From contig JAVJQK010000108.1 of NCBI GenBank assembly GCA_040218145.1, forward strand, positions 62,001-126,000: 64,000 nt of DNA, given 5' to 3'. Shown here piece by piece: positions 1 through 64,000 of this stretch. The notes under the pieces were generated by a model. The model was not told the origin of the DNA. It worked only from the letters and a program-made list of their open reading frames with translations, and made no database searches. Position 1 is the stretch's first letter. Every line of letters begins with the position of its first letter. Source of the DNA: Sandaracinaceae bacterium. Lineage in GTDB: Bacteria > Myxococcota_A > Polyangia > Polyangiales > Sandaracinaceae. A program made the position numbers and the translations under genes.

Positions 1-152
1 TTGGCCGTGTCGAAGTCGTCGCAGTCGGCGTTCTCGAACCCGCTCGAGCCCGCGTCACCGGGCCCCGCGTCGCCGTCCGCCGGCGCGCCGTCATCACAAG
101 CCGCGAGCCCGAAGGCCAGGGCCACCATCAGAATCCAAGTCGTCTTCCTCAT
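1..152 (-). CDS. Partial lipoprotein (N-terminus only)
   Basis: Only the first ~50 residues are present; the gene runs off the left edge. The start ATG is followed by a basic n-region (MRKTTW), a hydrophobic core and a lipobox ending L-A-A-C. An Asp/Gly/Ala-rich tail follows, as in the other lipoproteins of this window. It is therefore expected to be an exported, lipid-anchored envelope protein of unknown function. It is divergent from the PNGase-like gene, and the 82 bp between them must hold both promoters. Confidence 0.75.
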   Translation of the reverse strand, partial: MRKTTWILMVALAFGLAACDDGAPADGDAGPGDAGSSGFENADCDDFDTA

Positions 153-234
153 CGCCGCTCCTCGCTCGCTGGGGTGAGCGCGCCAAAGATAGCGGCGCGG
201 GCGCGGTTGGACCAATAGGGGTAGCTTCTCTCCG

Positions 235-1899
235 ATGCGTTTCTTCTCCGCCTGCCTCCTGGGCCTCGCGCTCATCGCCTGCGACGGCGCCTCCGAGCCG
301 GACGACGCCGGGCCCCTCGACGCCGCCTCGCCCGACGCCGGCCCCGCCGACACCGGCCTCGCCGACGCCGGCCCCCCGCCGCTCCCGGATGTCTGCGAAG
401 AGCTCGGGCTCGCCAAGCGCCCCTTCGATCCGAGCGGCGACGGGACCACCTGGGAGGGCGTCGCGGGCGACTTCACCGTCCAGACCCTCGACGGCCCGTG
501 GACCCTGAGCGAAGAGTGGAGCGGCTGCGACAGCTACGTCTTCATCAACTACGCCTCGAACGACTACGGCAACGGCCTCTGGGCCTCGGCCCCGGACGAG
601 CTCTTCGCGCTCGGCCCGCGCAACGTCCACTACTTCTTCGCCTCGTACGACCCCGAGGCAGATCGCGCGCGCGCCCGTGTGATCGAGATGCGCGACTCCA
701 TCGAGCTCGGCTTCGACCTCGCGGAGCTGGACGAGGAGGAGCGCCGCTTCTGGCGCAGCCGCTTCCACTACGTCACCGAGTCCGTCCAGAGCACCCCCGG
801 CTCCGTGGGCGCCCTGGTCAGCGCCAGCCCGGTCATCCTCTTCAGCTTCGCGATCACCCGTCAGCAGCGCTTCGACCCCGTCGGGCTCCTCTCGCAGATC
901 GGCCGCGGCGGCTTCTCCCCCGCCGTGCGCATGGCCCGCTTCGTCTCGCCCTTCTACGACTACCTGCACGACCTCGACGCGCGCCTCGAGGCGGACACCG
1001 ACGCCACCGTCGTCCCGGTCCTCGACGAGGCCGATGTGACCGATCGCATCCTCGACCGCCCCATCAGCCTGCCCGACGCGGCGACCATGGCGGGCTTCGA
1101 CGAGCTCGCGATCGACCTCGAGGTGATCTGCCGGCACGCCAGCCTCGGCGACTGCTCCGAGTGGGATCGCATCGGCAACATCTACCTCTGCGAGGACGCC
1201 GAGTGCGCCACGCGCCACGAGATCGCGCGGTGGATCACCCCCTACTGGCGCAACGGCCGCCGCCGCTGGGTCATGGACGCCACCCCGTTCCTGGGCCTCA
1301 TGCGCGACGGCGGCGAGCGCACCCTGCGCGTGCAGATGGGACCGCCGTGGGAGCGCGCCACCGCGCGTGACGTGCGCGTGAGCCTGCGCCTCGCGACCCG
1401 CGGCGCGACCGACGCCGCCATCCTCGTCCAGCCCGCCTTCCAGGGCGGCGCGTGGAACGACACCTACAACACGCGCGAGCCCGTCACCTTCACCCCGCCT
1501 CCGGGCACCACCCGCGTGGAGGTCGTCACCATCATCAGCGGCCACGGCCAGGGCGGCGGCACCAACTGCGCCGAGTGGTGCAACCACGAGCACGCCTTCG
1601 CGGCCAACGGCGCGGCCCCGCACACCGTCAGCTTCCCCGGCGAGGCGGGCCGGACCGACGGCTGCGCCGAGCGGACCGGGGAGGGCGTCCCGCCGGGGCA
1701 GGGCGGCAACTGGGCGCCGCTGCGCGCCGGCTGGTGCCCGGGCCTGCCCGTCCCGACCCGCCGCTTCGACATCACCGCCGACGTCGACCTCTCGGCCGAG
1801 AACACCCTGACCTACGAGAGCAGCTTCATGGGCGGCGCGCCTCCCGGCGGCGACGGCGTGACGATCGCGATGAGCTCGTACCTCGTCTTCTACCAGTGA
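235..1899 (+). CDS. PNGase F-like lipoprotein (peptide-N-glycosidase family)
   Basis: 554 aa. A signal peptide ends in the lipobox LIAC (Cys16), followed by an Asp/Ala/Pro-rich linker to about residue 55. Residues ~60-290 form an N-terminal region I do not recognise firmly. Residues ~290-550 closely match the two eight-stranded domains of PNGase F (N-glycanase N and C), which releases N-glycans from asparagine. Recognisable blocks are CSEWDR (Asp311, equivalent of catalytic Asp60), ITPYW, CAEWC (Glu447, equivalent of Glu206) and NWAPLRAGWCPG. The position aligning with PNGase F Glu118 (TETW) reads PPW here, with Pro370 in place of the Glu, so activity is uncertain. A surface-anchored deglycosylase or a glycan-binding derivative would fit a predatory or scavenging lifestyle. 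Confidence 0.85.
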   Translation: MRFFSACLLGLALIACDGASEPDDAGPLDAASPDAGPADTGLADAGPPPLPDVCEELGLAKRPFDPSGDGTTWEGVAGDFTVQTLDGPWTLSEEWSGCDSYVFINYASNDYGNGLWASAPDELFALGPRNVHYFFASYDPEADRARARVIEMRDSIELGFDLAELDEEERRFWRSRFHYVTESVQSTPGSVGALVSASPVILFSFAITRQQRFDPVGLLSQIGRGGFSPAVRMARFVSPFYDYLHDLDARLEADTDATVVPVLDEADVTDRILDRPISLPDAATMAGFDELAIDLEVICRHASLGDCSEWDRIGNIYLCEDAECATRHEIARWITPYWRNGRRRWVMDATPFLGLMRDGGERTLRVQMGPPWERATARDVRVSLRLATRGATDAAILVQPAFQGGAWNDTYNTREPVTFTPPPGTTRVEVVTIISGHGQGGGTNCAEWCNHEHAFAANGAAPHTVSFPGEAGRTDGCAERTGEGVPPGQGGNWAPLRAGWCPGLPVPTRRFDITADVDLSAENTLTYESSFMGGAPPGGDGVTIAMSSYLVFYQ

Positions 1900-1957
1900 C
1901 CCAACGCCTCGAAATCACGGGGCAACTGGCCAGCTCACCAATCCGTCGCGTTTTCTT

Positions 1958-1986
1958 TTGACACCCCCAAACCCCTGCGCTACATC
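1958..1986 (+). promoter_or_regulatory. Candidate sigma70 promoter of tRNA-Asp
   Basis: A perfect TTGACA -35 box, a 17-bp spacer and TACATC as a weak -10 lie 41 bp before the tRNA. The preceding T-rich run (TTTTCTTTT) is unusual for this GC-rich DNA and could act as an UP-like element. Confidence 0.6.
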
Positions 1987-2027
1987 ACCGGTCCCGCGGC
2001 GCTGAGGCGCCCCGGGGCTGAAAATCT

Positions 2028-2101
<74 letters not shown>

Positions 2102-2104
2102 ACC

Positions 2105-2140
2105 GAAAGCCCTCTGCTCACGCAGGGGGCTTTCGCTTTT
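2105..2140 (+). terminator. Rho-independent terminator after tRNA-Asp
   Basis: Stem GAAAGCCC pairs with GGGCTTTC around a short TCTG/CAG inner stem and small loop, followed directly by GCTTTT. It starts 3 nt after the tRNA. Confidence 0.85.
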
Positions 2141-2215
2141 CCGTCCCCCGGCGCGGTCGGAGCCTCGACGCCCCCGCGCCGTGCATCGCGTCGGTTCGGC
2201 TAGATTGCGCCGGTG

Positions 2216-3181
2216 ATGGAGAAGCTCCTCGAGGTATCCGATTTACCCGGGCCGGTCGCTTGGCTGGATGTCCGGGAGGGCGTGGTGCTATCGGTCCTTC
2301 AGGCCGAGCGCGACTACTCTCGGTTGGATGGCCGCTGGGCGTGGCGAACGAGCCCTGGAGTCGCCGGCCTTCACGTCGGCCCGGAGCTCAGCTTCAACGC
2401 GTTGGCGCGGCCGGGATGCGCAATCCGTCGCGCGCGCCTCAACACCGGAGCGTCGCGCGTCGTCGCGGTCCTGGGACCGACCGAATCCGAGCACCCGCTC
2501 GCCGCCATCGTGGTGTGGGATCTCGCCGGAAGAGAGGTCGCCCGACGGGAGTTCGACCGCACCCATGGATGGGACGCCGCGTGGTTTGGCGACCAGCTCG
2601 TCCTCGGGGTTCATGACGGCGCGTGGACCGAGGCGCACGGCGCAAAGGTGGAGATCTGGAACGCCGACCTCGACCGACCTGTCGACCGACTCTTGGTCAA
2701 CGACGCGGGCTTCGACGTAGTAGTCGAGGGAAGCGTCGTCGCGGCGTGTGGGAACGACCTGCATCTGTGGTGGCCCGGCACCGAACGAGCGCCGTTCTCC
2801 CTCCACGAGTCCTCGGCGGCGCCACCCGGTGAGATGGGAAACGGCGTACTCTCCCCCGACGGGAAGCTGGCGGCGGTCGTTCACGACCTCTGGCGCCCCG
2901 GTGAGCCACAGGCGCTCATCATTCGGGTCGACGAGCCGGGCGCGGAGCCGGTGACCATCTCGGATGGGACGGCGCACCAGGTCGCGAATCTCGCGTTCAA
3001 CTCCGACGGATCGCTGATCGCGGCCAGCCTCACCGAGCGTCCCGACGTGCGCGTCTACAGCGCGCGTGACGGCTCGGTCGTTGGTGAGACTCAGATGCCG
3101 AAGCACGGCGCGCTGGCGTGGCTCGACACCGAGACGCTCCTGGTCGGCGGCCCAACGCTGACGGCGTGGCGCGTCCGTTGA
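2216..3181 (+). CDS. Beta-propeller (WD40-like) hypothetical protein
   Basis: 321 aa from the ATG; a GTG directly before it is the alternative start. There is no signal peptide or membrane segment, so it is probably cytoplasmic. The chain consists of repeated short strands with patterns such as VWDLAGREV, LSPDGKLAAVVHD, FNSDGSLIAASL and RVYSARDGSVV. These are typical of WD40/PQQ-like propeller blades, which mostly mediate protein-protein contacts. No catalytic motif is visible. It stands alone downstream of tRNA-Asp and converges on the AbiE-type operon. Function unknown; it may be cargo of the accessory patch. Confidence 0.7.
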   Translation: MEKLLEVSDLPGPVAWLDVREGVVLSVLQAERDYSRLDGRWAWRTSPGVAGLHVGPELSFNALARPGCAIRRARLNTGASRVVAVLGPTESEHPLAAIVVWDLAGREVARREFDRTHGWDAAWFGDQLVLGVHDGAWTEAHGAKVEIWNADLDRPVDRLLVNDAGFDVVVEGSVVAACGNDLHLWWPGTERAPFSLHESSAAPPGEMGNGVLSPDGKLAAVVHDLWRPGEPQALIIRVDEPGAEPVTISDGTAHQVANLAFNSDGSLIAASLTERPDVRVYSARDGSVVGETQMPKHGALAWLDTETLLVGGPTLTAWRVR

Positions 3182-3224
3182 TACAGAGGGCGCGCCCAAG
3201 CTCGAATCCGAAGCACTTCCGTGC

Positions 3225-4007
3225 TCACACAGGTCCCCGAAACTCGAGCCCCGCGTAGAAGGCGCGCACCAACCCTTCGCCGGCGTTGGGGAACGGGGCC
3301 TGGCGATCCAGCTCGCCGCGCACGATGGGACTGTCCATGAACACCTCGACCAGGCGACGGTAGGCGGGCGAGAGAAACGAGTGCATGTCCGCCCCCAGGG
3401 CGCACGCGCCCTTGAGATCTTCGTCGTATACCGTCGACTGCGGGGGATCCCAGCGTCGTTCGTCGTCCTCGCCGAGGTAGCGGAGCATCACTCGACCCAC
3501 GTCTGCGGCGTCCTTCTCGCGGATGGTCGGTTTGTCCACGTACGCGATCATCTTCAGGAGCATCAGCACGGGCAGCGGTGGCGTCGGCGCGGTGGTCATC
3601 CGAGACTCGTCGCCCTCGCAGATGACCGCGACGTCCTCTGCCTTCGCGAGCGCCACGTCGAGCCCTCGAAGGTCGATGACCAGGCCCCTCGCGAGCTGCA
3701 CCTCGGAGGTCGCGCCGGGGTTGGCTCCGGCGGGCACGACATCCGCGCTCAGCCCGAGTTGATAGTGCCTCCAGCGATGTGGCTGTCGACGCACGTCTTC
3801 CCACCCCGCGGGGCGCAGGGCCTCACGGAGGGACGAGAGCTCCTCCGGCTCGACCGCGACCGCGAGGTCGACGTCGTCGGATCGACGCGGCGGAGCGTGT
3901 CCGCGGATGGCGAGCGCGGTCGCGCCGATGACCACGAAGCTCGTGCGCGGCCAGGACTCGCGCATGAAAGCGATCGTGTCGAAGTTCTTCTGCGCGAGGA
4001 CGATCAC
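3225..4007 (-). CDS. AbiEii-like nucleotidyltransferase toxin (type IV TA)
   Basis: 260 aa. The N-terminal half has the polymerase-beta-fold nucleotidyltransferase signature GATALAIRGH, followed by SDDVDLAV, where the acidic pair would bind metal. A motif near residue 160 (DKPTIREKDAADVGRVM) is typical of the AbiEii/AbiGii family. Family members are bacteriostatic toxins that transfer nucleotides and serve in phage abortive infection. The gene overlaps the upstream antitoxin-like gene by 4 bp (ATGA), the usual AbiEi-AbiEii order and coupling. The target is not predictable from sequence. It could instead be a non-toxic housekeeping nucleotidyltransferase, but the partner gene and operator argue against that. 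Confidence 0.82.
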   Translation of the reverse strand: MIVLAQKNFDTIAFMRESWPRTSFVVIGATALAIRGHAPPRRSDDVDLAVAVEPEELSSLREALRPAGWEDVRRQPHRWRHYQLGLSADVVPAGANPGATSEVQLARGLVIDLRGLDVALAKAEDVAVICEGDESRMTTAPTPPLPVLMLLKMIAYVDKPTIREKDAADVGRVMLRYLGEDDERRWDPPQSTVYDEDLKGACALGADMHSFLSPAYRRLVEVFMDSPIVRGELDRQAPFPNAGEGLVRAFYAGLEFRGPV

Positions 4008-5059
4008 AGCCAGCCCTCTGGGACCTCGCGCTCGAGCTCCTCGGCCACCTCACGCACCCGGGGGTCCGGGTGACACATCAGGTCCGTCCACACCATGAGC
4101 GGATGCGGGACGGACGCGGGCCAACCCGCGGGACCCTCGTGCTGCATCGCAGCCCGGAACGGAAGGTGACGCACCCGGATGTTGTACGTGTCGGAGGCGG
4201 CGATCGGGATCCGCGCCGAGACGTCGTCGATCGCAGGGTCGACGCACAGGGTGATCACGGGCCCGCCGCCCAGCCCACCGTCGAGGAGGCGCCCGCTCGT
4301 CGCCTCGACATGTCGGAGCGCCTCCGCGCCGCCCCAGCCCCAGCCCACCGAGCCCTCGTCCCGCGACTGCTGCGACCAGACTCGACCCAGCTCTTCGCGG
4401 ACATGTGAGAGGTTGGAGCCTGATGGACCGGCGCCCCGCAACCGATAGCCCCCCATGTCCAGCTTCGGGCGGAGGGTCGAGCGGTAGCCGTCGAGCCACA
4501 TGCGGCGAGCCTCCTTTCGACCCCTGGGCGTCCAGACCCGTCGTGGGGGGGAGCCGACGACATGGCCCCACGCGTCGAGTCGCTTCTGCATGTCGACGAC
4601 GGGCGTGGTGCTCACTTCGGCCACGGCGGCCGTCTCCCGGATGCTCGCGCTCAGCAGCTCGGGGCTCATCAACCACGCGAGGAGCACTCGGTAGGAGGCC
4701 GCCCCCATGGCCGGGAGCGGGCGAGCCAGCCGCTTGCCCTCGATGTGGGCGAAGTATCGCTCGCCGAGCTCGATGTGCAGGTTGCCTGCCGAGTCGATGA
4801 AGTTGGCCTTCTGCTCCAGCAGCTCGTCCTGGACGCGGCGCGAGAGACGCCGCGCCACGATCAGCTCCTGCTCGCGCGGCCCCGGAGGCTCCTGGACCGA
4901 GCGCGGGACGAGCCGGAACACGTCGCCCGCCGACGTCCTGACCTCCCATACGACGCCGGCTCCTTCGCGGCGCTCGGTCACTTCCGTCACGAACGGGAGG
5001 ACCGAGAGCGCCGCCCGCGCCCGCTGCTGAACCTCTTCTCTGGCTTCCCGTGCTGTCAT
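4004..5059 (-). CDS. AbiEi-like antitoxin / transcriptional autorepressor
   Basis: 351 aa, larger than the ~200-250 aa usual for AbiEi. Residues ~55-130 resemble the AbiEi C-terminal fold (REQELIVARRLSRR then NFIDSAGNLHIEL). Residues ~130-190 look like a winged-helix segment (SASIRETAAVAEVSTTPVVDMQKRLDAWG), so the domain order looks different from the classical protein. The C-terminal ~100 residues include an RHVEATSGRLLDGG block and an LCVDPAI block, also seen in long AbiEi-family antitoxins. In type IV systems this protein blocks toxin activity and represses its own promoter. A perfect palindrome sits 5 bp upstream of this start. It is the first gene of the operon, translationally coupled to the nucleotidyltransferase. 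Confidence 0.75.
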   Translation of the reverse strand: MTAREAREEVQQRARAALSVLPFVTEVTERREGAGVVWEVRTSAGDVFRLVPRSVQEPPGPREQELIVARRLSRRVQDELLEQKANFIDSAGNLHIELGERYFAHIEGKRLARPLPAMGAASYRVLLAWLMSPELLSASIRETAAVAEVSTTPVVDMQKRLDAWGHVVGSPPRRVWTPRGRKEARRMWLDGYRSTLRPKLDMGGYRLRGAGPSGSNLSHVREELGRVWSQQSRDEGSVGWGWGGAEALRHVEATSGRLLDGGLGGGPVITLCVDPAIDDVSARIPIAASDTYNIRVRHLPFRAAMQHEGPAGWPASVPHPLMVWTDLMCHPDPRVREVAEELEREVPEGWL

Positions 5060-5063
5060 TTGA

Positions 5064-5082
5064 TGTTATCTGACAGATAACA
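5064..5082 (-). promoter_or_regulatory. Operator: perfect 19-bp palindrome upstream of the AbiE-type operon
   Basis: TGTTATCTGACAGATAACA: 9-bp arms around a single central base, ending 4 bp before the antitoxin start codon. It is A/T-rich inside GC-rich DNA. Known AbiEi antitoxins autorepress by binding inverted repeats in their promoter, so this is the natural binding site. It probably overlaps the -10/transcription start, which would imply a very short leader. Confidence 0.75.
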
Positions 5083-5221
5083 CTTAACGACAGCGGGTGC
5101 CGCAAGAACGCGGGCCCAGGCGAAATCCTGTGGTGGTCCCACGACGACGACCGACACGGTCGGGTGCTCGCGGCCGAGCTCGACACTTGGGTCCGCACGA
5201 CCAGGGCGAGACGGATCTCGG

Positions 5222-5758
5222 TCAGGAGGTCGGGCCAGCAACCCAGTACGTCTGCTTGTGACCGCGTGCCTCGAGCTCGGCCGCGACCGACTCCGCCTCG
5301 CATCGCGACGAGACACGGCGAACCTCGTACTCGTTGCCGTTGTCGTCGAGCCGACGCACCTGCCAGTCCGCTGGACCGTCTCGCCCCGGATCGGGTTCCC
5401 ACCAGCTCCAGTCTTCTCGCGAGAGCCCCAGGTGAGAGAGCAGGTGATACAGGATGTGGCCGCGCTCAGTCTGGTTCGCGTGGAGCTCGACGACCGCGGG
5501 TTGGGCGGGGTCGGTGACCGGCGTCCAGTCGGGGCGCTGATGGAAGATCCAGAGCGCCACCTCCAGGCCGCAGTCGAAGCGCATCAGCCAGGCGTCGAAG
5601 AGACCCAGTCCGTTCGAGTCGAGGTTCGAGCTCTGGGGCTCGCCGAAGCGCGCTTCGAGGAAGGAGCGGCTGTACTCGGCCGAGCCGAGAGGTGGGCTGG
5701 TCCAGCTCACCTCGTCCAGCGGCGACCCCTTCGACGGCCCCATGTTCTCCCTCGTCAT
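5222..5758 (-). CDS. Hypothetical protein, possible immunity-type gene
   Basis: 178 aa from the ATG beginning MTRENMG; an upstream extension in frame is rich in Arg and less protein-like, so I chose the inner start. Soluble, no signal peptide, acidic and aromatic-rich, with WIFHQRPDW and LHANQTERGHILYHLLSHLG as the most structured segments. The family was not recognised. The shape (small, acidic, solitary, next to other small acidic genes and a toxin remnant) is what immunity proteins of polymorphic toxins look like. That assignment is inference only. Confidence 0.6.
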   Translation of the reverse strand: MTRENMGPSKGSPLDEVSWTSPPLGSAEYSRSFLEARFGEPQSSNLDSNGLGLFDAWLMRFDCGLEVALWIFHQRPDWTPVTDPAQPAVVELHANQTERGHILYHLLSHLGLSREDWSWWEPDPGRDGPADWQVRRLDDNGNEYEVRRVSSRCEAESVAAELEARGHKQTYWVAGPTS

Positions 5759-5934
5759 GATCCGGACGTAGGGTCTCGTTCGGTCTGTCGTCAACGGAGC
5801 TGGCACGTCGACGAGACCGTCGCTCGGAGCCGATCTCCGACGCGCGTCACGGATCGTTGCCGGGACCCGGGGCACGCGAGCATTGTCGAGATCGGCAGGG
5901 CGTCCCAGGAGACGAGCCGCTCGACGAGTTCGCG

Positions 5935-6264
5935 TCAATCCCTGAGCGACTCTCGCATTGCCTTCAGATCAGGATAGGCGCCTTGCGTTACCAGGAGGAG
6001 CCCGGCCGTCGGCTCGTCACTCTGCTGCGGTTCTTCCACCCAGACAGCGTATTCGTCAGGGCTCCAAGAGTAGTTCGAGTCTTGGGGGTGGATCGCTCGC
6101 GTGTACCACCGCGCGACGGTCATACCCCAATCTCGTGCATCGGCCGCGCTCTCAGCCTCTATCAACAGTACGCCCGTGGACTCGAAATCGAACTCGGGAT
6201 CGACGCGTACCGCTTTCCATGCATCGGGCCCGTGATAGCCAAAGCTAAACAAGAATGTCCTCAT
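5935..6264 (-). CDS. Small hypothetical protein, possible immunity-type gene
   Basis: 109 aa, start ATG preceded 6 nt upstream by a good GGGAG ribosome-binding site. Soluble and acidic (pI clearly low by composition) with no signal peptide. The sequence begins MRTFLFSFGYHGPDAWKAV and has a middle block (ESAADARDWGMTVARWY) reminiscent of small immunity proteins that pair with C-terminal toxins, but I cannot name a family. It lies in the A/T-richer patch, with a gene-poor stretch directly upstream that may hold debris of a partner toxin. Confidence 0.6.
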   Translation of the reverse strand: MRTFLFSFGYHGPDAWKAVRVDPEFDFESTGVLLIEAESAADARDWGMTVARWYTRAIHPQDSNYSWSPDEYAVWVEEPQQSDEPTAGLLLVTQGAYPDLKAMRESLRD

Positions 6265-6713
6265 TCTTCACTCCCTGAATCGAGGTCTCTGCGCGCGTCC
6301 GGAGGGGCCGAGTCTGTTGTCCCTGAGCCGAATGTTGAAAATGTCCTCCCCCAGGTTCTTGGCTCTGGGAGCCCCAGCGCTTGCGCCTTCCGTCGGAAAA
6401 CTCGAGCCTGTGGGGGGGGACGAACTCGGCAAGAGCTCGTCCGGTCTCCTCAACCTGGCCGTGACATGAGAGACTCCAAGTTCCTGAGCCATGGCGGTTG
6501 CGCTACCAGCAAGTGAGGCTCTCGGAGACCCCGGTTCGGGTCTTGCCCCCCAAGATCACGGCCGCTACCCCCGTGAACGCCTACGTTCGTGGAGAGCCAC
6601 GTGTTCGGGCACGTGCTCGCGCCACATCGCGGTGCGCATCGCGGTAATCGCGATCTTTCGACGGGTACGGCATCGGCTCGCGCCCTTTCGCGCGCCTGAG
6701 ATTCTCGATCAGG
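6265..6713. other. Gene-poor stretch, probable toxin debris
   Basis: No convincing complete gene. On the minus strand short coding-like segments appear in different frames. One of about 50 codons (GYLPRDLIENLRRAKG and on) overlaps the end of the SUKH gene, one reads AFTGVAAVILGGKTRTG, and one ends with a stop 3 bp before the start of the 109-aa gene downstream. A run of eight C near 6415-6422 sits where two frames would join. This looks like a decayed gene, possibly another toxin C-terminus, but I cannot prove it. Confidence 0.35.
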
Positions 6714-7172
6714 TCACGTGGCAAGTACCCCGGGAACAGGGGGCAGGTCCTCGTCGTCTTCATGCAACATCGAGAGGAAGGCATGAAAGCTGTCGGTGAC
6801 TGGGATGAACGGTGAACCCACCTGGTCGTGAAAGAAGAACAGAATGCGACCGCTCTTTGGCTCGATCACGAAGTAGTTCCCTCCAGCATCGACAGCCATG
6901 GGAATGGTTCCCGCCAACGAGCCCTCGTAGGCGTGAGTTTGTGCCCAGATGATGCTGTCGGGGCTGTCACCTCGGCCGCATAGAAACTCCGCTGTGGTCT
7001 CCAGGCCCGCGCCTCGTGGGACGGTGAGGCAGCACTGCACGGGTATGTAGCCGTGCACGGTCTCGAGAAACTCGGAGTACATGTCTGGTAGAGCTACACC
7101 AAGCGATTGTTCCAGTGAGCGGGTTTCTTCTGGCGACAAGGGTTCCCACGTCTCTTCCCATTCGATAGTCAT
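6714..7172 (-). CDS. SMI1/KNR4 (SUKH) family immunity protein
   Basis: 152 aa. The SUKH hallmarks are in order: an N-terminal helix pair with LSPEETRSLEQSLGVALP, then DMYSEFLETVHGY, then IPMAVDAGGNYFVIEPKSG, FFFHDQ and a C-terminal SFHAFLSML. This is the standard SMI1/KNR4 architecture and length. SUKH proteins most often neutralise nuclease toxins delivered by contact-dependent systems. The gene starts 16 bp after the stop of a WHH-nuclease remnant on the same strand, the classical toxin-immunity order. An AGGGAG ribosome-binding site supports this start over an in-frame one 15 codons upstream. The gene is intact although its toxin is broken, so it may be kept for protection against kin. Confidence 0.85.
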   Translation of the reverse strand: MTIEWEETWEPLSPEETRSLEQSLGVALPDMYSEFLETVHGYIPVQCCLTVPRGAGLETTAEFLCGRGDSPDSIIWAQTHAYEGSLAGTIPMAVDAGGNYFVIEPKSGRILFFFHDQVGSPFIPVTDSFHAFLSMLHEDDEDLPPVPGVLAT

Positions 7173-7188
7173 CGCGAACTCCCTTGGC

Positions 7189-7503
7189 CTACCAGTGGGG
7201 ACAGAGCTCCCACCCACCCACGTGATTGACTGCGTTGTGCGGCCTCCCGCGGAACCAGTTGCATGCGTCCAATGTTCTGATGATGGTGCCAGGTGTAGCC
7301 AGGAATCTGGGCGCGCCCACCCCGGATCGCCCGCAGCTGAGCGGGCGTGAACCGACCGCGCTCATCTCTCCTCTGTTGATCATGCCACGTAGGTTGCGAG
7401 TCGCAGCGCGCATCGTGCCTCGATAGCTTCCCGTCAAGGCCGTCTGTCGCCCGAGGTTCGAGTCAACTGCGGCGATGTCGTCGAATATCGGAACGCCGCG
7501 CGA
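7189..7503 (-). pseudogene. Degenerate C-terminal WHH-type nuclease toxin
   Basis: No single frame is intact, but joining frames gives a coherent toxin tip. One frame reads [16 protein letters not shown] and on to NRGEM. A shift at about 7355-7365 leads into RFTPAQLRAIRGGRAQIPG and YTWHHHQNIGRMQLVP. A second shift at 7240-7243 (one extra base) leads into HNAVNHVGG before the stop. The W-H-H-H motif followed by GRMQLV and a distal HNAVxHxGG block are diagnostic of the HNH/Endo VII WHH nuclease domain found at polymorphic toxin C-termini. The delivery portion and any start codon are missing. The SUKH gene follows 16 bp downstream. Confidence 0.75.
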
Positions 7504-7594
7504 TCATACACGGCGCCGCCGGGGTGCCGGTCCCCGTACGCGAGGGTGCGGCCGCGCGACGACGAGTCGTGACGGGCGCGGTCCGCGCGAGCGC

Positions 7595-8560
7595 TCAGAC
7601 GAAGCGGCGTGTGAACGCGACGGCCGACGCGTTGAACGCCCGGGTCAGCGGCGAGTCTTCGACCATGTCGAAGCCGTGGATGCCGCCGTCGACCTCCGCG
7701 TACGTGACGTCGACCCCCGCCTCATCCAGGCGGCGGGCGTAGGTCCGATCTTCGTCGAGGAAGAGGTCGGACGTGCCCACGCCGACCCAGGCCGGAGGGA
7801 GGCCGGAGAGGTCTTCGCGCCGGGCCGGAACCGCGTAGGGCGGGGAGGGCTCGCCGGGGGGATGGCCCAGGTAGCCCGTCCACCCGAACAGGTTGTTGCG
7901 GTTGCTCCACACGCGGTGGCGCGGGGCGTCGAGCTGCCGCCGGGTGGCGGTCCGGTCGTCGAGCATGGGGTAGATGAGGAGCTGGGCCGAGGGCTGTCGG
8001 CCTCCTTCGTCGTGGAGGCGCTGCGCGAGCGCCGCGGCGAGGCCTCCGCCTGCGCTGTAGCCGCCGATGACGATCTTCGAGGGGTCGACGCCCAGGCTCG
8101 GCGCGCGGTCGAGCAGCCAGCGCCAGGCCGCGTGGCAGTCGTCGAGCCCGGCCGGGAAGGGCTGCTCGGGGCCGAGCCGGTAGCTGGGCATGAAGACGGG
8201 CACGCCGCACTCACGCGCGAGCATGGCCGCCTTGTCCAGGATGTCGCGGCTGCTGCCGACCACGTAGCCGCCGCCGTGGATGAGGAGCAGCGCGCCTTCG
8301 CCGGAGACGGTCTCGGGACGGACGATGCGCATGCCTCGACCCGCCGTCGGGTCCTCGCTGACGCGCACGCCCCGGAGGTCCGCGGGGCGGGTCGCGAACC
8401 GCATGAGCAGCCGCAGGAGCCGGTAGGTCCAGCGGTTGACGACGAGCCAGCCGATCTGGCGATCCGCCGCGCGGAAGTCGGGCGCGGTGGGGACACGCGT
8501 CGCGGTCGTGACGTCGGGATCGGGCTCGGACCGGAGGTCGGGTGGCAAGGGGTTCTCCAT
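7595..8560 (-). CDS. Alpha/beta hydrolase, hormone-sensitive lipase type
   Basis: 321 aa, cytoplasmic by lack of a signal peptide. It carries the HSL oxyanion motif HGGGYV near residue 96, the nucleophile elbow GYSAGG (usual GDSAGG with Tyr for Asp), the acid in GTSDLFLDE and the His in GIHGF. The full triad of a bacterial esterase/lipase of family IV is therefore present. The likely substrates are short-chain esters or acylated small molecules. I chose the ATG at MENPLPP because the stretch upstream is not protein-like. It is divergent from katG, with 126 bp between the starts. Confidence 0.88.
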
Positions 8561-8686
8561 CTCGCGAGCGGCAGCATACCGAGCCGAGGCGGGATGTCGG
8601 GCATCCCCACGATCCGCGTCACCGGGGCTGGACTGTCCCTCGCCGTCGACGTCGTTACTTCTCCTGCGACGATCCGGGGGGATGAG

Positions 8687-10942
8687 ATGACTCGACGAAC
8701 GGTGATGGCCTCGGCCGCGCTGGTCGCGCTCGCGTGCTCGGGGCCGGTCCGCGAGGGGCCGATGGACGATGTGGCCACGAGCGGGGACGAGTCGGTCGCG
8801 GCGAGCCAGCGGCCGTACTCCAACGAGGACTGGTGGCCCGATCGGCTGGACCTGCGGGTGCTGCGGCAGAACGCGCCGGCGGGCGATCCGATGGACGACG
8901 GGTTCGACTACGCGGCCGCGTTCGCGGCGCTCGATCTCGACGCGGTGAAGGCGGACATCGAGCGCACGCTGACCACGTCGCAGGACTGGTGGCCGGCGGA
9001 CTACGGGCACTACGGCGGGCTGATGATCCGGCTCGCGTGGCACAGCGCAGGGACGTACCGCGTGCACGACGGGCGCGGCGGGGCGGAGGACGGCGCGATC
9101 CGCTTCGCGCCGCTCAACAGCTGGCCCGACAACGCGAACCTCGACCGCGCGCGGCGGCTGCTCCTGCCGGTGAAGCTGCGGTACGGGCGGAGCCTGTCGT
9201 GGGCGGACCTGATGGTGCTCGCGGGCAACGTGGCGCTCGAGTCGATGGGCTTCGAGACGCTCGGGTTCGGCGGCGGGCGCGAGGACGTCTTCGAGCCGAC
9301 CGACATCAACTGGGGGCCGGAGACGGAGTGGCTGGCCGACCGGCGCTTCTCGGACGCGGGGGAGCTGGACCGGCCGCTCGCCGCGACGCAGATGGGGCTG
9401 ATCTACGTCAACCCGGAGGGGCCGAACGGGAACCCCGATCCGGTGGAGGCGGCGCGGCACATCCGCATCACGTTCGGCCGCATGGGCATGAACGACGAGG
9501 AGACGGTGGCCCTCATCGCGGGCGGGCACACGCTGGGCAAGGCGCACGGGGCGGCGCGCGCGGAGGGCAACGTCGGGCCGGAGCCGGAGGCGGCCCCGCT
9601 CGAGCAGCAGGGGCTGGGCTGGCAGAGCCAGCACGGCGCGGGCAACGCGGGCGACACGATCACGAGCGGGCTCGAGGGCGCGTGGACGTCGACGCCGGTG
9701 CGGTGGTCGCACGAGTACTTCCGCAACCTCTTCGAGCTGGAGTGGGAGCTGACCCGCAGCCCGGCCGGCGCGCAGCAGTGGACGCCGGTGGGCGGCGCGC
9801 GAACGGTCCCGGACGCGCACGACCCGGAGCGGCGGCACGCGCCGATGATGCTCACGACGGACCTCGCGCTCCGCGACGACCCCGCGTACCGGGTGATCGC
9901 GCGGCGCCTCTACGAGGACCCGGAGAGCTTCGAGGGGGCGTTCGCGCGGGCCTGGTACAAGCTCACGCACCGCGACATGGGGCCGCACAGCCGGCTGGTG
10001 GGGGCCGAGGTCGCCCCGCCGCAGATCTGGCAGGACCCGGTGCCCGAGGTCGATCACCCGCTGGTGAGCGAGGCGGACGTGGCGGCGTTGAAGGCGCGCG
10101 TCCTCGAGACGGACCTGACCAACGCGCAGCTGGTCTCGACCGCGTGGGCCGCGGCGTCGTCCTACCGGGACACCGACATGCGCGGGGGCGCGAACGGGGC
10201 GCGGATCCGGCTCGAGCCGCAGCGGAGCTGGGAGGTCAACCAGCCCGCGCAGCTCGCGCAGGTGCTCGAGGTCCTCGAGGGGGTCCAGAGTGCGTTCAAC
10301 GAGGCGCAGTCGGGCGGCAAGCGGGTCTCGCTCGCCGACGTGATCGTGCTGGGCGGCGCGGCCGCCATCGAGCGCGCGGCCCGGGAGGCGGGGCACGAGG
10401 TGGAGGTGCCGTTCACGCCCGGGCGGACCGACGCGTCGGAGGAGATGACCGACGTCGAGTCCTTCGGCTACCTCGAGCCGCGGACGGACGGCTTCCGGAG
10501 CTACCTGCGCGCGGAGAGCGAGCAGGAGGAGCTCGAGGCGCTCGTGGACCGCGCGGACGTGCTGACCCTGACCGCGCCGGAGATGACGGTGCTGCTGGGC
10601 GGCCTGCGCGTGCTCGGGGTGAGCCACGGGGACAGCGCGCACGGCGTGTTCACCGAGCGGCCGGGCGCGCTCTCGAACGACTTCTTCGTCAACCTGGTGG
10701 ACATGGGCGTGGAGTGGCAGCGGGTCGGCGACGGGCCGCTCTTCGAGGGGCGCAGCCGGGAGAGCGGCGAGGTGGTCTGGACGGCGACCCCGGTGGATCT
10801 CGTGTTCGGCTCCAACTCGCAGCTCCGCGCCCTGGCCGAGGTCTACGCGGCCGACGACGCGGGCGAGCGCTTCGTGAACGACTTCGTGGCCGCGTGGACG
10901 AAGGTCATGCGCCTGGACCGCTTCGATCTCGAGCGGGGCTGA
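8687..10942 (+). CDS. katG: Catalase-peroxidase with lipoprotein signal
   Basis: 751 aa. Two peroxidase-like domains: the active N-terminal one has the distal triad Arg115, Trp118 and His119 ([11 protein letters not shown]). It also has [13 protein letters not shown] with the Tyr, and [20 protein letters not shown] with the Met and the proximal heme His, so the Trp-Tyr-Met adduct residues needed for catalase activity are all there. It destroys H2O2 and peroxides. Unusually, the N-terminus ([10 protein letters not shown], then ALVALAC with Cys17) is a short lipoprotein signal, so the enzyme should sit in the periplasm or outer membrane, not the cytoplasm. A GGGGG ribosome-binding site precedes the ATG. 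A methyltransferase gene follows after 3 bp. Confidence 0.95.
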
Positions 10943-10945
10943 ACG

Positions 10946-11737
10946 GTGGGGCTCGAGGCGGAGACGGAGGCGGCGCGGGCGTACGAGGCGCTGCTGGTGC
11001 CCTCGCTCTTCGGGGAGTGGGCGTCCAAGGTGGCGGACGCGGCGGCGCTGCGGCCGGGGCACCGCGTGCTCGACGTGGCGTGCGGCACGGGCGTGCTCAG
11101 CCGTGAGGCGCGCGCTCGGGTGGGCCCGCGCGGGTCGGTCACGGGGCTGGACCCGGGCCGGGGCATGCTCGCGGTGGCGGCGGAGCTGGACCCGGAGGTC
11201 CGCTGGCAGGCGGGGCGGGCGGAGGAGCTGCCGTTCGAGGACGCCGCGTTCGACCGCGTGGTGAGTCAGTTCGGCTTGATGTTCTTCCGCGAGCCCGCGC
11301 GGGCCCTCCGGGAGATGCTCCGGGTGGTCGAGCCCGAGGGCCGGGTGACGCTCGCCGTGTGGGACGCGATCGAGCAGCTCCCCGCGTACGCCGCCTCGGC
11401 CGCGATCCTCGACGAGCTTGCCGGGGCCGAGGCCGCGGACTGCGTGCGGGCTCCGTTCGCGCTCGGAGACGCGGCGCGAGTCCGCGGGCTGATCGAGGAG
11501 GCCGGCGGGCGGGTGGTCGCGCAGGAGACCCCGGTGGGCGAGGCGCGCTTCCCGAGCGTGCGGAGCATGATGGAGGCCGACCTGCGCGGGTGGCTGCCCC
11601 TGCTCGGCGTGACGCTCGACGAGGCGCTGATCGAGCGCATCCTCGTCGAAGCCGAGGCCCGCCTGGCCGGGCTCGTGACGCCCAGCGGCGAGCTGGTCTT
11701 CGAGACGTCGGCCCACCTGTTCACGCTTCAGCGCTAG
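10946..11737 (+). CDS. Class I SAM-dependent methyltransferase
   Basis: 263 aa, GTG start 3 bp after the katG stop, so it is co-transcribed. The Rossmann signature VLDVACGTGVLSREA (motif I) sits near residue 45, motif II near GLDPGRGML, FDRVVSQFGLMFF (motif IV) near 110, and the post-motif LRVVEPEGRVTLAVWD as in the UbiE/Coq5-like methyltransferase group. The substrate is unknown; methylation of a small metabolite or lipid is most likely. Pairing with a peroxidase suggests a quinone or oxidised-lipid substrate, but this is only inference. The 3' end abuts a nested palindromic element. Confidence 0.85.
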   Translation: MGLEAETEAARAYEALLVPSLFGEWASKVADAAALRPGHRVLDVACGTGVLSREARARVGPRGSVTGLDPGRGMLAVAAELDPEVRWQAGRAEELPFEDAAFDRVVSQFGLMFFREPARALREMLRVVEPEGRVTLAVWDAIEQLPAYAASAAILDELAGAEAADCVRAPFALGDAARVRGLIEEAGGRVVAQETPVGEARFPSVRSMMEADLRGWLPLLGVTLDEALIERILVEAEARLAGLVTPSGELVFETSAHLFTLQR

Positions 11738-11738
11738 G

Positions 11739-11833
11739 GGGACGGTGTTCGGTTGTCAGCTTGTGCTGTGAAATGATTGCGTACCCCCGGTCGAGGGTAC
11801 GCAAAAAGTCCGGTCACAAGTAAACACCGTCCC
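11739..11833. repeat. 95-bp nested inverted-repeat element (REP/MITE-like)
   Basis: The outer arms GGGACGGTGTT and AACACCGTCCC (11 bp) are perfect inverted repeats at the two ends. Inside them CTTGTG pairs with CACAAG, and in the centre TTGCGTACCC pairs with GGGTACGCAA (10 bp) around an 8-nt loop. The two ~40-bp halves are thus imperfect mirror images. It starts 1 bp after the methyltransferase stop and ends just before the next convergent gene. This is the architecture of REP/RAYT or MITE-type non-autonomous elements; no transposase is present in the window. Confidence 0.6.
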
Positions 11834-11846
11834 TGCGGGCGGCGGG

Positions 11847-12548
11847 TCAGCGTCCGTTGCGGTGGCGCGCGCGGTGCTCGTCCAGGGGGCTCACGGCGCG
11901 GCGGAAGGCGCGGACGCTGTCTTCGTCGTCGAAGTCGAGCTCGCCCACGAGCAGGCGGCCGTAGTCGGCGATGGCCTCGACGAGCTCGGCCTTGGCGGCC
12001 TTGACGGCGCCGCGGGGAGGGCGCACCGGGAGCGGGGCGTCGCCCACGCCCATGACGTCGGCGAAGTCTCGATGGCGCGCGTCGACGTGCGGGAGCACCG
12101 CCGGGCCCGCGAGCGCGGCGATCTCGGGCTCGAGCCCTCGCTCGCGGATCCGCTCGAGGATCACGTGGCTGGCCGACCAGAGCTCCTCGTGCGCGAAGCG
12201 GGTGAACCGGGTCCCCTGCGGGAAGATCACGGCCTGGAGCGCGGCGGCGCGGGCGCCCTCGTCCAGCTCGGGCAGGCGGGCCTTCGCGTGCAGGATCTCC
12301 CGCAGCGCGACCCACGCGCGACCGAGCGCGGAGGCCTCCCGACGCGCGTCGTGCGAGGGCGCGAACTTGCGCGCGGAGACGGCCGCGGTGAGCGCCTCCG
12401 CGGCGCGGTCCATGCGACGAAGCGCGCGCTGCAGGCGCGGGCTCGGTGGCCGCGGCGCGCGGACGAGCAGGACCTGCGCGAGCACGACGCCGGCGCCGAC
12501 GCTGAAACGAGTCGGGGTGATGTAGTAGCTGATGTCGAACCGAGTCAC
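11847..12548 (-). CDS. Hypothetical protein with N-terminal membrane-like segment
   Basis: 233 aa from a GTG with a GGAGG site 5 nt upstream; this ribosome-binding site decides the start over an in-frame extension of 67 codons. The sequence begins MTRFDISYYITPT, then a hydrophobic stretch of about 18 residues (SVGAGVVLAQVLLVRAP). A mainly helical charged region with many Arg/Glu/Ala follows, including KFAPSHDARREASALGRAW and ELDEGARAAALQAVIFP. No family was recognised. Its 3' end faces the nested palindrome, which may also serve as a bidirectional terminator. Confidence 0.6.
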   Translation of the reverse strand: MTRFDISYYITPTRFSVGAGVVLAQVLLVRAPRPPSPRLQRALRRMDRAAEALTAAVSARKFAPSHDARREASALGRAWVALREILHAKARLPELDEGARAAALQAVIFPQGTRFTRFAHEELWSASHVILERIRERGLEPEIAALAGPAVLPHVDARHRDFADVMGVGDAPLPVRPPRGAVKAAKAELVEAIADYGRLLVGELDFDDEDSVRAFRRAVSPLDEHRARHRNGR

Positions 12549-12965
12549 GGAGCCTCCAGGGGTCGCTGGCGACGCTCTCCAGCTCCCGCGAGAGAGCAGC
12601 GCGTCGCCGATGACGTCTCCATCGCCCGCCGCGCGCGCAGGTTGCGGATTTCGACGCTCGAGGACGCACGGCGCACGCGGTGGAGTCGATGGCGACAGCT
12701 GCAGCTGACAGCGCGAGCGTGGAGACTCGCTGGCGATGCTCCACGCCACGGATGGAAGCTACGAGACTCGCTGGCGAGTCTCCGACGTTACGCTGCGGCG
12801 CTGCGAGACCCACGATCGAGCCGCTGGCGAGCGCGCTGACGGAGCCCGCGCCGATCGCGAGCCGCGCGGCTTCCGAGACTCGCGCAGGGCGTCGCCAGCG
12901 ATGCGGCGCCGTCCCGGGTCGCGGTACGCTGGGCGCGCCGTGATCTGGTCGGCTTCGTCAAGCTC
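12549..12965. other. Non-coding stretch with repeated TCGC-NN-GCGA palindromes
   Basis: No credible gene. The 10-mer TCGCTGGCGA occurs exactly at 12563, 12727 and 12768 and as its complement at 12892. One-mismatch copies lie at 12686 and 12821. Two copies share a longer GAGACTCGCTGGCGA context. The stretch is the shared 5' region of two divergent genes, so these may be regulator sites or a dispersed repeat. Confidence 0.5.
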
Positions 12966-13319
12966 GTGGCGCTCGCGTACGCGACGCTGCATTCGGTGCG
13001 CGCCCGCTACGGCGTGGGCGTGGCCGCGGTGGGGGTGATGGCCTACGTCTCGGTGGCGGCGCTCGCGGCGGCGGCGGGGATCTGGATGCCGTTCGGAGAC
13101 GCGCTGCGCACGCACTGGTGGCTCTCGCTCGGCCTGATGCCGCCGCTCTCGTTCACGTCGATGGCGCTCGCGTGGCGACAGAGGCGAGCCCTGCCGGCGA
13201 TCGACCCGCGGTCGGAGCCGCTCGATCGGGCCGCGCTGGCGTTCCTGGCCAACGGGCTGCTCGACGCGGGGCTGCTGGTGCTCGTGGCGGCGGGCGCGCT
13301 CCTGATGGCCCGGGACTGA
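12966..13319 (+). CDS. Small integral membrane protein, unknown
   Basis: 117 aa from GTG; the reading continues open upstream (VGFVKL), so the true start may be a few codons earlier on a rarer codon. Three hydrophobic segments are visible: residues ~15-40 (GVGVAAVGVMAYVSVAALAAAAG), ~50-68 (WWLSLGLMPPLSFTSMALA) and ~90-113 (ALAFLANGLLDAGLLVLVAAGAL). A small three-helix inner-membrane protein is the simplest reading. No motif or family is recognised. It converges on the response-regulator gene with a 6-bp gap. Confidence 0.55.
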   Translation: MALAYATLHSVRARYGVGVAAVGVMAYVSVAALAAAAGIWMPFGDALRTHWWLSLGLMPPLSFTSMALAWRQRRALPAIDPRSEPLDRAALAFLANGLLDAGLLVLVAAGALLMARD

Positions 13320-13325
13320 TACGGC

Positions 13326-13759
13326 TCAGCCGGGGCGGGACGGGAGCGACACGGCGCCGAACCAGAAGGCGCTGAGGGTCTGCATCAGCTCTCTGTAGCC
13401 AGAGAGGTTGCCGGGCTTCTTCAGGAAGGCCGCGCAGCCGAGGCGGTAGGTCTCGCGGACCTCGGCCGGGTTCCGCGAGGAGCTGAGCACGACGATGGGC
13501 ACGAGCCGCAGGGCCGGGTCGGTCTTCCACTCGGCGATCATCTCCAGGCCGCTCTGTCCCGGGAGGTTGAGGTCGGCCAGGACGAGGTCCGGGAGCTGGA
13601 CGGAGATCCCGACCCGCTCGCGCACCATGCCAGTCGCCCCCTCGGCGTCGCGCGCGATGCTCACGTGCAGGGGCAGGCCGAGCCGCCGGACCGTGTGTCG
13701 CACGAGGTCGACGTCGGCGGGGTTGTCGTCGATGAGGAGGAGCTCGTGCAGAGGTGGGG

Positions 13760-13763
<4 letters not shown>
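13326..13763 (-). CDS. Single-domain response regulator (Rcp1-like)
   Basis: 145 aa, consisting of one receiver domain. It has the acidic pair in LLIDDNPADVDLV, the phospho-acceptor Asp in DLVLADLNLPG, Thr/Ser in VVLSSS and the Lys in FLKKPGN. The DDNPADVDLVRHTV start and the KKPGNLSGY end are those of Rcp1-type receivers that work with phytochrome-class kinases. There is no output domain. It is coupled by an ATGA overlap to the upstream kinase gene, so it should receive phosphate from that kinase and act by protein contact. A paralog about 5 kb away shares nearly the same motifs. Confidence 0.9.
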
Positions 13764-15514
<1,751 letters not shown>

Positions 15515-15562
15515 CCTTCGCCCGCGAGCCCGCGCGCGCGCCGGCTCCCTTGATTCTGTTAT

Positions 15563-15590
15563 TTGTGCATGAGCACGTTATTTATGTAAT
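15563..15590 (+). promoter_or_regulatory. Candidate promoter of the Cys-rich lipoprotein gene
   Basis: The only A/T-rich island between the divergent kinase and lipoprotein genes. TTGTGC, a 16-bp spacer and TGTAAT (5/6 to TATAAT) fit sigma70. A small palindrome GTGC-ATGA-GCAC lies in the spacer and could be an operator. The start codon is 77 bp downstream. Confidence 0.4.
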
Positions 15591-15666
15591 TCGCTCTCCG
15601 CTTCACGTAGGTTGGGGACGGCGGCCATCCAGCAACGGGGGCGTCGCCGGATGGAGGGAGCTGCGG

Positions 15667-18600
15667 ATGAGAAGTGTGGGATGGTGTAGGAGATTGGCGC
15701 TCTGTGGGGCGCTCGCGCTCGTGGCGGCCACGGGCTGTGACGGGGGCGAAGTGAGCCCGCCAGACGCGTCGGGGACGGACGGAAGCGTGGACTCGGGCGC
15801 GGCGTGCGACGGCTGCCTGATCGGCGGGGCCTGCATCCCCGCCGGGACGGCCGACCCGTCCAACCCGTGCATGGTCTGCGACCCGGAGGCCTCGGCGACC
15901 GAGCTGAGCCCCGACGACGGGGCGAGCTGTGACGACGGACTGAGCTGCACCGAGCGCGACACGTGCTCCGCCGGCGCCTGCAGCGGTGAGACCATCGCCT
16001 GCGACGACGGCATCTCCTGCAACGGGGCCGAGATGTGCAGCGAGGACGCGGGCGGCTGCGAGCCCGGCGCGTCGGCGTGCGGCGCGGGGGAGCTGTGCGA
16101 CGCGGCCACCGACGCCTGCGTGGTCGGCTGCACGGGGGGCTGCACCATCGACGGCACCTGCTACGGGGCTGGCCAGGCCAACCCGCTCGAGCCCTGTCTC
16201 GTCTGCGATCCGAGCGCGTCCGCCACCGACTGGAGCTCCAACGAGGGCGCGACATGCGAGGACGGCGAGTTCTGCACCACCGGGGACGTGTGCGCCGCGG
16301 GCGTGTGCGTCGGAGGCGCCGCGCGAGACTGCGATGACGGCGTCGCGTGCGACGGAGCGGAGACCTGCGACGAGCTCGCCGACGTCTGTCAGCCGGGCGC
16401 GTCCACCTGCGCGAGCGACGAGATCTGCGACGTCGCGTCCGACACCTGCGTCACGTCGTGCACCGGCTGTGTGATCGGGGGCACGTGCTTCGGGGCCGGC
16501 CAGCGCAACCCGGCCAATCAGTGCGAGGTCTGTGACCCCGCCGCGTCGGCCGCGGGCTGGTCCAGCAATGACGGCGCGAGCTGCGACGACGGCCTGTTCT
16601 GCACCGACGGCGACGTCTGCGCCGGCACCACCTGCGGTGGCGCGGCCCGCGTGTGCTCGGACGGCATCTCCTGCAACGGCGCCGAGACGTGTGACGAGGT
16701 GACGGACGCCTGCACCGCGGGCGCCGCCACCTGCGGCGGGGGGACGCTCTGCGATCCCGCCACCGACGCGTGCGTGACGACCTGCAGCGGCTGCGTCATC
16801 GACGGCTCTTGCTACGGCGCCGGCCAGGCGAACCCGCTCAACGCGTGCGAGGTCTGCGACGTCGGTCGCTCCACCTCGTCCTGGAGCGCCAACGACGGCG
16901 CGCGCTGCGACGACGGGCTCTTCTGCACGGACGGCGACGTGTGCGCCGCCGGCGTGTGCGGCGGCGCGGCCCGCAGCTGCTCCGACGGGGTCGCCTGCAA
17001 CGGGACCGAGACCTGCGACGAGGCGGCCGGCGCGTGCGCCGCGGGCGCGACGACGTGCGCCGCGACGGAGCTCTGCGACACGGCGGCCGACGCTTGTGTC
17101 ACCACCTGCGCCGGCTGCGTGGTCGGCGGCGTCTGCTACGCCCAGGACACGCGAAACCCCGCCAACGCCTGCGAGATCTGCGACACGGCGCGCTCCCGGA
17201 CGGCGTTCAGCGCGAACGACGGCGCGAGCTGCGACGACGGCTTCTTCTGCACGACCGGGGACACCTGCTCGGGCGGGATGTGCGCCGGCAGCGCGGCGAG
17301 CTTCTGCGACGACGGCCTGAGCTGCAACGGGGCCGAGACCTGCAACGAGTCGACCGACCGGTGCGTCGCCGGCGCCACCACGTGTGGGGCGGGGCAGGTC
17401 TGTGACCCGGGCACCGACGCGTGCGTCACGGCGTGCACCGGGTGCGTCATCGGCGGGGTCTGCCACGCCGCCGGCGCGCGGAACCCGGCCAACGAGTGCC
17501 AGGTCTGCGACACCGCCAGCTCCGCGACGGACTGGACGGCGAACACCGGCGCGCGCTGCGACGACGGGCTCTACTGCACCGTCGCCGACGTGTGCTCCGC
17601 CTCGGCGGTGTGCGGCGGCGCGGCGCGCGGCTGCGGCGACGGCGTGACCTGCAACGGGGCCGAGACCTGCAACGAGAGCGCGGACCGCTGTGACGCGGGC
17701 GCGAGCACGTGTGGCGCGGGGCAGGTCTGCGACACCGCGGCCGACGTCTGCGTCACGACCTGCAGCGGCTGCGTGATCGGCGGCGTCTGCTACGCGCCGA
17801 GCACCACCAACCCGGCGAACGGATGCCAGGTCTGTGACCCGAGCGCGTCCACCTCGGCGTGGTCGGCCAACACGGGCGCGTCGTGCGACGACGGGCTCTT
17901 CTGCACGGTCGGCGAGGCCTGCTCGGCGGCCGCGGTCTGCGCCGGGGGGACCGCCCGCAGCTGCGACGACGGCGTGTCCTGCAACGGGAGCGAGTCCTGC
18001 AACGAGTCGACCGATCGCTGCGACGCGGGCACGAGCACGTGCGGCGCGGGGCAGGTCTGCGACGCGGCGGCGGACAGCTGCGTGCTGAGCTGCGGCGGAG
18101 GCACGAGCCTCTGCGGCGGCTCGTGCGTCAACACCTCCTACGACCCGGGGAACTGCGGCAGCTGCGGCAACGTCTGCCCCGATGTCGCCAACAGCGAGCC
18201 GGTCTGCGTGTCCGGGAGCTGCAGCGCGGTCTGCGACTCCGGCTTCGGGGACTGTGACCTCGACCCCACGAACGGCTGCCAGGACCTCCAGTCCGACAAC
18301 GCCAACTGCGGCGCGTGCGGCAACGTCTGCGCGGGCGGCGAGACGTGCATGGCCGGGGTCTGCCAGGCCTTCACGCCGGTCCCGAACGAGATCCTCTACA
18401 ACGGCTACTACTACGCGACGCTCGACGGAGCGCCTCCCGGGGCCGACTACGGCACCTGGACCAACACCTGTCAGACCAACCCCATCGCGCTCCCGACGGG
18501 CTGGGCGCTGGTCCCCGAGGACGCGGGCGTGGTCGCCAACGTGATCCGTCCGAACGTGTACGGGACGCACTGCATCCTGTTCTCGAACGGCGTGTCGTAC

Positions 18601-18732
18601 GGCGTCCGGACCTACAACAACGGCAACCCGTGCGGCTGCAGCGGCTCGGTGTGCATGAGCGAGTCCCCGGCGGGGACGTGGCGCGTCACGAGCTGCTCGC
18701 GGCGGATCCTGATCCGGCGCCCGGCTCCCTGA
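15667..18732 (+). CDS. Cysteine-rich repeat lipoprotein (7 tandem ~109-aa repeats)
   Basis: 1021 aa. The signal peptide ends at the lipobox ATGC, then an Asp/Gly linker. Seven tandem repeats of ~108-109 residues begin with C-x-G-C-x-I-x-G at about 15804, 16132, 16459, 16783, 17107, 17434 and 17761. Each carries about 14 Cys and blocks such as CDDGLFCT, CNGAETC, CGAGQVCD and the spacer NPANxCxVCD. Two shorter CGxCGNVC modules follow, then a ~110-aa C-terminal domain with six Cys (TWTNTCQTNPIALPTGW, CGCSGSVC). It should be a disulfide-rich rod on the cell surface; adhesion, spore/outer coat or prey contact are possible roles. An upstream in-frame extension lacks signal-peptide character, and GGGAG precedes the chosen ATG. 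Confidence 0.85.
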   Translation: MRSVGWCRRLALCGALALVAATGCDGGEVSPPDASGTDGSVDSGAACDGCLIGGACIPAGTADPSNPCMVCDPEASATELSPDDGASCDDGLSCTERDTCSAGACSGETIACDDGISCNGAEMCSEDAGGCEPGASACGAGELCDAATDACVVGCTGGCTIDGTCYGAGQANPLEPCLVCDPSASATDWSSNEGATCEDGEFCTTGDVCAAGVCVGGAARDCDDGVACDGAETCDELADVCQPGASTCASDEICDVASDTCVTSCTGCVIGGTCFGAGQRNPANQCEVCDPAASAAGWSSNDGASCDDGLFCTDGDVCAGTTCGGAARVCSDGISCNGAETCDEVTDACTAGAATCGGGTLCDPATDACVTTCSGCVIDGSCYGAGQANPLNACEVCDVGRSTSSWSANDGARCDDGLFCTDGDVCAAGVCGGAARSCSDGVACNGTETCDEAAGACAAGATTCAATELCDTAADACVTTCAGCVVGGVCYAQDTRNPANACEICDTARSRTAFSANDGASCDDGFFCTTGDTCSGGMCAGSAASFCDDGLSCNGAETCNESTDRCVAGATTCGAGQVCDPGTDACVTACTGCVIGGVCHAAGARNPANECQVCDTASSATDWTANTGARCDDGLYCTVADVCSASAVCGGAARGCGDGVTCNGAETCNESADRCDAGASTCGAGQVCDTAADVCVTTCSGCVIGGVCYAPSTTNPANGCQVCDPSASTSAWSANTGASCDDGLFCTVGEACSAAAVCAGGTARSCDDGVSCNGSESCNESTDRCDAGTSTCGAGQVCDAAADSCVLSCGGGTSLCGGSCVNTSYDPGNCGSCGNVCPDVANSEPVCVSGSCSAVCDSGFGDCDLDPTNGCQDLQSDNANCGACGNVCAGGETCMAGVCQAFTPVPNEILYNGYYYATLDGAPPGADYGTWTNTCQTNPIALPTGWALVPEDAGVVANVIRPNVYGTHCILFSNGVSYGVRTYNNGNPCGCSGSVCMSESPAGTWRVTSCSRRILIRRPAP

Positions 18733-18754
18733 GCCTCACCAGTCCGCGCGCGAC

Positions 18755-18803
18755 GAGGGCCGCCGACCATCCCTTGCGGGGTGGGGGGCGGCCCTCTCGC
18801 CGT
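18755..18803 (+). terminator. Terminator hairpin after the Cys-rich lipoprotein
   Basis: GAGGGCCGCC pairs perfectly with GGCGGCCCTC (10 bp), followed by a short T-containing tail (CGCCGTTT). It lies between two convergent genes and may stop both. Confidence 0.6.
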
Positions 18804-18819
18804 TTGGCGTCCGCCGCGC

Positions 18820-19260
18820 TCACGCGACGCGCGAGGGGAGGGTCGCGACCCCGAACCAGAACGCCGCGACCGAGCCGAGCAGCGCGCGGTAGCCGGCCAG
18901 GTTGCCGGGCTTCTGCACGAAGGCGGCGCACGAGAGGTCGTAGGTGCGCAGCACCTCGAGCGGCGATCGGGAGGAGCTGAGCACGACCACGGGGATCCGC
19001 GTGAGCTGCGGCTCGCGCTTCCACTCGCGCAGCATGTCCAGCCCGCTCATGCCCGGGAGGTTGATGTCCACGAAGGCCAGATCGGGCAGGGGCTCGCGCG
19101 CCGCGACGCGGGCCAGGCCGAGCGCGGTCGCCTCCTCCGCGTCGGACGCGTGGGTGAGGGACACGGCGAGCTCCATGCGGCGGATGGTGTGTCGGACGAG
19201 ATCCGCGTCGGCGGGGTTGTCGTCGATGACGAGCAGCTCGTAAGGCCGTTTGATGCTCAC
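18820..19260 (-). CDS. Single-domain response regulator (Rcp1-like paralog)
   Basis: 146 aa with an intact receiver: LLVIDDNPADADLVRHTI, Asp in DLAFVDINLPGMSG, VVLSSSRSP and the Lys in FVQKPGNLAGY. It is clearly a paralog of the kinase-linked receiver at 13.3 kb; they share the DDNPAD, RHT(V/I)RR, LSSSR and PGNL(S/A)GYR blocks, the latter with a W-F-G-V/A tail. Unlike that one it has no adjacent kinase and stands alone, transcribed away from a hypothetical gene. It may be a second target of the same kinase (branched phosphorelay) or a phosphate sink. Confidence 0.9.
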   Translation of the reverse strand: MSIKRPYELLVIDDNPADADLVRHTIRRMELAVSLTHASDAEEATALGLARVAAREPLPDLAFVDINLPGMSGLDMLREWKREPQLTRIPVVVLSSSRSPLEVLRTYDLSCAAFVQKPGNLAGYRALLGSVAAFWFGVATLPSRVA

Positions 19261-19370
19261 GCGGGACGCTCCGAGGAGACGAATCGGCGGCGGGAGGCTT
19301 TTCTGTTGCGTCCCCTCGGGCGGGGTGACGGCGCCGGCCCTGCGCGCATACAGTGTCGCGTGGTGTGGGG

Positions 19371-19877
19371 ATGCATGCGGTAGCGGGACGAGGGCCGAGG
19401 CTCGCGCTGCACGAGCGCGGAGACCACTACGTCATCGCGTCGTGGCGCTCGCTCTTCGTGATGGTCTGGTACGGAGGCGCGTCGCTGCACGCGCTCGACG
19501 CGATGGAGCGGCACGAGGACCGGGTCCTGGCGCGCCACCCCGACGGGATCACCGCGTTCTTCGTGATCCGGGACATCGCGATCACCAGGCCGCCCGGCGC
19601 GGACGTGCGCGAGCGCTCGGAGGCCCTGCTCGAGAAGTACGCGCCCCACCTCCGCGGCACGGCCCAGGTCATCGAAGGCGGCGGCTTCAAGGCCTCGATG
19701 GCGCGCACGTTCCTGACCGCGGTCACGCTCTTCGGCCGCTCGAAGGTCCGCACCAAGGCCTTCGGCGACGTGCGCCCCGCGATGAAGTGGGTCGGCGGCC
19801 TGCCGACGCAGCCGGCGGAGATCGCCGAGCACGCCGAGCCGATCTGCGCCGCGATCGACGGGCTGTCCCTCTCCTAG
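19371..19877 (+). CDS. Hypothetical soluble protein
   Basis: 168 aa from the ATG with a G-rich stretch just upstream; a GTG six codons earlier is possible. Mixed alpha/beta composition, no signal peptide. Recognisable blocks are YVIASWRSLFVMVWYGGAS, FFVIRDIAIT and GGGFKASMARTFLTAVTLFG. Similar short sequences of unknown function occur in myxobacterial genomes as STAS-like or heme/signal proteins, but I see no catalytic motif. Its stop codon directly abuts the stop of the convergent J-domain gene, with no bases between. Confidence 0.65.
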   Translation: MHAVAGRGPRLALHERGDHYVIASWRSLFVMVWYGGASLHALDAMERHEDRVLARHPDGITAFFVIRDIAITRPPGADVRERSEALLEKYAPHLRGTAQVIEGGGFKASMARTFLTAVTLFGRSKVRTKAFGDVRPAMKWVGGLPTQPAEIAEHAEPICAAIDGLSLS

Positions 19878-20377
19878 CTAGCGGCTCGTGCGGAGGCGGG
19901 CCTCGATCTGCGAGAGGCGCGCCCGCAGCAGGCTGTTGTCGGGCTCGACCTCGACCGCGGCCTTCATCGCGCGCCACGCGTCGCGCCACTGGCCGCTCCG
20001 CGCCGCGGCGGCCGCCTTGTTGTAGAACGCCATCGCCTGGGGAGACCGGATGGGCTGCTCCTTCTTGCGGGGCTCGTCGGCCGCCTTCACCTCGGCCTCC
20101 GCCTTGTCCTTCTCCTCGGTGGAGAGGCGCAGCTTGCCCATGCGCAGCACGCGGTCGTAGGCGCGACGCGAGACCGGGTTGGTGAGGATCTGGTACGCCT
20201 CGCTGCCGCGCCGGTAGATCTGGCTCGCGCGCGAGAGCTTGTCGGCGTCGCCGCCCGCGAACCGGTCCGGGTGGTAGCGGCGGGCGAACTTGCGGAACGC
20301 CTTCTTGACGTCCGTCGCCGCCGCGTCGGACGGGATGTCGAGCAGGGTGTAGTAGTCGAGCAGATCGAGGCGGTCGT

Positions 20378-20381
<4 letters not shown>
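19878..20381 (-). CDS. J-domain co-chaperone with TPR-like C-terminus
   Basis: 167 aa. An N-terminal J domain (residues ~8-75) contains [20 protein letters not shown] and the invariant HPD in RRYHPDRF, needed to stimulate Hsp70 ATPase. A charged linker (~90-115) is followed by a TPR-like tail ([19 protein letters not shown] to AAVEVEPDN). There is no Gly/Phe region or zinc finger, so it is a class C J-protein, not DnaJ. The GTG start overlaps the stop of the Hsp70-like gene upstream (GTGA), so the two should be made together as a dedicated pair. Confidence 0.9.
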
Positions 20382-22771
<2,390 letters not shown>

Positions 22772-22825
22772 GGCGTCGGCGCTCGCACTTCGCTCTGCAG
22801 TGACTCGTTCCGCACTACTGGATTA

Positions 22826-22852
22826 TTGCCCCATGACCCCGGGCAGGGGCAA
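22826..22852 (-). terminator. Possible hairpin terminator upstream of the Hsp70 gene
   Basis: TTGCCCC and GGGGCAA (7 bp perfect) flank a 13-nt loop just after the stop codon of the lipoprotein gene. There is no clear U tract (TAATCC follows), so it could be an attenuator instead of a terminator. Confidence 0.35.
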
Positions 22853-22856
22853 CCGG

Positions 22857-23870
22857 CTAGAGACGACCGTCGGCGCTCTGGAGGGGGCAATTGATGAGGG
22901 TGTCGGTGATCTCGAAGTCGACGATCTGCCCGCTCCTCGCGGTGATCGTGTAGTCCGGGGCCACATCGAACATGTCCGACGCCGCCCGATAGTCGGCCAC
23001 GTCGTCGTCCGACGCGGTGTCGATACTGGCGTACCCCGCCGGCACGGTCACGGCCACCATCTTCCATAGCGGCGTGTAATCCTGATCTTCGAGTCCCACG
23101 CCGAAGACGTTGTTGGAGTCGAGCATGTCTCCGTCGCCCGTGAGGTCGGCCATGCGCATCGGCTCCGCAATGGGCATGTCCTCGCCCTCGCGGGTCAGCA
23201 CGTAGACGTGGCGCTGGAAGAGCGCGCCGTCGGGGAGCAAGCGGCGGTTCTCGCGGCTGGCCGTGAAGTCGAAGCAGAGGGCCTGCATGCCGCGTACGTG
23301 CACGGGCGTCTCCGGGCCGAGGGTGGCGTCGTCGGAGACCTCGATCGCCGCGTCCTGGGCCGCGATGGGGCAGTGCCAGAGCAGGGTGGTCGCGCGCGGC
23401 GGCTCGAGGCCCTGCGCCGCGATCAGCGCGTCGACCTCCTCGAAGCTGCCCAGCTGCCCGCTCCAGCCGGCGGGCACGGTGACCCAGTGCACGCGCCCGA
23501 AGGGGCTGTAGCCGGCGTCGCCGGGCAGGGCGTCGACGATGGGCGGGTGCTCGAGGGGGGCGCAGTCTTCCTCGCCTTCGGGGCGGCAGAGGAGATACAC
23601 GGGCATCGCCGTCGACGCGGTGCCGGGGATCGTCCAGTAGCGCACCGACTCACCGTGCACGAAGGCCTGGAACCGGGGCGAGACGCCCTCGAAGCCGTCG
23701 TTGTCGGCGATCTGGGCCGCGAGCGCGGCGTCTTCGTACACGGCCGGCAGCGGCGCGGGCGCCTCGGCGCATCCGAGGGTGGACGCGAGGGCCGAGAGGA
23801 CCAAGCTCACGCGGATGAAGATGCCGAAGCTCAGCCTCGACGTGGGGTTACTGGTTCTGCGAGTCACCAT
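22857..23870 (-). CDS. Lipoprotein, unknown function
   Basis: 337 aa from an ATG that gives a sensible signal peptide (MVTRRTSN then [17 protein letters not shown], lipobox LGC). That start overlaps the divergent doxX-like gene by 56 bp, which is odd; a GTG at 23810 would avoid most of this but leaves only [14 protein letters not shown] with no basic n-region. The mature part has paired Cys ([31 protein letters not shown]), probably disulfides, and beta-rich segments such as [15 protein letters not shown] and [13 protein letters not shown]. The latter two look like an internal duplication. No family known to me. Confidence 0.65.
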
Positions 23871-24228
23871 CGGCTCCATGATGCTCCTCGGGCACGGTTT
23901 GCCCAAGCTGATGACGTTCGGGGAGAAGCTGCACCGCTTCCCGGACCCCATCGGCGTGGGCTCCGAGGCGAGCCTGACGCTCGCGGTGTTCGCGGAGGTG
24001 GTCTGCGCCGGGCTGATCGCTGTGGGCTTCGCGACGCGGCTGGCCACGATCCCGCTCCTGGTCACGATGCTGGTGGCGGCGCTGGTCATTCACGGCGACG
24101 ACCCGTGGGCCCGAAAAGAGTTCGCGCTCTTGTATGCCGTCCCCGCGCTGACGTTACTGCTGACGGGCCCGGGCAAGCTCTCGGTCGACGCTGCGCGCGG
24201 CAAAGAGCAGCGCCTCTTGCCCTTCTGA
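23815..24228 (+). CDS. DoxX-family membrane protein
   Basis: 137 aa with four hydrophobic helices: residues ~8-27 ([19 protein letters not shown]), ~50-70 ([19 protein letters not shown]), ~75-92 ([17 protein letters not shown]) and ~100-120 ([18 protein letters not shown]). The GHGLPKL motif in helix 1 and the loop after it are typical of DoxX/DoxD-type small quinone-linked membrane proteins, which in other bacteria support thiosulfate oxidation or redox balance. Start ATG chosen from MKMPKL; an ATG two codons on is equally possible. The 5' end overlaps the divergent lipoprotein gene if that uses its ATG. Confidence 0.85.
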
Positions 24229-24252
24229 GGGGTCATCCGCTATGCCCCCGGC

Positions 24253-25344
24253 ATGCGCTGGGGGATCTTCTTTCTCATGCTGCTCGGCATGCTGCTGCTC
24301 GGCTGTGGCGCCGAGAGAGGCCGCGGGAGCGCGCGCGACGGGCGGACGGTGGATCTCCGCCCCGCCCCGCGACCCGGGGTGGTCTACGAGATCCTGCACC
24401 GCGAGACGCGGCAGGTGGACGACGAGCCGCCGCGGGTCATCGAGACGCGCACGCTCGCGGAGGTGCTCGAGGTGCGCCCCGACGGATCGCGCGCGATGCG
24501 AGCGCGCATCTTCCGGGAGTACCGAAACAGCGACGACGAGCCCCAGCTACACAGCGGGGTGGTTCAGCTGGTGCTGTCCAGCACGGGGCAGCTGGCGGAC
24601 GCCCAGGTCGCGTGTGGTGACGACGCGGAGCTTCGCGTCAGCCGCTACCTCGCCCATGTCCTCGGCGCGCGCGCCGTCGTGGCCAACGGGGTCGGGGAAG
24701 GGAGCCGCTGGCGCGGTGACTTCCTCTCGGACGCGACCGAGCTGGTGAGCCCAGCGACCTTCCGACTCGATCGGATCCGTGCCGGACGGCTCGTCGAGGG
24801 GCGACTGATCGCGAGGGTGCGCATGGAGGAGGGGGACGTGGGCGGCGTCCGGGTGACGGGCGAGGGGCGCGTCCGGGGGCGCTTCCGAGTGGGACTCCGG
24901 GATGGCTTCTCGGGTCGGACGGACCTGCGCGGTGATGTGCGCGGACGCGTTCGCCGGCAGAGCGGGCGCGCGCGACCCGGACGCCTCCGCACGCGAACTC
25001 AGATCATCGTGCGACGCACGGCGGACGAGGTGGAAGGCATGTTCGACTGTGTCTTCGACCCGACGCGCGTCACCGCGTACATCCGCGAGAACCTGGCGGC
25101 CATCCAGGCTTGCTATCATCGCGCCCAGCAGCAGGATCCCGACCTGCGCGGGCGCGTGGTGATGCGGTTCGCGCTCCAGCCCGATGGGCGCGTGACCGGC
25201 GCGCATGCGACCGAAGACGAGATCCCGTCCTCCGGAGTCGCGGCGTGCCTCGCCGACGTGATGAACCGCTTCCAGTTGCCGGCGGGAGCCATCGGTGGCC
25301 CCGTGCATTTCGCGTATCCGTTCGTCTTCCTGCCGCAACCGTGA
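24253..25344 (+). CDS. Lipoprotein with AgmX/PglI-type C-terminal domain
   Basis: 363 aa. The signal peptide MRWGIFFLM ends in the lipobox LLLGC. Residues ~30-230 are beta-rich and unusually Arg-rich (GRVRGRFRVGLRDGF). Residues ~265-360 match the AgmX/PglI C-terminal domain: IRENLAAIQACYHRAQQQ, DLRGRVVMRFALQPDGRV, then CLADVMNRFQLP. This TonB-like fold is common in myxobacterial gliding and envelope proteins and normally makes contacts between periplasmic partners. It follows the DoxX-like gene by 24 bp. Its stop codon abuts that of the convergent RND permease gene. Confidence 0.85.
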   Translation: MRWGIFFLMLLGMLLLGCGAERGRGSARDGRTVDLRPAPRPGVVYEILHRETRQVDDEPPRVIETRTLAEVLEVRPDGSRAMRARIFREYRNSDDEPQLHSGVVQLVLSSTGQLADAQVACGDDAELRVSRYLAHVLGARAVVANGVGEGSRWRGDFLSDATELVSPATFRLDRIRAGRLVEGRLIARVRMEEGDVGGVRVTGEGRVRGRFRVGLRDGFSGRTDLRGDVRGRVRRQSGRARPGRLRTRTQIIVRRTADEVEGMFDCVFDPTRVTAYIRENLAAIQACYHRAQQQDPDLRGRVVMRFALQPDGRVTGAHATEDEIPSSGVAACLADVMNRFQLPAGAIGGPVHFAYPFVFLPQP

Positions 25345-28300
25345 TCACTCGGCGGGCGAGGGCGTCTCCGCCGGGGGCGGATCCTCGCGCCCGCGCAGCC
25401 CGGTGCGCACGTAGCGCGCCGTCTTGCCGAACCCGCGCTGCAGGTCCTCGAAGAAGAGGTAGAGGCAGGGCACGAGCAGGAGCGTGATGAAGGTGGCGAA
25501 GAGCACGCCGAAGCCGAGGCTGATCGCCATCGGGATGAGGAAGCGCGCGCCGACCGAGGTCTCGAGGATCATCGGTGACAGCCCGAGGAAGGTGGTCAGC
25601 GAGGTCAGGAGGATGGGTCGGAAGCGGCGCGTGCCGCCCGCCTTCACGGCCTCGAGGATGCTCAGGCCCTCGTCGCGCCGATAGTCGTTCACGGCGCTCA
25701 CGAGCACGAGAGAGTCGTTGACGACGACCCCGCTCAGGGCGACCACCCCCATGAAGCTCATCATGCTGACGTTGTAGCCGAGGGCGAGGTGGCCGAGGAT
25801 CGCGCCGACGATGCCGAAGGGGATGGCGGTCGCGATCACGAAGGGCTGCACGTAGCTCTTGAAGGCGATGGCGAGCAGCGCGTACATGCCGAAGAGCGCC
25901 ATGGCGAAGCCCATGCCGAGCGCGCTCATCGTCTCCGCCTGGCGCTTCTGCTCGCCGCCGAGCTCCACGCGGAGCTGCGGGAAGTCGGCGAGGAGCTGCG
26001 GGACGAGCTCCTGCTGGGCCTGCTGGAAGATGCGGTTCCCGTTGGCGCCGAAGGCGACCTCGGACGTCACGTTGACGCGGCGCCGCCCATCCAGGCGCTG
26101 GATCTCGGTGTAGCTGCGGCCGCGGCGGATCTCCGCCGCCTCGGCCAGGGGGATCTCGCCCCCGTCGGGGGTGCGGATGAGGAGCTGCTCGACGTCGGCC
26201 ATGCTCTGCCGCTCGTCGAGCGGGCGGCGTACGTAGACCCGGAGCTCGTCGCGCCCGCGCTGCTGCCGCACCGCCTCGGCCCCGAAGAAGGCGTCGCGGA
26301 GCTGGCGGGCGAGCATCTGCTCGGTGATGCCCAGCGCCCGGGCCTCGGGCCGCAGGGTGAAGTCGAGCTGCTCCTTGCCCTGCTCGAAGCCGTCGTTGAT
26401 CTCGATGGTGCCCGCGTAGCCGCGGAGGCCCTCGGCCATCCGCGTGGCCGCGCGCTCGAGCTGCTCGAGGTCGGGGTGGCTGAGCTGGAAGTCGATCGGA
26501 GCGCCGCCGGGGCCGCCGGTGGCGTAGGCGTAGGACAGGGACTCGACGCCCGGCACGTCACCCACCTCCTCGCGCCACGCCTCGGTGAACTCGCGGGACG
26601 TGAACGGGCGCTGGTCGCTGGGCACGAAGAAGAGGGTCACCTCCGCCATGTGGCTCGCGCCGCCGCCCGTGCTGCCCGGCCTCGGCCCTCCGCCGAGCGC
26701 GCCGTGCGAGCCGAGCAGCGCGAAGCGCCCCCGCACCACTTCCTCGTCGGCGAGGCGCGCGACGGTGCGCCGGCTCGCCTCGAGGAGCCGCCGCTGCACC
26801 TCCTCGGTGCGCTCGGCCGGCGTGCCGAAGGGCATGACGAGCTGGGCCGAGACGCCGTCGCCGTCGATCTTCGGGAAGAACTCGCTCTCGACGCGGCCCC
26901 CCGCGATCAGGCCGAAGCCGCCGATCAGCAGCGCGACCGCCGCCGCGATGGTCACGTACCGATAGCGCAGAGAGAGGGCGAGGATGGGCGCGTAGGTCTT
27001 CGTGATCAGCCACTCCACCATCCGGCTGAAGCGTTGCTGCAGGTTCCCGAAGGCGCGCAGGCTGACCGCGAGGAGGAGCGCGAGCGACGCGCCGCCCACG
27101 AAGAGGACGGGGAAGCTCCACTCGCCCGTGATGCGGTAGACGACGAAGAGCGCGATGGTGTCGAGGGTCAGGATCCCGATGAGCCACTTGCGGGTCCCGC
27201 CGAGGTGGCCGAGGTGGGCGGGCAAGACGAGCAGCGACTCCACCAGCGACAACAGCAGGACCAGGATCACCACCACGGGGATCTGCATGAAGAACTTGCC
27301 GAAGGTGCCCGGCACCAGCAGCAGCGGCGCGAAGAAGATGCAGGTGGTGATGATCGCGAAGATCACCGGAGTGGCGACCGACTTGACCCCCTCGATCGCC
27401 GCGCGCATCGGCGGCATGCCCTCCGAGAGCTTCGCGTACACCGCCTCGCCGACCACGATCGCGTCGTCGACGACCATCCCCAGCGTCAGGATGAACGCGA
27501 AGAGGGAGATCATGTTGACGGAGATGTCGTCGCCCGTCAGCGGCAGGAAGAGCAGCGAGCCGATGAACGAGATCGGGATGCCGAGGGTGACCCAGAAGGC
27601 GAGCCGGATCTCGAGGAAGAGCCCCAGGCAGACCAGCACCAGGATCAGGCCGATGTAGGCGTTCTTGAGGAGGAGGTCGATCCGGTCCTCGTAGAACTCC
27701 GAGCGGTCGTTCCAGGTCGCGAGGTGTACGCCCGGCGGCATGTCCGCCTCGTGCGCCTCGAGGTAGTCCTTGACGGTGGCGGCGAGCTCGAGCGGGGTCT
27801 GGTCGCCGACGCGGAAGACCTTCACCATCACCGCGCGCTGTCCGTCGTAGCTGGCCGCGGTGTCGACCTCGCTGAAGCCGTCGGTGACGGTCGCGACGTC
27901 GCCCACCGTCACGCGCGAGCCGTCGGGCCGCATGCGGACCACGATGTCCTCGAACTCCCGGCCGCGGTCGCGCCGCTCGGTGGTGCGGAGCAAGATCTCG
28001 CCGCCCGGCGCGTCGATGGCGCCGCCCGGCACGTCGAGCGACGCGGCGCGGATCGCGTTGGCCACGTCCGAATGGGTCAGGCCGTAGCGGCGGAGGTTCT
28101 CCTGCGGAACGTCCACGGCGATCTCGAGCGGCCGGACGCCGCTCAGCTCGACCGTGGTGATGTCGTCCTCCGAGAGAAGATCCTCTCGCACCCGCTCGGC
28201 GAGGCTCCGGAGCTGCGCCTCCGACGCGTCGCCGTAGACGATCACGGAGATCACCTCTCCCCGCAGCGCCGGTCGGCTGACCACCGGCTCCTCCACGTCG

Positions 28301-28707
28301 GTCGGGAAGGAGGTGATGCGATCGACCGCGCTCTTGACGTCCGCGAGCACGCGGTCGGCGTTCGAGCCGAGCAGCAGCTCGAGGGTCACCACCCCGACGC
28401 CCTCCGTCGCCGTGGAGCGGACCTCTTTGACCCCGTCGACGGCGCGCACCGCCTCCTCGATCGGGAGCACGACGCCTTGCTCGACCTCCTCCGGAGACGC
28501 GCCCGGGTAGGGCACGTTGATGAGGATCAGGTCGAGCTCGAACTCCGGGAACACCTCCTGCTTGATCCGCGGGATCATCAGCAGGCCGCCGACCACCAGG
28601 ATCAGCATCAGCACATTGGAGGCGACGCTGTTCTGCGCCATCCACGCGAGCGGCCCCTTGCGGGTGTCCGGCTTCTCGAGCGGGATCCGCGACGGTCGGT
28701 CGGTCAT
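25345..28707 (-). CDS. RND efflux permease (AcrB/HAE1-like)
   Basis: 1120 aa, the normal size for a trimeric proton-driven RND pump. After an N-terminal TM (SVASNVLMLILVVGGLLMIP) come the large periplasmic loops and two groups of TM helices. The proton-relay acid pair is present in LGMVVDDAIVVGEAVY. The PPGVHLATWNDRSEFYEDRIDLLLKN and FLPLTGDDISVNMIS-type segments are of the hydrophobe/amphiphile class. It exports drugs, lipids or other amphiphiles from the membrane and periplasm; the substrate cannot be read from sequence. It is the last gene of the tetR operon, joined to the adaptor by an ATGA overlap. Confidence 0.95.
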   Translation of the reverse strand: MTDRPSRIPLEKPDTRKGPLAWMAQNSVASNVLMLILVVGGLLMIPRIKQEVFPEFELDLILINVPYPGASPEEVEQGVVLPIEEAVRAVDGVKEVRSTATEGVGVVTLELLLGSNADRVLADVKSAVDRITSFPTDVEEPVVSRPALRGEVISVIVYGDASEAQLRSLAERVREDLLSEDDITTVELSGVRPLEIAVDVPQENLRRYGLTHSDVANAIRAASLDVPGGAIDAPGGEILLRTTERRDRGREFEDIVVRMRPDGSRVTVGDVATVTDGFSEVDTAASYDGQRAVMVKVFRVGDQTPLELAATVKDYLEAHEADMPPGVHLATWNDRSEFYEDRIDLLLKNAYIGLILVLVCLGLFLEIRLAFWVTLGIPISFIGSLLFLPLTGDDISVNMISLFAFILTLGMVVDDAIVVGEAVYAKLSEGMPPMRAAIEGVKSVATPVIFAIITTCIFFAPLLLVPGTFGKFFMQIPVVVILVLLLSLVESLLVLPAHLGHLGGTRKWLIGILTLDTIALFVVYRITGEWSFPVLFVGGASLALLLAVSLRAFGNLQQRFSRMVEWLITKTYAPILALSLRYRYVTIAAAVALLIGGFGLIAGGRVESEFFPKIDGDGVSAQLVMPFGTPAERTEEVQRRLLEASRRTVARLADEEVVRGRFALLGSHGALGGGPRPGSTGGGASHMAEVTLFFVPSDQRPFTSREFTEAWREEVGDVPGVESLSYAYATGGPGGAPIDFQLSHPDLEQLERAATRMAEGLRGYAGTIEINDGFEQGKEQLDFTLRPEARALGITEQMLARQLRDAFFGAEAVRQQRGRDELRVYVRRPLDERQSMADVEQLLIRTPDGGEIPLAEAAEIRRGRSYTEIQRLDGRRRVNVTSEVAFGANGNRIFQQAQQELVPQLLADFPQLRVELGGEQKRQAETMSALGMGFAMALFGMYALLAIAFKSYVQPFVIATAIPFGIVGAILGHLALGYNVSMMSFMGVVALSGVVVNDSLVLVSAVNDYRRDEGLSILEAVKAGGTRRFRPILLTSLTTFLGLSPMILETSVGARFLIPMAISLGFGVLFATFITLLLVPCLYLFFEDLQRGFGKTARYVRTGLRGREDPPPAETPSPAE

Positions 28708-30014
28708 CCTTCACGCTCCGCGGGCGCCGGCTCGGGGCTCTCGGCCTCGGGAGGGCGGCTCGGCCGCTCGGCCGCGGGCTCCTCGACCCGGCGCAGCTGC
28801 GTGCCCTCGACCGGGACGGCGATCGGGCTCAGGACGAGCTCCGCGTTCGGCTCGAGGCCGCGCACGAGCACGGTGTCCGCGCGGCGCCACACCACGTCGA
28901 CCTCACGCACGGCCAGGTGGCCCTCCCCGAAGAGGTGGACGACGTCGCCCACGTGCAGGTTCTCGCGCGGGACCTCGTACACCTCGTCGAGCTGGCCGGC
29001 GTCGATGTCGACGTGCACGAACGCGCCGATCAGGATGGGCAGGCCGGGGTCTTCGCGCTGGAGCCCGAGCGGGTCGTCGATCTCCACGAGCACGCGCGCC
29101 ATGCGCCCGACCGGGTCGAGATCCCCGAGGAGCCGGATCACGCGGCCCTCCCGCTCGACGCGCGCTCCGTCGCCCACGTCCTGGTAGATGCGCGCGCTCG
29201 ACCCCACCTCGGCGTTGAAGCCGGGGATCTGGATGCGCTGCACCGAGGCGAGCGGGACCGAGACCTGGACCCAGAACTGCGCGGTGCCGACGAGGGTCGC
29301 GACCTGGGTCGCGGGCCCGACGAGCTGGCCGATGTCGACGCTCTCGGCTTGCACGAGCGCGTCGAAGGGCGCGCGCAGGGTGGTGCGCGAGAGCTGGGTC
29401 TGGGCCTGGCTCAGCCCGCTCCGAGCGGCGCGCAGGGAGGCCTCCGCCGAGCGGACCTGGGGCTGGCGCAGCGCGAGCGCGCGGCCGTCCTCGCTCGCGG
29501 CGCTGCTGCCCCGACCGAGCAGCGCCCACTCTCGCTCCGCGATGACCCGGCGGCTCTCCTCCTGGGTCAGCTGGACGCGGCTGTTCTCGAGCTGCGCGCG
29601 CTGCTGCTCGAGCGCGGCCCGGAAGTCCCGCGGGTCGATGCGCACGAGGGTGTCCCCCTCGGCGAGCCGGCCGCCCGGAATCAGGTTCTCGTTCATGGCC
29701 ACCACGCGGCCGTTCAGCTCGGGCTGCATCACCACCCGGCGCGCGGCCACGACCTGGCCCTGGGCCTGGACGCGCACGGCCTGCGTGCCCGGCGTCAGCG
29801 CCCGGGTGCGGACCGGGAGGCCGAGGTTCTCCTGCTCGGTGCGCTCCGCCTCGGGCCGGGTCGCGACCATGAGGCCGGCGAAGGCGACGCCGACGAGGCA
29901 GATCCCGACCGGGATGAGGGCGGCGAAGATGCGCTTGACCACGCTGGGGCGGGCCGGCTCCTCCGCGACGGCGGGCGCCGCGGGGTCCGGGATGGCGTGC
30001 GGTTCGGTGGTCAT
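28704..30014 (-). CDS. RND periplasmic adaptor (membrane fusion protein)
   Basis: 436 aa. An N-terminal membrane anchor lies at residues ~28-50 (RIFAALIPVGICLVGVAFAGLMV), followed by a lipoyl-like half (VQAQGQVVAARRVVMQPEL). A long coiled-coil hairpin (residues ~120-210, LEQQRAQLENSRVQLTQEES to LSQAQTQLSRTTLRAPFDA) precedes the second lipoyl half (QAESVDIGQLV) and the beta-barrel and membrane-proximal domains. A Pro/Glu-rich tail (residues ~410-436) is longer than usual. It bridges the inner-membrane pump and the outer-membrane channel. It overlaps both neighbours by 4 bp. Confidence 0.93.
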   Translation of the reverse strand: MTTEPHAIPDPAAPAVAEEPARPSVVKRIFAALIPVGICLVGVAFAGLMVATRPEAERTEQENLGLPVRTRALTPGTQAVRVQAQGQVVAARRVVMQPELNGRVVAMNENLIPGGRLAEGDTLVRIDPRDFRAALEQQRAQLENSRVQLTQEESRRVIAEREWALLGRGSSAASEDGRALALRQPQVRSAEASLRAARSGLSQAQTQLSRTTLRAPFDALVQAESVDIGQLVGPATQVATLVGTAQFWVQVSVPLASVQRIQIPGFNAEVGSSARIYQDVGDGARVEREGRVIRLLGDLDPVGRMARVLVEIDDPLGLQREDPGLPILIGAFVHVDIDAGQLDEVYEVPRENLHVGDVVHLFGEGHLAVREVDVVWRRADTVLVRGLEPNAELVLSPIAVPVEGTQLRRVEEPAAERPSRPPEAESPEPAPAEREG

Positions 30015-31546
30015 CGCTGGCTCTCCTGCGCCGCCTCGTCGTCGACGTCTTCGTCCTCTTCGTCCGCTTCGTCTTCGTCCGCGATCTCGGCCTCGCGCGG
30101 GTTCGGCAGCCGGGGCGCCTCGAGCTCCGTCGTCCAGCTGCCCCCGAGCGCGCGCGCGAGCTGCACGCGCTGGGAGAGCAGGGAGCGGTGGGCGGCGAGG
30201 ATCGACTGCTCCGCGCGCTGCGCCGTCCCGAGCGCGGTGAGCACGGGGAGGTAGTCGCTGAGGCCCTGTCCGTAGCGGTTGCGGGACTCGTCGAGCGTGG
30301 CGCGGGCCGCGATCAGCTGCTCCTCGAGGTTCTCGATCTGCACGACGAGCTGACGCTCCTGCGCGAGGGCGTTCTCCACCTCGAGCATGGCGGTCAGCAG
30401 GGTCTGCGCGAAGGTCTGGAGGCGCTCACGGAGCGCGGCCTGGTTGCGCCGCACCTCGGCCGCGCGCCGCCCGCCGTCGAGCACCGGCGCGAGCAGGCTC
30501 CCCGCGAGCGACCACACGAAGGAGCTGAGCAGCGCCTCGATGTTGGGCGACGAGACGCCGATCGAGGCCGAGATCCGGAAGCTCGGGTACTGGTCGGCGA
30601 TGGCGGCGCCCACGCGGTGGTCCTGGGCCGCGACGCGGCGCTGGGCGGCCCGCACGTCGGGGCGGCGCAGGAGCAGGTCCCCGGGCACCCCCGCCTCGGG
30701 CATGGGCGGGAGCGGCGGCAGCGCGGTCGGCTCGGGCAGGGCGCCGATCTCGCCGACGAACGCGCTCGGCGGGCGCCCGACGAGGACCGCGAGGTTGTGA
30801 CGCGCGACCGTCTCGCCGCCGTCGATCTGCGCGAGCTGCGCCTCGGTCGCCTCCACCTGCTGGCGCTGCTGGTAGATGTCGAGCGCGGTGCCGAGCCCGT
30901 GCGCGAAGCGCAGGGTGACCAGCTCGAGGAGGATCCGGTTGGTCTCGAGCTGATCCTCGAGCAGGCGCCGCGACGCGCGCTGCTGGACCACGTTGAGCCA
31001 CGTCTCCACCACGTTCGCGACGACCGTCATGGCGAGCGCCTCGACGTCGTCGCGGCTCGCGAGCGCGTCGAGCCCGGCCGCGGTGACCGAGTGCCCCACG
31101 CGGTTCCAGAGGTCGATCTCGTAGCTGACGGGGAGCGAGATCCCGAGGCTGTTGTTCTCGAACTCCTGCACGCCGAGGCTGCCGAAGACGATGACCTGAC
31201 GGCGGCGGGCCACGTCGAGCTGCGCGCTGATCTGCGGCCAGAACCCGGACGCCTGGGCCTGCACGCCGGACTCCGCCTGCTCGAGGCGGGCCCACGCGGC
31301 GCCGAGCTGGAAGTTGCGCGCGAGCGCCTCGTCCACCAGGTGGTTCAGCTCCGGATCGCCGAAGGCCACCCACCACTCGGCGGGGATGGCGTCGCCGGGC
31401 CGGACGGTCTCGGTCTCGTCGCCCGCGGTCTGGGCGTAGCCGTCCGGCAGGTCGACGGGCGCGGCGGGGCGCTCGACGGTGTGATGAGGCGAGCAGCTCG
31501 TCCCGAGCAGGACCAGCGCCACCATCGCCGGGGTGCGCGTCGTCAT
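30011..31546 (-). CDS. Outer-membrane efflux lipoprotein (TolC/NodT-like)
   Basis: 511 aa. The signal peptide ends in the lipobox GTSC, so it is lipid-anchored like OprM/NodT. Two OEP repeats contain PAEWWVAFGDPELNHLVDEAL, long coiled-coil helices (QQRQQVEATEAQLAQIDGG) and the conserved GNNxLAxLxGRPP-like segment HNLAVLVGRPPSAFVG. RRPDVRAAQRRVAAQD is a family hallmark. The extreme C-terminus is a very acidic tail (EADEEDEDVDDEAAQE). It forms the outer-membrane exit duct of the RND pump. The start lies in an ATGA overlap with the tetR stop. Confidence 0.93.
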   Translation of the reverse strand: MTTRTPAMVALVLLGTSCSPHHTVERPAAPVDLPDGYAQTAGDETETVRPGDAIPAEWWVAFGDPELNHLVDEALARNFQLGAAWARLEQAESGVQAQASGFWPQISAQLDVARRRQVIVFGSLGVQEFENNSLGISLPVSYEIDLWNRVGHSVTAAGLDALASRDDVEALAMTVVANVVETWLNVVQQRASRRLLEDQLETNRILLELVTLRFAHGLGTALDIYQQRQQVEATEAQLAQIDGGETVARHNLAVLVGRPPSAFVGEIGALPEPTALPPLPPMPEAGVPGDLLLRRPDVRAAQRRVAAQDHRVGAAIADQYPSFRISASIGVSSPNIEALLSSFVWSLAGSLLAPVLDGGRRAAEVRRNQAALRERLQTFAQTLLTAMLEVENALAQERQLVVQIENLEEQLIAARATLDESRNRYGQGLSDYLPVLTALGTAQRAEQSILAAHRSLLSQRVQLARALGGSWTTELEAPRLPNPREAEIADEDEADEEDEDVDDEAAQESQR

Positions 31547-32220
31547 TCGTCTCTCTCTGGCATCCGTTCGGGGTTTCTGAGGGCGCGGAGCAGCAGGTCG
31601 ATCAGCGTGGGGAGCACGCGGTCGAAGTCGGGCTTCGGCCGATCCTGCGGCATGCGCGCGAGGAAGCGGTCGGCGTTCATGCGGATGGCGTTGGAGCCGA
31701 AAAAGCTGGCCCAGAGCGCCAGGGAGACCTCGTCGGGGTCGAGGTCGGGGCGGAGCGAGCCGTCGGTCCGTCCGCGCTCGAGGGCCGCCACGTAGGTGTC
31801 GCGCAGGGTGCGGATGCGGTCGACGTAGCCAGAGCCGCTGGCCTCGGGCTCGCCCTGGCTCCACAGGCTCGCCATCGCGAGCCGGAAGTGCGCGGCGTGC
31901 TCCATGACGACCTCGGCGTGCGTCTCGATCACGCGCCGCAGCAGCGCCTCGCCGTCCAGCCCTTCGTCGGCCCGGAGCGCGGCGAAGCGCTCGAGCACCG
32001 CGTCGAGGGGGCGGTGGGTGAGGGCGACGGAGAGGTCGTCCTTGCTCTGGAAGTAGAGGTAGAGCGTGCCCTTGCTGACCTCGGCCGCCTCGGCGACCTC
32101 TTCCATGGTGGCCGCCGCGGCGCCGCGCTCGCCGAAGACGCGCGCGGCGGCGTCGAGGATGGCCTCGCGCCGCTCCGCCTTCTCTCGCGCCCTTCGGACC
32201 GCTGCGCTCGTGGCACCCAT
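31543..32220 (-). CDS. TetR-family repressor of the efflux operon
   Basis: 225 aa. The N-terminal helix-turn-helix is canonical: REAILDAAARVFGERGAAAATMEEVAEAAEVSKGTLYLYFQSKDDL (residues ~20-65, helix 3 SKGTLYLYF binds DNA). The ligand-binding helical domain follows (residues ~70-220), close to the AcrR C-terminal group. It is the first gene of the operon, so repression should be autogenous, and two inverted-repeat operators lie directly upstream. Ligand binding (the pump substrate) would release the operon. Confidence 0.92.
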   Translation of the reverse strand: MGATSAAVRRAREKAERREAILDAAARVFGERGAAAATMEEVAEAAEVSKGTLYLYFQSKDDLSVALTHRPLDAVLERFAALRADEGLDGEALLRRVIETHAEVVMEHAAHFRLAMASLWSQGEPEASGSGYVDRIRTLRDTYVAALERGRTDGSLRPDLDPDEVSLALWASFFGSNAIRMNADRFLARMPQDRPKPDFDRVLPTLIDLLLRALRNPERMPERDE

Positions 32221-32238
32221 GCTGCTCTCGCTCGCGAC

Positions 32239-32269
32239 TGACTGACGGTCAGTCACTGACTGGCGGTTA
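32239..32269 (-). promoter_or_regulatory. TetR operator: 17-bp perfect palindrome plus a degenerate second copy
   Basis: TGACTGACGGTCAGTCA is a perfect palindrome (8-bp arms, one central base) 18 bp before the tetR start. A second, imperfect copy (CTGACTGGCGGTTAGTTAG) follows on its upstream side. Spacing and symmetry fit binding of a TetR dimer to each, with overlap of the promoter. Confidence 0.75.
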
Positions 32270-32429
32270 GTTAGGGTGACGCGCCGCGAAACGCAAGCCG
32301 CGCGCTGCGGCCGATTCATGGGTCGCGCGGGCTCTCGGGACAACCCGAAATGGGGGCAGAGCTGCACCCCGTGAGCCTCCCGCGCTCTCGTTGTCGGGGC
32401 TCGCGGCTTCGCGTGAAGAATCGTGAAGA

Positions 32430-34463
32430 TCAGCCGGGGTCGCAGATCCCGTCACAGGTCTGCACGACCTGGCCGTCCGCGGCGGTGAAGGCGCCGATCT
32501 GATCGACCGCCGCCTCCGAGCGGCGCACCCCCTCGTGGGCGGCGTTGTCGTCGCCCGGGCTTCGCGTCCCTGGCTGGGAGCGCTCCACGGGCGGGATCTC
32601 GTAGAGGACGAGCGCGCTGTCGACCGGTCCCGGGGTGGTCTCCAGCCCGTAGGGGTTCCAGGGGGCGGGCGTCAGGACGGGGATGCCCGCGGTCCGCGCC
32701 TGGATCTCGGCGCTGACGTTCGGGACCTGCGCGTCGCCGACGCCGATCTGCATCAGGACGCGCTTCGGGGGCGTGCCCGGGAGCGGATCGCGCACGAGGT
32801 GGGGCGCGTAGGTCGAGGGCTCGGCCAGGTCCCAGAGCGGGGCGCTCATCACCATCAGCAGATCGCGCTCGAGCGGGTCGGTGTAGGCGAGCTCCATGAT
32901 CGCGCTGAAGCTGGTCCAGTTCACCGAGCGCTTGATCATGATCGGGTAGCTGACCCCGCCGACGCCGAGGACGAAGCGCTCGAGCTCCGTGGCCACGCCC
33001 GCGACGACGCCGCCCATGATCCCGCCCTGGCTGTTGCCGTAGTAGTAGGCGTCGCGCGCGTCGAAGGCGGGCAGGGTCGTGTCGCCGACGGGCACCTGCA
33101 GCTCGGGCAGGTCGCCGCAGCTCCCGCGCAGGGAGCGGGTCAGGACGAGCACGTTGATCACGGACTGGGTGAGCCGCTCCGGCGTGGCGTCGAAGTCGGA
33201 GAAGTCCTGAAGCGTGCGGATCACGCGCGCCCGGTCGTCGGCCGCCATGCCCCACCAGTCCACGCCCGCGCTGACGACCTCGAGGCGGCTCTGGTGCTGG
33301 ACGTGCCAGCCGGCGTTGATCTCGGTGCGCGCACCGAAGAGGCCGTGGCCGTAGATCTCGAGCTGGGCGGGCGCGCCTCCGGCCTGCACGCGGTCGCGCA
33401 CGCTCGTCGGGATCTGGACGAGGAAGGCGACCTGCGCCGTGCCCTCCGCGAGCGGTCTCCCGTCCGCGTCGCGGCGCAGCCTCGACGCGTCGGCGTCGGC
33501 GGGCTCGGTGCCCTGGAGGTAGAGCGGCACCGTCAGCTGACCGTAGACGCGCCGCCAGATCTCCTCCGGCAGCTCGTCGCCCGCGTCTCGGTCCTCGACG
33601 AGGGTGACCTCGCAGCCGAGCCCCTCGGCGCCCACGCGGCCGAAGTCGGGGTCGCCGCGCCCGACCGCGTCGTCGCGCATCGCGACGAGATCCCCCCAGA
33701 GCGTCTCGCCGCTCGCGGTCACGAAGTCCCACGCCTCGATGAGCCCGCCGCGCGCGACGCCCGCGCCGTCGAGGACGCCGAAGATCTCCTCGAAGTGCGC
33801 GCGCCGCGCGTCCGCTTCCGGCAGCGGCGTGTCGTCGCGCAGCGCGCGGAAGTAGGCCGAGGGCTCCACGGGCGCGCCACCCTCGAAGGCCAGCCCCTGG
33901 ATCGCCACCACGTATCGGCGCCCCTCGGCCAGGCGGGCGGCCGGACGCAGATAGAGCGGCGCGCGGTCCGGCTCCGACTGCGGCCAGAGGTCCAGCTCGG
34001 CGAAGTGCGCGACGAGCTCCCCGGTCTCCGCGTCGACGAGCACGGTGCTCGAGTCGGGGGACAGGGTCTCGGCGATCTCCTCTTCGCCATGCAGGAGCGC
34101 GGCGTCCACGGGGCCCGCGAAGGACGTCATGATGGACGTCATCGGGCTGAAGCCGTCGAAGCGCTCGAACTGGCTCGTGTCGACCGGGTCCATGCGGTCG
34201 TTCACCGGCATCGTGGCCGGGTCGAGCGCGAGCCGGAGGCCGGTGGCGGTCTCTGCGTCCTCGACCAGAAAGCGACTCGACGGCCACGGCAGCAGGCAGT
34301 GCGTCGCGTTGACGTTCTCACACTCGGCGCGGAGGGCGGGGCCCGCGTCGGTGGCGGCGTCGGGGGCCGCCGCGTCCCCCGTCCCGGCGTCGGTCGGAGC
34401 GGGGGCGTCGTCGCACGCGGTGGCGCACAGGCAGAAGAGCAGCAGGCAGGCGAGGCGAGGCAT
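32430..34463 (-). CDS. Lipase-like alpha/beta-hydrolase lipoprotein
   Basis: 677 aa. The signal peptide ends in the lipobox ATAC, then an Ala/Asp/Thr-rich linker. Residues ~50-280 look like the N-terminal domain of bacterial virulence-factor lipases (VolA-type): CLLPWPSSRFL, YLRPAARLAEGRRYVVAI. Residues ~310-660 are an alpha/beta hydrolase with nucleophile elbow GNSQGG and an HGL segment (IYGHGLFGARTEI). Known relatives are surface-exposed lipoproteins that hydrolyse lysophospholipids or other long-chain esters. A disulfide could form between the two Cys near the C-terminus (TCDGICDPG). It is a single gene between efflux operon and tRNA-Val. Confidence 0.82.
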   Translation of the reverse strand: MPRLACLLLFCLCATACDDAPAPTDAGTGDAAAPDAATDAGPALRAECENVNATHCLLPWPSSRFLVEDAETATGLRLALDPATMPVNDRMDPVDTSQFERFDGFSPMTSIMTSFAGPVDAALLHGEEEIAETLSPDSSTVLVDAETGELVAHFAELDLWPQSEPDRAPLYLRPAARLAEGRRYVVAIQGLAFEGGAPVEPSAYFRALRDDTPLPEADARRAHFEEIFGVLDGAGVARGGLIEAWDFVTASGETLWGDLVAMRDDAVGRGDPDFGRVGAEGLGCEVTLVEDRDAGDELPEEIWRRVYGQLTVPLYLQGTEPADADASRLRRDADGRPLAEGTAQVAFLVQIPTSVRDRVQAGGAPAQLEIYGHGLFGARTEINAGWHVQHQSRLEVVSAGVDWWGMAADDRARVIRTLQDFSDFDATPERLTQSVINVLVLTRSLRGSCGDLPELQVPVGDTTLPAFDARDAYYYGNSQGGIMGGVVAGVATELERFVLGVGGVSYPIMIKRSVNWTSFSAIMELAYTDPLERDLLMVMSAPLWDLAEPSTYAPHLVRDPLPGTPPKRVLMQIGVGDAQVPNVSAEIQARTAGIPVLTPAPWNPYGLETTPGPVDSALVLYEIPPVERSQPGTRSPGDDNAAHEGVRRSEAAVDQIGAFTAADGQVVQTCDGICDPG

Positions 34464-34535
34464 GACGCCAGCGTACCCCGCCCCGAGGAGCAGGTCTCGA
34501 CCCCGCGACCGAGCGGTCGGCGGGGGAGAGAAGTG

Positions 34536-34608
34536 TGGGCGGAGCCGGGCTCGAACCGACGACCACTGGTGTGTAAAACCAGCGCTCTACCAACTGAGCT
34601 ATCCGCCC
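34536..34608 (-). tRNA. tRNA-Val (UAC)
   Basis: 73-nt cloverleaf. The acceptor stem GGGCGGA pairs with TCCGCCC, the D-arm is AGCTCAGTTGGTAGAGC, and the anticodon stem CTGGT/ACCAG frames loop TTTACAC with anticodon TAC (plus-strand 34573-34575). The T-arm is GGTTCGAGCCC; the discriminator is A, and CCA is not encoded. It sits 20 bp downstream of the lon stop, same strand, so it may be read through from lon. Confidence 0.96.
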
Positions 34609-34628
34609 TCAGAGAGGCCGCGGGAGCG

Positions 34629-37103
<2,475 letters not shown>

Positions 37104-37223
37104 CGAAGCGCTTTCTGTGCCGGGGGGCACGCCCGAGCGACGGGCCCCTACAACCACGAGGATGGGTCAACCTACGAGGATGGGGCGCCCCTCGCCCCCT
37201 CGCAAGGATGAGGGGAGCGGCTC

Positions 37224-38483
<1,260 letters not shown>

Positions 38484-38602
38484 TACCCCGTCAGGAAGGA
38501 CCGACGTGGTCCTTCCGAGTCATGGAGGACTCTAATCCCGAGACCCCCCGCAGGCAACTGCCCGCCAAGTATGCACAGTTTGCTCAACTGCTCGAAATGC
38601 CT

Positions 38603-39232
38603 CTACTTATCAGCCTTTTTCTCGACGCGAGGGCCGATGACCTCGTCGATGATCCCGTACTCGAGGGCCTGAGCCGCCCCGAGGAAGCGATCCCGCTCGG
38701 TGTCGTCCTTGATCTTCTCGACCGGCTGATCGGTGTGCTTCGAGAGGATCTCGTTCATCCGATGCCGGAGCTGGATGATCTCCTTGGCGTGGATCTCGAT
38801 GTCCGACGCCTGGCCCCGGACGCCCGCGAGCGGCTGGTGAATCATCACCCGGCTGTTCGGCAGGCAGCGGCGGCGGCCCTTCTCGCCCGCGGCGAGGAGC
38901 CACGCGGCCATGGACGCGGCCTGGCCGAGGCAGACCGTCGACACGGGGCAGCGGATGTACTGCATGGTGTCGTAGATCGCGAGGCCGGCCGTGATCACGC
39001 CGCCGGGGCTGTTGATGTAGAGCGTGATCTCCTTGTCGGGATCCTCGCCCTCCAGGATGAGGAGCTGCGCGATGATGATGTTCGCGACGTCGTCGTTGAC
39101 CTCGGTCCCGAGGAAGATGATCCGGTCCTTGAGCAGCCGGGTCCAGATGTCGAACTGGCGCTCACCCCGGTGCGTCGTCTCGATGACGGTCGGGAAGGGA
39201 ATGGCAGCTCTCGGGTCCTGTCGCTCGGTCAT
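38603..39232 (-). CDS. clpP: ClpP, protease subunit
   Basis: 209 aa. The serine protease triad is Ser107 in [14 protein letters not shown], His132 in [11 protein letters not shown] and Asp177 in KDDTERDRF. The N-terminal propeptide and the handle helix are of normal size. Note [13 protein letters not shown] and an Arg-rich segment before the His. It assembles as the double heptamer that hydrolyses unfolded chains supplied by ClpX. Just before the start lies a run of four 13-bp tandem repeats. The start was chosen by homology of the N-terminus; upstream codons read through the repeat and are not protein-like. Confidence 0.97.
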
Positions 39233-39250
39233 CGCTCTCCCACTTGCTCG

Positions 39251-39302
39251 TCGGACTGGTTGGTCGGACTGGTTGGTCGGACTGTTTCGTCGGACTGGTT
39301 CA
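39251..39302. repeat. Four tandem 13-bp repeats in the clpP leader
   Basis: Unit TCGGACTGGTTGG: two perfect copies, then TCGGACTGTTTCG and TCGGACTGGTTCA. The array starts 18 bp upstream of the clpP start codon in a 220-bp non-coding gap. The 13-bp period is not a multiple of three, so the array is not coding. Repeat-number change would alter the leader length. Confidence 0.7.
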
Positions 39303-39452
39303 GCGACTGCCCATGAGAACGGCAGCGCGTCTCTCTTTGTTACCCACCGAAGCGTACTGCCTTCGGTCGCTGTCCGGTACCGCCCGATCGGGCAGCCCGC
39401 GTTCCAGCTGGTGTCCCCCGACGCTGGGCTCATCCACCCCGCGTCCTCCCCT

Positions 39453-40787
39453 TCAGGCGTCCCCCGCCTCCGCGTCCGTCTCGGCGGGCGCGTCGGTGAC
39501 TGTAGCTCGGCTCATGAGGTAGTCGAGGATCTTGTCTTCGAGGATCTTGTTCTCGAGCGACTCGCGCTTCTCGCCCGCGTACTCCACGCGGACCTTCGCG
39601 ATGTGCTTCCCGCTCTGCTCGGCGATCTCGGCCAGCTTCGCCTCGACCTCCTCCGGGTCGACGTCGAGCTCCTGCTGCTTGGCGACCGCGCCCATGAGGA
39701 GGGCCGCGCGCACCTTGCTCTGGGCCCGCTCGGCCATCTCTTCGTCGTTGCCGAGCCCGAGATCACCGAGGTTTCCGCCCATCTGACCCATGTACTGCAT
39801 GAAGAAGGCGAGCTCCTGCTTCATGGACTGGACCTGCTGCTGGACGAGCGAGGGCGGCACGGGCACCTCGTTCTTCTGCACCAGCTGCTCGACCACCTGC
39901 TCGCGGAGGCTGCTGTCGGCCTTCTCCTTGGCCGCCTTCTCGAGGTCGCCGCGGATCTTCGCCTTCAGCTCGTCGAGGGTCTCGTACTCGCCGACGTCCT
40001 TGGCCAGCTCGTCGTCGAGCTCGGGCAGGACCTTCTCGCGCAGCTCGGTGATGGTGACCTTGAAGAGGGCGCGCTTGCCCTTGAGCTCCTCGTTGGGCGT
40101 CTCGTCGTCGTAGGCGATGCGGATGTCGACGCTCTCGCCGGCCGACTTGCCCGTCAGGCCCTCCTCGAACTCGGGGAGCAGCCGGCCCTCGCCGAGCTCG
40201 ACCTCACGCCCGGTCGCGCCCATCTCGGGCTTCTCCTCGCCGTCGATCTCCACCACGTAGTCGATGGTGAGCAGATCGCCCGCCTTGGCCGGCCGCGGCT
40301 CCTCGGGGGTCTGGATCTCGGCGTGCTTCTCGCGGAGCGCCTCGATCTCCTTCATCACGGCGTCGTCCGAGACCTCGCTGAAGGGGCGCTTCAGCTCGAT
40401 TCCGTCGGTGACGACGTCGTCGACCTTCGGCCGGACCTCGAGCTTCGCCTTGAAGGCGAGCGGCTGGCCCTTCTCGATGCGCGGCAGATCGTCCACCTCG
40501 GGCGCGGCGACCACGGCGAGCTCGTGCTCCTGCACCGCGTGCAGCAGGCCCTCCTCGATCAGCGTCGAGATGACCTCGCCGTCGACCTGCGGACCGTAGA
40601 GCTGCTTGAGGACGTGCCGCGGGACCTTGCCCCGGCGGAAGCCCCGCACCTTGGCGCTCTTCTGGAGCTTGCCGTAACCCGCGTCGAGGCCTTCCTTGAC
40701 CCGCTCCCACGGGACCTGGACCTGGAGCTCGACGGTGACGGGATCGATCTCGTTCACCTGCGACTGCATGGACGCCTGCGACTGCAT
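39453..40787 (-). CDS. tig: Trigger factor
   Basis: 444 aa, the standard length. Residues ~8-120 are the ribosome-binding domain with the signature GFRRGKVP; ~155-245 are the FKBP-type PPIase domain ([16 protein letters not shown] to DIRIAYDDE). The remaining half is the helical chaperone body, with a C-terminal acidic tail. It binds nascent chains at the ribosome exit. The first 18 bp of the gene are almost duplicated, giving two in-frame starts. GGAGG about 14 nt upstream of the first favours that one. First gene of the tig-clpP-clpX-lon series. Confidence 0.96.
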
Positions 40788-40889
40788 GGAAGAAGGAGCC
40801 TCCTGGCTCGGCGGAAGAGCGGCGAAGCGCCGCGAAATGCGGAGGGGACGCGCGGACGGAATACGGGCGCGCGCGCCAGGCGAGCGGGT

Positions 40890-40918
40890 GTCCTAGCTGC
40901 GGCGTCCTCGATGGTCAA
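40890..40918 (-). promoter_or_regulatory. Candidate sigma70 promoter of tig
   Basis: On the minus strand TTGACC, a 17-bp spacer and TAGGAC, about 100 bp before the tig start and within the gap to the metallopeptidase gene. Confidence 0.5.
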
Positions 40919-40938
40919 GCGCGCCCGGGGCGGACGGC

Positions 40939-42315
40939 TCAGGGCGCGTTGGAGCGTGACTCGGCGCGCGGCGGCGCGCTCGGCAACCCGTCCGCGAAGG
41001 CGCCGAACGCGGCCTGCACGGGCGCGTGGAGCGACGGATCGAGGTCGCGAAGGATCAGCACCGCGCGGCCGCGTCGCTCGACGCGCTGGCGATCGCGCCG
41101 GTCGGCCGGCGACGCGTCGGCCACCCGGCGCGCGGCCAGCTCCGCCTCCCGCGCCTCGCCTTCGTCGTCCCAGGTGGTCCACCACACGACGGCGGTGCTG
41201 CCGTCCTCGCGGCGGTAGACCCGGATCCGATCGCCGCCCCAGCCCTCGGCCGCGCTCTCGTCGCGCTCCGCGTCCGCGAGCCCCTGCCCGAGGTAGATGC
41301 TCGTCTCCAGCTCGCCGAGGCTGTCCTCTTCGTGCGGCGTCAGCCCCGCGGCGGCGAGGTCGTCGAGGGCGGGGAGGGTGACCTCGTCGGGCAGCTCCCG
41401 CGCGAGGTAGCGCTCCGGGTGGAGCACCTGCTCGGTCGTGACGGGCGGGCGCGCGTGCAGCCCGTCCACGCCGCGCCAGCCCTGTTGCCCGTGCAGGGTC
41501 GCGCAGAGGATCATGCCGTCGAGGTACCGCGACATCAGCGGGAGCCGGACGATGGGCGGCGCCTGCTCGATCTCCTGGCCCTGGATCGCGTCGGGGTTCT
41601 GGCGGATCAACATGCGCAGCATCGCGGCGTTGCGGGTCAGGGCGCTCAGCGGCTGGCCCATGCGGGAGGCCATGTGGCCGATCATGGCGAGGGTCGCGTC
41701 GCCCTCGACGATCGAGGCGAAGGCGTTCTCCCCGTCGATCGTGCGCTCCTCTTCGTAGCGTGCGCCGAGGCCCAGCCGCTGGTCCTGCAGCGCGTGCACC
41801 AGCTCGTGCACGATGACCATCTCCGCCTCGCCGAGCTGGCGGCTCCCCTGCCCGGGGCGCAGCTGCTCGGCCACGTCCTCGCGGATCACCATCAGGCTGC
41901 GCTCGGGGTCGTAGTAGCCGACGATCTGCTCGCCGAGGACCCGGATGAGCAGGTCGTGGATGTCGAGCGCGGGGTCGAGCAGGCCGATGGCCACGTAGAA
42001 CACGCGGGCGCGCTCGAGCTCCTCGGCGTCGATCTGATCGCGGACGAACTGCGTGATGACGTCGCGGTCCTGGATGCGGAAGGGGACCGGACGACCGAAC
42101 GTGAGGTTGCGGGTGCGCTCGGCGACCCGGAGCAGGGTGGCGATGGCCTCCTGCTCGCGCGGCGTGGGCGGTCGGCCCGCGATGTCGGAGAGCGGGTCGG
42201 CCTCGGCGCCCGTGGAGACCGGCTCGGGCGGGTGTCGGCGCTCCGGCGGCGGGCTCGCGCCTGGGCCGCAGCCCGCGAGGGCGAGGACGAGCGCTGCGAG
42301 CCAGAGGCGCCTCAC
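40939..42315 (-). CDS. Lipoprotein zinc metallopeptidase-like
   Basis: 458 aa. The signal peptide ends in LALAGC. A zinc-binding HELVH motif sits at residues 170-174 (VIVHELVHALQDQ), with a likely third ligand Glu204 in IVEGDATLA, giving the gluzincin pattern. VGYYDPERSLMVIRED just before is conserved in similar predicted myxobacterial proteins. The rest is helical, and no propeptide is obvious. An envelope-anchored peptidase of unknown substrate is the best reading. GTG start overlaps the stop of the RNase J gene (GTGA), so the two are co-translated. Confidence 0.78.
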   Translation of the reverse strand: MRRLWLAALVLALAGCGPGASPPPERRHPPEPVSTGAEADPLSDIAGRPPTPREQEAIATLLRVAERTRNLTFGRPVPFRIQDRDVITQFVRDQIDAEELERARVFYVAIGLLDPALDIHDLLIRVLGEQIVGYYDPERSLMVIREDVAEQLRPGQGSRQLGEAEMVIVHELVHALQDQRLGLGARYEEERTIDGENAFASIVEGDATLAMIGHMASRMGQPLSALTRNAAMLRMLIRQNPDAIQGQEIEQAPPIVRLPLMSRYLDGMILCATLHGQQGWRGVDGLHARPPVTTEQVLHPERYLARELPDEVTLPALDDLAAAGLTPHEEDSLGELETSIYLGQGLADAERDESAAEGWGGDRIRVYRREDGSTAVVWWTTWDDEGEAREAELAARRVADASPADRRDRQRVERRGRAVLILRDLDPSLHAPVQAAFGAFADGLPSAPPRAESRSNAP

Positions 42316-44018
42316 GCGTCGATCCGCAGGATCATGCCGTAGCAGAGGGGCTTCCGGCCGAGGGTCTTGGCGAAGAAGCGCTTGAGCGCCCGCTTCGCCT
42401 CGATCTCGAGCGTCTCGTCGTCGGGCCGCTCCTGGACGCGGCGGCTGCGGCGGAGCGCCTCGAAGACGTAGTCGCAGGCGTCGTCGAGGAAGTCCTCATT
42501 CTCGTCCTCGTGCAGCACGCCGCGGGTCAGGATGTCGACGGGCCCGAGCGGGCGGCCGCGATCGTCGACCACCACGGTGACCATCGCCACCCCCAGCTCC
42601 GCCAGCAGCGCGCGGTCCTTGATGACGCGCTCGGAGATCTCCGTGCCGCGCTCGCGGTAGACGCGGCCGGTCTCGGCCTGCTCGACCACGCGCATGCGCT
42701 CGGGGGACAGCTCCACCACCGCGCCGTTCTCCACCACGAGCACGTCCTCGACGCCGCTCTGCTCCGCGATCTCGGCGTGGCGGCGCAGGTGGAGGTAGGT
42801 GCCGTGCACGGGCACGAAGCTCTTCGGCCGGAGCAGCTCGATCAGCCGGCGCTGCTCGTCCCGGTGCGCGTGGCCGCTGACGTGGATGCCGGGCGCGACG
42901 CGCTTCCAGATCACGTGCACGCCCTGCCGCTCGAGGGCGTTGATCATGCCGTACACGCCGGTCTCGTTGCCCGGGATGATGCGGGCGGAGTGGATGACGG
43001 TGTCGCCCGGGTCGAGGCTGAGGTCGGGGTGCGTGCCCGTGGCGAGGCGGGCGAACGCGGCCGGCGGCTCGCCCTGGGTGCCGGTGGCGAGCACGAGGAG
43101 CTGGTCGCGGGGGATGGACCGCGCGGTGTCACGCGGGATCCGGACCGCGTCGAGGTCGTCGAGGTAGCCGTGCAGCTTCCCGAGGCGCGCGTGCATGTTG
43201 AGCGAGCGGCCGAGCAGGCAGAGCTTGCGCCCGGTGGCCTTGGCGATCTCGGTCAGCGCGCGGAGCCGGTGCACGTTGGACGCGAAGAGGGTCACCACGA
43301 CGCGGCCCTGCGCCTCCCGGACCAGGGGCTCGAGGCTCGCGTGCGCCTCCGCCTCGGTGCCGGTGGTGCCCTCGGAGACCGAGTTTGTCGAGTCGCTGAA
43401 GAGGAGCCGCACGCCCTCCTCGTCCGAGAGGCGGGCGAGCCGATCGAAGTCGAAGCCCTCGCCGTCGGTGGGGGCCTCTTCGATCTTGAAGTCGCCGCTG
43501 TGCACGATGACGCCGGCCGGCGTGCGCAGGATGAGCCCCGTGCAGTCGGGCATCGAGTGCGTCACGCGGTAGGGCTCGATGTCGAACGGGCCCGCCTCGA
43601 AGCGCTCGCCCGGGTAGATGGGCCGCAGATCCGCCTCGAAGTCTCGGGGGCCGTCGTACGCGAGCTTCTCCTTCAGGAGCGACAGCGCGTAGGGCGGGCC
43701 GTAGACCGGCACCGGGCAGGCGGCGAGCATGTAGGGCACGGCGCCGATGTGGTCCTCGTGCCCGTGGGTGAGCACGATCGCGTCGAGGCGCTCGGGCTCG
43801 TCGAGCACGTAGGAGAAGTCGGCGTGCAGGGTGTCGACGCCGAGGCCGCGTCCATCGAACGCGAGGCCGCAGTCGATCACGATGCGCCGCCCGGCGGTCT
43901 CGACCGCCATGCAGTTCATGCCGATCTCGCCGAGACCCCCGAGGGGGACGAAACGAACGGTGTCGGAGGTGTCCACGGGCAAAGCGGGATCCAAGGCTGG
44001 GGCGGGGTTTAGCCTCAT
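42312..44018 (-). CDS. rnj: Ribonuclease J (metallo-beta-lactamase RNase)
   Basis: 568 aa. A metallo-beta-lactamase fold with GLGEIGMN then the metal motif THGHEDHIG, HSGDFK, the beta-CASP domain (LFSDSTN, ATGTQGEP) and HVSGHAHRDEQ. The C-terminal ~100-residue domain is present, so it is the full-length form. RNase J degrades and processes mRNA by 5' exo- and endonuclease action and is found with RNase E or in its place. First of a two-gene operon with the metallopeptidase. The chosen ATG begins MRLNPAPALDP, a short extension before the MBL fold. Confidence 0.95.
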   Translation of the reverse strand: MRLNPAPALDPALPVDTSDTVRFVPLGGLGEIGMNCMAVETAGRRIVIDCGLAFDGRGLGVDTLHADFSYVLDEPERLDAIVLTHGHEDHIGAVPYMLAACPVPVYGPPYALSLLKEKLAYDGPRDFEADLRPIYPGERFEAGPFDIEPYRVTHSMPDCTGLILRTPAGVIVHSGDFKIEEAPTDGEGFDFDRLARLSDEEGVRLLFSDSTNSVSEGTTGTEAEAHASLEPLVREAQGRVVVTLFASNVHRLRALTEIAKATGRKLCLLGRSLNMHARLGKLHGYLDDLDAVRIPRDTARSIPRDQLLVLATGTQGEPPAAFARLATGTHPDLSLDPGDTVIHSARIIPGNETGVYGMINALERQGVHVIWKRVAPGIHVSGHAHRDEQRRLIELLRPKSFVPVHGTYLHLRRHAEIAEQSGVEDVLVVENGAVVELSPERMRVVEQAETGRVYRERGTEISERVIKDRALLAELGVAMVTVVVDDRGRPLGPVDILTRGVLHEDENEDFLDDACDYVFEALRRSRRVQERPDDETLEIEAKRALKRFFAKTLGRKPLCYGMILRIDA

Positions 44019-44125
44019 GGCGGGGCCGCGTCGAGCGTGGGGGTGAGGCCCCCCAACTTCGATTGCCCGCCCCCCTGCCTCGTGATAGCACCGGCCCGCG
44101 CGGGGACGTCCCTCCGCGCGGAGAC

Positions 44126-46285
44126 ATGATGAGACGTTTCGTACCCTCGTGGCTCGCGCTGGCCCTGCTCTCCCTCGGAGCCGCGCTCGTGGTCGGCCTC
44201 GCGCCGTCCTGGGCGCTCGCCCAGCCTCCTGCCGACGACGAAGAAGAGGTCGACGCGGAAGAGGGCGAAGGCGATCCCGACGCGGAGGAGGATCCGTACG
44301 CCGACGAGGACGACTGGGACGACGAGGAGGAGGAGCCCGGCCTCCGCCCGCCCGTGGTCGAAGACCTCGAGCCCGACGAAGAGGACTACGAGGACGAGGA
44401 AGAGGACGAAGAGGACGACGTCGAGGACGAAGACGACGACGAGCTCCCGTCCCCCGCCGAGGCGCAGCAGCGGCTCGAGGAGGGCCCGGCCGGCGACAGC
44501 GACCCGACGCTCGCGCGCTGGACCACGCCCCAGACGGTCTTCGACCTGCACGGCTACATCCGCTTCCGCGGCGAGTTCCAGGACAACTTCTTCCTGGACC
44601 GCGTGCTCGGTGAGTCGATGAACATGAACGTGCTCGACTCGACCGGCGGCTACGTGCGTGGAAACGCGCCGCTGCCCTTCGGGCTCTTCCGCCCGGCCGA
44701 GGACGGCGTGATCCCGGCTGGCGGTGGCTGCGGCTTCGACTCCGACGGCCGGGCGCTGCCCTGCGCGCAGCACGCGAACGCGTACGCGAACATGCGGCTC
44801 CGGATCGAGCCGACGATCCACCTCTCGGACGACGTGCGCATCCGCATGCAGTTCGACGTGCTCGACAACCTCGTGCTCGGCTCCACGCCGAACGCGCTCG
44901 CGGTGGGGCCGCGAGTGGGGGCCGGCGGCATCATCGACCCGTTCTACCGTTACGAGCGCACCACGTTCGCGCCGATCGACACGCTGTCGACCACGATGAC
45001 CTCGCCCACCTACGGGCTGAACTCGGTCCAGGACGCGATCCAGGTGCGGCGCGCCTGGGGTGAGGTCCGCAACCGCGGGCTCGGCGAGCTGCGCTTCGGC
45101 CGCATGGGCGATCACTGGGGTCTCGGCCTCGTCGCCAACGGCGGCAGCGGCATCGACTCGGACTACCAGACCGACGTCGACCGGATCATGATCATCACCC
45201 GGCTCGCGGGGATCTACCTCTTCGGCGCCTGGGACTTCGCGTCCGAGGGCCTGCTCTACAACGAGGTCGCGGACGTCGGCGGGATCCCCTTCGACCGGAG
45301 CCGCATCGACGACACCGATCAGTTCGTGCTCGGCGCCGCCTACCGCGCCACGGACGAGGAGCGCGAGGCGGCCCTGCAGCGAGGCGACGCGGTCTTCAAC
45401 ATCGGCGCGCGCTTCCAGTACCGAAGCCAGAACCTGAGCTCCTACGGCACGACGAACCCGTTCGGCCTGTGCACGATCTGCGGTGACGCCGACAGCACTC
45501 TGCCGAGCGACGAGCGTCGCTTCGCCGAACCGGTCTTCGTGCGCCGCGGCGCCGACATCTACACGCCCGACCTCTGGATCCAGTTCCTCTACGAGAACCT
45601 CCGGCTCGAGCTCGAGGCGGTCATGACCTTCGGGCAGATCGAGAACCTCGGCGTCGCCGCCTACACGACGCCCGAGGAGGGCAACCAGGCGGAGCTGCTC
45701 CAGTTCGGCATCGCGTTCGAGGGCGAGTACCACCTCCTGAACGACCAGCTCGGCATCTACTTCAACGCGGGCTACGCGTCGGGCGACGCGGACCAGGAGG
45801 GCCTCAGCCTCATCAACGGGCTGCCGGCGCAGAACGCGGCGGGCGAGGGCGACGGGCGGGTCGACCGCACCTACAGCACCTTCTACTTCCACCCGAACTA
45901 CCGGGTCGACCTCATCTTCTGGCGCAACATCATGCGTCAGGTGGGCGGCGCGTATTACTTCCGCCCCGGCCTCAGCTACGACTTCATCAAGAACAGCTTC
46001 GGCCAGCTCCTCGGCGCCCGCGCCGACGTGATCTGGAGCCGCGCCGCGGAGCCCATCCAGAGCTGGGGCAACGCCGACGACCTCGGCGTGGAGATCGACG
46101 TCTCGGCGTACTACCGCAGCGAAGACGGCCCCGACCTCCTCGACGGCTTCTACGCGCAGGCGCAGTGGGGCATCTTCTTCCCCCTCGACGGCCTCGGCTT
46201 CGGCCCGGGCAGCCCCTCGGGCACCCAGCCCGCCGCGCTCGGCCCGGCGATGACGTTCCGCCTGCTGCTCGGCATCCAGTACTGA
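44126..46285 (+). CDS. TIGR04551-like outer-membrane beta-barrel protein
   Basis: 719 aa. A cleavable signal peptide (MMRRFVPSW, then hydrophobic, cut near SWALAQ). Residues ~35-125 are extremely acidic (runs such as EEDYEDEEEDEEDD), probably disordered and periplasmic. From ~145 on, alternating amphipathic strands run to the C-terminal aromatic residue in LLLGIQY, as in outer-membrane barrels. FDLHGYIRFRGEFQDNFFL and LRFGRMGDHWGLG are phosphoporin-like strands. It resembles a family known almost only from myxobacteria. The start is the first of two ATGs; function unknown, possibly a porin or carbohydrate channel. Confidence 0.82.
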   Translation: MMRRFVPSWLALALLSLGAALVVGLAPSWALAQPPADDEEEVDAEEGEGDPDAEEDPYADEDDWDDEEEEPGLRPPVVEDLEPDEEDYEDEEEDEEDDVEDEDDDELPSPAEAQQRLEEGPAGDSDPTLARWTTPQTVFDLHGYIRFRGEFQDNFFLDRVLGESMNMNVLDSTGGYVRGNAPLPFGLFRPAEDGVIPAGGGCGFDSDGRALPCAQHANAYANMRLRIEPTIHLSDDVRIRMQFDVLDNLVLGSTPNALAVGPRVGAGGIIDPFYRYERTTFAPIDTLSTTMTSPTYGLNSVQDAIQVRRAWGEVRNRGLGELRFGRMGDHWGLGLVANGGSGIDSDYQTDVDRIMIITRLAGIYLFGAWDFASEGLLYNEVADVGGIPFDRSRIDDTDQFVLGAAYRATDEEREAALQRGDAVFNIGARFQYRSQNLSSYGTTNPFGLCTICGDADSTLPSDERRFAEPVFVRRGADIYTPDLWIQFLYENLRLELEAVMTFGQIENLGVAAYTTPEEGNQAELLQFGIAFEGEYHLLNDQLGIYFNAGYASGDADQEGLSLINGLPAQNAAGEGDGRVDRTYSTFYFHPNYRVDLIFWRNIMRQVGGAYYFRPGLSYDFIKNSFGQLLGARADVIWSRAAEPIQSWGNADDLGVEIDVSAYYRSEDGPDLLDGFYAQAQWGIFFPLDGLGFGPGSPSGTQPAALGPAMTFRLLLGIQY

Positions 46286-46390
46286 GACGCGCGAGAGCCC
46301 TGGCCGGGTAGGCTGAGCGCGGGCGTCGAGTCGATGAAACGACTCCGCGCCCGCTTCCTCTTCGGCGCCTCCTCGTCCGAGCCCAGCTCC

Positions 46391-46550
46391 GCCTCGCCCG
46401 CCTCCGCTTCCGCGCCCGCCTCCGCTTCGGCGCCTGCATCCGCTTCCGCGCCTGCATCCGCTTCCGCATCCGCTTCCGCATCCGCTGCCGCATCCGCTGC
46501 CGCTGCCGCATCCGCCGCCGCATCCGCTGCCGCATCCGCATCCGCGCCCG
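46391..46550. repeat. Hexanucleotide repeat tract 1
   Basis: Imperfect 6-bp repeats of (C/G)CNTCC and GC(A/T)TCC type, e.g. GCATCCGCTTCC and GCATCCGCTGCC, over about 160 bp. All frames are open because the period is a multiple of three. It lies between an outer-membrane gene and the four-helix-bundle gene, on the 3' side of the latter. Confidence 0.75.
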
Positions 46551-46683
46551 GCCGCGCGCCCGGTGCCGCTGCCGCGACCCGGACCCCGATCCCGACCGAT
46601 GACCAGGCACGCTCTCCGTGGCGCGAGGCCGCAAGACGTCGGGAGAAGAAGCGGGAGAAGGCCGCAGCCCTCTCCCGAGCTGC

Positions 46684-47028
46684 TCATCTCGCCCGATAGA
46701 GCCTCCGATGCGTCATCTGGGCGACCCGCGTCAGCCCGGCGATGATGAAGTCGGCCTTCTGGACGTCGCAGAACTCGAAGGCGCGCGCCATTCGCACCGC
46801 GGTGATCGCCTCGGCGCATGAGCCGGCGGCGGTGCCGATCCTCTCCTTCCGGTGTCCCTTCCGGACTCCGTCCGCCTCCGAGTGATTGAGCGCGACCGAC
46901 TTGGCGGCGCGAAACAGCTCGTCGGCGAGGTTCTTGTCGTGCACCCGGACCTCGACCACCACCGCGTAGAGGTGCGGGAGGAGGTTCATCATGAGGTCGA
47001 GTGCGGTGCTTGCGTAGGGGATGGTCAT
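46684..47028 (-). CDS. Four-helix-bundle protein (S23/IVP-like)
   Basis: 114 aa. The sequence from residue ~10 reads as four amphipathic helices: [61 protein letters not shown] and [20 protein letters not shown]. It matches the S23/four-helix-bundle family often encoded inside 23S rRNA intervening sequences. Members form pentamers; the Avd subunit of diversity-generating retroelements is a relative, but no reverse transcriptase is present here. A GGAGGGGGTG site precedes the ATG. The gene is isolated between repeat tracts and has an 11-bp palindrome just upstream. Confidence 0.82.
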
Positions 47029-47055
47029 GTCACCCCCTCCCCGGCGCCTCCGTGT

Positions 47056-47086
47056 GTGATGCAAACCGTAGTTCCGTTTGCATCAC
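47056..47086 (-). promoter_or_regulatory. 11-bp inverted repeat upstream of the four-helix-bundle gene
   Basis: GTGATGCAAAC and GTTTGCATCAC are perfect complements around a 9-nt loop (CGTAGTTCC), 28 bp before the start codon. It can be an operator for a dimeric regulator or, at RNA level, a leader hairpin. Confidence 0.55.
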
Positions 47087-47312
47087 GCGCGGAGGTGCCA
47101 TTGTGGGGGGGTGGCGGGGCCATCCCCGGAGCAAGCACCGCGCGCGACCGAGCGACCTCGGGACCCGTGTGCGATTTCCATCCCGTGCACTCACAGGCGG
47201 GCGCGCGCCGCATTCGGGACGCCCGCTCTCTCGGTTCGAGACAACGAAAGGAGCGGGACCCAGAGGGGAAGGCGTTCGGCGCGTCCGTGTCTGTTACCGC
47301 TTCCGAGACCCC

Positions 47313-47449
47313 GCCCGCCTCCGCCTGCGCGCCCGCCTCCGCTCCCGCCTCCGCTCCCGCCTCCGCGACCGCCTCTGCGACCGCGCCCGCCTCCACGCCC
47401 GCCTCCACGCCCGCCTCCGTCTCCGCCTCCGCGACCGCGTCCGCCTCGC
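47313..47449. repeat. Hexanucleotide repeat tract 2
   Basis: GCCTCC, GCTCCC, GCGACC and GCCCGC units in near-perfect 6-bp phase over about 135 bp. It is upstream of the four-helix-bundle gene and has no credible coding role: all reading frames give two- or three-residue repeats. Confidence 0.7.
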
Positions 47450-47517
47450 GAAACGCCAGCCACGGCCTCGTAAGTCCGACGCTCGTTCGGCGTGACAAGC
47501 GCCGCGCGAGGATGCGT

Positions 47518-47880
47518 CCCGCTCCCGACCCAGCTGCCGCTGCCGCTGGGCGGCTCCCGCTCCCGATCCCGATCCCGACCCCGCTCCCGATCCGGCTCCC
47601 GATCCCGATCCCGACCCCGATCCCGACCCCGCTCCCGATCCCGATCGCGACCCCGATCCCGACCCCGACCCCGATCCCGCTCCCGATCCCGCTCCCGATC
47701 CCGATCCCGATCCCGCTCCCGCTCCCGCTCCCGCTCCCGCTCCCGACCCCGACCCCGACCCCGCTGCCGCTGCGGTTCCCGATCCCGACCCCCGCGGCCG
47801 CTGCCGCTCCCGACCCCGCTGCCGCTCCCGCTCCCGACCCCCCGGCCGCTGCCGGCGCCGCTCCCGCTCCCGCAGCTGCC
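47518..47880. repeat. Hexanucleotide repeat tract 3 (CCCGAT/CCCGCT/CCCGAC)
   Basis: About 360 bp of CCCGNY units with runs of identical CCCGAT or CCCGCT, ending in GCTGCC-type units. The strands are strongly biased: almost all C/T/G on plus. The six translations are two-residue alternations such as S-R, P-I or R-D, which shows they are artefacts of the period. It is the longest of three related tracts in the surrounding 1.6 kb. Confidence 0.8.
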
Positions 47881-48015
47881 GCAGAGACTCCCCGCCCCAG
47901 GCAAGACGACGTCCCCTCTCATGTCACCGAGACATGCCGGCGAACCGACTACGTCGAGACGCCGCGCGGCTTCGACGCATGACGTCCATCCGCACGGCGT
48001 GATATCGATCTCGGC

Positions 48016-48792
48016 ATGAGGGGGACCACTCGTGCGCTCTCGGCCGCGGCGTTCGCGCTGGGGGCCTTGGTGATGGGGGGCTGCTCGCACACCTGGTACC
48101 AGTTCGAGGTCAGCCAGGTGGAGCGCAGCCACATCGACGCGACGAAGAACGCGCTGGCCGCGACGCAGGCGAACCCGAACGCGCTCGCGCAGGTGGTCGA
48201 CCTCGAGGGGCGGCGTGGCGCGGAGGCGCTGATCGCCGGGATGAGCGTGCAGTCCAACCAGGGGGACGCGCAGGTCGAGCGGCTCTCGCGGGTGCTCTAT
48301 CTCGCGATCATGGGCGACGCGGAGGATCCGCTCGCCGCGCTCGACCAGGACATGACGATGGCGGGCGCGCGGGTCGCGCAGCGGATCGCGCAGGGCGGGC
48401 TCAATCAGATGGGGCTCGGCGGGCTGGCCGCGATGGTCGGCGTGGTGGGCGACGACGATGGGCAGCGGCTGCGAGAGATGAGCGTGAGCCTGCAGCGAGG
48501 TCAGCCGCAGACCTGCGGGCCGTTCGACGTCATCGTGAGCTACGACGCGGGCATCCTCGGCCACATCCACACGTCCATCACCGACAACGACGCGACGTAC
48601 CAGGCCTGGAAGCAGCGGGTGCAGGCGGTGCACCTGGTCCGCTTCACGTGCGCGACCAACCACATGCTGGTGGTGATGACGCGCAATCGCGGTGAGGCGG
48701 GGCTGCGGGTGATCGGCTGGCACTTCGTGACGCAGGCGCAGTGGGAGTCGATGCGGCCCGGTCTCCGGCACGCGTTCGATCTCCCGCAGTGA
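48016..48792 (+). CDS. Lipoprotein, unknown function
   Basis: 258 aa. The signal peptide has lipobox MGGC at residues ~21-24. The mature part is helix-rich in its first half (VSQVERSHIDATKNALAATQANPNAL) and has a Gly/Met-rich stretch (GGLNQMGLGGLAAMVGVVGDDDG), possibly membrane-active. A C-terminal half follows with CGPFDVIVSYDAGILGHIHT and FTCATNHMLVVMTRN. Two Cys in the second half probably pair. No family recognised. It overlaps the next short gene by GTGA. Confidence 0.65.
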   Translation: MRGTTRALSAAAFALGALVMGGCSHTWYQFEVSQVERSHIDATKNALAATQANPNALAQVVDLEGRRGAEALIAGMSVQSNQGDAQVERLSRVLYLAIMGDAEDPLAALDQDMTMAGARVAQRIAQGGLNQMGLGGLAAMVGVVGDDDGQRLREMSVSLQRGQPQTCGPFDVIVSYDAGILGHIHTSITDNDATYQAWKQRVQAVHLVRFTCATNHMLVVMTRNRGEAGLRVIGWHFVTQAQWESMRPGLRHAFDLPQ

Positions 48793-48980
48793 GCCGCCGG
48801 GTCAGGCGCGCCCTCAGCGCGACGCTGCTGCTGTGTCTCTGCGGCTTGACGGAGCGCTTCGACGTGATGGGAGAGCTGGAGCGCGCCGGCGCCGACACCA
48901 GCGCCGAGAACGCGCGCGGCGACACCGCGGAGGCCGTGCTGCTCGAAGCGCGGAGCAGCGGCGGCGACGACTGGGACTGA
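48789..48980 (+). CDS. Small secreted protein
   Basis: 63 aa, GTG start in a GTGA overlap with the preceding stop. It has a basic N-terminus (MSRRVRRAL), a hydrophobic core (SATLLLCLCGL) and an acidic C-terminal part with many Asp/Glu. It may be exported, possibly lipid-modified at one of the two core Cys, though no clean lipobox is present. Translational coupling supports a functional link with the lipoprotein upstream. No family known. Confidence 0.5.
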   Translation: MSRRVRRALSATLLLCLCGLTERFDVMGELERAGADTSAENARGDTAEAVLLEARSSGGDDWD

Positions 48981-48994
48981 GGTACGCTCCGGGG

Positions 48995-49453
48995 ATGGAT
49001 GAACGTGAGGACCGCCGCACGCGGCGCGAATGGCTCGCCGGGACGATCGGGATCGCGGGGGCCGCCTGGCTCGCGGCGTGCGACGGCGGCGACGACCCGG
49101 ACGCAGGGCGCGACGCAGACTCGGGTGTCGAGGGCGACGCCGGAGCCACGCCGGAGGACGCGGGCGTGGCCAGCGACTCGGGCCCGCCCGAGTGCAACAC
49201 GATCGGGTGGGAGATGGGCAACCGTCACCCGCCTGGCAACCGCCACTCCATCGACGTGCCCATCGCCGACGTGATGGCGGGCGAGGAGCGCACCTACGAC
49301 ATCACCGGAGAGTCGCGGCACCCGCACACCGTGGTCGTGACGCCGGATCACTTCGCGCGCATCGCGGCGGGCGAGCGGGTCGTGATCACGTCCTCCGAGG
49401 ACATGGGCGTCGATCTCCACGACCACGACGTGACCCTCTTCTGTAGCGCCTGA
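48995..49453 (+). CDS. Lipoprotein with Tat-like signal and His-rich C-terminal domain
   Basis: 152 aa. [10 protein letters not shown] with a twin-Arg-like motif precedes a hydrophobic segment ending in the lipobox WLAAC. An Asp/Gly/Ala-rich linker spans to about residue 70. The C-terminal domain ([23 protein letters not shown] to [11 protein letters not shown]) is rich in His and has two Cys, likely paired. Its pattern ([26 protein letters not shown]) resembles a cupredoxin or other metal-binding beta-sandwich. A Tat signal would fit cofactor insertion before export. Metal binding is inference. Confidence 0.7.
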
Positions 49454-49501
49454 GGCGCGACGCGAGCGCGCGCGAGCCCGGGGCGTATTTGTCGCGCCGG
49501 G

Positions 49502-49530
49502 TTGACTCTCGTCGGAGCATGGCGAAGATT
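49502..49530 (+). promoter_or_regulatory. Candidate promoter of the ABC-exporter operon
   Basis: TTGACT, a 17-bp spacer and AAGATT. The -10 match is weak, but the spacing is exact and a palindrome follows 2 bp downstream, over the expected transcription start. Confidence 0.45.
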
Positions 49531-49532
49531 AG

Positions 49533-49553
49533 ACCACCGGTCGAACCGGTGGT
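49533..49553 (+). promoter_or_regulatory. Operator-like palindrome before the ABC-exporter operon
   Basis: Arms ACCACCGGT and ACCGGTGGT are perfect complements separated by CGA (9+3+9). It would overlap the +1 region, as expected for a repressor site. No regulator gene is encoded beside it; the candidate sites are 33 bp before the likely TTG start. Confidence 0.55.
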
Positions 49554-49585
49554 TCGAACCTCGCTCCAGCTCCACGGAGGCGCAC

Positions 49586-50290
49586 TTGGACGCGGTGCTG
49601 CACGCGCGCGGCGTGACGAAGATCTACACGATGGGCGAGGTCGAAGTGCCGGCCTTGCGCGGCTGCGACGTGGACCTCTACGAGGGCGAGCTGATGGTGC
49701 TGCTCGGCGCCTCCGGCAGCGGCAAGTCCACGCTCCTCAACATCCTGGGCGGCCTCGACGTGCCGACGGAGGGGCGCGTCTTCTATCGCGACTGGGAGCT
49801 GACCGACGCCGACGACTCGGAGCTGACCTCGTACCGCCGGCAGCACGTCGGCTTCGTCTTCCAGTTCTACAACCTCATCCCGAGCCTCACGGCGCGCGAG
49901 AACGTCGCGCTGGTGACCGAGATCTCCGACCACCCGCTCGCGCCCGAGGACGCGCTGGATCTGGTCGGGCTCGGCCCGCGGCTCGATCACTTCCCGGCGC
50001 AGCTCTCGGGCGGCGAGCAGCAGCGCGTCGCCATCGCGCGCGCGGTCGCCAAGCAGCCCGACGTGCTCCTCTGCGACGAGCCGACCGGGGCGCTCGACTT
50101 CCGCACGGGCAAGCTCGTGCTGGAGGTGCTCGAGCGCATCAACCGAGAGCTCGGCACGACCACCGCGGTGATCACCCACAACGCGCCGATCGCGAAGCTC
50201 GCCGACCGGGTCATCACGCTCGCGGATGGACGCATCGCCACCGTCGATCACAACGAGACGAAGCTCCACCCGAACGAGATCGAGTGGTAG
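49586..50290 (+). CDS. ABC transporter ATPase (LolD/MacB-type)
   Basis: 234 aa from a TTG preceded by GGAGG at 6 nt; a longer in-frame reading would run across the operator and is rejected. All ABC motifs are intact: Walker [11 protein letters not shown]-loop FVFQFYN, signature LSGGEQQR, Walker [13 protein letters not shown] and H-loop VITHN. The lack of a periplasm-spanning domain and the EPTGALDxRTG string place it with the MacB/LolD family, which powers FtsX-type permeases. It drives the permease encoded 6 bp downstream, energising extrusion or lipoprotein/antibiotic transport, together with the HlyD-type adaptor. Confidence 0.93.
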
Positions 50291-50296
50291 CGCCCG

Positions 50297-52666
50297 ATGC
50301 TGTCCGCCCTCGACCGCAAGCTCTTCCGCGACCTCGGCACCCTGCGCGGGCAGGTGCTGACGATCGCGCTCGTGGTCGCGGCGGGGATCGCCACCTACGT
50401 CACGCTGAGGGGGACCTACTCGAGCCTCTTCGCGTCGCGCGACGCGTACTACGAGCGGCAGCGAATGGCGGACGTGTTCGCGACCGCCAAGCGCGTGCCG
50501 AGGAGCGTGGCGCGCCGGATCGAGCGCCTCGACGGGGTGGCGCGCGTCTACCCGCGCGTCTCGGAGCTCGTCTATCTCCCCTTCCCGGGGGAGCCCGAGC
50601 CGTCGAGCGGGCTGGTCGCGAGCATCCCGAGCGACGGAAGCCCGCCTCCGATGAACGGGCTGGAGGTGATGCGCGGGCGCTGGCCCGAGCCCGGGCACGC
50701 GGACGAGGTGCTGCTCCTCGACAACTTCGCGACCGCCCGCGAGATCGATCCCGGGGACACGCTCGTGGCCCTGCTCAACGGCTCCCGGCGAGAGCTGCGC
50801 GTGGTGGGGACGGCGCTGTCGCCCGAGTACGTGTTCGCGCTCGAGCCGGGCAACGCGATGCCCGAGCCGGACGCGTTCGCCGTCATCTGGATGTTCGAGG
50901 ACGCGGCAAGCGCGGTCTTCCAGATGGAGGGGGCGTTCGACGATCTCGTGCTCACGCTCCAGCCCGGCGCGAGCGAGGACGCGGTCATCGACGCCGTCGA
51001 TCGGGTGCTCGAGCCCTACGGCGGCTTCGGCGCCCTGCCGCGCTCGAAACAGCAGTCGAACTATTTCTTGACGCAGGAGCTGCTCCAGCTGGAGTCGATG
51101 GCGACCTTCGTCCCCTTCATCTTCCTCGCCGTCGCCGCGTTCCTGCTCAACATCGTGCTCGCGCGCCTGATCCACCTGCAGCGGCCTCAGATCGCGGCGC
51201 TCAAGGCGCTGGGCTACCCGGACCTCGCGATCGGCCTCCACTACCTGAAGCTGGTCAGCGTGGTCGTCTTCCTCGGATCGCTCGTCGGGATCCTGCTCGG
51301 GTGGTGGCTCGGCTCGAAGTTCACCGAGCTCTACACCGCGTACTTCCGGATGCCGCTCCTCCGCTATCAGCTCGACCCACAGGTGGCGCTGGTGGGGGTG
51401 GGGGTCAGCCTCTTCGCCGCGGTCGTCGGCGCCTCGATCGCCGTCCGACAGGTGGTGAGACTCCCGCCGGCCGAGGCGATGCGCCCGCCGCCGCCCGCCC
51501 GCTACACCCGCTCGATCTTCGAGCGGCTCGGCGTGATGAGCCTCTTCGGCACCTCGGCGCGCATGGTCTTCCGCGAGATCACGCGCCGGCCGATGCGGAC
51601 CGCGCTGAGCGCGGTGGGGATCTCCATGGCCCTCGCGATCCTGGTCGCCGGTCGCTCGGGCATGGACGCGTTCGAGCACCTCGTCGCGCTCACGTTCCAG
51701 CGCGCGATGACCGAGGATCTGGCGGTGCAGCTCGTCCGACCCATGCCCGAGCGCGTGGTGGGCGAGCTGGGGCATCTCCCGGGGGTGACGCACGCCGAGG
51801 GCATGCGCGCGGTGCCCGTCCGCTTCGTGCACGGGGCGGTGCACCGGGACGCGGTGATCTTCGGCCGCCCGGACCGCCTCGAGATGCGCCGGCTGTACGA
51901 CACCCACGGGGACGAGATCGAGCTGCCTCGCGAGGGGCTGCTCATCGAGAGCACGCTCGCGCGGCTGCTCGGGGTCGGCGTGGGGGACGCGATCGAGGTG
52001 CAGGTGCGAGAGGGCGACCGCGGCACCCATCGCGTCCCGATCGCGGGCACCATCGACGAGATGTTCGGTCTGCAGGCCTACATGCACATCGACAGCCTCT
52101 CCGCGCTCGTAGGCGAGGAGCGCACCGTCAACACCGTGCTGCTCGACATCGACCCCGCGCGCGAAGATCTCTTGCGGCGCCGGCTGCGCGCGCGGAGCGG
52201 CGTACAGAGCCTGTTCTCGCGGACCGGGCTCATCGCCCGCACCCGCGCGCAGACCGGCGAGACCTGGGGCGCCATGACGTTCATCCTGACGCTCTTCGCC
52301 GTCGTCATCGCGATCGGCGTCGTCTACAACAACGCGCGCGTGGCGCTCTCGATGCGGAGCCGCGATCTGGCGTCGCTCCGGGTCCTCGGCTTCACGCGGC
52401 GCGAGATCAGCGCCGTGCTGCTGGGCGAGCTCGCCGTGCAGGTCTTGCTCGCCATCCCCATCGGGCTCTTGCTCGGCACCTGGATGGCGGAGGGCATGAT
52501 GGCCATGGCCGACCCCGAGCGATACCGGATGACCGCGATCGTCTCGAGTCAGACCTACGCGTTCGCGACCGCCGTGATCCTCGGCGCGGGTCTGGTCAGC
52601 GCGCTGATGGTGCGCCGAAAGCTCGACCACCTCGACCTGATCGGGGTCCTCAAGACCCGGGAGTGA
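50297..52666 (+). CDS. Double-FtsX ABC permease
   Basis: 789 aa. It has an N-terminal TM (residues ~20-37), then a periplasmic MacB-like core domain, then TM helices around ~270-380 forming the first FtsX domain. A second periplasmic segment and another set of helices near ~665-775 form the second FtsX domain. Conserved FtsX strings include [15 protein letters not shown] and [18 protein letters not shown]. The large periplasmic parts are typical of mechanotransmission permeases. It forms the membrane part of the exporter with the ATPase upstream. Confidence 0.92.
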
Positions 52667-52668
52667 CC

Positions 52669-53910
52669 ATGTCGGACAGTGAGACATCGAAGCCGCGATC
52701 GAACAAGAGCAAGCGACGTTCGCTGCTCAAGTGGATCAAGCGCTCGCTCTGGATCGCGGCCGCGCTGGGGCTGCTCGCGATGATCGTCGTGGCGTTCCTG
52801 CCGAAGCCCGTGCTCGTCGACGTGGTCGAGGTCGAGCGCGGCGCGCTGCGGGTGACGGTCGACGAGGACGGGCGCTCGCGGGTGAGCGATCGCTACGTGC
52901 TCAGCGCACCGCTCACCGGGAACCTCGGGCGGATCGAGCTCGACCCGGGCGACGACGTGGGGGAGGGCGAGGTGATCGCGCGGCTCGTCCCGCTGGCCCG
53001 CCCGCTCATGGACGCGCAGTCGCGCGCGGAGGCCGAGGCTCGCGTGGCTGCCGCCGCCGCGCAGCTCCGTCAGGCCCGCGCCTCCGTCGAGCGAGGGCGC
53101 GCGGCCCTCGCGTTCGCGGACACGCAGGTGGGCCGTCAGCGTCAGCTCATGGCGCGCGGCACGGTCGCGCAGGTGGCGCTCGATCGGGCGGAGCTCGAGC
53201 ATCGGAGCCGACGCGAGGAGGTCACCAGCGCGGAGTTCGGGGTTCGCGTCGCCGCGCATCAACTCGAGATGGCGCGCGCCGCGCTCGGGCGCTTCGACGA
53301 CGGAGCCAACGCGGGCGAGCAGATGGAGGTGACCTCGCCCATCGAGGGTCAGGTGCTCCGCCTCCTCCACGAGAGCGCGGGCGTCGTGCAGGCCGGCACG
53401 CCGCTGGTGGAGCTGGGCGATCCCTCGCACCTGGAGATCGCGGTCGACGTGCTGACGAGCGACGCGGTGCAGATCACGCCCGGCCAGCGCGTGATCGTCG
53501 AGCGCTGGGGGGGCGACTCGCTCGAAGGCCACGTGCGCTTGATCGAGCCGAGCGCGTTCACCCGGACGAGCGCGCTCGGGGTCGAGGAGCAGCGCATCAA
53601 CGTCGTGATCGATCTCGACAGTCCGCGAGACGAGTGGCGTCGCCTCGGGGACGGCTACCGGGTCGAGACCCAGATCGTGATCTGGGAAGCCGACGACGCG
53701 CTGAAGGTGCCGGCCAACGCCGTCTTCCGGCACGACGGTGGCTGGGCCGTGTACGCGATCGTCGACGGCGTGGCGAGGCTCACCTCGGTCGAGACCGGGC
53801 GCCGCAACGGGCTCGAGGTGGAGGTCATCGGCGGGCTGGAGGAGGGCGCGCGGCTGGTCGCGCATCCTTCGGATCAGGTCAGCGACGGTGTCCCTGTCGA
53901 GGGGCGCTGA
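52669..53910 (+). CDS. HlyD/RND-like periplasmic adaptor
   Basis: 413 aa. A basic start and a TM anchor at ~26-46 ([19 protein letters not shown]) precede the lipoyl halves ([20 protein letters not shown] and [18 protein letters not shown]). Between them is a helical hairpin of about 120 residues ([20 protein letters not shown] to [11 protein letters not shown]). Beta-barrel and membrane-proximal domains close the protein. It completes a MacA-like tripartite system; no outer-membrane factor is encoded here, so it would borrow one elsewhere. Confidence 0.92.
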
Positions 53911-53963
53911 ATGTCACGCGCGCGTCTCGCCGGACCGGTCGTGGGGGTGTACTCTCGCCCACG

Positions 53964-55673
53964 GTGGGAGTCGGGGGGGACGAGGCCTCGGCCTCCGCGT
54001 TCGCGCGGGTGCCGCAGGACATCTGGCTGGATGCGCACCATCGTCGGTGGATGCGCTGGCTCTCCGTCGGCGTGCCCCCGGTGCTCCTCCTGCAAGCCGC
54101 GTCGCAGCACTTCGTCTACGAGCTGCCCGGCGCCGCGCTCGCGCTCGGGCTCGCCGCCGCGCCGATCGCGTTCACGCACGCGGTCACGCGGCGCTTCTCG
54201 GTCGAGGTCGGCTTCCAGTTCTTCGCCTCGCTCCTCATCGGCGCCATCGCGCTGACCAGCTTCTTCCGGGGCGGGTTCTTCCTGCTCATCGGGCTCTGGA
54301 TGCTGCTGCCCCCCTTCGGGGCGTTGCTCCTCGGCCTGCGCAAAGCGGGGATCTTCTGGGGCGCGGCCGTCGTCGCCATCGAGATCTCGCTCTTCCTGCT
54401 GGAGCGCGCGGGGCTGACCCCCCCTCGCGTCGAGACGCCCCAGCTGCTGGCCCTCGTCAACCTCTCCACCATGGCCGCGATCCTGATCGGCCCGGCGGCG
54501 TACGGGATCCGAAACCTGGAGATCCGCCAGCGCGTGCTCGCCGAGACGGAGCGAGAGCTGGCGCGGGAGCGGCGCCTCGAGTCGCTCGGGCGGTTCGCGG
54601 GCGGGGTGGCCCACGACCTCAACAACCTGCTCGCCGTCATCCGCGCGAGCGCCGAGTACCTGCGCCCGGAGCAAGAGAGTCAGCTCGAGGCCAGAGAGGA
54701 CATCCTCGAGGCGGTCACCCGCGGCGCCGAGCTGACGGGAGGCCTGCTGGCGCTCGCCCGCGAGGAGGACCGGACGGGGGAGCCCACGGACCTCGGTCGG
54801 GCGCTGCCGCGGGTGGCCGCGCTCGCGAGGCGTCTCCTCCCGCGCAGCGTGAAGCTCGAGGTCGGCGATGTCGCCGGGGGCTGGATCGACGTCGGGTCCG
54901 GCGCTCTCGATAGGGCCATCCTCAACCTCTGCTCGAACGCGCGCGACGCGATGCCCGACGGCGGCACGATCCGACTCGAGAGCGACATCGTGTTCCTGGA
55001 CGGCTCGGGCTCTCCACCGGCGCTGCGTGAGCGACCTGGCCGATACGCGCGGATCCGCGTGGTGGACGATGGACACGGCATGGACACCGAGACGCGCGGG
55101 AAGATCTTCGAGCCGTTCTTCTCCACCAAGGCGGCGAGTCGGACGGGCACGGGGCTCGGCCTCGCGAGCGTCGCTGCGCTCGTGGCCGAGGTCCGGGGCG
55201 CGGTCGAGGTCGACTCCGAGCCCGGCCGGGGGACGCGGCTGAGTCTCTTCCTCCCGCTCATGGCCCGCGCGCCTCGCACCAACAAGTCCACGCACGAGCG
55301 GCACGACCTCGCGGCCCGCGTCACGGGGCTGTCGATCTGGGTGGCGGAGGACGACGCGGCGCTGCGGCGCGGGCTCGCGCGACTCCTCGGGGCCGTCGGC
55401 GCGCGCGTCCGGCAGGTCGACCGCAGCGCGGACCTGGATCCGTCGGGCGTGGACGTCTTGCTCTGCGCGCTCGACCTCGCGGGCGGCGGCGGCGTGGCGT
55501 TCGCGCAGCAGTTGCTGTCGCGGAAGCCGACGCTGCGCGTGGTCTTCCTGTCCGGCCAGGCGGTCGAGCGCGCCATCGCCGGCGTCCGCGTGCTCCCGAA
55601 GCCCTGCTCGCGCGAGAGCTTGCTCGAGGCGGTGGTGGGCGAGGCCGTCCGCTCGACGGCGCGTACCGGCTGA
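53964..55673 (+). CDS. Hybrid histidine kinase with degenerate receiver
   Basis: 569 aa, GTG start. About six hydrophobic segments (residues ~30-190) form an integral membrane sensor without an obvious ligand domain. A dimerisation helix has the phospho-acceptor in GGVAHDLNNLLAVI. The ATP-binding domain has N-box LNLCSNARDAM, G1 VVDDGHGM, FEPFFSTK and G2 GTGLGLASVA. The C-terminal receiver has EDD and the Lys in LPKPCS, but the phospho-acceptor position reads Ala (VLLCALDLAGG). The kinase would thus phosphorylate another protein in trans, with the pseudo-receiver as a regulatory module. It lies 53 bp after the exporter operon. Confidence 0.85.
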   Translation: MGVGGDEASASAFARVPQDIWLDAHHRRWMRWLSVGVPPVLLLQAASQHFVYELPGAALALGLAAAPIAFTHAVTRRFSVEVGFQFFASLLIGAIALTSFFRGGFFLLIGLWMLLPPFGALLLGLRKAGIFWGAAVVAIEISLFLLERAGLTPPRVETPQLLALVNLSTMAAILIGPAAYGIRNLEIRQRVLAETERELARERRLESLGRFAGGVAHDLNNLLAVIRASAEYLRPEQESQLEAREDILEAVTRGAELTGGLLALAREEDRTGEPTDLGRALPRVAALARRLLPRSVKLEVGDVAGGWIDVGSGALDRAILNLCSNARDAMPDGGTIRLESDIVFLDGSGSPPALRERPGRYARIRVVDDGHGMDTETRGKIFEPFFSTKAASRTGTGLGLASVAALVAEVRGAVEVDSEPGRGTRLSLFLPLMARAPRTNKSTHERHDLAARVTGLSIWVAEDDAALRRGLARLLGAVGARVRQVDRSADLDPSGVDVLLCALDLAGGGGVAFAQQLLSRKPTLRVVFLSGQAVERAIAGVRVLPKPCSRESLLEAVVGEAVRSTARTG

Positions 55674-55677
55674 GGGG

Positions 55678-57258
55678 TCAGCGCGGCGCGCTCAGGCGCG
55701 CGCGGAGGGCGGGCTCGATCGCGAGCGGGAGCGCAGCCGCGGCGACCTCGCGCGCCGCTCCGTCTTCTCCCTCCGCGCGCAGCATCGAGGCGAGCCGCGC
55801 ACGCGACCACAGATCCTCCGGCGCGTGATCGGCCTGCGCGCGCAGGGTCGCGATGGCGGCGTCGCGCTGGCCGTCCGCCCACTGTCGCTCCGCGCGCACG
55901 CGCCCCCGCGTGGCGGCGTCGAGCCCCGGGGCGTCCACCGCCAGGGCCGCGTAGGCCGAGGCCGCGTCGTCCACCCGGCCCGCGCGATCGAGCAAGCGCG
56001 CGCGCGCCGCGACCATCCGCGGCGCCTCCCCGTCGAGGAGGCCGAGCGCGGCGTCCAGGGCGCCCAGCTCCGCGACGGCGTCGGCGTGGGCCAGCCTCAG
56101 CGCGGGCGCGTCGCGCGTGCGGCGCGCGCGGGCCAGGGTCTCGGCCGCGAGGCCGGGGCGACCGGCGACGCGGAGCGCCTCGGCGAGCGCGAGGGGGCCG
56201 CTCGGCCAGGCCTGGCTCCCCGGCGCGATGGGCGCGGCGGTCAGGCTCGCTTCCCCCGTGCGCCCCGACTCGCGCAGCGCCGCCGACAGCGTTCGCCGGG
56301 CGGGCGCGCCTCCGTCGGCCGCCATCGCGACCCGGGCCAGCTCCACCGCGCGCTCGGGCATGCCGACCGCCAGGTAGCCTTCGGCCACGCGGAGCAGCTC
56401 GGTCGGTCCCTCCGGCATCCAGCGGGCGAGGATGCCCTCGGCCCGATCCCGGTCCCCCGCGAGGAGCGCGGCGCGCAGCCGGCTCTCGCGGTCTTCTTCG
56501 CCGGGGAGCGCCTGGAGCAGCCGCAGGGCGAGCTCGGGGTGATCGGTGTCGAGGGCGACCCGGACCGCGTCCCGCACCTCGCTCGCGCGCGCGGGCGCCG
56601 CCTCGAGCAGCGCTCGCACCGCCTGCGCCGCCGCCAGCGCGTCCCGCCGCTCCACCGCCAGGGCGAGCCGCGCGCGCGCGGCGCCGGCCCCCTCTCCGCG
56701 GTCGAGGAAGCGCTCGAGCGTCGCGTCCGCCTCCTCGTCTCGATCCTGCGCGCGCAGCACGCGGGAGAGCGCGAGGGGGCCCGCCTCGGATCGCGGCGCG
56801 GCCGCGGCGGCGCGGGCGAACGCCTCCGCCGCCTCGTCGAGTCGGCCGTGCCGCTCGTGCAGGTTCCCGCGCGCCATCGCGATCAGCTCGGAGTCGCCGT
56901 CGAGCGCGTCGCCCTGATCGAGGAGCTGCATCGCCTCGTCCTCGCGGCCGAGCCGGTCGAGCACGTCCACGAGCCGCGCGATGAGGAGCGGGTCGTCCTC
57001 GGGGCCCGCGCGGGCGAGCCGGAATTCCTCCGCCGCCTCGCGGAGCGCGCCGCGCTGATAGGCGAGCTCTCCCCGCACGAAGTGCTCGTACGAGTACGGC
57101 GAGACGAAGATGCCCGGCCGCTCGCGGCCCCCGACGGTGCGCGTGATGATCGGCGAGCGCCCCCCGCCGATGCAGCCCCCGAGGACCACCGCGGCGGTGA
57201 GGAGCCCGGCGAGCCGCGACCGGCGGCTCAAGGCGTGCAGCGGTCGGCGGCGCGGCAC
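55678..57258 (-). CDS. TPR-repeat lipoprotein
   Basis: 526 aa from GTG; a TTG nine codons on, in a TTGA overlap with the previous gene, is an equally good start (MSRRSRLAGLLTAAVVLGGC). The lipobox is LGGC. From ~65 to the end it is a chain of helix pairs with TPR consensus (GELAYQRGALREAAEEFRLA, ARGNLHERHGRLDEAAEAFA and more), about 10-12 repeats, giving a periplasmic superhelix for protein contacts. Third gene of an operon with the PEGA protein and a small lipoprotein, and likely their scaffold. Confidence 0.8.
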   Translation of the reverse strand: MPRRRPLHALSRRSRLAGLLTAAVVLGGCIGGGRSPIITRTVGGRERPGIFVSPYSYEHFVRGELAYQRGALREAAEEFRLARAGPEDDPLLIARLVDVLDRLGREDEAMQLLDQGDALDGDSELIAMARGNLHERHGRLDEAAEAFARAAAAAPRSEAGPLALSRVLRAQDRDEEADATLERFLDRGEGAGAARARLALAVERRDALAAAQAVRALLEAAPARASEVRDAVRVALDTDHPELALRLLQALPGEEDRESRLRAALLAGDRDRAEGILARWMPEGPTELLRVAEGYLAVGMPERAVELARVAMAADGGAPARRTLSAALRESGRTGEASLTAAPIAPGSQAWPSGPLALAEALRVAGRPGLAAETLARARRTRDAPALRLAHADAVAELGALDAALGLLDGEAPRMVAARARLLDRAGRVDDAASAYAALAVDAPGLDAATRGRVRAERQWADGQRDAAIATLRAQADHAPEDLWSRARLASMLRAEGEDGAAREVAAAALPLAIEPALRARLSAPR

Positions 57259-57731
57259 GGGACTTCGATCTCGACCTGTCCGCCCAGGGGGAGCGGCCAG
57301 TTCGCGAGGAACGAGTCGCCCATCGCGATCACCTCGCCCGCGCGCTCCACGTTGACCGTGACGAACGGCGGAGGCCGGCGCTCCATCTGGTCCTCGGGGG
57401 TCCAGACCTCGAGGTCGAAGATGAAGTTGAGCCCGCCCTCGTTCTCGGCGAGCGACGCGACGTAGGGGCCGTCGAGCTCGAGGATGGCGGCGCCCTCGCC
57501 GTCGATCTCCAGCCGGATGTTGCCGTCGGCGTAGGTCATCGGCTCGATGAACATGAAGCGCTCGTCGGCGCCGTTCGGATCGATCCGGACCGTCACCGTC
57601 TCGAAGACGGCGGGGTCGGCCGACATGAAGCGCAGCCGCATGTGGAAGCCCTCGGGGGGCGGGGCCTCGCCGCCGCAGCTGACGAGCAGCGAGGCGGCGG
57701 CGGTCGCGATGGCGATCAGCGTGCGGCGCAT
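57228..57731 (-). CDS. Small lipoprotein
   Basis: 167 aa. The signal peptide MRRTLIAIATAAASLLVSC ends in the lipobox LVSC. The rest is beta-rich with no recognised domain: VRIDPNGADERFMFIEP, INRLEID-like strands and FDLEVWTPEDQ suggest a single beta-sandwich. Two Cys close to the C-terminus (VEIEVPCRAADRCTP) may pair. Its ATG overlaps the stop of the PEGA gene (TGATG). It lies between the PEGA protein and the TPR lipoprotein and should be part of the same envelope complex. Confidence 0.75.
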   Translation of the reverse strand: MRRTLIAIATAAASLLVSCGGEAPPPEGFHMRLRFMSADPAVFETVTVRIDPNGADERFMFIEPMTYADGNIRLEIDGEGAAILELDGPYVASLAENEGGLNFIFDLEVWTPEDQMERRPPPFVTVNVERAGEVIAMGDSFLANWPLPLGGQVEIEVPCRAADRCTP

Positions 57732-58816
57732 CAGAACCCTCCCATGATCGGCGGAAGCATGATGCCGGTCGGGTCCGGCGGCTCGGGCGGCGGCCCCTGG
57801 TCGGAGGCGGCGACGCCGATGATGATCGCGACGCCGAGGAGGAGCGCGGCGCCGCCTCCGATGGCGGTCCAGAACCACCACTGCTCGGTCAGCTCGCCTT
57901 CGCCTTCGCTCGGCTGCGCCCACGGGTTGTCCGGGTCGGGCGCCTCGCCGGTGAGCTGCGAGACCGCGCCGACCTCCGTCAGCGTCACGTCGACGCGCGC
58001 GCGCGCGCCGGGGGCGACCCGCGTGGAGCGCCGCTCGATGTTGTACCCGTCGGCGCGCACCACGATCGTGTGGTCACCGTCCGCCACCTCCACCGCCGCG
58101 ACCGGGCTCTCGCCGATCTCGGTCCCGTCGAGCTCGACCGCCGCGCCGTCGACGTTGACCGTCACGAGCAGGGTGGCCGGCGGGGGCGGCGGGCTGGGCA
58201 TCGAGCCCTCGAGCTCTGCGCTGAGCGACGCGAGCGCCTCGGCCACGCCGTCTTCGGTGCGGGGGAGCTCGCCCTCGATCGGCTCGTGCCGCAGCGTGCC
58301 GCTGACCGGGTCTCGGAGCTCGAGGCTGGCGCTGACCCCGCGGCGGCTGCGCGAGAGGCGGAGCACCGCGCCGGCTTGCGCGCCCGCCTCGGCGAGCAGC
58401 GCGCCGACGCACGCGTCGTCCTCGCAGGCGGCGATCGCGTCGATCATCGCCTGGGCCTGGGCGCCGACCGCGAGCACGGGGCGGCCGCCGCTCATGGCCT
58501 CGAGCTGGGTGACCAGCGCGGCCGAGGCGGAGGCGCTGACCGCGTCGGGCACCCGGCGGGCCGGGACGACGAGGACCATGATGGGCGGCGGGGGCCGGCG
58601 CTGGGCGCGTCCGGGGGGAGGGGCAGCTCCCTGCGCCGACGTCGTCTCCGCGCTCGTCTCCGCGCTGGCCTCGACCGCGGCGTCGGCGCCGACCTCGGCG
58701 CTCGCCTCGACGCCGCCCTGCGCTTCGACCTCGGCGCTCGCCTCGACGCCGACCTGCGCCGCGGCGGGCGCGGCGAGCAGGAGCAGGCCCGGGATGAGGA
58801 ACCATCTGGCTGACAT
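57731..58816 (-). CDS. PEGA-domain membrane protein
   Basis: 361 aa. A cleavable signal peptide (MSARWFLIPGLLLLAAPAAA) is followed by a Glu/Ala/Val-rich repeat (residues ~22-60, EASAEV repeated), then a soluble domain (~75-185). A PEGA domain runs over ~205-265 (LLVTVNVDGAAVELDGTEIG, VAAVEVADGDHTIVVRADGY), and a C-terminal TM lies at ~305-327 (TAIGGGAALLLGVAIIIGVAAS). PEGA domains stick to surface structures. It is the first gene of a three-gene operon with the small lipoprotein and TPR lipoprotein, all in the envelope. Confidence 0.85.
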   Translation of the reverse strand: MSARWFLIPGLLLLAAPAAAQVGVEASAEVEAQGGVEASAEVGADAAVEASAETSAETTSAQGAAPPPGRAQRRPPPPIMVLVVPARRVPDAVSASASAALVTQLEAMSGGRPVLAVGAQAQAMIDAIAACEDDACVGALLAEAGAQAGAVLRLSRSRRGVSASLELRDPVSGTLRHEPIEGELPRTEDGVAEALASLSAELEGSMPSPPPPPATLLVTVNVDGAAVELDGTEIGESPVAAVEVADGDHTIVVRADGYNIERRSTRVAPGARARVDVTLTEVGAVSQLTGEAPDPDNPWAQPSEGEGELTEQWWFWTAIGGGAALLLGVAIIIGVAASDQGPPPEPPDPTGIMLPPIMGGF

Positions 58817-58949
58817 GCGGCCGACGATAGCCCGCCGCGCCCGGCTTTTCATCCACCCGTTGAACCACGCCGCAGGGTTCGGATAGGATGCCGCGACTTC
58901 GCCCCGGAGCGCCGTTTGCGCCCAGGGAGGCGGGGTCCCGGAGACGACG

Positions 58950-59501
58950 ATGAGCGACAACCAAGCGAAGTACCTCGACACCTTCCCTGGCTGGCTCCGC
59001 AGCCTCGGCGACGACGCGGAGAAGCTCTCCGAGCTGCTCACCGAGGACGGTTTCGGACAGGACGCCAAGGAGGCGGTGGCGGGCGGGCTGAACTACCTGT
59101 TCAAGTCCCTCGACCTCATCCCCGACGGCATCGATGACATCGGCTACCTCGACGACGCCTTCGTGCTCCGCGTGGCGGCCGATCTCGCGGCCCGCGGCGA
59201 CGCGGAGGAGGTCGACGGCGAGAAGCTGCGCGTCCTCGGCGACCTCGCCAACGACTGCGACACCATCAAGGACTTCCTCGAGAACGACTACGAGCGGCTC
59301 GAGAGCTACGTCAAGGGGCTCCGCCGCGGAGCGGCGCGCGGCCGCTCGGTCAGCGACATCCTCGACGACGGTGAGGTCCGAGACGCGCTCCTGAGCGACG
59401 TCCGCGGCTTCGCCAACGGCTACGAGGCGCCCGCGTTCGCGCGCGAAGAGAAGAACCTGATCAAGCTCCGCGCCTTCTTCGACGCGAAGCTCCCCAAGTG
59501 A
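58950..59501 (+). CDS. DUF1232 (YkvA-like) protein
   Basis: 183 aa. The DUF1232 signature LNYLFKSLDLIPDGIDDIGYLDDAFVLRVAA (residues ~45-75) is a short amphipathic helical hairpin, thought to lie at the membrane surface; function unknown. An acidic helical tail follows (VDGEKLRVLGDLANDCDT to FLENDYERLESYVKGL). The C-terminal region is rich in Arg/Ala (RRGAARGRSVSDILDDGE). It stands alone before three hairpins that separate it from the Fe-S oxidoreductase gene. Confidence 0.8.
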   Translation: MSDNQAKYLDTFPGWLRSLGDDAEKLSELLTEDGFGQDAKEAVAGGLNYLFKSLDLIPDGIDDIGYLDDAFVLRVAADLAARGDAEEVDGEKLRVLGDLANDCDTIKDFLENDYERLESYVKGLRRGAARGRSVSDILDDGEVRDALLSDVRGFANGYEAPAFAREEKNLIKLRAFFDAKLPK

Positions 59502-59520
59502 CCCGGTGACCGTAACGCGC

Positions 59521-59597
59521 TAGACCCTGAAAACGTGGGGTCTACAGGTCCACCCGTCGGTGGACAGGGCCCGCCTCGCACGCTAATCGTGGCGGGT
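59521..59597 (+). promoter_or_regulatory. Three consecutive hairpins between the DUF1232 and Fe-S genes
   Basis: Hairpin 1 (59521-59544): TAGACCC pairs GGGTCTA. Hairpin 2 (59548-59565): GTCCACC pairs GGTGGAC around CGTC. Hairpin 3 (59570-59596): CCCGCC pairs GGCGGG with an inner CACG/CGTG stem. They lie about 90 bp upstream of the Fe-S gene start. No T tract follows, so this looks more like a structured leader than a terminator. Confidence 0.5.
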
Positions 59598-59687
59598 CGT
59601 TCGTATTGACGCGGTGCGGCATCGACCGAACCGTGAGATGAACCCATGTCCCGAATCTCGGGGTGGGTTCTCGAGGAGCAGAGGTCC

Positions 59688-61877
59688 ATGAGCCCGATCG
59701 CGATGACCCTCGTCTTCGTCGTCTTCCTCGGCGCGTTCGCCTGGTCGGCGGTGCGTCGCTGGCGCCTGATGCGCGTCGGCCAGGAAGAGCCGAGGTTCTC
59801 CCTGAAGACGCTGCGTGAGCTGAACGAGCGGATCCGGCTGGTGCTGGTCTACGCGCTCGGCCAGAAGAAGATGCCCAACAACGAGCGCTACCGCCTGGCG
59901 GGCATCGCGCACATCGGCATCTTCGTCGCGTTCCAGGTCTTGCTGCTCAACAGCGTGATCCTGTGGATCCGCGGCTACGACGCGGACTTCGATCTCTTCG
60001 CGTGGGGCGCCGGCCTCACGGGTGGTCGCCCGGTCTGGGACGGGCTCGCCGTCCTCTACTCGTTCGTCAAGGAGATGTCGGCGTTCGCGGCGATCCTCGG
60101 CGCGGCCTACTTCGTCTACCTGCGCGTCGGTCCCAAGCCGCGCCGGATGAGCTTCGGCGCAGAGGGCCTGGTCATCCTCGGCATCATCATCACGATGATG
60201 ATCGCCGACTACATCTACGTCGGCGGCGACCTCGCCCGCGCGGCGCGCGCCCAGGGCGTGGCGCCTGGTTGGACCTGGTACGAGCCCTTCGGCTCCGCCT
60301 TCGCGATGGCGTTCTACGGCCTCGGGCTCGACGCGATCGTCTTCTTCGAGCACCTCGGCTTCTGGTACCACGCCACCTGGGTCCTCGCGTTCCTGAACCT
60401 GCTCCCGTACTCGAAGCACTTCCACATCATCACGGTGCTCCCCAACATCTTCGCGGGGAACACCGAGCCCAAGGGCAAGCTCCCGGACATCGCCGACCTC
60501 GAGGGCAAGATCGAGAACGACGAGCCCATCGGCGTCACCCGGCCCGAGCACCTGACCTGGAAGCACGTGCTCGACCTGTACACGTGCACGGAGTGTGGTC
60601 GCTGCAGCGACAACTGCCCCGCTTACACGACGGGCAAGAAGCTCAGCCCCAAGCACTACACGCTCGCCATCCGCGACCACATGTACGACCTCGAGCCGTA
60701 CTACCTCGGCACGGGCGGCATCGAGCGCCCGGACGTGATCCCGGACAGCCAGAACCTCTTCGTGCACGGGGATCCGCCCGAGGGCTACAACCGCGTGCTC
60801 TCGCCGGTCGATCTCATCGGCGACGTGATCCACCCCGAGGTGATCTGGGCCTGCACCACGTGCCGCGCCTGCGAGGAGATGTGCCCGGTCAACATCTCCT
60901 ACGTCGACAAGATCGTCGAGATGCGCCGCGCCGAGATGATGATCAAGAACGAGTTCCCGCACGATCTGACGAAGATGTTCCAGGGCATCGAGGTCAACGG
61001 GAACCCGTGGAACCTGCCCGCGATGGACCGCGGCAACTGGACGTCGGGGCTCGAGGCGGGCGGCCGTCCGCTCGAGGTGCCGCTCGTGGCCGACAAGCCC
61101 GACGCGGAGGTCCTCTACTGGGTCGGCTGCGCGGCCAACTACGACGACTCGGCCAAGAAGACGGCGCGCGCGGTGGCGAAGCTGCTGCATCACGCGGGCG
61201 TCGACTTCGCCATCATGGGCTCCGAGGCGACGTGCACGGGTGACCCGGCGCGGCGGGCCGGCAACGAGTACCTCTTCCAGATGCTCGCCGAGCAGAACGT
61301 CGAGACCCTCAACGGCTACGGCGCGGCGGGCAAGACGGTCATCACCGCCTGCCCCCACTGCTTCAACACGCTCTCCAACGAGTACCCGAGCTTCGGTGGG
61401 CAGTACGACGTCGTGCACCACACCGACTTCCTCAACGGCCTCATCGTGGCGGGCAAGCTCAACCCCACCAAGCGCGTCGACGCGACCGTCGCCTATCACG
61501 ACAGCTGCTACCTCGGCCGCTACAACTCCATCTACGAGAGCCCCCGCGAGGTGCTCCAGTCCATCCCGGGCGTGAAGCTCGTCGAGCCCGAGTACTGGAA
61601 CAAGTCCAAGGGCCTCTGCTGCGGCGCGGGCGGCGCGCAGATGTGGAAGGAGGAGGAGCCGGGCGAGCAGCGCGTCAACACCAAGCGCACGCTCCAGCTC
61701 CTCGACACCGGCGCCGACACCATCGCCAGCGCCTGCCCCTTCTGCATGACCATGCTCACCGACGGCATCGCCGGCGAGGAGCGCAGCGAGGACGTCGCGC
61801 AGCTCGACATCGCCCAGCTCCTCGAGCGCGCCATCGACTTCGAAGAAGCCCCCGCGATCGTCGACGCCGCGGAGTAG
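59688..61877 (+). CDS. FadF-like membrane Fe-S oxidoreductase
   Basis: 729 aa from the ATG with a GAGG site; an ATG 14 codons upstream is possible. An N-terminal membrane domain (residues ~5-260, about six helices with several His as likely heme b ligands) is followed by a 2[4Fe-4S] ferredoxin module with CTECGRCSDNCP and CTTCRACEEMCP. Two CCG-type heterodisulfide-reductase domains follow (VGCAANYDD, CPHCFNTL, CCGAGGAQMW, CPFCMTM). This is the architecture of FadF/HdrD-like proteins that take electrons from acyl-CoA dehydrogenases via ETF to the quinone pool. It would support fatty-acid oxidation. Confidence 0.9.
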   Translation: MSPIAMTLVFVVFLGAFAWSAVRRWRLMRVGQEEPRFSLKTLRELNERIRLVLVYALGQKKMPNNERYRLAGIAHIGIFVAFQVLLLNSVILWIRGYDADFDLFAWGAGLTGGRPVWDGLAVLYSFVKEMSAFAAILGAAYFVYLRVGPKPRRMSFGAEGLVILGIIITMMIADYIYVGGDLARAARAQGVAPGWTWYEPFGSAFAMAFYGLGLDAIVFFEHLGFWYHATWVLAFLNLLPYSKHFHIITVLPNIFAGNTEPKGKLPDIADLEGKIENDEPIGVTRPEHLTWKHVLDLYTCTECGRCSDNCPAYTTGKKLSPKHYTLAIRDHMYDLEPYYLGTGGIERPDVIPDSQNLFVHGDPPEGYNRVLSPVDLIGDVIHPEVIWACTTCRACEEMCPVNISYVDKIVEMRRAEMMIKNEFPHDLTKMFQGIEVNGNPWNLPAMDRGNWTSGLEAGGRPLEVPLVADKPDAEVLYWVGCAANYDDSAKKTARAVAKLLHHAGVDFAIMGSEATCTGDPARRAGNEYLFQMLAEQNVETLNGYGAAGKTVITACPHCFNTLSNEYPSFGGQYDVVHHTDFLNGLIVAGKLNPTKRVDATVAYHDSCYLGRYNSIYESPREVLQSIPGVKLVEPEYWNKSKGLCCGAGGAQMWKEEEPGEQRVNTKRTLQLLDTGADTIASACPFCMTMLTDGIAGEERSEDVAQLDIAQLLERAIDFEEAPAIVDAAE

Positions 61878-61923
61878 AGCGCAGCTCGGAGCCTCGGGCC
61901 GGGCATGGCCGAGCCGACGAGCT

Positions 61924-62379
61924 CTACTCGGCGGGCGTCGCGCCCAGCAGGAAGGGGACGGCCACCTCGGCGCAGCCGTCTCCCTCCGGGGCGGGGAAGC
62001 GCCAGCGCCGCGCGGCCTCCTGCGCGCACTGCGCGAGCGCGGCCTGCGTCGCGAGGGTGCCGGCCGCCATGACTCGCTGCACCACCCCCTCGCGGTCGAC
62101 GCGCAGCGTGAGGTCGAGTGTGCCTCGCCCCTCCCCATGGGACTCGTAGCAGCCGAAGACGTCGCGCCCGTTTCGACCGACCACGCCGCGGACGGCAGCC
62201 TGCGGTAGCGTGCCGGTCATGGGGCACTCCTCCTGCGACGGCTGAGGCTCGGGGGCCGGAGCGGGCGTGACCTCAGCCTCTTCGAGCGCGACGACGCGCG
62301 CCCGTAGGTCGGCCCAGCCGAGCAACGCCAGCACCGCGACCACCAGGACCGGCCATTGTTGGCGAAAGCTCGGCGCCAT
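61924..62379 (-). CDS. AgmX/TonB-C-like anchored protein
   Basis: 151 aa. An N-terminal anchor (residues ~8-24, QQWPVLVVAVLALLGWADL) is followed by a Pro/Glu linker, then a compact domain with VFGCYESHGEGRGTLDLTLRV and CAQEAARRWRFPAPEGDGC. This is the AgmX/PglI C-terminal fold in short form. It is inner-membrane anchored with the domain in the periplasm. A second member of this fold lies at 24.3 kb. The gene is 6 bp after the repeat-protein gene, same strand, hence co-transcribed. Confidence 0.78.
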   Translation of the reverse strand: MAPSFRQQWPVLVVAVLALLGWADLRARVVALEEAEVTPAPAPEPQPSQEECPMTGTLPQAAVRGVVGRNGRDVFGCYESHGEGRGTLDLTLRVDREGVVQRVMAAGTLATQAALAQCAQEAARRWRFPAPEGDGCAEVAVPFLLGATPAE

Positions 62380-62385
62380 CCCGCG

Positions 62386-63648
62386 TCAGTACAGGATCAC
62401 GGCCGGGTTGGCCCAGAAGAGCGTGCCGCTCGTCGCACGCACCTGGAGATCCAGGTTCCCGCTCGAGCTGACCGTGAACTCGGTGCTGCTCGCCGTCCAG
62501 GGCCGGAATCCGTCCGAGCAGGTCACGCTGCCGAGCACGGTGGCGCCGTTGGTGACCTCGAGGACCCCGGCTCCGTCGCAGACGACCTGCAGCCGAGCCC
62601 GAGTGAAAGAGCTCCGGAGGCCGGTGTCGCTCATGCCCTGGCTGAGGAACATCGTGCCGACGAACACGTTGGTGGTCGACGTCGTGCTGCCCGAAGGCGG
62701 CGCGGTCGGGTTGGGGGTGCCGGGCGCGGTCGCGGGCATGAACGGAATGCGCAGCGGCGGAGCCCATCCCCCGGCGCCGCCTGCGCTCTCACAGGTGACG
62801 GTGCCGTCCGGAGCGACGGCGCGGATGGCCTGGCCCACGGGGCAGCTTCCCGTCACGCGTGACTGAATCGTGGTGGTGTCGACGTCGAGCGTGACGGTGC
62901 CGGAGGCGCCGCCTCCCGTCAGGCCGGTGCCGGCGGTGACGCCGAGGATGTCGCCCACGCTCGCGCAGGTGACGGTGCCGTTGACGTTGACGCCGACGAT
63001 GGCCTCGCCCGCGCCGCAGGTGCCGGTGACGCGGGTCTGGACGGCGGCGGGGTTCACGTTGAGCGTGACGTCGCCCATCGCGCCGCCGCCCATCAGGCCG
63101 ACGCCGGCCGCGACGCCGGTGATGTCGCCGGTGGGCGAGCAGGTGACGGTGCCGTCGCCCGCGATGGCGGTGATGGCCTGGCCGGGCGCGCAGGTGCCGG
63201 TGACGCGCGCCTGGAAGTCGGTGGCCGGCATGCCGGCGAGGTTCTGCGCGTTGGTCGAGTACTGCGCGAAGCCCGCGTAGGGGACGCTGCCGAGCTGGAA
63301 GCGGGGCAGCTCCGTCCCGCCCTCGATCGCGATGCCGACCCAGACGTCGGCGTTGTCGCGGAAGAGCGCGAGGTCGAGCGCGCCGCCGCCGTCGCCGACG
63401 TAGGCGGTGAAGTGGCCCTGGTCGACCATGACCGTCTGCGTCTCGGTGAAGAGCACGGTCGGGCTCACGTCACCGTCGTAGAGGTTGACCTCGATGGAGG
63501 TGTCGCCGTCGATGGGCGCGCCGTCGCCGTCCGTCAAGAACCCCTGCATGGGCAAGACGGCGGGCGCGACGCCCTGCGCCATGGCCTGGTGGCTGAACAG
63601 CGCGCCGAACGAGGCCGCCGCTGCGATGATGAGAAGCTTCCGCTGCAT
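62386..63648 (-). CDS. Secreted repeat protein (tail-fibre-like)
   Basis: 420 aa. The signal peptide ends at QAMAQG. Residues ~25-125 form a beta-rich head (MQGFLTDGDGAPIDGDTSIEVNLYDGD). Three repeats of ~52 residues follow (RVTGTCAPGQAITAI, GDGTVTC, then GDITGVAAGVGLMGGGAMGDVTLNV), each with a Cys pair and a Gly-rich beta strand of the type found in phage tail-fibre-like collar proteins. A ~130-residue C-terminal domain ends in LFWANPAVILY. It is likely an extracellular or surface fibre. It starts 26 bp after the truncated lipoprotein. Confidence 0.75.
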   Translation of the reverse strand: MQRKLLIIAAAASFGALFSHQAMAQGVAPAVLPMQGFLTDGDGAPIDGDTSIEVNLYDGDVSPTVLFTETQTVMVDQGHFTAYVGDGGGALDLALFRDNADVWVGIAIEGGTELPRFQLGSVPYAGFAQYSTNAQNLAGMPATDFQARVTGTCAPGQAITAIAGDGTVTCSPTGDITGVAAGVGLMGGGAMGDVTLNVNPAAVQTRVTGTCGAGEAIVGVNVNGTVTCASVGDILGVTAGTGLTGGGASGTVTLDVDTTTIQSRVTGSCPVGQAIRAVAPDGTVTCESAGGAGGWAPPLRIPFMPATAPGTPNPTAPPSGSTTSTTNVFVGTMFLSQGMSDTGLRSSFTRARLQVVCDGAGVLEVTNGATVLGSVTCSDGFRPWTASSTEFTVSSSGNLDLQVRATSGTLFWANPAVILY

Positions 63649-63674
63649 CTCTCGTCCCCTCCTACCCGAGCCCG

Positions 63675-64000
63675 CTACCGAGCCTGCGGCCCCACCCGGA
63701 GCCGATGCGTCCCGTTCGACGCCGAGCCCATGGGCTGCGGCGCGCCGATCGTGACGCGAAGTCCATATTCGGGCGTGCGGATGACCGCTCCCCCGCCCGT
63801 CTGCACGACCGCGCTCGGGCCGCGCGGCGTTACGCCGCCGTCCTCGACGCCCGCGTCGTCGTCTACGCCTCCGTCCACGCCGGAGTCCTCGTCCATGCCC
63901 GCGTCGCCGACGCCTCCGTCGGGCACGCCCGAGTCGGCGTCGTCGCCGAACATGAAGCGGCCGAAGTCGTTGACCGCCGAGCAGCCGCTCAACAGCAGCA
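63675..64000 (-). CDS. Partial lipoprotein (N-terminus off the window)
   Basis: Only the C-terminal ~108 residues are present. At the window edge the reading contains LLLSGC, a lipobox, so most of the signal peptide is missing. After it comes an Asp/Gly/Val-rich stretch (DADSGVPDGGVGDAGMDED and so on), then a short beta-like tail (VIRTPEYGLRVTIG). It is first in the operon with the secreted repeat protein and the AgmX-like protein. Confidence 0.7.
   Translation of the reverse strand, partial: LLLSGCSAVNDFGRFMFGDDADSGVPDGGVGDAGMDEDSGVDGGVDDDAGVEDGGVTPRGPSAVVQTGGGAVIRTPEYGLRVTIGAPQPMGSASNGTHRLRVGPQAR

Follow-up and report, generated by a model that had tools for sequence, protein, structure and literature searches.

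Intervening sequences (IVS) of 23S rRNA genes that carry an S23p gene, for example that of Coxiella burnetii, are described in the available part of one report (PMC4990558) as compact, patchily distributed elements of a few hundred base pairs with strong RNA stems. The same part of that report calls IVS selfish, regards their functionality and origin as unclear and places on record an old proposal that the S23 ORF served mobility. Dispersed heptanucleotide repeats are known, according to the available portions of two other reports, in Xanthomonas and Nostoc (PMC4692102) and in Beggiatoaceae (PMC4679880), where spread by a mobile element or by a repeat-binding protein was considered.

The window analysed here, a stretch of 64,000 nucleotides, contains an S23-like gene flanked by hexanucleotide tracts. 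On balance, gene and tracts appear to form one copy of a small mobile, IVS-like element carrying or generating hexanucleotide arrays. The element belongs to soil bacteria of the myxobacterial group. As far as the cited part on IVS extends, the two share a compact layout with an S23-family ORF, a patchy distribution and RNA stems; however, IVS are located in 23S rRNA helices and are excised by RNase III, whereas the present elements are intergenic, reach up to 30 copies, bear hexanucleotide arrays and have empty sites. The window copy lies between protein genes and not in a 23S rRNA gene (Rfam gave no rRNA match at gathering score or at E<=5 over 46000-48300), and no locus read here falls within a recognised rRNA gene. 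The heptanucleotide repeats (PMC4692102, PMC4679880) are likewise many short, mostly intergenic tandem arrays; in the available portions of those reports they mostly comprise few units and have no tie to S23, whereas here hexamers are repeated in tens of units and are linked to S23 genes.

Avd (PDB 4dwl, 8ub7) is similar in fold to the model of the window protein (TM-score 0.76-0.79) and is also a small protein beside a structured RNA region. The Avd equivalog model NF033474 reached at best 17.1 bits, in one of the seven proteins scanned, against a cut-off of 80. The two systems differ in that a reverse transcriptase is apparently not a constant companion of the S23 elements: such a partner was considered and found unsupported, with no RVT_1 match in the S23-positive genomes G004, G010, G029 and G034 (several of them drafts) and one match in the window genome. 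Further comparison is offered by MITEs, which are non-autonomous and have terminal hairpins or palindromes, and by solo LTRs, which provide the scar model for lone arrays; the present element differs from these in its conserved protein gene and in borders formed by hexanucleotide arrays rather than by LTRs or short target duplications. S23 elements in rRNA and dispersed heptamer arrays are already known, and S23 elements with hexanucleotide arrays are apparently new, no description of such genes or elements having been found in the open-access literature (most subscription journals lay outside the search).

The element in the window and its copies

The three tracts are present much as the first-pass annotation had described them, their total length being 715 bp instead of about 650 bp (Table 1). 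Its statements on strand bias and open reading frames also hold: all three tracts are of the CCGNNN type, their + strand being 53-57% C and 22-26% G, stop codons occur in one of the 18 tract-frames, and spurious ORFs cross the tracts on both strands. The in-phase count of tract 3 (36/57) is lowered by phase shifts. The pattern (CCGNNN)9CCG is matched 18 times in the window, with no match on the opposite strand and none in reversed-sequence controls; genome-wide, 2940+2477 matches were obtained vs 80+23 for the backwards control. A tandem repeat of another kind (period 327, 6.8 copies) occupies 15854-18063 of the window, inside the long ORF 15484-18732.

Table 1. Features of the S23-like locus in the window
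Feature	Position	Strand	Basis or remark
Hexanucleotide tract 1 (CCGNNN on +; GCATCC/GCTTCC types)	46392-46589, 198 bp	+	3' side of S23-like gene; CCG in phase in 26/33 units
Family C element core, approximate (3' hairpin to conserved 5' GCACGGG)	46653-47188	-	conserved among copies, flanks not
3' hairpin of element, conserved in family C	46653-46676	-	family C alignment
S23-like four-helix-bundle gene, 114 aa, family C	46684-47028	-	TIGR02436 over cut-off; predicted fold; pN/pS
57-bp palindrome directly upstream of gene, conserved in family C	47043-47099		family C copies compared
Hexanucleotide tract 2 (CCGCCT types)	47285-47458, 174 bp	+	5' side of S23-like gene; CCG in phase in 21/29 units
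Hexanucleotide tract 3 (CCGATC/CCGCTC/CCGACC types)	47545-47887, 343 bp	+	best single phase 36/57 units

The S23-like gene is situated between tracts 1 and 2. Its product passes the NCBIfam model TIGR02436 'four helix bundle protein' (33.8 bits, cut-off 24), whose cut-off was exceeded by all seven proteins scanned, this one among them. It scores slightly under the Pfam PF05635 cut-off (29.9 vs 33.8 bits); the family A and B proteins introduced below score above it. The AlphaFold2 model, built from an alignment of 32 sequences, has four helices (pLDDT 94.4), and its best PDB matches are 2gsc and 2rld of the S23 family, followed by Avd. By family model and predicted fold, the protein is a member of the S23 / 23S rRNA IVP four-helix-bundle family.

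The gene had been called isolated, which is true within the window only: the genome, an 11.06-Mb draft, contains 31 PF05635 matches, the surroundings of all of which were retrieved. After omission of C105, a weak partial match without a tract, 30 copies remain, which fall into three families of near-identical members, A (4), B (20) and C (6, the window copy included). CCGNNN tracts adjoin every one of these 30 clear copies. For thirteen of the 31 matches a contig end is at most 500 bp away, against an expectation of about 0.4, so copies of the S23 element break the assembly. Within a family the core sequence is kept, and the flanking sequence, which continues into tracts, varies among copies; the insertion sites are mostly intergenic.

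The element core measures about 500-800 bp and comprises a structured leader or palindromes, the S23/Avd-fold gene and a 3' hairpin. In family B a conserved leader of about 230 nt, with a predicted long stem bearing hairpins, precedes the gene, which is followed by the 3' hairpin. The family A leader is about 80% identical to that of family B over 77 nt, and the protein is different. Evidence for pairing in the leader is modest, changes on both sides being seen in 6 of 67 pairs. Neither 46000-48300 of the window nor any of 11 loci gave an Rfam match at gathering score; sub-threshold Rfam microRNA matches fall on palindromes, including the one at 47043-47099. No transposase was recognised inside the element cores read, and a by-eye look for a hexamer template within the element, at L041 and L111 only, gave nothing convincing. 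At L027, near 2990-3500, about three copies of the family B 3' hairpin follow the gene in a tandem row.

As judged from substitution patterns, the S23 proteins of these elements are under purifying selection. The pN/pS ratio is 0.07 among 17 family B copies (truncated copies and C104 excluded), 0.25 among the six copies of family C and 0.04 among the four of family A, and it ranges from 0.02 to 0.25 between four orthologous pairs of the genomes G001 and G006. Proteins that change so little (0.02-0.25) imply that the product is expressed and needed.

Association of S23 genes with hexanucleotide arrays

The link between tracts and S23-like genes, put forward earlier as possible but unproved, is now strongly supported, since a period-6 tract occurs within 1 kb of 88 of 107 S23 genes. 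This sample, a lower bound on the S23 genes present, draws 31 rows, a fragment among them, from the window genome and the other 76 from 18 relatives. When only gene sides with 1 kb or more of flanking sequence are counted, 111 of 165 carry a period-6 tract; the control contained 4 tracts in 400 kb (20 stretches of G001, G006 and G011). No period between 3 and 12 is prominent other than 6 and its multiple 12. The 19 S23 genes without a tract include the most Pfam-typical ones.

The hexamer depends on the genus, being CCGNNN in the window genome, CAGYGN in G011 and its congeners, and GCGTCN, GTGAGC and others in G001/G006. Sometimes it also differs between loci, and the two tracts of one locus usually match. 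The association persists in genomes near 60% GC. As a general reading, the tracts as coding sequence were ruled out, because CAGTGA units include stops; as an exception, some arrays lie in frame within a gene. One of these (L071:3057-3674, about 200 codons) forms part of a membrane glycosyltransferase-like gene; the relative of this gene in G004 (62% identity over the query piece) shows a short loop in place of the array.

When sampling was widened across the phylum, the S23 alignment was matched by 89 of 284 genomes. Among the loci so listed, 25 were inspected, six of them duplicates of loci already counted, with a hexamer tract in 20 and a heptamer tract in one; at the latter (L200 of G142, 1205-1348) a heptanucleotide array (GGCAGTG) flanks the S23 locus instead of a hexanucleotide one. 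Each of 19 S23-free relatives has at most two CCGNNN tract starts, and six S23-positive genomes have 19 to 103; the remaining S23-positive genomes are also low in CCGNNN tracts because their hexamers differ. For CAGYGN, 566 matches in G011 compare with 3 in its S23-free congener G019.

Most copies of the element have arrays on either side, and the orientation of the arrays is fixed relative to the element. With respect to it, family B tracts are '+' at 15 of 15 upstream and 11 of 13 downstream positions, family C tracts are '-' at 4/4 upstream and 6/6 downstream, and the upstream tracts of family A are '-' in all four cases. In the G011 genus CAGYGN stands on the same strand at 17 of 17 element borders. 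Tracts within a locus are also more alike than tracts of different loci: in G001/G006, where 10 of 12 tract pairs are inverted, the mean similarity is 0.51 within vs 0.11 between loci; in the window genome (8 of 11 pairs direct) it is 0.35 vs 0.16; and in G011, where all five loci are direct (10 rows, each locus twice), it is 0.62 vs 0.30. Exceptions to this likeness are one L012 pair, L013, one L014 pair, L114 and L122.

Empty sites, length change and tracts without a gene

Near-identical copies of the element are found at unrelated sites, and orthologous empty sites exist in the G011 genus, another genus than that of the window, from which all clean empty sites come. The G011 element measures 800 bp and contains two convergent S23 genes between two large palindromes. 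Elements of this kind in four congeneric genomes align from tract to tract, their flanks being unshared except in L209/L226. At a CBS-domain/phosphorylase locus the interval is 1171 bp in G011 vs 28 bp in a close relative (L238), and at a lipoprotein/CinA locus it is 1159 bp vs 13 bp in G019. The relatives compared were 10 of the 16 close matches at the former locus (one of the 16 being G011 itself) and four at the latter. A long tract is absent at all 14 orthologous loci compared, ten of which aligned on both sides. Since these sites have neither the element nor a long array, the arrays either come together with the element or expand at its borders. The first-pass annotation had missed both this absence of arrays at element-free sites of a related genus and the nature of the S23 gene as a dispersed repeat.

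Single CAGYGN units or a few of them are found at some of the empty sites: four in L238, one in L229, two in L244 and one in L251. One to four units may have pre-existed there as a seed, and in L238 they are perhaps a scar; since four units stand at that empty site, a short array may come first. The four units of L238 adjoin a palindromic module. Modules of this kind (GGTGACTCGG...CCGAGTCACC type) abut one end of a CAGYGN array, with or without an element, and are seen in the G011 genus at L221, L222, L226, L238 and L322. No target-site duplication was seen in the empty-site comparison of this genus. As for the window locus itself, the downstream gene was matched in one of seven genomes (G002), with different neighbours and no tract.

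Variation of tract length, which had been suggested earlier, is seen between species: when orthologous S23 loci are compared in G001 and G006, the tract intervals deviate by tens to hundreds of base pairs. Orthology with a G006 locus is clear for four S23 loci of G001, the flanks being 81-96% identical; the loci of a fifth pair (L112/L127) are rearranged. The flank-to-core intervals of L111/L119 are 376 vs 401 bp and 405 vs 281 bp, and L118 lacks the upstream tract that L113 has.

The strict pattern marks 103 tract starts in the window genome, where tracts standing alone are more numerous than those with an element. Forty tract loci were chosen away from S23 matches, and 39 of them have no remnant of the element; L088, at a contig end, is the only one with a piece of the core. 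According to the earlier annotation, a link would be refuted if tracts of this sort were scattered in places that have no S23-like gene and if their length did not vary. The scattering is thus real (39 of 40 without remnant), and the invariance is not. The tracts without a gene are probably scars of lost elements; with a core remnant at 1 of 40 lone loci, such scars are assumed rather than seen.

Proposed mechanism and alternative explanations

By analogy with Avd, which works with template RNA in diversity-generating retroelements, an S23 oligomer could bind the leader RNA or DNA of the element, a step suggested by fold similarity to Avd only. The S23 complex would act in insertion at a site with one or a few hexamer units, and the target hexamer would be copied repeatedly on both sides, either during insertion or via later slippage. 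Recombination between directly repeated arrays could then delete the core and leave solo arrays, like the solo LTRs of LTR elements. A bolder version, which is offered tentatively and is doubtful, is that of a new class of mobile element without its own transposase or reverse transcriptase. In it an Avd-fold protein and a structured leader RNA would direct insertion, the same reaction would extend hexanucleotide arrays away from the two ends, with the target hexamer as seed and in direct or inverted order depending on the lineage, every site would thereby obtain a repeat of its own, the solo arrays would be fossils, and the intervening sequences of 23S rRNA would be relatives trapped in rRNA.

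The arrays could instead have come first, as hexanucleotide satellites spread by slippage or ectopic recombination, with the S23 element as a targeted guest using them as safe sites. The many tracts without an element and the four repeat units at the empty site L238 would suit this order of events, and the fixed orientation is compatible with a directional target. It is nevertheless an unlikely explanation: ten orthologous sites aligned on both sides are without a tract, genomes free of S23 have no such tracts, and the inverted tracts at 10 of 12 pairs in G001/G006 cannot arise by splitting of one tract. Somewhat more plausible, though still less likely than not, is a MITE-like passenger, on whose terminal hairpins or palindromes an unrelated transposase acts in trans, S23 being cargo and the arrays a by-product. 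This differs from the favoured small mobile S23 element in the role of S23 alone. Terminal hairpins and palindromes are indeed present, and the cores read contain no recognised transposase; nor did the loci read show an autonomous transposon with the same ends. Yet strong purifying selection among dispersed copies suits a protein needed by its own element, and leader and S23 stay paired across genera.

Hardly any credence can be given to two further explanations. Lone CCGNNN tracts do occur in GC-rich genomes, where plain microsatellites might lie incidentally near S23 genes, but such chance proximity is ruled out by the control density (4 tracts per 400 kb vs 111 of 165 gene sides), and the hexamer changes by genus while the association stays, also near 60% GC. 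Collapse or misjoining of repeats around S23 genes during assembly could be suspected because 13 of the 31 matches in the window genome are no more than 500 bp away from a contig end; however, G001 (one contig) and G006 (two contigs) show this layout too, and clean orthologous junctions exist.

S23 elements that come and go, with up to 30 copies per genome and clean empty sites, make mobility testable, and through them the role of S23 proteins and the spread of rRNA intervening sequences can be addressed. The small mobile element favoured above would account for hexanucleotide tracts of bacterial genomes that otherwise have no explanation and would be a bacterial case of a mobile element carrying or making microsatellite arrays.

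Near some tracts of the window genome, with or without S23, a module of about 170 nt is found, which consists of a chain of strong hairpins and is often in tandem (L063:5240-5760, L072:2640-2920, L076:1250-1420, L093, L094, L010 and L017). It could be another palindromic element sharing these sites.
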